Assembly: GCA_030634545.1 (NCBI GenBank) | Contig: DAOWAN010000011.1 | Span: forward strand, 1-34,165 | Source of the DNA: Candidatus Nanohalarchaeota archaeon | Lineage (GTDB): Archaea > EX4484-52 > B79-G9 | Reading direction: 5' to 3' | Length of the DNA stretch: 34,165 nucleotides | Part shown: positions 1-34,165 of the stretch, piece by piece | Numbering within the stretch: position 1 is the stretch's first letter | Layout: each line of letters opens with the position of its first letter | The notes under the pieces: generated by a model | Database searches by the model: none | What the model was told of the DNA's origin: nothing | Seen by the model: only the letters and a program-made list of their open reading frames with translations | Position numbers and translations under genes: made by a program

Positions 1-773
1 AAGATGCCCACCCATTTACCGGCATGATATTTGAAGTAACCGACCCAAACGTAAAACTAGACTTCAAAAAATACATGAACCCAGGTGAAATCACTGTCTT
101 CACACTAAACAAGCTAAAACCCGGCGAATACGACAAAGCAGTCCAGTGCATAATCGACACAATCTTCTCAATCCAGTGGGAAGAATCATCAGACTTAAAA
201 ATGCTCGTCGTCTTCGACGAAGTCCACCGTCTCCTCGAAAAATATGGAGGTAAAGGCGGCTACATTTCACTGGAAAAAGCATGCCGTGAATTCCGTAAAT
301 GGGGTATCGGTCTTGTGATGTGCTCACAGGTCTACTCAGACTTCAAAGAAGCAATACAGGGAAACATCTTAACAGAAATCCAGCTCAACACAAAATCCAT
401 GTCAGACATCGCCAAAGTCAAAGAAAAATACGGCGTCGACTACTCAGAAAAAATATCAAGACAAGGCGTAGGCGTCGGCATGGTCCAGAATCCCAGATAC
501 AACGACGGAAAGCCATGGTTCATACAGTTCCGACCCACAATGCACTCGCCGCACAAGATAACCGAAGAAGAACTAAAACTCTATAAAGAATTCGCAAAAA
601 AACTCGAAAAAATAGAAACAAAAATGGAAAAACTAAAACAAGGAAACGTAAATACCATGGACCTCGAACTTGAGCTAAAACTCGCGAAAACCAAACTAAA
701 ACAAGGTCAATTCAAGATGGCAGAAATCTACATCCAGTCATTGCTAAGCCGCAAAATATTAGGCATGTCATAG
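1..773 (+). CDS. VirB4/HerA-like ATPase, C-terminal part (cut by window edge)
   Basis: The reading frame is open from base 3 with no stop, so the gene starts outside the window; the first ATG (24) is internal. A Walker B strand (MLVVFDEVHRL, about residues 60-70 counted from that ATG) is followed by a conserved arginine-finger/sensor-like stretch (GLVMCSQVYSDFKEAI) and by NTKS and FIQFRP strands typical of the HerA/FtsK/VirB4 ATPase fold. The last 70 residues are a charged helical hairpin, unlike the ATPase core. Such ATPases power pilus assembly, conjugation or protein secretion at the cytoplasmic face of the membrane. The Walker A half lies outside the window. Its position next to coiled-coil, pilin-like and surface proteins suggests it is the motor of that system. 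VirB4-like versus HerA/DUF87 cannot be decided from this half. The gene ends in TAG. Confidence 0.75.
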   Translation, partial: DAHPFTGMIFEVTDPNVKLDFKKYMNPGEITVFTLNKLKPGEYDKAVQCIIDTIFSIQWEESSDLKMLVVFDEVHRLLEKYGGKGGYISLEKACREFRKWGIGLVMCSQVYSDFKEAIQGNILTEIQLNTKSMSDIAKVKEKYGVDYSEKISRQGVGVGMVQNPRYNDGKPWFIQFRPTMHSPHKITEEELKLYKEFAKKLEKIETKMEKLKQGNVNTMDLELELKLAKTKLKQGQFKMAEIYIQSLLSRKILGMS

Positions 774-799
774 AAAAAACAAAGAGAAGATGAATAAAA

Positions 800-1813
800 A
801 TGAATGAAAAACCCCTCCTTTCAAAGCAGGAATATGATCAGATATTGACCAAAGTATTAGACCATATTGAAACGTCAAAACAGATGGCATTTGCTGGCAT
901 AAATAAAATACTCCTTGACGTATATTGGGATATTGGCAAAACATTAAGCGAAAATTCATCTTACGGCACATCCGTAGTTGAGAATTTATCTAACGATTTA
1001 AAAATAAAATATCCTGAAACAAGAGGATTTTCAGTCAGGAATTTATGGAACATGAAAAAGTTTTATGAAACCTACCAAAAACTGCAGACAGTGTCTGCAG
1101 AATTGCTATTCTCAGTCAGTTGGAGCAATCAGATACTGATTTTAGACATTACCCAATCAGATGAAGAGAAAGAGTTTTATTTAAAAATGTGTGTTAAAGA
1201 ACGATGGAGTAACAGAGAGTTGAGGAGGCAAATTGATTCATCATTATATGAACGATACATGCTTGCAGACAAACCTGAAAAAGTAACTGCATTGATACCT
1301 AAGCATGAATCTAAAGACTTGATTAAGCAGTTTAAGGATGATTATGTCCTTGAATTCCTTAATCTAAAAAAGGAATACTCAGAGAAAGAATTAGAAAAAG
1401 CGATTCTGGACAATCTCAAAGACTTCTTCCTGGAATTTGGAAAATCTTTTACATTTATTGGTTCTCAATATATAATTGATATAGGAGGACGGGAAAATAA
1501 AATCGATTTATTATTTTTTCAAAGAGAACTGAAGTGTTTGGTAGCAGTTGATCTCAAGATTAGTGAATTTAAAGCATCCTACGTAGGTCAGATGCAAAAA
1601 TACCTTTCTGCTTTAGATGAAAAAGTGAGACTTCCAGATGAAAAAGAAAGCATTGGTTTAATCCTCTGCAAATCAAAAAACCACGAAGAAGTCAGGTTTG
1701 CCCTTGCAAAAACATTATCTCCAATAAAAGTAGCAAGCTACAAAACAAAGCTCCCGGACAAAGAAACAATACTCAAAAGGTTAGAGCAGTTCAGTATTGA
1801 AAAAATTGTATAA
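800..1813 (+). CDS. yhcG: YhcG-type (DUF1016) PD-(D/E)XK nuclease domain protein
   Basis: A 337-residue protein with the two-part YhcG architecture. The N-terminal DUF1016 helical region contains YPETRGFSVRNLWNMKKFY (about 71-89) and SWSNQILIL (about 107-115). The C-terminal nuclease-like region has IDLLFF (Asp236) and VDLKI (Asp251-x-Lys253), followed by a Gln-containing helix, the expected PD-(D/E)XK order. Family members are linked to DNA recombination and restriction-type functions; the substrate here is unknown. It starts 26 bases after the ATPase stop with no clear TATA box, so it is probably read through from upstream. Its coding strand is locally G-rich (15 G, 7 C in 1201-1260), opposite to the C/A-rich genes on either side, so it may be an acquired cargo gene. 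Confidence 0.85.
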   Translation: MNEKPLLSKQEYDQILTKVLDHIETSKQMAFAGINKILLDVYWDIGKTLSENSSYGTSVVENLSNDLKIKYPETRGFSVRNLWNMKKFYETYQKLQTVSAELLFSVSWSNQILILDITQSDEEKEFYLKMCVKERWSNRELRRQIDSSLYERYMLADKPEKVTALIPKHESKDLIKQFKDDYVLEFLNLKKEYSEKELEKAILDNLKDFFLEFGKSFTFIGSQYIIDIGGRENKIDLLFFQRELKCLVAVDLKISEFKASYVGQMQKYLSALDEKVRLPDEKESIGLILCKSKNHEEVRFALAKTLSPIKVASYKTKLPDKETILKRLEQFSIEKIV

Positions 1814-1892
1814 AAACCTAAAAAAATAATCCAAAAATCAATATAAACCCCAAAAACCAAAAAAGAACATATAGATTTACACGGTGTACATA

Positions 1893-4739
1893 ATGCCAAA
1901 AAAAAATAAAATCAATCTCGACAAGAAAAAAAGCAGCAAACAGCAATCCTCAATTAAAGCATCAGGCACGCCTCAAAAAGACGACAAAGAACTGGAACCC
2001 AAAATAACACAGGATGAATTCAATAATCTCGAAAAAACAGAGCAAAAGAAAAAACTGTTTGGCTTCCTCAAAAGCATGAAAAAAGACAAAACATCAGAAT
2101 CTGACCAGGCTCAGACACAATCTGAACTAGAGAAAAAACTAAATGAAGTCATGCTGAAAACAGAAAAACTAGAAGGCAAACTTGAAATATTCCAGTCATC
2201 AAAATCAGAATCCGGCGAACGCATAGCAAACCTTTCCGAAGAAGTAGGCGAACTAAGATCAATGATATTCTCAAAAGAAGACACATTCGCAAAAATCGAA
2301 GACGAATTCGAAAAAATAAAAGAATCCACCGAACACATGAAACCCGAAAAGATTCACCGCGAACTTGAAGACCATGCTGCTGAAGTAATGAAAGTACAGG
2401 CCGAGATAGAACTCCAAAAAAGTCGCATCAACAACGCAGAAAAGCTCATAGATAAGACCGGGAAAGTCCTCGACAAATTCAAAAGTTACGAAAACTTACT
2501 CGACATCTCAAAAGAAATCAAAAAGCAGACCGAAAAAATAAACGACAGCGAAAAATACACCACTCGTATGGCAGCCAAAACAGAAAAAATATTCGCAGAA
2601 TTAGACAACAGCCTCACAGATTTCCAGAAATACAAAAAAGAACTGGACGACATGAACGAAATGCTCAAAGACACAATAAAATCAATAGATACACTTGAAA
2701 TAAAAACCGACTCACGAATGTCAAAAGAATCATTCTCAAAAATAAAGCAGGAACAGGACAACAAATCCGCAGAACTGGACACAAGAATAAAAGCACTAAA
2801 AGACATCGTAAGCACAATGCTCAACAAGATGTCCACACATGATGCAAATCCTCCTGCCTGCGACCCGACAATCAAATCCGAACTGCACGAAAGCATATTA
2901 AAAGACATCGAATCAACCATCCATACTGGAGTTGACAGCAAACTAAACAAGCAGGCAGACGAACTAAAAGCCAGTATATCACAGGTCACAAATCTGGTCT
3001 CAATAATCATGTCCGATGAGCGCAACTTAAAACAGGACCTCACAAACTTAAAACAAGACATGGACCGGAAAATAGACACAGTCTCTCTCTCAGGACACGA
3101 GACAATCACGCGCATGGAAAAAAAGATCACCGAATCTTCACACACCGTGGCAGACATACTCTCAATATCGCAAAAAAAAGAACACTCTATGCTGCATGAC
3201 CTCGATGTATTAAAACAAAACTCAAGCAAAAGAGCATCCTCAATTTCAGCACTGGAACACAGCCAAAAACTTCATACACGTCGGTTCAACAAAATCTCCG
3301 CATCAGATAATACTCTGAAAACCGCAGTAAAAGAACAAGCATCTACCTTGAATTCAATAAGCGCAAAAATGAATAACTTAAAAAAATACAACACTACATT
3401 AAACAAAATCAAAAAAGACATAACTTCACTAAAAGATTCAAAAGACAACATAAAAGTAGAACTATCCTCAAAATTATCAAAAACAACAGACCAGACAAAC
3501 AAGACCATAAAAGAGATTTCATCAGCATTAGCAACTCTAAAGGATAACCAGATCTACCTTAAAGACAGTATGGACTTAATACCTTCAACTACAATATCGC
3601 AAAAAAAAGAGCACTCTATGCTGCATGACATCGATGTATTAAAACAAAACTCCAGCAAAAGAGCATCCTCAATCTCAGCACTGGAACGCACCCTCAAATA
3701 TCATACAGATCAGTTCAACAAAATCTCTGCATCAGATAATACCCTGAAAACCGCAATAAAAGAACAATCATCTACCTTGGATTCAATAAGCGCAAAAATG
3801 AATGACTTAAAAAAATACGATTCAGCACTAGACAAAATCCAAAACAACATAACTTCACTAAAAGATTCAAAAGACAACATAAAAGAAGAACTATCCTCAA
3901 AATTATCAAAAACAACAGACCAGACAAACAAAACCATAAAAGAGATTTCATCCGCATTAGCAACTCTAAAGGATAACCAGATCTACCTTAAAGACAGTAT
4001 AGACATACCTTCAACAGAAACAGCGCCCACCAACAAAAAAACAAATCCCCAAGACCACAGCCATGAGAAAAATCCCGTACCTCAAAAGCACATAATAAAA
4101 ACACCTGCCGACAATCACCAGAAAATCGAACATCCAGCCAGGACAGACAACATTAAATCAACTATAATCAGCACAACCGCACCTCCGGACACATCCGCAG
4201 TAGAACAACTTCATAAAAATCCAGACAAACAATTACAACACAATAATCCAAAATCATCATTCATTAAAAACACACAGCCCATAGCTCACGAAACACCACG
4301 ACAATCATTATACGAAAAACACGTTGAAAAAGTAAAAAACATATTCCAAAAAATAACACCCGCACAGCCACCCACACAAAAAGAAACAGTGCCAATTAAA
4401 AACCAGACACATTCCCAAACAACCCCTCAACCGATTCACCCTACAAAACAAACAGAATCAGAAAACCTGAAAGAAACCCTAAAAGAATCCATAGAACAAA
4501 ACAGACAACTGGGACATGACCTAAAAAGCGAAATATCGCGCCTAAAATCACTTTACAAGGAAAAGCAGAACCTCATCGAAAACGAAAAAAACACAGGAAA
4601 AGACATATTCCAACAGCAGATTCTTCTGGACAACGCTTCACTTGATTTGAGTATGGCAGAACTAGACCTTCTTGACGGAAACGAGCAGATTACAAAGCAG
4701 AAAATCGAAAAAGTAAGCACCGTACTCGAAAACATCTGA
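1893..4739 (+). CDS. Long coiled-coil protein with internal tandem duplication
   Basis: A 948-residue hydrophilic protein with no signal peptide or membrane segment. I prefer the ATG at 1893 (MPKKNKINLDKKK) over the in-frame GTG at 1884. After a Lys-rich head it is almost all Lys/Glu/Ser/Asp heptad-like helix to about residue 710. A Pro/Thr/His/Asn-rich linker (about 711-850) follows, and then a final helical bundle ending in LSMAELDLLDG. Residues about 424-566 and 567-708 are two near-identical copies of a 143-residue block. It probably acts as a cytoplasmic spacer or scaffold for the neighbouring ATPase and membrane proteins; that role is inferred from context. Possible TATA elements lie at 1840-1847 and 1868-1875. 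I do not recognise a family. Confidence 0.8.
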   Translation: MPKKNKINLDKKKSSKQQSSIKASGTPQKDDKELEPKITQDEFNNLEKTEQKKKLFGFLKSMKKDKTSESDQAQTQSELEKKLNEVMLKTEKLEGKLEIFQSSKSESGERIANLSEEVGELRSMIFSKEDTFAKIEDEFEKIKESTEHMKPEKIHRELEDHAAEVMKVQAEIELQKSRINNAEKLIDKTGKVLDKFKSYENLLDISKEIKKQTEKINDSEKYTTRMAAKTEKIFAELDNSLTDFQKYKKELDDMNEMLKDTIKSIDTLEIKTDSRMSKESFSKIKQEQDNKSAELDTRIKALKDIVSTMLNKMSTHDANPPACDPTIKSELHESILKDIESTIHTGVDSKLNKQADELKASISQVTNLVSIIMSDERNLKQDLTNLKQDMDRKIDTVSLSGHETITRMEKKITESSHTVADILSISQKKEHSMLHDLDVLKQNSSKRASSISALEHSQKLHTRRFNKISASDNTLKTAVKEQASTLNSISAKMNNLKKYNTTLNKIKKDITSLKDSKDNIKVELSSKLSKTTDQTNKTIKEISSALATLKDNQIYLKDSMDLIPSTTISQKKEHSMLHDIDVLKQNSSKRASSISALERTLKYHTDQFNKISASDNTLKTAIKEQSSTLDSISAKMNDLKKYDSALDKIQNNITSLKDSKDNIKEELSSKLSKTTDQTNKTIKEISSALATLKDNQIYLKDSIDIPSTETAPTNKKTNPQDHSHEKNPVPQKHIIKTPADNHQKIEHPARTDNIKSTIISTTAPPDTSAVEQLHKNPDKQLQHNNPKSSFIKNTQPIAHETPRQSLYEKHVEKVKNIFQKITPAQPPTQKETVPIKNQTHSQTTPQPIHPTKQTESENLKETLKESIEQNRQLGHDLKSEISRLKSLYKEKQNLIENEKNTGKDIFQQQILLDNASLDLSMAELDLLDGNEQITKQKIEKVSTVLENI
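3163..4011 (+). repeat. 429-bp in-frame tandem duplication inside the coiled-coil gene
   Basis: Copy 1 runs 3163-3591 and copy 2 runs 3592 to about 4011 (one codon shorter near its end). Both start CAATATCGCAAAAAAAAGA and encode QKKEHSMLHD...LKDNQIYLKDS. Long stretches are identical at the DNA level, including the last 100 bases of each copy, so the duplication is fairly young. The 143-codon period keeps the reading frame. Confidence 0.95.
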
Positions 4740-4779
4740 TGGTGCCTGCGATAACTCTTAATTCTCAATCGTGAACACC

Positions 4780-4956
4780 ATGAAAACCAACAACGAATAT
4801 CCCAAAATAAATTCATTGTGGATGAGAGATACAAAAAACAACAACACAATAATCGAAGGAAAGCTATCAAAACCAGAATTCGCCATCATCAAAGAATGGC
4901 ATCTCTTTGAAAAGATACACCCTAAGTTTGACAGTTTAAGCGATCTTTTATTCTAA
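4780..4956 (+). pseudogene. N-terminal fragment of an RNA ligase-like protein
   Basis: The short reading frame MKTNNEYPKINSLWMRDT followed by IIEGKLSKPEF and LFEKIH resembles the first 50 residues of T4 Rnl2-like/DUF5565 RNA ligases. In that family the sequence EYPKI...RDxxxxxIIEGxxxxPEF...EKxDGTN leads into the nucleotidylated lysine motif. Here the match stops just before KxDG: EKIH is followed by an unrelated tail and a stop. The break coincides with the first copy of the TTTGACAGTT repeat (4927-4936), so the rest of the gene was probably lost by insertion or deletion there. The ligase assignment rests on memory of the family pattern and is moderate. A GTG at 4771 is an alternative start. 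Confidence 0.5.
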
Positions 4957-5467
4957 AAACCCATTGCCAGAAGTGTATTTTGATCAGTTTTTGTTCAATT
5001 TTTTTCATGTACTTCCTTGATTTTTAACTTAGATTCCAGATTTATACTTCTATTTTTTGAGTTGTTTTGAAATTTTTAGCGTTTTTTGCAGACACTAATT
5101 TGACAGTTACAGTGTCGTCATTAGGGTGCGTTTCTTGTGATTTTTAGCTTGTTTTTCAATAGTCTATTTGACAGTTTGTATGAGTATGCTAAGGGAACAT
5201 TTTTCATGCCTCACCATGCTGAAATTCAACTGTCATTTGTAGTTATCAGAACAGAAATTCACTAAAATAACCATAATGAATTTGACAGTTGCGGTGTATT
5301 TTTGTGTAAAACAGCGGAAAACTTACATTTATGCGGATTTTGACCCTAGAAATAATCTTATTCTACTCTAAAAGAGGGTGATTATATAGAAAATGGTCGA
5401 AAAATAAGTTCTTTTTCGCCAACTGTCAAATTGATTTTCCTGCTAAAATAGTGTGCCAAGTGTCAAA
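4927..5467. repeat. Cluster of TTTGACAGTT repeats in a gene-free stretch
   Basis: Exact copies on the plus strand lie at 4927-4936, 5099-5108, 5167-5176 and 5281-5290, with one inverted exact copy at 5421-5430 (AACTGTCAAA). Degenerate inverted copies sit at 5228-5237 and 5458-5467. The copy at 5099 lies inside a 6-bp inverted repeat, GACACT (5091-5096) and AGTGTC (5111-5116). The stretch 4957-5656 has no convincing gene and is T-rich. Its T runs near 4990-5005 could end the upstream transcript. Possible roles are binding sites for a regulator or the remains of a mobile element. Confidence 0.8.
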
Positions 5468-5625
5468 CTTAGGATAAACATCCTGAAACACTAAAGATTC
5501 GAGGCTGTCTAATTTAATTTGAATATTTCAGATAAACACCCCTCAGAAAAACAACAGAGAATCAAGTAACTCTACCGGAAAAGCATTCCTTTTGAGTCAA
5601 AATCCGGACAGAATACCTATGAAAA

Positions 5626-5633
5626 AATATAAA
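5626..5633 (+). promoter_or_regulatory. TATA box of the surface-protein gene
   Basis: AATATAAA is centred about 27 bases before the ATG at 5657, which predicts a leaderless transcript. The purine run just upstream could be a BRE. Confidence 0.65.
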
Positions 5634-5656
5634 CCCTGGCAACCAATTATACAACC

Positions 5657-8600
5657 ATGCAAAAAACACAAAAACTACTCGCATTTTGCCTGATATTCCT
5701 GACCATCATCTTCATTGCAAACCCGGTCTCAGCCTTCAACATAACCACAATCACCCTCTACGACGACGAAAACGGCGCAACTACCACCCCCACAACCACC
5801 ATGACCCCAACAGACGAGATGACCCTCACCTTCAACATAACCGACACCATATCCCTGAAAGAACTATCAATAACAATCTACGACAGCGCACAGACCACAG
5901 AATCCGCATGCTACAACACCGACATCATAGAAAGCGCAAGCAGATGCGCGTGGGTAGAATGGAAAAACAACTCTGGCGAAGAACTCTTCACAAGTCTCCG
6001 CCCCATGCAGACAAGCTGGGCAATAGACAAGCCAAACTCACTCATCACAACATCCTCTTTATCCAGATTTGTCTTCACCCCATCCAGATCATCCCGCTAC
6101 ACCGACGCATCAACATGGACAATCTACATAAGAGCAAACAACGGCACAGAAGAAAAAACAAAATCAATCACCTTAAACAACACCTACTACCTCACACAGA
6201 CAGTCTCAAAAACATCAGTCCTATTCGAACCCGGCAGGAAAGACACAGACAACCACCATCTTGCACAACTCGAATCAAACGGCTATGACCTCACATACAT
6301 CCCGCTCACAATAATCTCAAACGCCCCCTACAACTGGAAAGCAAAATCAACAAACTTCACAGGCGCAGGCACAATAGACGTAGACACAGGCACCTTGGGT
6401 TCAGCCCTCACAGACACCCCCCAAAACCAGCTCTACCTCAACACAACATACACAGACATACAAACATCCCAACCCCCAACAACAGACTCCGGTGACCAGA
6501 AACAGCTATTCATGTGGCTCGACTACCCTGCAAGCGACCCAGACACAACATACACAGCCACCCTCACCCTACAGGCATACATCGAAGCCAACATCACACA
6601 CACGACCATAGAATCAACAGTCTCGATGAGCGCAGGCACAGACAACACAAAACCATGTATAAACATAATCTCACCACTGCCGCTTGCATGGACAAAAAAC
6701 GGACGCATCATAGACTATTTTCTAAACGTAACCGACACACTCTCCGGTTTCATGAACTCCTATGAAACAAAAAAATGTAAAATCTACTTCGGAGGCACAT
6801 TAGTGTCAGAAACATCAGTACAAAAAAACCCAACCTACAACTTAGGCAAATGCACAGGCTCATTCACAGTACCCCAAACCGGCAACAAAAACGTAAACCT
6901 CAACATCACCTTAGAAGACATGTCAGGAAACACAGCATACAACGACACCCTCTGGCTCCAGCTTGACCAGTCATCACTCAATATATCCGACATCGCACTC
7001 GTATCCACATCAAAGCCAAACGACCTTGACTGGTACTTCCTGCCGCAAGACACCCTAAGAATCGTAGGTCACATAACAAATCTGGCAGGCGACGCCGTAA
7101 ATGCAACCATTACCTCCTGGCTGACCATCCCTGGCGCAGCAGTCACAGTAAACTCATCCACAGTCTCATCCTCATCCCCTTACACAACAGATAGCCAAGG
7201 CAACATCGACATAGAATACACATTCACATCATCATCCATAGGTCCAGCAGCCTTATACATCACAGCAGAAGACCAGATGAACAACACAGTCATCTACAAC
7301 AAGACATTCCACATAACAGACTACCTGAACTCCATCCACATACTCACAAACTTCACAGACAAAATATACTCCCAGGGCGACAACATCTCAATTGAGATAG
7401 ACACCAACACAGACGCGTACCCAGTCCACATGGCAAACATCACAGCAATATTAAAAGACACAGACAACGACGCAGTTCGCACCATCCACACAAACACCGG
7501 CACAGACGGCAAAGCCCAATTTTACATAGACATACCAAAAACAAAAGAAGAATACTACACACTCTCCGTAAGCGCAATATCGCCGCTGGACACAACAAAC
7601 ACAGTCTCAAACACAACATCAATCGACACCGAATGGCTGGACATTGAAGTAAACATCCACACACTAGGATACATAGACACAAACCAGAGCACAGAAATAA
7701 GTATCTCTGGTCGCATTGATTACAGCAACGACCCAAACAACAGCACACTGGTAGAAGGAGCTACAATCACATGCCTCATAGAAGGTCCACTCAACTACAA
7801 CGACACAGACACAGTAACAGTAAACTCAACAAGCCAATACTTCTGCAATGGCTTAAAAAACATCACAAAAGCCGGCAACTATCACTTTGAGATAAGCGCC
7901 AAAAAAACCATCAACAACTTCGAAATAAGCGGCTGGAACAGAGCAGAATACATAACCATTACAAACATCTCCGAACTGCAGGCAATACTCACAAACACCA
8001 CACAACCAAAAGATATCTCCTCCTCCCTCAACATAACCTCTTACCCAAAGAAAATCTCCGTCGAACAAGGCAAAAACGCAATATACAACATCACAATAAC
8101 AAACATAGGACATATTGTCAAAAAAAACATAACAGTAAATTTATCCTCAGACGACCAGGAAACACTATCATTTCAATACTCAGGAACAATATCAGAATTA
8201 GAACAAAACAAAGAAATCCCATATACGATAATCATCCAGTCAGAGGACACCTCAAAAATAAAAGAGCATAACATCTCCATATACATTGAATCCTCCGATG
8301 GCTCAAACGCATCCACGACATTCATCCTCAAAATCACACCTGGATTTGCAGAAAAACAAAGAATGAATACAAATCACACAGAACTCAAAACAAGAATATC
8401 AAATCTTCGCAGAAGCTTAAACACCCTTCTACCCTCGAAAAACGAAAACATCATATTTTTGGATAACAAACTTAAAGCCGCAGAACGCCTCTTGAAAGAT
8501 CTGGAACTTGCACTCCAAAACGAAGACTATTCAGATGCAGACAGCACAATTACAGACATTGAACTTAAACTATACAATATCGAAGACATACTTCTGGATG

Positions 8601-8872
8601 AAAAAGAAAATCAAAATAAGATAACACGACAAAACATAATAATAGCAATAATCATAATAATGATCATACTTCTGGCAGCCCTCATGTACTATATGTGGCT
8701 CCCCGAAAAACCCATAAATTATGAATTCGAAAAAAAAGACGAAAAAACACTCACCAGCACAAAAAACACTACAAAAGAAAAAATTCGAAAATACATTGAA
8801 AAGCTAAAAATCAATTTAAAAGAGAATCCAAAATATAATTATCACAGGAAAGACAGGTGGTCATCATCTTAA
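5657..8872 (+). CDS. Large exported Ig-like surface protein with C-terminal membrane anchor
   Basis: A 1071-residue protein. Residues 1-26 form a Sec signal peptide (hydrophobic core, then NPVSA before the predicted cut). The bulk is Thr/Asn/Asp-rich beta-sandwich sequence with many N-x-S/T glycosylation sequons, as in archaeal S-layer-like proteins. Residues about 788-895 look like a CARDB/NEW3-type Ig domain (ISVEQGKNAIYNITITNIGH). A helical stalk (about 905-990), a single membrane span (about 993-1015, rich in Ile) and a basic 56-residue cytoplasmic tail follow. The C-in/N-out single-pass layout fits a surface adhesin or the outer part of an envelope machine. The plus strand is strongly C/A-rich (21 C, 8 G in 6001-6060). 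It overlaps the next gene by 16 bases, so the two are co-expressed. Confidence 0.85.
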   Translation: MQKTQKLLAFCLIFLTIIFIANPVSAFNITTITLYDDENGATTTPTTTMTPTDEMTLTFNITDTISLKELSITIYDSAQTTESACYNTDIIESASRCAWVEWKNNSGEELFTSLRPMQTSWAIDKPNSLITTSSLSRFVFTPSRSSRYTDASTWTIYIRANNGTEEKTKSITLNNTYYLTQTVSKTSVLFEPGRKDTDNHHLAQLESNGYDLTYIPLTIISNAPYNWKAKSTNFTGAGTIDVDTGTLGSALTDTPQNQLYLNTTYTDIQTSQPPTTDSGDQKQLFMWLDYPASDPDTTYTATLTLQAYIEANITHTTIESTVSMSAGTDNTKPCINIISPLPLAWTKNGRIIDYFLNVTDTLSGFMNSYETKKCKIYFGGTLVSETSVQKNPTYNLGKCTGSFTVPQTGNKNVNLNITLEDMSGNTAYNDTLWLQLDQSSLNISDIALVSTSKPNDLDWYFLPQDTLRIVGHITNLAGDAVNATITSWLTIPGAAVTVNSSTVSSSSPYTTDSQGNIDIEYTFTSSSIGPAALYITAEDQMNNTVIYNKTFHITDYLNSIHILTNFTDKIYSQGDNISIEIDTNTDAYPVHMANITAILKDTDNDAVRTIHTNTGTDGKAQFYIDIPKTKEEYYTLSVSAISPLDTTNTVSNTTSIDTEWLDIEVNIHTLGYIDTNQSTEISISGRIDYSNDPNNSTLVEGATITCLIEGPLNYNDTDTVTVNSTSQYFCNGLKNITKAGNYHFEISAKKTINNFEISGWNRAEYITITNISELQAILTNTTQPKDISSSLNITSYPKKISVEQGKNAIYNITITNIGHIVKKNITVNLSSDDQETLSFQYSGTISELEQNKEIPYTIIIQSEDTSKIKEHNISIYIESSDGSNASTTFILKITPGFAEKQRMNTNHTELKTRISNLRRSLNTLLPSKNENIIFLDNKLKAAERLLKDLELALQNEDYSDADSTITDIELKLYNIEDILLDEKENQNKITRQNIIIAIIIIMIILLAALMYYMWLPEKPINYEFEKKDEKTLTSTKNTTKEKIRKYIEKLKINLKENPKYNYHRKDRWSSS

Positions 8873-10026
8873 CAAAGAACACAACAATAATTTCATTCAT
8901 ACTAATAACTGCATTATCATTCATCCTACTCTCACAATCAAACATCACATCTGATTACATATTAAATCCTTTAGGGCTGAGTACAAAAATGCTGACACCC
9001 GATGGTATGGGCATAAACCTCTTATACTTTACACTATTTCTACTCATATTCCCACTATCTTATTCCATACTGTGTCTATATTCATTATCCATAAAAGATC
9101 TGGACCGCACAATACTTATAGCACCAGTGTTATTGGCTCCTTTAATAATATTCTTTCTTGGAATCTCCATAGCCTCACTTTTAATTACCGCAGGTTTTAT
9201 CATCTCAGTCTTTCTGGCTCACTACCGTTCATATCAGGACAAAGAGCACTACAAGAAAATAAGTATCTATGACATAACAAAAAACAGTACCTCAAAATCA
9301 CTTCTCACTCTAAACATAGTGATTGCCCTGGCATTATACTTATTGCTCGCCACAAGCCCTCTGGACCCAAAAGACCGTCTGGAATCAGACCTTGATGGGG
9401 TGATGAGTAACATAATGCCTCTAATGTTGCAGGATTCAGTATTAGAAGAGCAAAAACAGCAGGCATATGTTTTTATTGAACACATGGAAAGTGCGCTCCT
9501 AAATTCAATGGAAGCAGGCATATCCGATCTCACAAGAGAAGAAAGTGATATGTGTGCCAGCGCTCTAAGAAAAGACATGGACAAAATCGATGCTATTGCA
9601 AAATCCGCAGTTGACGAACAATTTGAAGCTCAGCTGAACACTACTCTGTCCTCAGGTCTTCTTCCAAAACCACTGATAGAACAATACTCAAAATACTATC
9701 CTTTACTTATAGTCATATCTCTATTCGCAACCCTTGAAATATTGCGTATAATGTTTTTTGTGCATCTAAGCGCAATATATGCCTGGCTCTTAAGCAAATT
9801 CATAGACATATCCCCTGAACCACAAAACAGCACCAAAGCAGCAGAAATAAAAAAAGCTGTACTCAATCAAAACAATCCCCCAGCCACCGCAAACAATACA
9901 ACATCGAGGTCTCAGAATGCAATGAATTCCACACCGCGCACATCTAATTCAGAATCATCCTATAATTCAGATCCATATTACTGCGCAGTCGATGAATTAC
10001 CGCAAAGAAAAACAGACACATATTAA
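8857..10026 (+). CDS. Polytopic membrane protein with helical domain
   Basis: A 389-residue protein starting at a GTG that overlaps the end of the surface-protein gene; an AGGAAAG sequence lies just upstream. About six hydrophobic segments can be seen: residues near 10-27, 52-76, 85-105, 107-125, 148-166, and a long one at 285-320. Between the fourth and the last group lies a soluble mostly helical segment (about 170-280) with many Glu and Met. The C-terminal 60 residues are Asn/Thr/Ser-rich and disordered. No family was recognised. Translational overlap with the surface protein suggests they form a complex, perhaps with this protein as membrane platform. Confidence 0.75.
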   Translation: MVIILTKNTTIISFILITALSFILLSQSNITSDYILNPLGLSTKMLTPDGMGINLLYFTLFLLIFPLSYSILCLYSLSIKDLDRTILIAPVLLAPLIIFFLGISIASLLITAGFIISVFLAHYRSYQDKEHYKKISIYDITKNSTSKSLLTLNIVIALALYLLLATSPLDPKDRLESDLDGVMSNIMPLMLQDSVLEEQKQQAYVFIEHMESALLNSMEAGISDLTREESDMCASALRKDMDKIDAIAKSAVDEQFEAQLNTTLSSGLLPKPLIEQYSKYYPLLIVISLFATLEILRIMFFVHLSAIYAWLLSKFIDISPEPQNSTKAAEIKKAVLNQNNPPATANNTTSRSQNAMNSTPRTSNSESSYNSDPYYCAVDELPQRKTDTY

Positions 10027-10231
10027 CCACTTTAGATTTATAGAGGATGAGCGTTACAACATTTATTTGCTCTGGATATCTATTTACATACACTGTCCAT
10101 ACACCAATCAATCTATGCAAATTCGCTCAATCAGCACATCCCTGACATGTGACCTATGCTATTGGTTCAAAACAGAACAAGAACTCCCAAAAGCGATACT
10201 GTAATTTCATGATTAATAACTGTCCTGTAAA

Positions 10232-10681
10232 TCAACTCTTAATATGAATCTTATTACCGTCAATTTCATAATTAATAGAAAAAAGATCATCCGCAAAATT
10301 AACATCCATATAATCAACACTAGCTGCGATTTCAGGATAATCTGCAAGCAATATGGCATTAATATCATTCTGAGCAGTCCCGGGATTAGCGACAATACCT
10401 TTCAGCACAAAACACACCCTCTCATCCTCCGCATCCCTTGTTTCAACCCAGCATAACTCAATAAAATGAGCAAAATCATCTGCATTAAACGGTCCCTCGA
10501 TAAATGCGGCATTCGTATCAATATCCTCATCTAAATTTGGACTGGCAATAGTATCCCATTGCTTCATAATATCTTTCCTGAAACTATAGATCATTCCGAT
10601 AACAACAGACACAACCACAAGTATGATCACCAGCTTCGCAATATACTCAAGAGACATCTGTGCTTTTCGACTTAACTTCAT
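10232..10681 (-). CDS. Class III signal peptide (archaeal pilin-like) protein
   Basis: A 149-residue protein beginning MKLSRKAQMSLEYIAKL. It carries the QxSxEx2L motif of class III signal peptides (PF04021), with predicted prepilin-peptidase cleavage between Ala7 and Gln8, followed by a 20-residue hydrophobic helix (LVIILVVVSVVIGMIYSF). The globular part has Cys pairs in ELCWVETRDAEDERVCF. Such proteins polymerise through the N-terminal helix into pilus-like filaments, or anchor in the membrane. Its ATG overlaps the stop of the upstream gene by four bases (ATGA), so it is translationally coupled in a minus-strand operon. Confidence 0.85.
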   Translation of the reverse strand: MKLSRKAQMSLEYIAKLVIILVVVSVVIGMIYSFRKDIMKQWDTIASPNLDEDIDTNAAFIEGPFNADDFAHFIELCWVETRDAEDERVCFVLKGIVANPGTAQNDINAILLADYPEIAASVDYMDVNFADDLFSINYEIDGNKIHIKS

Positions 10682-11250
10682 GCTTTCACCATAACCGTAT
10701 CACTGACCTCGTTATACTCAATTAATATTAGTGGCTGGTCCTTAATAAATGAATCCTTCACATCCCATTCAATCGTATCATGAATCCCGCAATTGCCATC
10801 ATATGGCACAGGATTTCCACTCTCATCAATAATCAGATTATTCTCAAGAACATCGCATCCTCCCTCATCCTCAAGGAGCTTGGTAACATTAGATTCATAT
10901 ATGTTCTCATTAGGATGTTCATCGACAAGCAGAGCATAGCAAAGCCGCACATTATCCTCCTGTAGGCATCCTGCCTTATGCTGGTAGCATGTGATAGCAT
11001 GCGCCGCAATCTCGCGGGTAAAACTCTCCGTATCTGAATCCGTCATCCTATACCGCTCAGAACTGCATGTCGTCATCTCACAAAACGCCGGTGGATCAGC
11101 AATACTCGAATAAAAAGAACAGAAAATTCTTGACACAGAAAGATTAATTACTCCCAGAAACGAAAGAAGCACAAACAATGATACAAAACCTATTGTAATG
11201 ATACCTATAGTCTCAAACGCCAAGCCCTTTTTATTCAAATACCTGCCCAT
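10678..11250 (-). CDS. Pilin-like, N-terminally anchored Cys-containing protein
   Basis: A 190-residue protein beginning MGRYLNKKGLAFETIGI: a short basic head, KKG, then a 22-residue hydrophobic helix (to SFLGVINL). This is the layout of archaeal type IV pilin-like precursors, although the motif is less canonical than in the following gene. The outer part contains about ten cysteines spread along its length (CSFYSS, CEMTTCS, CYQHKAGC, CYAL, GGCD, GNCG). The start is supported by a TATA element (11272-11280) 26 bases upstream. Its stop overlaps the start of the downstream class III protein. The family is unknown. Confidence 0.75.
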   Translation of the reverse strand: MGRYLNKKGLAFETIGIITIGFVSLFVLLSFLGVINLSVSRIFCSFYSSIADPPAFCEMTTCSSERYRMTDSDTESFTREIAAHAITCYQHKAGCLQEDNVRLCYALLVDEHPNENIYESNVTKLLEDEGGCDVLENNLIIDESGNPVPYDGNCGIHDTIEWDVKDSFIKDQPLILIEYNEVSDTVMVKA

Positions 11251-11271
11251 AACAAATAATAGGTCACTCTA

Positions 11272-11280
11272 CTAAATAAA
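11272..11280 (-). promoter_or_regulatory. TATA box of the 11250 pilin-like gene
   Basis: On the minus strand TTTATTTAG is centred 26 bases before the ATG at 11250, which predicts a leaderless transcript. The gene can therefore be transcribed independently of the 11905 gene upstream. Confidence 0.5.
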
Positions 11281-11296
11281 GCTTTCCTCAAAGCAG

Positions 11297-11905
11297 CTAG
11301 CAATTCTCTGTACACGTATCACAAAGTGTCTGCGCAATATCCACACATTCAGTATAGAAGATATCAGCGGGGTCACAATTATCCATAAAATCAGCACATA
11401 ACTCACTGCATTTTTCAATACAGCACACTCCGACACATATCGCATTCGTATGCGCAATATCAATCCGCCTTTTCGATGCTGAATACGTTATCTTGATTTC
11501 ACTATCTTTCTCAAAAATTTCCCAATAAACTTTATCCTCGTCACCGCAGCCATCATAAGCCACGTCTTCTATATTCAGATAACTGTTCGCCAAATACCCG
11601 CAATCCAGATACCTGTTAAAATCCGACTCTGTATAGTTTTCAGTAGAATTTATAATCAATGTATAACACACATCATTCTCTTTAGAATTACCTTTTTTAT
11701 TCAGTTTCCAGCAATTTTTTGTAAGTATTGCAAGCGTCTCAGAAACATAATCTGGATCTCCAACCACATTATCTTCCACAAACGAATTCTTTACACCGAT
11801 TCCAAACTTACTAACCATAGAAAAAAGCAACATCCCAAGAGTAAGCGCAAAAATAATCATAATTATCTCAGGATAAGCCATAATTGCCCCTTTTCTTCTC
11901 TTCAT
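11297..11905 (-). CDS. Pilin-like anchored protein with very Cys-rich tail
   Basis: The preferred start gives MKRRKGAIMAYPEI, a basic head followed by a hydrophobic helix (MIIFALTLGMLLFSMV), and 202 residues in all. Two in-frame ATGs upstream (11914 and 11923) are possible because the TATA box predicts transcription starting near 11921. The outer domain has paired cysteines and N-x-S/T sites. The last 47 residues hold ten cysteines, including CVGVCC, CSELC, CDTC and a CDP motif that recurs in the divergent gene at 12767. The tail could be disulfide-knotted or metal-binding. The gene ends in TAG. No family was recognised. Confidence 0.75.
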   Translation of the reverse strand: MKRRKGAIMAYPEIIMIIFALTLGMLLFSMVSKFGIGVKNSFVEDNVVGDPDYVSETLAILTKNCWKLNKKGNSKENDVCYTLIINSTENYTESDFNRYLDCGYLANSYLNIEDVAYDGCGDEDKVYWEIFEKDSEIKITYSASKRRIDIAHTNAICVGVCCIEKCSELCADFMDNCDPADIFYTECVDIAQTLCDTCTENC

Positions 11906-11943
11906 AAGAACCATATAAACCATATAGTTTATAGCTGCACCAG

Positions 11944-11953
11944 TATATATAAT
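11944..11953 (-). promoter_or_regulatory. TATA box of the divergent pilin-like gene
   Basis: TATATATAAT on the plus strand reads as ATTATATATA on the minus strand. Its centre lies about 26 bases before position 11922, so the transcript should begin at or near the ATG at 11923, 18 bases before the preferred start at 11905. Confidence 0.65.
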
Positions 11954-12007
11954 TTAATTCAGCCGAATTAGAGTCTTTTGAGCCATAGTTCAGGTCGTTA
12001 CTAAATA

Positions 12008-12042
12008 ATCCCGATATTTTAGAAAATATCTACTTCTGGGAT
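12008..12042. repeat. Nested palindrome in the divergent intergenic region
   Basis: GATATTTT (12013-12020) and AAAATATC (12023-12030) form a perfect 8-bp inverted repeat with a 2-base gap. Outside it, ATCCC (12008-12012) and GGGAT (12038-12042) form a second inverted pair. The region between the two divergent promoters (11954-12152) holds no gene. The palindrome could be an operator or part of an origin. Confidence 0.6.
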
Positions 12043-12125
12043 AGCAACAGAATGAAAAAAGCGCACGCCCAAGAGAAGCAAAGCAGAAGAATAGTTCAGA
12101 TATGCTTGGCAACTACATCAAAGTC

Positions 12126-12138
12126 ACTAAAAAGTAGT
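12126..12138. promoter_or_regulatory. Putative operator ACTAAAAAGTAGT (shared with 29235-29247)
   Basis: The 13-base word ACTA-AAAAG-TAGT is an interrupted palindrome located just upstream of the TATA box at 12153. The identical 13-mer occurs at 29235-29247, about the same distance upstream of the TATA box for the gene at 29049. The two genes may share a regulator. Confidence 0.4.
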
Positions 12139-12152
12139 TACAAAACGAAAGG

Positions 12153-12160
12153 TTTATAAA
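12153..12160 (+). promoter_or_regulatory. TATA box deciding the start of the 12183 gene
   Basis: TTTATAAA is centred 26 bases before the ATG at 12183. A leaderless transcript would exclude the in-frame ATG at 12168, which lies between box and start. Confidence 0.65.
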
Positions 12161-12182
12161 GACTAGAATGTATATTAGTGCT

Positions 12183-12551
12183 ATGAATTATGATACTGGT
12201 ATGGGTGGCAAGAAAGCATACGGCTTTTTGAAATATGGTGATTCAGGCAAATTTGAAAATGAATTACCTGAAATTTGTAAAGTTGTGGGTATGCCAGAGC
12301 TTAACTATTCATTCAACGATATTTCTCCGATAGAAGGCGATGAAGAATTAACAGATCTTGCTAAAAATGCAGAACAATGTGGTATGAATTACATGATAAC
12401 CGCAACCGATAGTGGAAATAACAAATCAGTTGCTGGTGAAGTCGCTACTCTTTTTAATCAAGCATATCAATCCCCTCTTTATGACTCTGGTGCTCCGTTT
12501 GAGGGCGAAATTGTTTACAGAATTGGTAACAAGTATGCTTTTGTAGATTAA
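12183..12551 (+). CDS. Small soluble protein of unknown function
   Basis: A 122-residue acidic soluble protein (MNYDTGMGGKKAYGFLKYGD...) with no membrane segment and a mixed alpha/beta look. It ends RIGNKYAFVD. It stands alone between two divergent runs of pilin-like genes, with its own TATA box and a putative operator. The plus strand here is already G/T-rich, unlike the genes left of 12 kb. No family was recognised; a regulatory or effector role is possible but unsupported. Confidence 0.7.
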   Translation: MNYDTGMGGKKAYGFLKYGDSGKFENELPEICKVVGMPELNYSFNDISPIEGDEELTDLAKNAEQCGMNYMITATDSGNNKSVAGEVATLFNQAYQSPLYDSGAPFEGEIVYRIGNKYAFVD

Positions 12552-12718
12552 ACCTTCCATTTTCTTATAATGTATTCAGTGACAATGCGTACTTTCGAGT
12601 ATAGTGCCCTATTCTATAGAAATTCACAAAAACACACCACTTCCATGCAATACCTCTCAATACCAAAGAACACTCTGGCACCACAGAAAAAAAATCAATC
12701 CCCCCGTAAATCAATTTC

Positions 12719-12726
12719 TTTATATT
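12719..12726 (+). promoter_or_regulatory. TATA box of the plus-strand pilin-like operon
   Basis: TTTATATT is centred about 26.5 bases before the ATG at 12749. Transcription should start at or near 12749, giving either a leaderless start there or an 18-base leader before the ATG at 12767. Confidence 0.6.
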
Positions 12727-12766
12727 GCAGGACAGACATAGATAAGTTATGGTTTCTCATTGTAAA

Positions 12767-13264
12767 ATGAGGCGAAAGGGAGTATCTGTTACTGTAGAGT
12801 CTGTTCTTTTCATCGGCGGCTTAATTGCATCTATGTTGTTCTTTGCATCCTTTTATAATCTTGCGATGTACCAGATTGGCAATGTACTCACTACATCAGA
12901 AAGAGAACTAGCAGGTGAATTGAAGTCAAAGATAAGCATGGTTTCTTTATCTGCCCCGGATAATGTCGAGTATCTGTTTGATACTTCTGCAAGAACATAC
13001 AAACTGACAGTTGATAAACGTAAACTATCGATAAAATATCCAACAAGGGATGCTGTATCTGTACTCATTTCAGAGAATATAAAGGATGTAGATATAGAAG
13101 ATGCAAGTAAGATATGCATAATCAAAACAGATGACATGATTGAACTTAAAGACGGAACCTGTGCAAGTATATGTAATATTAATGATGAAGTATGTGACAA
13201 AGGGTGCAGGTTATTTGATGTATGTGACCCCAAATGCAGGGATTGTGAGAGCCGTGATAATTAG
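12767..13264 (+). CDS. Pilin-like anchored protein with Cys-rich tail
   Basis: From the preferred ATG the protein is 165 residues. It has a head MRRKGVSVTVESVLF, typical of a basic pilin-like leader, running into a hydrophobic helix (IGGLIASMLFFASFYNL). An in-frame ATG at 12749 would add MVSHCK. The outer part is beta-rich. The last 36 residues contain seven cysteines with spacing C-x3-C-x6-C-x3-C-x5-C-x3-C-x2-C and a CDP motif shared with the divergent protein at 11297. It heads a run of four tightly packed genes. The family is unknown. Confidence 0.75.
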   Translation: MRRKGVSVTVESVLFIGGLIASMLFFASFYNLAMYQIGNVLTTSERELAGELKSKISMVSLSAPDNVEYLFDTSARTYKLTVDKRKLSIKYPTRDAVSVLISENIKDVDIEDASKICIIKTDDMIELKDGTCASICNINDEVCDKGCRLFDVCDPKCRDCESRDN

Positions 13265-14018
13265 GAAACAACAACCTAAAGGGCAGTTGAATATATTTAC
13301 TCAGCCGATACTGTTGATTCTACTTATAAGTATTTTCGCGATCTTTGTGATAAAGACTCTGGAAGTAAATGTGCATATTGCAAGAGAAGCAGAGGAATAT
13401 GATTTTAAGTCAAAATCGATACCCATATTCAATGAGGTTATGAACTGCATCTCCTGTGATACCAGCAGACATCCTTATCTTGTAAGTGCTTCTAAGCTTA
13501 ATCAGTTTAATGAAGATTTTATCAATAATGAAGCGCCATGTATGAGAGATGAGAAGCTGGGGTGGAGTGCAGTAGTAAAAGATATTGTCTCGCCAGGCAG
13601 TAAATCATGGCACTTAGGTGAGCCAGAAGATTCAAAAATGCATGGATTAAAGCACGAATACGCATTTACTCTGCCAGTTGCAATCAGGTATGAAGATGGT
13701 TCTGTAAGGGCAGGTGAACTGAATCTTAATTTAAGACATGGTGATCTTGAGTCTGTAGTCGGGATAATTGAGAAAGTGCATAATATGGGCTCAGAGATGG
13801 GTAAATCTGCAAGTGCTTCAATGACTATCAGGCTTAATTATCCTCTTCGTATGACTGAGTCAAATGGCAGGACAAGTATATGTATTGTGACTGATGGTGA
13901 TAATTTTTGCAGGACCCTAAGTTTTAGTACTATTGAGTTCGAGCAGATTGATGCAGGGAATCAGTATATTGTTTTTAAATATAATCATAATACTAAATTA
14001 TTGAGAGTTATTAACTGA
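13254..14018 (+). CDS. N-terminally anchored extracytoplasmic protein, pilin-like head
   Basis: The frame is open further upstream, but the preceding gene occupies it. The best start is the GTG at 13254 (or 13245), overlapping that gene's end by 11 bases. It gives a basic head ending PKGQLNIFTQ followed by a hydrophobic helix (PILLILLISIFAIFVIKTL), so about 254 residues in all. A CISC pair lies near residue 60 from this start. The outer domain is mixed alpha/beta with no recognised family. A KG/Q junction before the hydrophobic helix resembles a class III cleavage site, but the Ser and Glu of the motif are missing. Confidence 0.7.
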   Translation: MIIRKQQPKGQLNIFTQPILLILLISIFAIFVIKTLEVNVHIAREAEEYDFKSKSIPIFNEVMNCISCDTSRHPYLVSASKLNQFNEDFINNEAPCMRDEKLGWSAVVKDIVSPGSKSWHLGEPEDSKMHGLKHEYAFTLPVAIRYEDGSVRAGELNLNLRHGDLESVVGIIEKVHNMGSEMGKSASASMTIRLNYPLRMTESNGRTSICIVTDGDNFCRTLSFSTIEFEQIDAGNQYIVFKYNHNTKLLRVIN

Positions 14019-14546
14019 ATGATGCTGTGTGTTTTTATGATTTTATCTGAATATAGAAAAAGGTGTAGAAAAGGTCAGGAGTCAATGCTGAATATCATGG
14101 CTGTAGTCATGCTTGTCTCAGTAGTATTTTTGTATTTCTTTTTTGTTACGCAGAACCAGAAGATTGAGTCTTCTAATATGATTGCGAAGCAGCAGAAGTA
14201 TAAGTATGCCGAGATTGTATTAATGAATATGTATTATGTGCAGCCAGATGGCGCTCATAGTACTGTTGCAGAAATTATTGGCGAATCGCAGCGGTTTTCA
14301 GATGAGGATCATGATTGGGTGTATTTTGTACAGGATTCCAGGGTAGATGCACAGGCTATTGTCTGGCAGTACCTTAGCCAGACTTTGACAGACTATAATT
14401 ATTATTTTTTTGTTGAGAGAGATAGTGGCAGGTCATTTGAGATTAATGCAGAGCCTCCGCAGGATGTTGATATTATGGTGCACCGGTGCTTAGTTCCTAT
14501 GCCTGATCCTGTAGAATCTGCGGTTGCGTATCTGTATATATGGTGA
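14019..14546 (+). CDS. Pilin-like anchored protein
   Basis: It starts one base after the previous stop. A later in-frame ATG (14037) is possible. The head CRKGQESMLNIMAVVML has the KG/QxS layout of class III signal peptides, followed by a hydrophobic helix (VVFLYFFFVTQ). The outer domain of about 130 residues is rich in Gln, Tyr and Asp (FVQDSRVDAQAIVWQYL) and has only one cysteine, unlike its neighbours. It is the third gene of the operon, and the tight packing argues for co-translation. Confidence 0.75.
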   Translation: MMLCVFMILSEYRKRCRKGQESMLNIMAVVMLVSVVFLYFFFVTQNQKIESSNMIAKQQKYKYAEIVLMNMYYVQPDGAHSTVAEIIGESQRFSDEDHDWVYFVQDSRVDAQAIVWQYLSQTLTDYNYYFFVERDSGRSFEINAEPPQDVDIMVHRCLVPMPDPVESAVAYLYIW

Positions 14547-14555
14547 AGTGATAGT

Positions 14556-15875
14556 ATGAAAGGCACAAGTATTGCGGTTTTTGGGTTTGTGGTTATAGGA
14601 CTTGCTGTTGCAGGGCTTATATGGATGCAGTATAATGCTAATATGGGTATTAGTGAAAAACTCAGTTCTACTGATACTCTTGTTTTTTCAAGGATAAATG
14701 AGGAGTCCTGTAAAGTTCTTTCTTATGCTGAAATAGCTCTTGGTATTTCGTCCAGTCGTGCTTTAGATACTGTTGCCAAGAGAGGAGGCTGGCGAAATGA
14801 CAATATCCGATACTGGCAGTGTATTACAGAACAGGTGCCGGATGTTTCCGAAGTTATTTCAGAGGTAAATGATGAGACTATAGATATTGTGAATTCATAT
14901 CTCTCTTTGATTGAAGATAAAGGTGATGTGATTGATTTTGTGAGAGTGGACAGATTATCTTGTGTGAATACCAATTTTTCTGATAACAATGATAACGTTG
15001 TTGTCAGAGGCAGTGGACTGGATGTCCGGATGAGTGACGGGAATTCTTTTGTAAGCAGTGAAGATATAGTTGTTGAAAAGGATTTAGGTGAAAATAATTT
15101 CTTGTATGATTATAGTGTATTGAAAGACTGGGTTTCCGATGATGTGCTTCGAAAGTATATCGAGAAGAATTTGAATGATGATGCGATTATGCCCTCTGGC
15201 TTGAGTTACGAGTCCTGTTCATGCAGTGATCCAATCTGTCCTGATGCTCAAAGTGTAGCAGACATGATTTTTCCATGCTGGGAGATGAAGATAAGGTCTG
15301 TAGTGGAAAATGCAGTCGATGACGCAGTCAGGACTTTGGTCAATGATAACTTGTACTTTGACAGGGAGAATGTAGATTGTGATGCAGTTATCCATTGTAT
15401 CTCTATAAAATCACCAGTAATTATTAATGAAAAAAAGCGTAGCTATGACTCAGATGGGTGCTGTAGTAGGTCATGCACAAATTGTGCAAGAGACAGATGT
15501 GCGATTGCAGGTACAGAAAAAATCTGCGACACAACGTCAAGTGAATCTGTTTGTGAAAAGCCGGATTGCGAAGTAGATTATAGTTACAAAGAATATTGTA
15601 TTGTATCCAGCGAAAGTCCTGTGCTGCATACTCCGGATGAATGGCAGTATTTAAACGAAGAAGAGGAAGAGATATGTGAAACCTGCTGTAGCTTAAGTTT
15701 CGGGTTGATATATGATACTGATGTGGATTTAACTCTGGTATGCCATGACCGCTCAACATCAGTCGCAGGAGAGGACGGTATTGAGGCACTTGAATGGAGG
15801 GTAAATTTATTTGTAAGTGCCATAAGCACGACCGGTGCGGATTATTTGAAAGATAATTCTCCCGGGTGCGGATAA
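14556..15875 (+). CDS. Large Cys-rich extracytoplasmic protein with N-terminal anchor
   Basis: A 439-residue protein, MKGTSIAVFGFVVIGLAVAG and onward: a single hydrophobic helix at residues 5-24 as signal anchor and a long acidic outer domain. Cysteines cluster in the second half (CSCSDPICPD, CCSRSCTNCARDRC, ICETCCS), more than 20 in total, which suggests disulfides or metal sites outside the cell. Asp/Glu are abundant. It is the largest of the anchored proteins and could be the tip or adhesin of a filament; this is inferred from size and position only. GGTGA overlaps the previous stop and could act as a ribosome binding site. Confidence 0.75.
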   Translation: MKGTSIAVFGFVVIGLAVAGLIWMQYNANMGISEKLSSTDTLVFSRINEESCKVLSYAEIALGISSSRALDTVAKRGGWRNDNIRYWQCITEQVPDVSEVISEVNDETIDIVNSYLSLIEDKGDVIDFVRVDRLSCVNTNFSDNNDNVVVRGSGLDVRMSDGNSFVSSEDIVVEKDLGENNFLYDYSVLKDWVSDDVLRKYIEKNLNDDAIMPSGLSYESCSCSDPICPDAQSVADMIFPCWEMKIRSVVENAVDDAVRTLVNDNLYFDRENVDCDAVIHCISIKSPVIINEKKRSYDSDGCCSRSCTNCARDRCAIAGTEKICDTTSSESVCEKPDCEVDYSYKEYCIVSSESPVLHTPDEWQYLNEEEEEICETCCSLSFGLIYDTDVDLTLVCHDRSTSVAGEDGIEALEWRVNLFVSAISTTGADYLKDNSPGCG

Positions 15876-15907
15876 TAAGTTTTCAGGCATTCATATTAAT
15901 GATTAAA

Positions 15908-15917
15908 CATATATATT
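15908..15917 (+). promoter_or_regulatory. TATA box of the 15942 gene
   Basis: ATATATATTA lies about 29 bases before the ATG at 15942. The ATG at 15918 touches the box and would lie upstream of the predicted transcription start, so 15942 is preferred. Confidence 0.55.
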
Positions 15918-15941
15918 ATGCGAAACATAATTAGTGTTATT

Positions 15942-16316
15942 ATGCCTGCAATGAATGTGATGCTGAATAATGTTGTTGGTCGTGTAAATGACAACAGCAA
16001 AAGAGTACGTGAACTTGAAGAAAACATAAGGAATCTCAAGGAGCAGTTGAACTCACTGCAGACAGAGTCTATTAAACAAAAGAAGACAATAATAGAAAAT
16101 GATACCTCTACAAAAAGTACAATCAAGCAGATACTTGACAGGCTTGCAAACCTTGAAGTTGATATTGATAAGATTCACCGCGAGATAAGGGAATTAGTAC
16201 CGCGCAGAGAGTTTAAGGAAACAGAGAATTATCTTGATTTGATAAACCCGATAACCACGAAATTCGTGACCCGAAAAGAAGTTGAAGAGATGATTGAGGA
16301 GAAGGAGAGGCTATGA
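15942..16316 (+). CDS. Small coiled-coil cytoplasmic protein
   Basis: A 124-residue protein starting MPAMNVMLNNVVGRVND. The centre is a continuous heptad helix (RVRELEENIRNLKEQLNSLQ, then IKQILDRLANLEVDIDKIH), and the end is charged (VEEMIEEKERL). No signal peptide. Its stop overlaps the start of the next gene by four bases, so the two are coupled. It is a likely partner of the following coiled-coil protein. No family was recognised. Confidence 0.75.
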   Translation: MPAMNVMLNNVVGRVNDNSKRVRELEENIRNLKEQLNSLQTESIKQKKTIIENDTSTKSTIKQILDRLANLEVDIDKIHREIRELVPRREFKETENYLDLINPITTKFVTRKEVEEMIEEKERL

Positions 16317-17374
16317 AATTTAAGTTATTTGGAAGGCTTACAAAAAAGAAGAAATCATCTGCATCTGGCAGCCAAATCCAGAGAGACAGGCGGGATCCGC
16401 ATATTGTGATTAATGAACTTAGTGCAAAGGGGTTTGCAGAAGCAGATATTATTCGCACACTCAAAGACGAGGGGTATAGTTTCAGGGAGATTGATGATGC
16501 CCTGAACGAGTCTGTGCGCAACGAGGTAACAGGTGCGCAGCCGCCAATGGCAGGACCGCAGCAGGGACAGGCATTTCCCACAGCACAGGATATGGGTACA
16601 GGCGGTGCTCCTATGCAATCCACACAGGATCAGTATCTGGACCAGGATTTAATGGCTGCGGATAGTCAGACTATGGATTTTTCAAAGAAACCTCAGGCGT
16701 TTACTGATTCTACGAATATGGGTCCTATGAGCGGACCAGAGCAGCCAGTAGGGGTATCGATGCCAGAAGATGCAGGACCCGGTCCGCAGGCAAATCTTAG
16801 TGACGAAGAGAGAGAGAATATTTATGAGATTGTTGAATCTGTTGTGAATGAGCGCATGAATTCTGTCCGCTCAGAGATGAAAGAGATCGGTGCACAGATC
16901 AAAGGCATCCAGCAGATTATAGGTGAATTAAAGTCTGATACGCAGGAGAAGGAAGATGAGCGGCGCAAGGAGATGGGGTCTGCGCATGAAGGCATCAAGG
17001 AAAATGCTGCCAAGTTGATAGATATGGGGCCGCGGGTTGCAGGGCTTGAGAGAGCATTTAAGGACATTGTACCCAATCTTGTAGATAGTGTGCGTGAAGT
17101 AAAGGAATTCGTATCCGGTCATGTAGGTGATATTGATGCAGAACATGGGCACAATGAGAAGATGCTTGATGCAGAAGCTGCGCACAGTAAACTGCATGAC
17201 AAGAATAATCATTTAAGTAACGCGCATAGTGACAATAGCGCACCCTCTAATGACAGTGCCGACCCATGCGATATGAAGATGGGCGCACATAAGGCAACCC
17301 CCGCTGCTGATTCTAGTAAAGAAGAAAATAAAGATGACATCTTTGATGAGTCCGACGATAACGAGCGGATTTAA
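16313..17374 (+). CDS. Cytoplasmic protein with UBA-like head and coiled coil
   Basis: A 353-residue protein. The head MKFKLFGRLTKKKKSS is followed by a compact three-helix segment at about 28-70 (INELSAKGFAEADIIRTLKD, then GYSFREIDDALNES). That segment has the look of a UBA/CUE-like or short helix-turn repeat, and similar N-terminal segments occur in uncharacterised DPANN proteins (recalled, not checked). A Gln/Pro/Met-rich disordered linker (75-160), a coiled coil (165-265) and an acidic His/Asn/Asp-rich tail complete it. It is coupled to the gene before it and probably serves as a cytoplasmic adaptor of the membrane system. Confidence 0.75.
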   Translation: MKFKLFGRLTKKKKSSASGSQIQRDRRDPHIVINELSAKGFAEADIIRTLKDEGYSFREIDDALNESVRNEVTGAQPPMAGPQQGQAFPTAQDMGTGGAPMQSTQDQYLDQDLMAADSQTMDFSKKPQAFTDSTNMGPMSGPEQPVGVSMPEDAGPGPQANLSDEERENIYEIVESVVNERMNSVRSEMKEIGAQIKGIQQIIGELKSDTQEKEDERRKEMGSAHEGIKENAAKLIDMGPRVAGLERAFKDIVPNLVDSVREVKEFVSGHVGDIDAEHGHNEKMLDAEAAHSKLHDKNNHLSNAHSDNSAPSNDSADPCDMKMGAHKATPAADSSKEENKDDIFDESDDNERI

Positions 17375-17425
17375 AGCATATAGTTGACGTCATGATTGAT
17401 TTCATATCTGACCTGACTTCTATAC

Positions 17426-17941
17426 TCAGTCCCCATCTTTTGCCAGAAACATAACAGTAAAAACCATTAGCAATATCATAAATAGCGTAATGACAAGATC
17501 GCTGCTTACATTAAAGAACCCTAGTCCCCCGACACTTATGAACGTAATTAATGCAAGAAATCCCAATAATATAGCAACCGCCGTCTTATTGGTCTTGCCA
17601 AAAACTTCATCAATCTTGATGCCTGCCATACCTAAAAACAGAATCCCCACCAAAAGCCCCGCAATAATCACTGCTGCAAGACCAAAAAGTTTTGAGAAAA
17701 ATAATCCCAGCGTCATTCCCATAGGCGTATAGTTGATAATAAAAAAAGACAATACCAAAGCAATAAGCGCATTCACAGACAGCTCTTCAGAAAATTCAGA
17801 TCTTTTAAGAATAGCATAGATTATAACAAAAAACAGAATCCAGACCAGAAAAAAATCAAAAAAATCAAGACGGTTCATATTGCCGAGCATAATCTCTATT
17901 GGTGATGGACCTGCTGATTCAAGTGATTCTGCTGCTGGCAT
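17426..17941 (-). CDS. Small polytopic membrane protein, paralogue 1
   Basis: A 171-residue protein with about five hydrophobic segments. After a short soluble head come the signature FFDFFLVWILFFVIIYAIL, then NYTPMGMTL, AGLLVGILFLGMAGIKIDE and two more spans, ending FLAKDGD. It aligns by eye with the proteins at 20870 and 21546 (same order: FY(D/E)F-x-PW, YGI/YAI, PMG, ILFLGM(G/A)G-x-K). These may form the transmembrane channel or platform of the neighbouring machine. It is convergent with the plus-strand operon; the 51-base gap holds no strong terminator. A TATA-like AATAAATTT lies near 17967-17977. Confidence 0.8.
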   Translation of the reverse strand: MPAAESLESAGPSPIEIMLGNMNRLDFFDFFLVWILFFVIIYAILKRSEFSEELSVNALIALVLSFFIINYTPMGMTLGLFFSKLFGLAAVIIAGLLVGILFLGMAGIKIDEVFGKTNKTAVAILLGFLALITFISVGGLGFFNVSSDLVITLFMILLMVFTVMFLAKDGD

Positions 17942-18141
17942 ATTTAAGACCTTTTAATGTTGTCAATGTTAAATTTATTGCATATTATTCCTTTAGGTAT
18001 TATTGAATTACAACTTATATCTGATATTAGGCTTCCTGATTTATATATTTATTATTGTGCTGTTGATAGTATCGTGATTTTATGCTGTTTAGTAGAGAAC
18101 TAGCGCAAATCGTAAAGTATAATAAATGATAATCGCATAAA

Positions 18142-18206
18142 TTGTTCATTATACTGAACGATAATGCGCCATATTGTTTATTATAATGAACAATAATTAT
18201 TTAAAT
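18142..18206 (+). promoter_or_regulatory. Two near-palindromic operators and TATA box of the ATPase gene
   Basis: The sites at 18142-18165 and 18176-18199 match at 21 of 24 positions and lie 34 bases apart. Each is itself a near palindrome with half-sites TTGTTCA/TGAACGA or TTGTTTA/TGAACAA. TTGTTCATTATA (18142-18153) and TATAATGAACAA (18182-18193) also form a perfect 12-bp inverted repeat. The second site abuts the TATA-like ATTATTTAAA near 18197-18206, about 27 bases before the ATG at 18228. This suggests repression or autoregulation. The rest of the gap (17942-18141) shows nothing else. Confidence 0.6.
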
Positions 18207-18227
18207 CATTAATTACAATAATAACTT

Positions 18228-19517
18228 ATGGAAATAAAGGATGCATTGATTTACTGGAATGACTGGTGGACAGATAACCCTATTGATAGCAGTATTTTAA
18301 GGCAGAAGTATATGTCCCGGATAAATGAACTTATAGATACAAGGGAGATTATTGTTCTTGCAGGAGTAAGAAGATCAGGGAAAACCACAATCATGCATCA
18401 GACCATAGATGAACTGCTGTCTAAAGTAAATAAGAATAATATTTGCTATATTAACATGGATGATTCGCGCTTTGGCACCAATCTTGAAAAAATATATGAG
18501 GTCTATTTAGAACTGGCTGACCCGCATGACAAAGTCTATTTTTTTATAGATGAAATCCGGAATGTACAATTGTGGGAGGAATGGATTAAGTACCGGTATG
18601 ATAAGAACCGGAATATCAAATTTATTGTTTCCGGGTCTACATCAGAGCTTTTGAGCAGGGAGTATAGTCATCTTTTATCAGGGAGATATTTCAGGATTAA
18701 TATTATGCCTCTGGGTTTTGAGGAGTTTCTTAAGTTTAAAAACATTGAATTTTCCAGCGAAATAAAGAGAATAAAGAATAAAGGAGCGATAAAAAGGTCA
18801 TTAATAGAATATCTTGAGTTCGGGGGTTTTCCCGAAGTTGTGCTGGAAGATAGGGAAACTGTGAGAAAAGAGCGGTTGAAGACCTATTTTGAAAGTATTT
18901 TGCTGAAAGATGTTGTTTTAAAAAATGATGTCAGAAACCCTGATAAAATAGAGGATATGGCATATTATTTTTTGTCTAATATTTCGTCAAATTATAATTA
19001 TAATCGCCTTGCTAAAACCCTGAATTTATCTACTCTGACTGCAGAGAATTATTTTTCGCATCTCAGGGATTCTTTCCTGATTGATTCAATTTCTATTTTT
19101 TCGTATAAAGTTAAGGAACAATTGCAGTATCCGCGCAAGATATATTGTGTTGATAATGGTATAAGAAATGCAGTTTCTTTCAGGTTCAGAGAGAACATCG
19201 GTCAGTTGTATGAAAATACAGTATTTACTGAACTTAAGAGGAGAGGGAAGAACGTATATTACTGGCGTGATAAGAATGAACGGGAGATTGATTTTGTTGT
19301 AAAAGAAGGTCTGAAGATAAGAGAAGCGATACAGGTTTGCTACTCTATTGAGGAATCTACAACTAGGAAAAGAGAAGTTCGCGCATTGCTTTTGGGAATG
19401 GATGAGTTAGGCTTAAAAGAAGGTTTGATTATCACAGAAGACTACGAATGTGAAGAACTTTTTTCAGATAAGAAAGTGCGCTTTATTCCGTTATGGAAAT
19501 GGATTCTTGGCGCTTGA
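18228..19517 (+). CDS. AAA ATPase with C-terminal DUF4143 domain
   Basis: A 429-residue protein. Walker A is GVRRSGKT (46-53), Walker B is VYFFIDEI (103-110), and the sensor strand is FIVSGSTSELL (132-142), followed by LSGRYFRI and PLGFEEFL as is usual in this family. Residues about 200-290 are helical with a winged-helix-like part. The C-terminal DUF4143 region carries EIDFVV (353-358) and IQVCY (368-372), matching the PD-(D/E)XK-like core. These ATPases are abundant in archaea with poorly known roles (DNA or toxin-antitoxin related). A second copy of the family lies at 30129-31403. The start at 18228 is supported by the TATA spacing. Confidence 0.9.
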   Translation: MEIKDALIYWNDWWTDNPIDSSILRQKYMSRINELIDTREIIVLAGVRRSGKTTIMHQTIDELLSKVNKNNICYINMDDSRFGTNLEKIYEVYLELADPHDKVYFFIDEIRNVQLWEEWIKYRYDKNRNIKFIVSGSTSELLSREYSHLLSGRYFRINIMPLGFEEFLKFKNIEFSSEIKRIKNKGAIKRSLIEYLEFGGFPEVVLEDRETVRKERLKTYFESILLKDVVLKNDVRNPDKIEDMAYYFLSNISSNYNYNRLAKTLNLSTLTAENYFSHLRDSFLIDSISIFSYKVKEQLQYPRKIYCVDNGIRNAVSFRFRENIGQLYENTVFTELKRRGKNVYYWRDKNEREIDFVVKEGLKIREAIQVCYSIEESTTRKREVRALLLGMDELGLKEGLIITEDYECEELFSDKKVRFIPLWKWILGA

Positions 19518-19562
19518 GACATTTGAAATGCATAAACATAGAATGTCTAATACGATTATGTC

Positions 19563-19665
19563 TATAGTGAAGGCACGAAATAAATGAGCAAAGATCACCA
19601 AAAACCCATTTGCCTTCATCTATATGGCAAGGCACTGTACTCAATTTATTAGTGCCTTGACTATA
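19563..19665. repeat. MITE-like element with terminal inverted repeats
   Basis: TATAGTGAAGGCAC (19563-19576) and GTGCCTTGACTATA (19652-19665) are 14-base inverted ends with one mismatch. Inside lie a further inverted copy TGCCTTCATCTATA (19611-19624) and a perfect 9-bp stem CAAGGCACT/AGTGCCTTG (19628-19636 and 19651-19659). There is no coding capacity. The word TATAGTGAAGGCA recurs at 25858-25870 beside the IS5 right end. Confidence 0.5.
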
Positions 19666-19753
19666 ATTATGATTAGACAATTTGTAAATAGGAAGTCTGA
19701 GATGGAGATAACGACAAACATTTCCAGATTCAAACTAACGAAGTGCAGGACAG

Positions 19754-19763
19754 TTTATATATT
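19754..19763 (+). promoter_or_regulatory. TATA box of the radical SAM gene
   Basis: TTTATATATT is centred 26.5 bases before the ATG at 19785 and predicts a leaderless transcript. Confidence 0.7.
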
Positions 19764-19784
19764 TAAAAAACCAATCCTCTTCTC

Positions 19785-20651
19785 ATGAAAACTCCAAGAG
19801 CAGAACTAGAAGTTACAAAACAATGCAACCTCCGATGCAAATCATGCCTGTTCTCATGCCATGATGCCCTTAAAAATGAACTCACGACCACAGAGATTAT
19901 GCATCTGATTGACGAGTTCTCTCAGATGAATTGTGAGTGGCTGAAACTGACAGGCGGTGAGCCGCTTTTAAGGAAAGACATCTTTCAGATAATAGATTAT
20001 GCGAAAGATAAAGGACTGAAGATCCGTCTGAATAGCAACTGTGAATTGATTGACAGGAAACTTGCGCGCAAACTGAATGTTGATCTTGTGCAGGTCAGTG
20101 TAGACGGACTTGAAAAGACAAATGACTGGCTGCGGGGAAAAGGGACATTTAAGCGCACAATGGATGCGATTGAATATCTGGTTGATAATGACATAACCGT
20201 GCATTCCAATACCGTTGTTACACAGCATAATAAGAGTGAGTTGCTTGAATTGTGTAATCTGCTTTCATCTAAATGTGTATGTGATTTGGGGTTTTCGAGG
20301 ATGATAAATGCCGGACGTGGCAGAGATGTATATGATAAACTGCATCTTAGTACACTTGAATTGATGGGTGTTAAGCCGAAGCTTATAGGTTATGCAAAAT
20401 TAAAGGGTTATTCTCTTTCCTTTTGCGGTGGTTTTGCATATTTTATTCGTAACTGTGGCGCATCATATTATAATCCATTTGTTACTTCAACCGGAGATGT
20501 TACTCCGTGTTGCAGTATCCGAAAGAAAGTCATACTTGGTAATGTTCGAAACACTTCTTATATTGAGATTTTTAGAAGATATAACGGGAAGAGATTTAGT
20601 GCGCCTATCGGTCATTTTGGGAATTGCAATACCTGTCTTGAGCGGATTTAG
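19785..20651 (+). CDS. Radical SAM protein with SPASM-like C-terminus
   Basis: A 288-residue protein. The [4Fe-4S]-AdoMet motif C-x3-C-x2-C is CNLRCKSC (Cys14, Cys18, Cys21), followed by LTGGEPLLRKD and VQVSVDGL, the usual radical SAM strands. The C-terminus has GDVTPCCSIRKKVILGN and CNTCLERI, the pattern of a SPASM/twitch domain binding an auxiliary cluster. Members modify peptides or cofactors. No precursor peptide or partner enzyme is evident nearby, so the substrate is unknown. It stands alone between an ATPase gene and the convergent membrane-protein gene. Confidence 0.9.
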   Translation: MKTPRAELEVTKQCNLRCKSCLFSCHDALKNELTTTEIMHLIDEFSQMNCEWLKLTGGEPLLRKDIFQIIDYAKDKGLKIRLNSNCELIDRKLARKLNVDLVQVSVDGLEKTNDWLRGKGTFKRTMDAIEYLVDNDITVHSNTVVTQHNKSELLELCNLLSSKCVCDLGFSRMINAGRGRDVYDKLHLSTLELMGVKPKLIGYAKLKGYSLSFCGGFAYFIRNCGASYYNPFVTSTGDVTPCCSIRKKVILGNVRNTSYIEIFRRYNGKRFSAPIGHFGNCNTCLERI

Positions 20652-20789
20652 ATAGAGTATATCATTTATTGGAATATGGTCTAAGACATAACTTCTCAGA
20701 CTATGTATATTCATCCTCTCGCTAACGCCTATCGTTTTTTGGTTCTGTTTATTCATATGGTAACAGCGTAAACTATAATAGAAATTCCA

Positions 20790-20841
20790 AAAAAAATAAG
20801 TAATAAAAAAATAAAGAAAAGAAAAAAGGGGCTAAAACCCC
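20790..20841 (-). terminator. Hairpin and T-tract terminator after the 20870 gene
   Basis: On the minus strand GGGGTTTTAGCCCC (20828-20841) is followed by TTTTTTC and several more T runs down to about 20790. It lies about 30 bases beyond the stop of the membrane-protein gene. Confidence 0.65.
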
Positions 20842-20869
20842 ATCCGATTAAATAATTTTCTTGCTAAGG

Positions 20870-21352
20870 TTACTTCTTATCTTCGCCACCGCTTGGAGTC
20901 TCTTCTTCAAGGAAGAGGATTGCTGCACCAAGTAGAGCAACTACAAAGATAATTGTCCACATATTGCTACTAATCGCAATCAGAGGGAAACCCGATCCTG
21001 CAAGCACTAGTATCGCAAGCAATATAAGTACTCCACCTACCGCATATTTGTTAAAACTATCCAATTTCCAACCGCCCATTCCTAAGAACAATATCACAAC
21101 CAATATGCCTGCAATATATATTCCTGTTGCACCGAAAAGCTTTGCTAGAAATCCGCCCATTGGTACGAAATTAACTGTAAAAAGCGACAGAATTGAAGCA
21201 ATTATAATCGAAATCTGGTTCTTTTTATTATCTGGTAAAAATGGTGCTTTGACTACAATACCATAAAATATCAGTAGAAACAATATCCACGGGAACACAA
21301 AGTCATAAAATCCCATATTGTTTAAATTTGCCATAAAACTGTTAAAGTCCAT
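20870..21352 (-). CDS. Small polytopic membrane protein, paralogue 2
   Basis: A 160-residue protein with about five membrane spans and a short acidic tail (EEETPSGGEDKK). The signature GFYDFVFPWILFLLIFYGI, NFVPMGGFLAKLFG and VVILFLGMGGWKLD matches the protein at 17426 almost position by position. A TATA-like element on the minus strand near 21450-21460 predicts a leader of about 75 bases, and GGGGG lies about 10 bases before the ATG as a ribosome binding site, so this gene is not leaderless. It is followed by a clear terminator. It is presumably part of the same membrane complex as its two relatives. Confidence 0.8.
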   Translation of the reverse strand: MDFNSFMANLNNMGFYDFVFPWILFLLIFYGIVVKAPFLPDNKKNQISIIIASILSLFTVNFVPMGGFLAKLFGATGIYIAGILVVILFLGMGGWKLDSFNKYAVGGVLILLAILVLAGSGFPLIAISSNMWTIIFVVALLGAAILFLEEETPSGGEDKK

Positions 21353-21545
21353 TATTAATCAACCCCCATAATGATTATCTATTTTTTTATTTTTTTTGTG
21401 CTACTTGTTGCTATGTTGTTATTCTGTTGTTTATTATTTTTGTGCATACTACTATATAAATGTTTCATATTCCAAAGATTTTTAGGGGGTAAATGAGGCT
21501 ATTTTTGGATAATTTGCAGACTTATGTGCATCTTTATTGGGCTAT

Positions 21546-22034
21546 TTAGCCCGGAGGTACCTGTTTTTCCTCATTACCCATACTGTACGCAGTCCAGAGA
21601 ATAAGAATAAATAATATAAAACCAACAGCCCACATGATGTTCTCTGCATCCATCCCAAAGAATTGTGTAAAGTTACTCATGCCATAGGCACCTATTGCCA
21701 CAAGTGTAAGCATAAGAAGAATCAATACCGGAAGATAATCTTTATCCTGACCCTGGAACAGTTTTTGTACAAAGAGAAATACAAAGGCAATTACCATCAA
21801 TATTATGAATACCGGTGTCCAGTCAAAGAGAAAGCGGCGCACAGAAGCATTATTCGTTGCGAACAGACCAATCACAACCGATATTATGGCAATTGCATGG
21901 TTATTCAGGACAAAATCCTTGTTTTTTGATTTAACATAGTGGAATACGCCATACATGATACCTGTTACCAGCATAAATGGAAGCACAAATTCATAGAATC
22001 CGCTTGACTGGAGGTAGCTTATATTAAAGTTCAT
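21546..22034 (-). CDS. Small polytopic membrane protein, paralogue 3
   Basis: A 162-residue protein with about five spans. The opening YLQSSGFYEFVLPFMLVTG and the next YGVF are the family signature of the 17426 and 20870 proteins, but the middle has diverged (NNASVRRFLFDW in place of NFVPMGGFL, and a charged loop GQDKDYLP). It ends GNEEKQVPPG. A TATA box at about 22050-22060 sits 23-26 bases before the ATG at 22034, consistent with a leaderless transcript. Confidence 0.75.
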   Translation of the reverse strand: MNFNISYLQSSGFYEFVLPFMLVTGIMYGVFHYVKSKNKDFVLNNHAIAIISVVIGLFATNNASVRRFLFDWTPVFIILMVIAFVFLFVQKLFQGQDKDYLPVLILLMLTLVAIGAYGMSNFTQFFGMDAENIMWAVGFILFILILWTAYSMGNEEKQVPPG

Positions 22035-22177
22035 AGGTACTATTGTAGTGAGAGAAGTATTTATATTTTTGATTATCTACAAAGTACGACCCGACAATCA
22101 AAAAGCTTGGGATATTCCAACCTTGACCAAATCCCATGATTTTTAAGGAAATACTGTCGTGTGTATATATCCTGATT

Positions 22178-22324
22178 TTAGTCTTCTTCCACATCGTCGA
22201 ACTCATCCATTTTGCAGGAAACATCCTAAAGTCGGTGCGCATTAAATGTCCGAATACCGGACTGCGCCGCAGGAATTTCATCCGGATTGTCCTGCTGTTT
22301 GTACGGGATTGCTCCTTTCTGCAT
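22178..22324 (-). pseudogene. Short reading frame interrupted by one in-frame TAG
   Basis: Reading from the ATG at 22324 gives MQKGAIPYKQQDNPDEIPAA, then a natural-looking acidic sequence for 32 codons. TAG follows at 22226-22228, and the same frame continues DVSCKMDEFDDVEED to a TAA. Both halves look protein-like, so this is probably a 48-codon gene with a single nonsense mutation. Readthrough is less likely, because TAG ends several intact genes here. It begins 22 bases after the hepT stop. No family was recognised. The remaining gap down to 22035 contains only the promoter of the next gene. Confidence 0.4.
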
Positions 22325-22346
22325 TGGATATGATATCTTTTCATGG

Positions 22347-22787
22347 CTAATCTTTCATTTCTTGCTCTTTTAGATATTTACTAATCTGTTGCATGAATTG
22401 TTCTATGTCTTTGAGATCTTTTCGGATGATTTCAAGAATATGGCTGTTATTGATGTCTCCATATCTATGGACCAGCAGGTTCCTGAAGGCTGCCATATCT
22501 GCAAGATGCTCTGCAAGTTTTTTGTTTATTATATTTTCTTCTGATAATATTTCAAACATCTCAGAATATTTTTCTGCCCTGCGATATGCTTTTGATGCAA
22601 TAATGTGGTTTGCTATGTCTATGCATGCTTCCGTTATCTCAAGAAGCGAGTATTTTGATGCCTGAAGGTCGCGGTAGTTCTTTGTGAATGAAGCGTTATT
22701 TGTATTTTTGAATTCTTTTAGGAATTTCAGGTTTCTATCAATTATGTCGAATTTTGCTTATATCAGGTCTGAATCTATTGATTTCAT
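22347..22787 (-). pseudogene. hepT: HepT-like HEPN toxin with early nonsense codon
   Basis: The frame from the ATG at 22787, which overlaps the mntA stop as ATGA, reads MKSIDSDLI, then TAA at 22758-22760 (codon 10). It continues in the same frame AKFDIIDRNLKFLKEF and onward to a normal end at codon 146. The HEPN catalytic motif R-x4-H-x-Y is intact (RNLLVHRY, codons 102-109), and the length equals that of normal HepT. HepT is an RNase toxin that MntA silences by adding AMP to the motif tyrosine. Only the fragment from the internal ATG at 22559 (70 residues) is open in the conventional sense, and it lacks the first helices. The toxin is therefore probably dead, unless the stop is a sequencing error. 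Confidence 0.85.
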
Positions 22788-23224
22788 GCGCATAACCTCT
22801 CCGACCTTATTTTATCATATTCTTCATAAAACGGTTTGATATCAAGGTATTGGCTTATCACACCTGTTTCGAACAGGACCCGTTTTTTTTCGTTTTTTGA
22901 GATTATAATTTTCCCATTTTTGATTACTTGAAAGAGAAACCGGGGAGACGCATTATTTAGTACTCTCACATCAGGTTCCCTTTTTGATAGAAGAGTTTTT
23001 GAGATGCTTCGCGCAAGTCTGGATGAGTACAGAGGACTCTGTTTATATCTGGTTTTCAGAAGAATGCCTATGTCTATGTCACTTTGCCTGTGAGTGCGCC
23101 CGGTAGCAGTTGAGCCGAACAAATATGCGGCGATGATTTCAGGGTGCGCAGAAAAGCATGCGCTGATTGATTTTATGATTGCGCCTGTCTCATTTGCTTT
23201 GGATGATTTTTCTTTTGTTTTCAT
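22784..23224 (-). CDS. mntA: MntA-type nucleotidyltransferase antitoxin
   Basis: A 146-residue protein with the minimal nucleotidyltransferase signature GS-x10-D-x-D: FGSTATGRTHRQSDIDIGIL (Gly37, Ser38, Asp49, Asp51). MntA proteins AMPylate and neutralise the HepT toxin encoded directly downstream, and the ATGA overlap with hepT is the typical operon arrangement. The protein appears complete. A TATA-like element lies near 23254-23263, about 85 bases from the IS5 left end, so the promoter seems to have survived the insertion. Confidence 0.9.
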   Translation of the reverse strand: MKTKEKSSKANETGAIIKSISACFSAHPEIIAAYLFGSTATGRTHRQSDIDIGILLKTRYKQSPLYSSRLARSISKTLLSKREPDVRVLNNASPRFLFQVIKNGKIIISKNEKKRVLFETGVISQYLDIKPFYEEYDKIRSERLCA

Positions 23225-23390
23225 AAAAATCCTTGGTATTTTATTGGGGTTTGGGATTTATAAGAATTAGGGATCTCTTTCCAAAAGCCAGGTCCATAAA
23301 GGGATATAGATTAGACCTCTTGCGTAATTAACTATTTTAACGCGAAAGTCCCATATTCTATATAATCATAACATTTATGGGGGAGATTTT

Positions 23391-23883
23391 ATGTTGAATT
23401 ATTCGGAATTACGCAAAAAACCGAAATTATTTCGTTCATTTACAGGTCTGCAAGTCTCAGAATTTGACACCGTATACGCGATTCTAAAGAAGAAGCACAA
23501 GAGATACGAAACCAAGAGATTGAGCAAGGGAGAAAGAATAAATTCTATAGGTCAAGGTAGAAAGTTCAAACTTGAACTTATCAATCAATTTCTTTTGGTG
23601 TTAATTTATTACAGGATGTACATATCGTATAGTTTTGCTGGTTTTCTCGTAAATCTCGATCAAAGCAATGTCCAAAGGAACATAAAATATCTAGAACCGC
23701 TAGTGAAAAAGTGTGTGCCAATACCTGAAAGGGTTTACAAACAATCCAAGAAAATTACGACACCGGAAGAACTTTTGGAATACTTTCCAGATATGAAAGC
23801 CATTATAGACGCAACAGAACAGGAAATACAAAGACCAAAGCACAAAAGACGAAGAAAGAACCATTACTCGGGTAAGAAAAAAA
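23391..23883 (+). pseudogene. IS5-family transposase, 5' part
   Basis: The N-terminal 164 codons of a DDE_Tnp_4 transposase. A helix-turn-helix region (FKLELINQFLLVLIYYRMY, then DQSNVQRNIKYLEPLV) is followed by the first catalytic Asp in MKAIIDATEQEIQRPKHK. The match ends at HYSGKKK, where the IS66-family element is inserted; the nine codons that follow in the open frame belong to that element. GGGGGAG precedes the ATG. Joined to 25347-25786 with one copy of the 8-bp duplication, the frame is intact at 310 residues. Confidence 0.9.
23876..23883. repeat. Target-site duplication of the IS66-family element, left copy
   Basis: GAAAAAAA at 23876-23883 is repeated exactly at 25339-25346, directly outside both ends of the element. 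Eight bases is the length expected for IS66. Confidence 0.9.
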
Positions 23884-25338
23884 GTATTTGTTTAGCTAAT
23901 TCTAAAGATTGATTCTATTGTGCTTCTACACTCGTAAAGTATATATTGGTGTATCGAAAAGCAGAAACATCACATACACAATAAAATCATATATGGGAGA
24001 TAAGGAAGTTATCAATGAGTTGAAAGTCCAAATAGAAGAGTTGAAGACACTGCTCAAAGTTCAAGCAAAAAAGATAGAACAAGTTGAAAAAGAACTTGCA
24101 AAATATAAGAATCCTAACACGCCGTCTTCATCAAATCAGCATTTGAAAGAGAACACTCAAGGTAAAAAATCAAAGAAAGGTGCAAAACAAGGTGCTCCAT
24201 TTGGTCACAAAGGAGTAACACGTATTCTTAAGGCATTGGAGAAAATTGTTATTGATGCAGATGAATGTCCAAAATGTCATAGTTCAAAATTGAAAAACAA
24301 AAAAGTCCTTAAGAGAACGATAATAGATATTGCTAAAAAGGTTGATCCTGAAATCATTGAAGCAGAGATTCGCTTTAAGGAATGTAAAGACTGCGGACAT
24401 GTTTTTGTACCAAAGCAAAATACAATTCCTCTAAAAGGAGATTATGGTATTGAATTTATGCTTCTTGTCGTTTTCATAAAATTCACACTGAGAGGTGTCC
24501 TGAGAAAGACAGCTTCGTTTCTGGATTACCGACATAATCTCGATATAACAGCTGCATCAGTAAACACGATTATCAAAAGAGTTGCAGATGCAGCAGAAGA
24601 TGAATATGATGAATTAAAACAACGGATACGTGCTGCAAAGACTGTTTATGTGGACGAAACCAGTTTTTCGGTGCTTGGAAAACCTCAATGGGTCTGGGTT
24701 TTTAAGACAGCAGAGGACATTTTGATTGTCATACGTCCAAGTAGGGGTCGTAATGTACTTAGAGAGATACTTGGAGAAAGTTACGCAGGCAATGTCGTTT
24801 GCGATTGCTGGAGTTCGTATAATTTCCTCTCGAAAGCATATGCAAATCTACAACGGTGTTGGGCACATTTACTTAGAAAATCTGAAGTATTGGTTGACAC
24901 TGTAGCAGGAAAGCATTTTCATGAAAAACTCCAAGGACTATTCAAAGAGATAAAGGAGTTTAACGCACAAAGTCCGACAGAAGAGGAGAGGTTGAAGAAA
25001 TATGAAGAGATGACCGAAAAATTGAGGAAATTAACATCCTATTATTCGCGATATAACGATTTGATGCCTGTTGTAAAATACATAAACAACAAGATTGGTC
25101 AGTGGTTTACATGTGTGAAAATTGAAGGTATTGAACCAACCAATAATTTTGCAGAGCAGGCGATTAGAGAGACAGTTATGGTGAGGAAGATTATTGGTGC
25201 GTTCAGGTCGGAGACAGGGAAGCAAAACTATGAGATATTGGCATCATTAATATCTACATGGAAGCTGAAGGATAAAGATATTGCAGATGAACTTAGGCAG
25301 ATGATGATAAGAAAATTGTGCTTTTGCTAAACAAATAC
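23884..25338 (+). mobile_element. IS66-family insertion sequence (single-ORF type)
   Basis: A 1455-bp element bounded by perfect 13-bp inverted repeats GTATTTGTTTAGC (23884-23896) and GCTAAACAAATAC (25326-25338), flanked by an exact 8-bp duplication. It carries only the transposase and lacks the accessory tnpA/tnpB genes, as in the ISBst12 subgroup of IS66. Perfect ends, an intact ORF and an undamaged duplication indicate a recent, possibly active insertion. Confidence 0.93.
23993..25330 (+). CDS. tnpC: IS66-family transposase
   Basis: From the ATG at 23993 the protein is 445 residues long. It has an N-terminal leucine-zipper-like coil (INELKVQIEELKTLLKVQAK), the segment NPNTPSSSNQHLK typical of IS66 transposases, and a zinc-finger pair CPKCHSSK...CKDCGH. 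The DDE catalytic core has Asp in VYVDETSFSVLG, Asp in VVCDCWSSYNFL and Glu in NNFAEQAIRETVMVRKI. The longer open frame starting at 23909 lies within the element's left end and is less likely. A TATA box (about 23938-23946) is upstream. The TAA stop lies inside the right inverted repeat. The protein looks intact. Confidence 0.93.
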   Translation: MGDKEVINELKVQIEELKTLLKVQAKKIEQVEKELAKYKNPNTPSSSNQHLKENTQGKKSKKGAKQGAPFGHKGVTRILKALEKIVIDADECPKCHSSKLKNKKVLKRTIIDIAKKVDPEIIEAEIRFKECKDCGHVFVPKQNTIPLKGDYGIEFMLLVVFIKFTLRGVLRKTASFLDYRHNLDITAASVNTIIKRVADAAEDEYDELKQRIRAAKTVYVDETSFSVLGKPQWVWVFKTAEDILIVIRPSRGRNVLREILGESYAGNVVCDCWSSYNFLSKAYANLQRCWAHLLRKSEVLVDTVAGKHFHEKLQGLFKEIKEFNAQSPTEEERLKKYEEMTEKLRKLTSYYSRYNDLMPVVKYINNKIGQWFTCVKIEGIEPTNNFAEQAIRETVMVRKIIGAFRSETGKQNYEILASLISTWKLKDKDIADELRQMMIRKLCFC

Positions 25339-25346
25339 GAAAAAAA

Positions 25347-25786
25347 GACATACAGTAAAGAACCAGATGATGATAAACAAGAAAGGATTGATTATACACA
25401 AAACAGATCATGATAATGGAAAAAGACACGATTATGATGTGTTCAAAAAGAAGCATCCTATTGTCCCATCGGATGTTGAAATAATAGGGGATTCTGGATA
25501 TCAGGGAATAGAAAAGGATTTTCCTGATATGAAAACCAGAATACCAAGAAAGAAACCGAAAGGAAAAGAACGAACAAAAAAAGACCGGAGGTATAATAAA
25601 AAGCTCAGCAAAGAGCGAATTGTTGTTGAGCATGTAATAGGCAGGACTAAAAAGTTTGAGATATTGGGAAGAAAATTCAGAAATCGATTGAAGCGACACG
25701 ATAATGTGAGTTCCATTATCTCAGGATTAGTCAATTTAAGGGTGATAATTAATCAGGGATGGGAGTTGAATCAATTTATCGGTTAA
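25347..25786 (+). pseudogene. IS5-family transposase, 3' part
   Basis: This continues the transposase broken at 23883. The residues RHTVKNQMMINKKGLIIH directly follow HYSGKKK in register. The second catalytic Asp is in IIGDSGYQGI, and the Glu is in KERIVVEHVIGRTKKF. The ATG at 25367 is internal to the original gene, not a true start. The end at 25786 is the native stop, 37 bases before the right inverted repeat. Confidence 0.9.
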
Positions 25787-25931
25787 AAGATGGATTTTAG
25801 CAGATAAGGCAACAAAAATCATATAATTACGCAAAAGGTCTATTATCTTTTCTGTGTTATAGTGAAGGCATTACACCCTAGAGCAGAAAGAACCCTGTTT
25901 ATGCACTAATATATATTATGATGACATATCA

Positions 25932-26678
25932 TTATTTATCATATTTATCTTCAACTGCTCTCTGTGCACTAAAAATTTCATTTACTTCTTTGTAAAAGTC
26001 CCCGCCCTCTTTTACATACGACTTAAGAACATCTATTCGTTCTCCTTTTTGAAAATACTCAATTATCTGTACTGCTTTTTCAACAGCATTATCCTTCATT
26101 TTTGTGTGGCGTTCTATATCTGTCGTACGTTCTATCTGTGATTCTCCAGTATTGACATAGAGTCCTTGACCCTTATTATCTCCCTTATCCTCATAACTCT
26201 TTATTGCAATTACTGCCGAGTTATATTCACTCTCACATCTCCTCAACTTGACACCTAATGCTCTTCTTTGCTTTGGGGGTATAACTGGACTTCCAACATC
26301 TACCATGCTGCCTGCCCATCTTGCCCCTTTGCGTAGTTTCATTTCAGCACCGTCCGGTACAAGTCTTCTGTAAAATGCACCGACGAATAATAGTGCAAGC
26401 ATTGCAACAAAAACAAATGATCCGAATCCTGCAATCAGTGGAACCCAGCCAAGCGTGATTATAACCCCTAATCCTGTAATCGCAGCAAGATTGCCTATCA
26501 TTGCATGCCCTGCGCCAAAGACATTACGGACAGAGAAATAAAGCACAAATGAGATAAATACAGTAGGAATAAGCAGACCAAATACAACATCATGCTGGAG
26601 ATCGCCAGTAAGCGCTGAACTGGAGGGACTGTATTTCAGGATATCATGGAATACAAACTCGTAAATATCAAATGCCAT
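25932..26678 (-). CDS. Membrane protein with soluble helical domain
   Basis: A 248-residue protein. The opening FDIYEFVFHDILKYSP resembles the start of the four-TM paralogues. Three spans follow (about 32-50, 58-80 and 84-104), then a basic stretch (YRRLVPDGAEMKLRKGARW) and a C-terminal soluble helical region from about 135 to 248 ending AVEDKYDK. A strong TATA box 26 bases before the ATG predicts a leaderless transcript. It is probably a further component of the envelope system, by similarity of its first helix and by proximity. No family was recognised. Confidence 0.75.
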   Translation of the reverse strand: MAFDIYEFVFHDILKYSPSSSALTGDLQHDVVFGLLIPTVFISFVLYFSVRNVFGAGHAMIGNLAAITGLGVIITLGWVPLIAGFGSFVFVAMLALLFVGAFYRRLVPDGAEMKLRKGARWAGSMVDVGSPVIPPKQRRALGVKLRRCESEYNSAVIAIKSYEDKGDNKGQGLYVNTGESQIERTTDIERHTKMKDNAVEKAVQIIEYFQKGERIDVLKSYVKEGGDFYKEVNEIFSAQRAVEDKYDK

Positions 26679-26697
26679 GTCTGAAATATGGGATGTC

Positions 26698-26709
26698 TAT
26701 ATATATAAA
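26698..26709 (-). promoter_or_regulatory. TATA box of the 26678 gene
   Basis: TTTATATATATA on the minus strand is centred about 26 bases before the ATG at 26678. Confidence 0.7.
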
Positions 26710-26725
26710 GTTTCTTTGAGAAAAT

Positions 26726-26770
26726 TGAAAAAAATAGAATAAATTAAAAAGAAAAAAAGAAAGTGAAAAA
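26726..26770 (-). terminator. T-tract terminator after the 26787 gene
   Basis: The minus strand downstream of the stop at 26787 has repeated T runs (T5, then T7 and T5 separated by single C, then T7-T8), typical of archaeal termination. No strong hairpin is present. Confidence 0.5.
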
Positions 26771-26786
26771 GGAATCTACGGGGTAT

Positions 26787-27755
26787 CTATTGATTTTTAC
26801 TACTCTGTTCCCATTCTTCACAGTACGCTGTAATCTCTTCCTGTGTTTTTACCGGTATTTTTAAACCATTTTCATACTCATGAAATTTCTGATTATCCGA
26901 TAGTTCAGAGGTTGATGTTGGTGTGGAAACCGATATCTCTTTTTTCTTATCCTGTTCCCATTTTTCAGTGTATTCTGCGATTTGTTCAGGTGTCCTTATA
27001 GGTATTTCTAAATCTCCAGACTCCTCAACTATCTCCTCACGCGGACCCAAATGTATTATTTCTGCAGGGGTCTTATTATTTTTCTGTTCCCATTCTTTCC
27101 GGTATGCCTCGATTTGTTCTGATGTCCTTACAGGTATTTCTAACCCGTTATCATACTTGTGAACTGTCTGCTCAGTCGAACTCAACTCTCCTTTTACTAC
27201 AGGAACTTCAGTTATACCTTTATACTCTGATGACTCTTCTGTTCCGGTTTTGAATTCAGTTACGTCACCGTCCTCTACGGATTCACTAATATAAATTAAT
27301 AGTTCCACAGCAGATGACTCTCTATCTCTATAATCCGTGACAACAGGATTCTTAACACCCAATAATTGCATAGCTGTCTCAAGATTATTCTCTGCAGGTA
27401 TTCCTTTTGCATCCGCTTTAACAAATTGTCCAAGTGCATTATATCCTCTAATCGCTATTTCAGCTATAGATCCCATAGCATTTGTCTGTTCCTGTGTTAT
27501 TTCTCCATCTGCGATTTTATCAATTACATATCTTGCAATACTTGCAGTATTTGGTTTTGTAAGATATGCATCAGCTGCCACTCCTGCTTTGATTCCTCTG
27601 TTCGTTACTGCATCTACATATGATAAAGCGTTTATTAATTCTTCACCAGAGTACTTTCCAGGACCATCCTTTGGGAATGCATCGCCAATCACAGCAACCA
27701 TTTCTTTCAGGAATGAATCCGTACTATCTGCTGTATTTCCTAGTTTATTTTCCAT
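26787..27755 (-). CDS. Soluble protein with three C-terminal 24-residue repeats
   Basis: A 322-residue acidic protein with no membrane segment. Residues about 10-170 are helical and look globular (ELINALSYVDAVTNRGI, ITQEQTNAMGSIAEIA). The C-terminal third holds three copies of a 24-residue unit at 201-224, 245-268 and 294-317. Its pattern is G/D-L-x-I-P-(V/I)-(R/K)-T-x-E-(Q/E)-I, then x-x-Y-x-x-(E/K)-W-E-Q. The units are separated by Ser/Thr/Glu-rich linkers. They could be docking motifs for a partner. GTGGTGGT lies about 5 bases before the ATG. A minus-strand TATA element near 27891-27900 predicts a leader of about 110 bases. No family was recognised. Confidence 0.75.
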   Translation of the reverse strand: MENKLGNTADSTDSFLKEMVAVIGDAFPKDGPGKYSGEELINALSYVDAVTNRGIKAGVAADAYLTKPNTASIARYVIDKIADGEITQEQTNAMGSIAEIAIRGYNALGQFVKADAKGIPAENNLETAMQLLGVKNPVVTDYRDRESSAVELLIYISESVEDGDVTEFKTGTEESSEYKGITEVPVVKGELSSTEQTVHKYDNGLEIPVRTSEQIEAYRKEWEQKNNKTPAEIIHLGPREEIVEESGDLEIPIRTPEQIAEYTEKWEQDKKKEISVSTPTSTSELSDNQKFHEYENGLKIPVKTQEEITAYCEEWEQSSKNQ

Positions 27756-27918
27756 ATTTTACCACCACTATTGTTTTTTCGTTTTTAATTGCTTCCTTGT
27801 TTATTTTAAATAATTAGGCATTTTCAGCCAAAAAATCTCATTGTATCTATAACATATTCGGGTCGAAATCATATTTTGATTTTACCTTTGTCTTTATATC
27901 AGGGGTTTGCATTGTGTC

Positions 27919-29049
27919 CTACATTATTAGTTTCTCAAAGGAATCAATGAGATATTGTGAATCTATTCCTTTAGACATTGCTCCATGCATCAGATATGGT
28001 GCCATCATACCTCTGATACTTTCCCTATATTGATCCCTTATATGTCCTATTTTTATCTCATATCCTGGTGATTCTGGGTCTATACGTTCGATCGTATTCA
28101 TATAATCTTTAGCTAAACCAACCATATTTTCTTTGTATATTACACTGAGCAGAGCATCACTTTCATTATTATATCCTGCGGGTTGGTTATCAGTTGCCTT
28201 AGATCGTGTGCTCATCTCGTCATCAGGAGATTTAACATGTTCTACTAGTGTTGATTCTCTTTGTTTTGATACTGTTTTATATTCATCATTTTCTGTACTC
28301 TGTGTTGTTGGTTCTACTTCTCCGGTATATTTCTCTTCTGTAGAATTATCATCTGTACTTTCAAAGGTCTCTGATATGGGTTGTTCATCTGTAACCCCGC
28401 CATAGTTATTCTTTAAATCATCCAGAGAATTGTTCAAAGCACCCATGTATTTCTCAAAATCTCCTGTAGTTAAATATCCGCCTAATGCTTTGTCTAATGC
28501 ACCCTTTATCGCATCATCTATACCCTTATTTAAAGCGCTTGGGTTAATTCTGTCTCTTCCATAACGCTGTGTTTTAGGTGTAGGATAGTCCCTATTAAAG
28601 TCACCTTCAATTTTATCCAAATCATTTAGTAGACCAGAAATGCCTTTCTCTTCATTTTTGAAATTAGTTGCTCCCCAAAAATCACCAAGAAGATCAAATA
28701 GTAATGGAAATGGCGTTTCTTTAGTCAGACCAAGAACAGAATAATGAGAACCCATTGATACATTGTGACTTTGTACCATGGACTGATAGAATGTATCTTT
28801 AAAGTCACGACCATGACTCGTATTATACTCATCAACGACAGGAATTAAACCAAAATTTGTTCTCTGATTATGTGCGGTATATTTTTTAGCTGTATCTCCT
28901 ACTAATCCCGATACTGCTTCAATTATATTTTGCTGTTCTGCTTCGGATAATCCTTCAATGGTTCTGAGTATACCTTTTCCTCCTGTACCTACAAGTGCTG
29001 ATGCTCCACCATCATTAGCAAGGAATTGTGTGCCTTCTCCATTAGTCAT
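27919..29049 (-). CDS. Soluble protein of unknown function
   Basis: A 376-residue soluble protein. The N-terminal region is Gly-rich (GGASALVGTGGKGIL), and the middle has Tyr/Phe/Asn-rich sequence (SVLGLTKETPFPLLFDLLGDF). A Ser/Thr/Glu-rich low-complexity linker spans about 225-290, and a helical C-terminus ends SFEKLIM. It has the same style as the 26787 protein (helical head, acidic linker), and the two form a likely pair. A GAGGGGAT ribosome binding site 5 bases before the ATG and a leader of about 138 bases set it apart from the leaderless genes. No family was recognised. Confidence 0.7.
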   Translation of the reverse strand: MTNGEGTQFLANDGGASALVGTGGKGILRTIEGLSEAEQQNIIEAVSGLVGDTAKKYTAHNQRTNFGLIPVVDEYNTSHGRDFKDTFYQSMVQSHNVSMGSHYSVLGLTKETPFPLLFDLLGDFWGATNFKNEEKGISGLLNDLDKIEGDFNRDYPTPKTQRYGRDRINPSALNKGIDDAIKGALDKALGGYLTTGDFEKYMGALNNSLDDLKNNYGGVTDEQPISETFESTDDNSTEEKYTGEVEPTTQSTENDEYKTVSKQRESTLVEHVKSPDDEMSTRSKATDNQPAGYNNESDALLSVIYKENMVGLAKDYMNTIERIDPESPGYEIKIGHIRDQYRESIRGMMAPYLMHGAMSKGIDSQYLIDSFEKLIM

Positions 29050-29219
29050 ATCGCATCCCCTCGTTTTTTATTTTTTTCCTCTCTATTTTCCAAAACGCAT
29101 ATTGAATCCAGATATTTTGTCTATTTTGTATAACATTTTACTATTGCTTTGATACCACCACCCTGTAACTCTCGGGTAGTAACATCATAACCATTATATG
29201 GTAGTCAAAGTATATAAAG
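29050..29219 (-). promoter_or_regulatory. Promoter and structured 5' leader of the 29049 gene
   Basis: The minus-strand TATA box GCTTTATATA (29211-29220) predicts a start near 29187. The 5' end of the leader can form an 8-bp stem, TACTACCC (29181-29174) with GGGTGGTG (29163-29156), closing a 10-base loop. A strong ribosome binding site GAGGGGAT lies at 29055-29062. The shared 13-mer ACTAAAAAGTAGT sits upstream at 29235-29247. Confidence 0.5.
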
Positions 29220-29249
29220 CTATCGTTCTTTTTTACTAAAAAGTAGTAT

Positions 29250-29520
29250 TTTAGAGTAACTTCTCGGTTTTTCAGACATTTTTAAGCGCTTGCACACGTT
29301 TTTCTGCAATTTCTACATGTTTTCAGAAATAACTAAATCCTAAGTAAAAAATCAATACCAATAGAACCTCAAACTTCATACCATTTCTCTATAAATTTCA
29401 AATTCTCAGCGAACATCACAACAGTACTTACCCTGTAACATACAACTTAACGAACATATTTAAAAAAAGTGGCGCAGCACCCAGTTCAAAAACACAACAA
29501 TAATTTATTTAAAAACCCAC
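29250..29520. other. Gene-free stretch
   Basis: AT-rich sequence between the promoter region of the 29049 gene and the end of the PH-domain gene. I see no reading frame, RNA gene or repeat here. Confidence 0.6.
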
Positions 29521-30021
29521 TCATCCCCTAGCCCGCAGTTTCTCTTTCTCCATAATCCTATATACCGCTTTTTCGATTTTATAAGGATTATCAATATCCT
29601 TAAGCACATGCTCAGTAGTCACAATGACAAACACAACATCACCGATATGAAGCATACGCTGTGTCCTTGTCTGTTTAACCCTCACATTCGTAAGCTTATC
29701 AAACGGAATCGCTTCAATATTTACAGAACCAGACACATTATCAAACTTACGCACAAGTATGCGATCAGTAGTTATAAGTATCATTTCGCGGCACTTTTTA
29801 GTCTCAGCAATACCTGCCGGAACCAGAGCAAGAACAATAAGAACAATCCCTACAATCTCCGCAGGTATTGGTAGACTAGGCATCAGATAAGGCATCATAA
29901 ATACCGCAAGCGACAGAACCACAAGCATGACTGCCGCAAAATAATACTTCAAAAATACCTTCCTTGACATCGTAGTATTATGTATCTTTTTTTCATTCGG
30001 AAGAAGGTGCCAGTTTACCAT
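29521..30021 (-). CDS. Membrane-anchored PH-like (DUF304/bPH_2) protein
   Basis: From the ATG at 30021 (MVNWHLLPNEKKIHNTT) the protein is 166 residues; an ATG two codons earlier (30027) is possible. Two membrane spans (about 24-46 and 50-68) are followed by a beta-rich PH-like domain (EMILITTDRILVRK, IPFDKLTNVRVKQTRTQRML, IGDVVFVIVTTEH) ending in a helix (PYKIEKAVYRIMEKEK). This matches the bPH_2/YdbS-type family of membrane proteins of unclear function. The TATA element (30043-30050) is centred about 26 bases before the ATG at 30021. A double operator identical in layout to the one before the ATPase gene lies just upstream (30069-30116). Confidence 0.8.
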   Translation of the reverse strand: MVNWHLLPNEKKIHNTTMSRKVFLKYYFAAVMLVVLSLAVFMMPYLMPSLPIPAEIVGIVLIVLALVPAGIAETKKCREMILITTDRILVRKFDNVSGSVNIEAIPFDKLTNVRVKQTRTQRMLHIGDVVFVIVTTEHVLKDIDNPYKIEKAVYRIMEKEKLRARG

Positions 30022-30068
30022 AAACATAGATTGAATGAAATAGTATAAATAATGAATTGTTCTGGTTT

Positions 30069-30116
30069 TTCGTTCACAACGAAAGGTTCATGCTAAAAGC
30101 ATTCGTTGACAGCGAA
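30069..30116. promoter_or_regulatory. Double palindromic operator module, copy A
   Basis: TTCGTTCACAACGAA (30069-30083, a perfect 6-bp inverted repeat around CAC) and TTCGTTGACAGCGAA (30102-30116) lie 33 bases apart start to start. The same two 15-mers with the same spacing recur at 31437-31484. Copy A lies upstream of the TATA box of the PH-domain gene. Confidence 0.75.
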
Positions 30117-30128
30117 AGGTCCGACATA

Positions 30129-31403
30129 CTATTCCAGAAGCCATTGCCACACCGGCTTCAGAATCACAGTCTTACCATCAATTTCAATCACATCCTCCTG
30201 ATCTTCTGTCAGTATCAGCCCGCTATTTAGTTTATACTGCTTCACAGCTGCAAGAAGTCCTTCCAATTCCCTTTTTTTGTTTTCCTCTACCAGTTCTCTT
30301 GTAACCTGTATTACCTGTGTGATTTTGTTTTTTTCCTTTACCAGAAAATCGCATTCGTAAGTGTCTGCATAGTAATATATCTCTTTTTTCCTGCGCTTTA
30401 GTTCTATGAAAACAAGGTTTTCCAGGAATCGCCCGTAATTTTCAGAGAAACCGAAACCAATCTCTCTTGCAAGAGCATGATCAATACAATATATCTTTTT
30501 TGATGTGTTAATCTGGGTTTTCAGGGAATATGAAAATTTATCAAGACTGAAAAAAATAAAGGCATCTTTGAAATAGTCAAGATAATTTTTAATTGTGCTT
30601 AGGCTGTTCAGACCGCTTATGTTTCTTAAGGTATTGTAAGAATATATTTTTCCTATGTTTGATGCCAGAAAACTGCCAATCAGTTTCATCTCCCTGACTT
30701 TCGTTACAGAATGCCTTACAATTATATCGCGGTAGAATATGTCATTATAATAGTCTTTTAGTATTCCTTTATCCTTTTCTTTTATGACTAATGGAAAACT
30801 CCCGTAATTGAAATAATTTTTGAAGTGATTTTTTAGAGATGCTTTTTTTGCTGTTGAAAGAGAAGAAACTGACGCATATTCTTCCTTATTTAGCTGAAGA
30901 TACTCGCCGAAACTGAAAGGATAGAGGTCAAGAACTGTATTTCGTCCTGTAAGCGATGTTGCTATTTCTGAACTTAAAAGAGCTGCATTTGAACCAGTCA
31001 CATATATTTTTATGGATTGCTCCTGCATCCTGTTCAGGAATTTTTCCCAACCCTGTGCGTTTTGAATCTCATCAAAAAAGAAGCATACGTTTCTTTTATC
31101 ATGGCAGAAGTCTTCTAAAAAAATAGAATAAATCGTATTGAAATCTTCTGGCTGCATGGCTGCAAGACGTTCGTCATCAAAGTTAAGATATAGTATACTG
31201 TAATCGTTCTTTATGTCTTTTTGTGCATCTTTTATAAGGTGAAGCAGTGATGATTTTCCGCATCTTCTGACACCTGAGATCACTACAATCTGCTTTGTCC
31301 TAAGGTATTTTTGCAGGTCTATATCTCTTTTGATAAGATCTTTTTTTTCATGGAAGAATTCCATGCTGTCAACTATTACCTGTCGTAGTTTGCTTTTTTC
31401 CAT
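30129..31403 (-). CDS. AAA ATPase with C-terminal DUF4143 domain, second copy
   Basis: From the ATG at 31403 the protein is 424 residues. Walker A is GVRRCGKS (44-51), Walker B is VCFFFDEI (106-113), and the sensor strand is IYVTGSNAALL, followed by LTGRNTVLDL and PFSFGEYL. The C-terminal DUF4143 part has CDFLVKE and IQVTREL. It has the same architecture as the ATPase at 18228 but is clearly divergent. The open frame extends to a TTG at 31463, but that extension would translate the TATA box and an operator, so the TATA-supported ATG is preferred. The gene is flanked on both sides by the double-operator module. Confidence 0.9.
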   Translation of the reverse strand: MEKSKLRQVIVDSMEFFHEKKDLIKRDIDLQKYLRTKQIVVISGVRRCGKSSLLHLIKDAQKDIKNDYSILYLNFDDERLAAMQPEDFNTIYSIFLEDFCHDKRNVCFFFDEIQNAQGWEKFLNRMQEQSIKIYVTGSNAALLSSEIATSLTGRNTVLDLYPFSFGEYLQLNKEEYASVSSLSTAKKASLKNHFKNYFNYGSFPLVIKEKDKGILKDYYNDIFYRDIIVRHSVTKVREMKLIGSFLASNIGKIYSYNTLRNISGLNSLSTIKNYLDYFKDAFIFFSLDKFSYSLKTQINTSKKIYCIDHALAREIGFGFSENYGRFLENLVFIELKRRKKEIYYYADTYECDFLVKEKNKITQVIQVTRELVEENKKRELEGLLAAVKQYKLNSGLILTEDQEDVIEIDGKTVILKPVWQWLLE

Positions 31404-31420
31404 GGCATTTACTAGGTGCT

Positions 31421-31484
31421 GGAAATATATATGCTTTTCGTTCACAACGAACAATTCAGACAAAAATCATTCGTTGACAGCGAA
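31421..31484 (-). promoter_or_regulatory. TATA box and double operator module, copy B
   Basis: The TATA element is ATATATATTTCC read on the minus strand (31421-31432), about 25 bases before the ATG at 31403. TTCGTTCACAACGAA (31437-31451) and TTCGTTGACAGCGAA (31470-31484) sit directly upstream, spaced 33 bases apart exactly as in copy A. The placement suggests control of this ATPase gene. Confidence 0.7.
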
Positions 31485-31488
31485 AGCT

Positions 31489-31725
31489 CTAATAATCAAG
31501 AATCCCTATATCCTTACCGATCTCAACCCACGCCCATGCCCAGATGACTGCCTCAAACGCGCGGATGTAGTCCTTTTGAGAGCAGAAGTGTTCAGAATCA
31601 GAGATATATGCATTGATATTTACCAGATACTTCTCCCCTTTCTCAGATTTAGGCGTAATACTCAGCGCACGCAGTTTCCCCTGCCACTTTTCAGTCTCAT
31701 GTATCAGTCTTTTTTCAGTATCCAT
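31489..31725 (-). CDS. DUF357 family protein
   Basis: A 78-residue helical protein with the DUF357 signature INAYISDSEHFCSQKDYIRA followed by FEAVIWAWAWVEIGKDIG. DUF357 is an archaeal family of two-helix proteins with no established function. The ATG lies 11 bases after the dph5 stop and is preceded by GGAG and AGGTG, so it is translated from the dph5 transcript. Confidence 0.9.
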   Translation of the reverse strand: MDTEKRLIHETEKWQGKLRALSITPKSEKGEKYLVNINAYISDSEHFCSQKDYIRAFEAVIWAWAWVEIGKDIGILDY

Positions 31726-31736
31726 TATCTCCGCAC

Positions 31737-32465
31737 CTATAGTGTTTCTAGGAATTCAACTTCAGTAAAATGAAGTTTCCCGGGAATCACAATTGTATGT
31801 GGAAGCGCCCCAAAATCCATTTTCTTTAGATTCTCTATAGTATCATATTTGATAAGAGAATCACATCCAAGATGAGCTGCAACAACAAGTTTAGTCTTAT
31901 TGGAAAATATCTTACCTTTCATTTTTTCTTCCAGATCCAAAAGAATCTCAATCGCAGTATTAGCAGTCATGCCTATATCAAGCAGAAGAAGTGTATGAAC
32001 CCCGCACTCTACGTTCTCCTTCAGGTTAGAGTATGGTGTAGTCGGAAAATAATTCACTTGCGGCAATGGCAGAGATACTGTCTTTCCGAACTTGTAAAGC
32101 TGTAGACCCGTTTCAGCAATAGCTGTAAATATTGATGATGCATGTATAACTTTTACTTTTACACCAGATTTTCTGGCATCAATCATGATTTGCGTATGAG
32201 TAGTTGCAGACAATGCATCGCCCCCAACAAGAAATGCCGTATCCTGTTCTTTAGCGCAATCAAGTATCATATCCTCCTCCTCAACCTGCGCCCTATCCAG
32301 CACTTGTATTTTTTTCCCAGCCAGTTTTTCAAGAGCCTCAATATTCACATTCACCGGGCATGTATAGAATTCCGCAAATATCTTCTTGCTCTTTTTAAGC
32401 GCATCAATAGCCTTTTGCGATATATCGCGCTCATCATATATCCCTGTACCTATCATGTAAAGCAT
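31737..32465 (-). CDS. dph5: Diphthine synthase
   Basis: A 242-residue SAM-dependent methyltransferase of the tetrapyrrole-methylase fold. It opens MLYMIGTGIYDERDIS, with GGDALSATTH (the usual GGDPLSATTH with Pro changed to Ala), then HASSIFTAIAETGLQLYKFG and TLLLLDIG. Dph5 methylates the modified histidine of elongation factor 2 during diphthamide synthesis, a pathway restricted to archaea and eukaryotes. Length and motifs are normal. It shares a single palindromic TATA element with the divergent trm5 gene, and both are predicted to be leaderless. The stop is TAG. Confidence 0.96.
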   Translation of the reverse strand: MLYMIGTGIYDERDISQKAIDALKKSKKIFAEFYTCPVNVNIEALEKLAGKKIQVLDRAQVEEEDMILDCAKEQDTAFLVGGDALSATTHTQIMIDARKSGVKVKVIHASSIFTAIAETGLQLYKFGKTVSLPLPQVNYFPTTPYSNLKENVECGVHTLLLLDIGMTANTAIEILLDLEEKMKGKIFSNKTKLVVAAHLGCDSLIKYDTIENLKKMDFGALPHTIVIPGKLHFTEVEFLETL

Positions 32466-32484
32466 AGTATCTCTGATTTGCGTA

Positions 32485-32495
32485 ATTTTAAAATA
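32485..32495. promoter_or_regulatory. Shared bidirectional TATA element for dph5 and trm5
   Basis: The palindrome ATTTTAAAAT is centred about 25 bases from the dph5 ATG (32465, minus) and about 27 bases from the trm5 ATG (32517, plus). One symmetric element can therefore place the initiation site at both start codons; the whole divergent gap is only 51 bases. Confidence 0.65.
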
Positions 32496-32516
32496 ATATG
32501 GTTCGCATCTATTATC

Positions 32517-33392
32517 ATGAATCTTAAGGATAAGCTTTCAGCTACATTGTCAGGTGACGAGATTGATGCACTGGACAGGTCTTTTGAGGTCATCGGAGAC
32601 ATAGGGATAATAGAGCCGCAAGAATCTCTAGTCAAATGGAAACACGAAATTGCAAAAGCACTGGTATCCATCCAAAATCATCTGAAAGTCGTTCTGATGA
32701 AAACAGGTGATGTCTCCGGGAAATTCCGTGTACCTGAGTATGAGGTAGTTTATGAGTCTAAGAATCGCGACTTTTCATGGGTGCCAAAAGGATTCCGACC
32801 ATCAAAACCTACCCAGACAGTTCATAGAGAGCATGGATGCCGGTTTAAGATAGACCCTACCTCCGCTTATTTTTCAAGCAAACTCGCACATGAAAGGGGA
32901 AGGATAAGAGATCTTGTCTGCGATGGTGAGAGGATACTTTGCCTTTTTGCCGGTGTCGGACCATTTGCGATTGTCACTGCGCGCTCAAAAGATGTAAAAG
33001 TTACCGGGGTTGAAATTAACCCCGATGCAGTCTCTTTTTTCAGGGAAAATATCATACTCAACAAAGTAACAGATAAAGTAGATATTCTTCTGGGTGATGT
33101 TTCAGATGTGCTTTCAAAAATAGATGGTAAATTTGACAGGATAATGATGCCTGCGCCCAAGAATGCATGCGATTTTTTAGAACCTGCACTAAAAAAGACA
33201 AAAATCGGAACCATAGTGCATCTTTACTGTTTTTTAAGTGAAGAAGAAGTCAGCACCGCCGCACAGATGATTTCAGACAGATGCAAAAATGCCGGTTACA
33301 ATGTAGAGATTTTGCTAGTCCGCAAATGCGGAAATATAGGACCGTATCATTACCGCATCGTTATTGATTTCAAAGTATTGAGTAAAGATTAA
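32517..33392 (+). CDS. trm5: tRNA (guanine-37-N1) methyltransferase, Trm5 type, lacking domain D1
   Basis: The ATG at 32517 is chosen because the longer frame (from 32142) runs through dph5. The 291-residue protein has the D2 sequence VIGDIGIIEPQESL, VSGKFRVPEYEVVYES and HREHGCRFKIDPTSAYFS. The Rossmann methyltransferase domain follows, with LCLFAGVGPFAIV (AdoMet motif I), VTGVEINPDAV and the MMPAPKNACDFL catalytic-loop region. Trm5 makes m1G37 in tRNAs, which prevents +1 frameshifting. Archaeal Trm5 is usually longer, with an N-terminal D1 domain that senses the tRNA elbow, and none is visible here. The downstream tRNA-Pro has G37, the expected substrate base. Confidence 0.9.
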   Translation: MNLKDKLSATLSGDEIDALDRSFEVIGDIGIIEPQESLVKWKHEIAKALVSIQNHLKVVLMKTGDVSGKFRVPEYEVVYESKNRDFSWVPKGFRPSKPTQTVHREHGCRFKIDPTSAYFSSKLAHERGRIRDLVCDGERILCLFAGVGPFAIVTARSKDVKVTGVEINPDAVSFFRENIILNKVTDKVDILLGDVSDVLSKIDGKFDRIMMPAPKNACDFLEPALKKTKIGTIVHLYCFLSEEEVSTAAQMISDRCKNAGYNVEILLVRKCGNIGPYHYRIVIDFKVLSKD

Positions 33393-33430
33393 AATGTTTT
33401 GCTGACCAATTATGTACAGACAAAACTAAA

Positions 33431-33580
33431 GGGACCTTAGGGTAGCTTCGTGCGGGAAAGTATTTGTCTTGCGCGCTATATTGGTCATCCTTCCAGCTCG
33501 GGGAGCTGGTGACCTGTGTTCAAAACATGCGTACGTAAATGTATCTGGCGGCGCATGGGAATATCACAGGGGTCCCACCA
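33431..33580 (+). tRNA. tRNA-Pro (GGG) with two introns, in D-loop and T-loop
   Basis: The acceptor stem is GGGACCT (33431-33437) with GGGTCCC (33570-33576), then A73 and an encoded CCA (33578-33580). The D-stem is GGGT (33440-33443) with ATCC (33487-33490). The anticodon arm is CCAGC (33493-33497), loop TCGGGGA, GCTGG (33505-33509), reading anticodon GGG with C at position 33 and G37. The T-stem is CTGTG (33514-33518) with CACAG (33565-33569). Intron 1 is about 33449-33480 (32 bases; 34 would give the usual 9-base D-loop). Its bulge-helix-bulge has TAGC/GCTA as central helix, bulges TTC and TAT, and GTGC/GCGC as inner helix. Intron 2 is 33525-33563 (39 bases), with outer helix CTGTG/CACAG, bulges AAA and TAT and inner helix CATGCG/CGCATG. 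Splicing it restores the T-loop TTCAAAT. Confidence 0.9.
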
Positions 33581-33608
33581 TTTTCTTTGGTCATTGGCAA
33601 TGAAAAGA

Positions 33609-33616
33609 TTTATATA
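33609..33616 (+). promoter_or_regulatory. TATA box of the third ATPase gene
   Basis: TTTATATA is centred 27 bases before the ATG at 33640 and predicts a leaderless transcript. Confidence 0.65.
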
Positions 33617-33639
33617 CTATAACCCCCATTATACATGCC

Positions 33640-34165
33640 ATGATTATACAAAGACCAGTTATTGCAGCGCGAGTGAATGACTCAAAGAAATGGGTTATGG
33701 TTTATGGCAGGCGCAAGACGGGGAAGACATTTCTTGTAAAGAATTTTGTTGCGCATGATGAGTATTTTTTCGTGAAAAGAGACAGAACTATAATATCCAG
33801 TTCAAGTGAAACAGTAATTACTTATGAAACATTCATTGAAATTCTTAAAATACGAATTCGTGAGAATAAGGTTGTTATTGTTGATGAGTTCCATAGGTTA
33901 GGGGATGATTTTTTTGATTTTTTGCATTATACTGAAAAAAATGGTAAGATAATATTAATATCCTCAACGCTTTTCTTGTCAAAAAAACTGTATTCAGAAC
34001 ATTCGCCATTGCTTGGTTTTTTTGCTGAAATTCCAATAAGTCTGATAAGTATGGATGATTGTTTTTTTGAACTTGGAAAATATAAGTTTTCTAAAAAGCA
34101 GTTTGTTGAATTGGCAGTGCTTTTGAAAGAGCCGCTTGCGATTGACTACTTTGATGAAAAAGAAA
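33640..34165 (+). CDS. Archaeal AAA ATPase, N-terminal part (cut by window edge)
   Basis: The frame from the ATG at 33640 stays open to the end of the window (175 codons). MIIQRPVIAARVNDSKKWVM leads into Walker A GRRKTGKT (23-30), and Walker B is VVIVDEFH (78-85). A sensor-like strand (KIILISSTLFLS) and the FELGKYKFSKKQFVELAVLL segment follow. This matches archaeal P-loop ATPases related to the DUF4143 and DUF234 types, but the C-terminal half needed to assign it is outside the window. It is the third ATPase of this broad kind here. No palindromic operator like those before the other two was seen. Confidence 0.8.
   Translation, partial: MIIQRPVIAARVNDSKKWVMVYGRRKTGKTFLVKNFVAHDEYFFVKRDRTIISSSSETVITYETFIEILKIRIRENKVVIVDEFHRLGDDFFDFLHYTEKNGKIILISSTLFLSKKLYSEHSPLLGFFAEIPISLISMDDCFFELGKYKFSKKQFVELAVLLKEPLAIDYFDEKE

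Follow-up and report, generated by a model that had tools for sequence, protein, structure and literature searches.

A tRNA-Pro(GGG) gene with predicted D-loop and T-loop introns in a Nanohalarchaeota lineage with a one-gene splicing endonuclease

Multiple and non-canonical tRNA introns of archaea have been tied in reviews to splicing endonucleases of the (alpha-beta)2 or epsilon2 type, and the alpha4 type has been called narrow (PMC6379350). Relaxed bulge-helix-bulge (BHB) motifs are reported there to be removed efficiently by (alpha-beta)2 and epsilon2 enzymes only (PMC6379350), and canonical motifs are said to be the sole substrates of alpha4-type enzymes (PMC6379350, PMC4033280). The tRNA-Pro(UGG) of Pyrobaculum islandicum has introns at positions 25/26, 37/38 and 56/57 (PMC4090602), and the tRNA-Thr(GGU) of Caldiarchaeum subterraneum has introns at 24/25 and 45/46 and none at 37/38 (PMC3293823). 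Among DPANN-type archaea, ARMAN-1/2 (Micrarchaeota) combine non-canonical tRNA introns with an epsilon2 endonuclease (PMC6379350, PMC12397907), and the endonucleases of ARMAN-2 and N. equitans are of broad specificity (PMC6379350). The EX4484-52 lineage has been placed beside the Nanohaloarchaeota (PMC9765267), and the lineage studied here, comprising 34 genomes that NCBI lists as 'Nanohalarchaeota' (DPANN; one order, seven families), may be the same one. Titles and abstracts of the open-access literature searched held no description of such tRNA introns in Nanohaloarchaeota or DPANN.

We analyzed a window of 34,165 nucleotides, the term denoting the whole stretch of DNA under study, from a draft metagenome-assembled genome (MAG) that is 88% complete with 7.4% contamination. 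The closest named relatives of this genome are the Candidatus Nanohalarchaeota MAGs CSMAG_1788 and CSMAG_321, whose prefix suggests a cold-seep origin.

Structure of the tRNA-Pro(GGG) gene

The gene and its neighbors are listed in Table 1. When both inserts are excised, a 77-nt tRNA is obtained with a 7-bp acceptor stem (GGGACCT/GGGTCCC), G18G19, anticodon GGG, the T-arm CTGTG-TTCAAAT-CACAG and an encoded CCA, features that are those of an archaeal tRNA-Pro(GGG). The anticodon arm in the middle exon reads CCAGC-TCGGGGA-GCTGG, with C33 and G37. ARAGORN called the spliced 77-mer tRNA-Pro(ggg), and the unspliced gene returned no match with ARAGORN (intron options included) or Rfam cmscan, a silence attributable to the two introns. 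These results bore out the initial annotation, made from the sequence alone, in its view that a tRNA-Pro appears only after removal of two segments, that the second removal restores the T-loop and T-stem, and that annotation tools easily miss such a gene. The 5' exon pairs with 33570-33576 and agrees with the intronless orthologues L023 and L024, and the middle exon of the spliced query matched same-genus orthologues at 96-98%. The T-loop intron has the 39 bases first proposed, its site being fixed by the intronless orthologues. The D-loop intron had been given as 32-34 bases, a range that BHB geometry narrowed to 34. Its ends can be shifted by 1-2 nt, TT being repeated at both ends, with no change to the mature sequence. 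ARAGORN alone is tolerant of D-loop excisions (140 accepted combinations), and the exact D boundary therefore rests on the orthologues and helix geometry.

Table 1. Predicted features of the window, with coordinates in window positions
Feature	Coordinates	Strand	Description
DUF1016/YhcG nuclease	800-1813
AAA_14/DUF4143 ATPase gene, one of two	18228-19517
DDE (HTH_Tnp_4/DDE_Tnp_4) transposase, apparently split	23391-23912 + 25367-25786		extends over 23391-25786
IS66-family transposase ORF	23909-25330		interrupter of the DDE transposase
AAA_14/DUF4143 ATPase gene, second of two	30129-31463
Trm5/TYW2-family tRNA (guanine-37) methyltransferase gene	32466..33392	+	PF02475, E=5.8e-45; 38 bp upstream of the tRNA
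tRNA-Pro(GGG) gene	33431-33580	+	CCA encoded in the gene
5' exon	33431..33447	+	acceptor strand GGGACCT, T8 A9, 5' side of D-stem, D-loop to T17; GGGACCTTAGGGTAGCT
D-loop intron	33448..33481	+	34 nt, position 17/17a
middle exon	33482..33524	+	D-arm remainder, anticodon arm, variable loop TGAC, T-stem CTGTG, TTCAAA (54-59); TGGTCATCCTTCCAGCTCGGGGAGCTGGTGACCTGTGTTCAAA
T-loop intron	33525..33563	+	39 nt, position 59/60
3' exon	33564..33580	+	T60, CACAG, acceptor 3' strand GGGTCCC, A73, CCA; TCACAGGGGTCCCACCA

In order to gauge chance, a pattern of acceptor stem, T-stem, TTCRAR and central helix was scanned over 20 Markov-randomised 34-kb sequences, which yielded one structural candidate and none accepted by ARAGORN; on the real + strand the same scan found exactly the tRNA-Pro locus and nothing else. 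Covariance scoring, which the initial annotation had named as a possible source of refutation, came out in favor of the gene. A model (R1) built from 10 of the lineage's tRNAs with a T-loop intron, with the window gene excluded and the Pro genes of relatives included, scored the unspliced locus at 57.2 bits (E=2.2e-13). The search for another tRNA-Pro(GGG), likewise proposed there, found no second intact copy in the genome, where Pro(TGG) was the sole further tRNA-Pro match.

Splice motifs and the endonuclease

The two introns differ in their predicted motifs. At the T-loop, the outer helix is the T-stem itself (CTGTG/CACAG), the central helix is TTCA/GGAA with one A.G mismatch, the bulges are AA|A and TA|T, and the inner helix is CATGCG/CGCATG. 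The helices, the 3-nt bulges and the predicted cleavage two nucleotides into each bulge, at position 59/60, are those of a BHB, and most other tRNAs with a T-loop intron have the full central helix TTCA/TGAA or TTCG/CGAA. The D-loop intron has a central helix GTAG/CTAT, bulges CT|T and AT|T, and a 9-bp inner helix CGTGCGGGA/TCTTGCGCG; the adjacent outer helix is absent, and the strict BHB form, with two helices flanking both bulges, is therefore not reached. The BHB geometry first proposed for both introns thus held for the T-loop, mismatch aside, and for the D-loop in relaxed form only. From sequence, we class the T-loop motif, which makes use of the T-stem, as a near-strict BHB and the D-loop motif as a relaxed BHB. 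The D and T introns of the window (33448-33563) resemble each other, and a common origin or transposition is possible; in G004 (L027) the inner helix CATGCG/CGCATG, or nearly so, is common to both introns.

Folding energy was rejected as proof of a BHB. The lowest-energy folds of either fragment omit the central helices, the motifs being weak on their own, and comparative evidence was used instead. For the T intron, 93% of cells pair across five sequences, no shuffle of 500 attains the score, and six pairs show double-sided changes, of which three lie in the mature T-stem and three in the intron helix. The corresponding values for the D intron, also from five sequences, are 92% of cells, three double-sided changes and 10 of 500 shuffles. 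With five sequences each and strands cut by hand before alignment, these counts lend the helices support short of proof.

The genome contains genes for RtcB and for EndA, the latter at L021:1474-2112 (G000:C7) on the - strand and coding for 212 aa. PF02778 and PF01974 each gave one match per genome, in the same ORF, in 27 of the 34 genomes. The gene is single in all seven genomes that are at least 90% complete, and no second copy or beta subunit gene was found in the 27 genomes with a match. Neither a beta subunit gene, as expected of (alpha-beta)2, nor a three-unit protein of ~390 aa, as expected of epsilon2, was detected in the 34 genomes searched. What is present is an alpha4-type gene, that is, one gene of about 190-210 aa with N and catalytic C domains. 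Its catalytic site departs from that type. When aligned with references 1A79, 4FZ2, 3P1Z and 3IEY, the homologues have the catalytic Tyr and His, and the Lys column (MJ K156, ARMAN K282) holds Ala or Ser in 27/27, leaving none with the Tyr-His-Lys triad. The phylum-wide search comprised the same 34 genomes as the order-wide one, and lysine loss is scored within the lineage. An NPYK insertion between the catalytic Tyr and His is invariant in the 27 homologues, across the order; in the alignment, this Tyr-His loop also holds additional residues in the ARMAN-2 and N. equitans enzymes. No N-domain insertion of CSL or ASL length occurs in the aligned endonucleases. A check of endonuclease type, which the initial annotation had suggested, thus returned one short alpha-type gene with no second subunit and a replaced catalytic lysine.

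In the pathway we propose, by analogy with the known archaeal one, an EndA-type endonuclease would cut both bulge pairs and RtcB would join the three exons into the 77-nt tRNA-Pro(GGG). Where a T-loop intron has a strict motif, no broad specificity is needed; the relaxed D-loop intron does need breadth. One might accordingly suppose that a single intron is the EndA substrate and that the other insertion is retained or removed by another route, as the relaxed D-loop motif and the description of alpha4-type enzymes as canonical-only (PMC6379350, PMC4033280) would have it. Against this, the D insertion has a central helix of 4 bp and bulges of 3 nt in both the window and G010 copies, with conserved helix compensation, and it is precisely missing from relatives. 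A retained 34-nt D-loop hairpin is, moreover, expected to disrupt the contact between D-loop and T-loop, and we judge removal of one intron alone by EndA to be very improbable. In the two-intron reading, the one-gene alpha-type enzyme is the sole endonuclease detectable and therefore probably handles the relaxed D-loop site as well. The NPYK insertion may help at that site and make up for the absent catalytic lysine. A more tentative idea, which we lean against, is that the lineage splices its D- and T-loop introns, relaxed motifs included, with a fifth class of splicing endonuclease: a one-gene alpha type that has lost the canonical catalytic lysine and relies on the lysine of the NPYK insertion, beside the active site, for both catalysis and broad range, with an origin separate from those of the crenarchaeal CSL and the ARMAN ASL.

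Orthologues and introns across the lineage

BLAST of the spliced 77-mer against 11 same-family genomes identified uninterrupted full-length copies in two sister-genus genomes, G008 (95%; 77/77 nt aligned) and G006 (94%). These continuous intronless orthologues show that the exon joins do not arise from fitting. In the same genus, the Pro(GGG) genes of G003 and G004 have both introns at identical sites and near-identical exons. In G004, 75 of the 77 exon bases are unchanged and the two that differ make up a single compensatory acceptor pair (A4-T69 to G4-C69; the pair is A-T in the window gene and G-C in relatives), although its 34-nt D intron has diverged in sequence. In the window and in G006, G003 and G004, the tRNA follows closely on the Trm5/TYW2 gene, and the genes are therefore orthologues; this order is kept in two genera (L024, L053, L054). 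A gene of the G37-methyltransferase family thus adjoins a G37-bearing tRNA-Pro in two genera, and a functional pairing is possible.

Intron content varies among these relatives. The D intron is absent from the G006 and G008 orthologues and its site is also occupied in the Pro(CGG) of G003 and G010, where helix changes are compensatory. The T intron is present in G003, G004, G009 and G010 and absent in G006 and G008. G009 Pro(GGG) has the T-loop intron only, and the Pro(CGG) genes of G010 and G003 have both. These varied states indicate repeated gain or loss at fixed sites. In G003, Pro(GGG) and Pro(CGG) stand in tandem (L054:4018-4333, L158), each with D-loop and T-loop introns, and the D intron of its Pro(GGG) is 82 nt long with an internal near-repeat of its own 3' end.

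The blindness of standard tRNA finders to the locus could point to a tRNA pseudogene in decay, interrupted twice by chance, in a cell that reads CCC/CCU codons with another tRNA. Exons that are about 95% or more conserved between genera while the introns diverge, the compensatory pair 4-69, insertions at identical sites in three species and the lack of an intact second Pro(GGG) among the genes found largely refute decay, which we regard as scarcely credible. Assembly errors or strain mixture in the metagenome bin, conceivable for a draft MAG with 7.4% contamination, are refuted by the same introns, with diverged sequences, in independent MAGs of other species, and their probability is negligible.

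The comparative evidence thus confirms 33431-33580 as a real, if computationally defined, two-intron tRNA-Pro(GGG) gene. The intronless orthologues, the intron positions shared with relatives, the compensatory changes, the covariance score and the EndA and RtcB genes support the prediction of two non-canonical introns, none at 37/38, removed by archaeal BHB splicing. We consider it highly probable that this single-copy tRNA-Pro(GGG) gene is functional and that its precursor has two protein-spliced introns. Counted against this explanation are the folds without central helices, the A.G mismatch, the missing outer helix of the D intron, the lysine-less endonuclease and the draft state of the MAG.

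Introns at 59/60 occur in at least nine tRNA genes of the source genome, namely Pro(GGG), Glu(TTC), His, Lys(CTT), Ser(CGA), Asn, Arg(TCG), Arg(GCG) and Asp; those in the eight tRNAs besides Pro were validated by excision and ARAGORN. Lys(CTT) adds an anticodon-loop intron and is a second two-intron gene of this genome. The best-assembled relative, G033, has 12 T-loop introns at 59/60 that were validated by excision, and a further tRNA of this genome (L151), apparently Arg(TCG), reads with D-loop and T-loop introns. Families f3 and f5 are apparently mostly intronless, as judged by span. It was probably within this lineage that the introns entered tRNA-Pro, in the course of a wider spread of T-loop introns at 59/60 over its tRNA genes; the D intron also occurs in the isoacceptor Pro(CGG) of relatives. 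Standard finders overlook such genes or cut them short, and the tRNA sets of such genomes therefore look incomplete. Two further observations concern the source genome: L007 (G000:C175:3405-3549) reads as tRNA-Ile(UAU) with an anticodon-loop intron, the usual archaeal form being CAU Ile2, and tRNA-Cys(gca) occurs three times on separate contigs (L012, L015, L016), which may be real or reflect strain mixture given the 7.4% contamination.

The initial annotation had taken C33 for an oddity. It is kept in the Pro(GGG) orthologues of six family genomes and of G033, with T33 in its place in the f4 genomes G016, G018 and G020, and on these sequences C33 is a lineage trait. Two introns with neither at 37/38 had also been called unusual in such a genome: the lack of a 37/38 intron stands, non-canonical introns are common in the lineage, and the arrangement has a precedent in the Caldiarchaeum tRNA-Thr(GGU) (PMC3293823).

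Comparison with described systems

Introns of this kind are already known from Thermoproteales, Caldiarchaeum and ARMAN, and the site 59/60 has been described before. As in Thermoproteales, where 59/60 is a listed site, there are several BHB-type introns per tRNA, at sites outside the anticodon loop and recurring over many tRNAs; the phylum differs, and the window gene lacks a 37/38 intron. Crenarchaeota have a two-gene (alpha-beta)2 endonuclease, whereas this lineage has one gene. Two non-canonical introns with none at 37/38, and intron numbers that vary between close relatives, recall Caldiarchaeum, from whose tRNA-Thr(GGU) the positions, the tRNA and the lineage differ. ARMAN-1/2 share the DPANN-type affiliation, non-canonical intron sites and an enzyme whose catalytic Tyr and His are set further apart by additional residues. 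In contrast to the ARMAN epsilon2 enzyme of about 390 aa, the one found here has about 190-210 aa and no catalytic Lys, and the 11-aa ARMAN ASL with Y160-K161 is missing at its usual place. The closest solved relative is the alpha4 EndA of Methanocaldococcus jannaschii (1A79; phmmer E=9e-28), which likewise has one gene, two domains and the catalytic Tyr and His. Unlike 1A79, the enzymes of this lineage have a 7-residue insertion (the NPYK region) before the catalytic His and Ala/Ser at K156 in 27/27.

The less expected part is the pairing of a predicted one-gene, lysine-lacking endonuclease with intron diversity. A DPANN lineage that has only a one-gene enzyme for many T-loop introns and, in at least one case, a relaxed D-loop intron would be a testable exception to the proposed rule of co-evolution between tRNA introns and their endonucleases.
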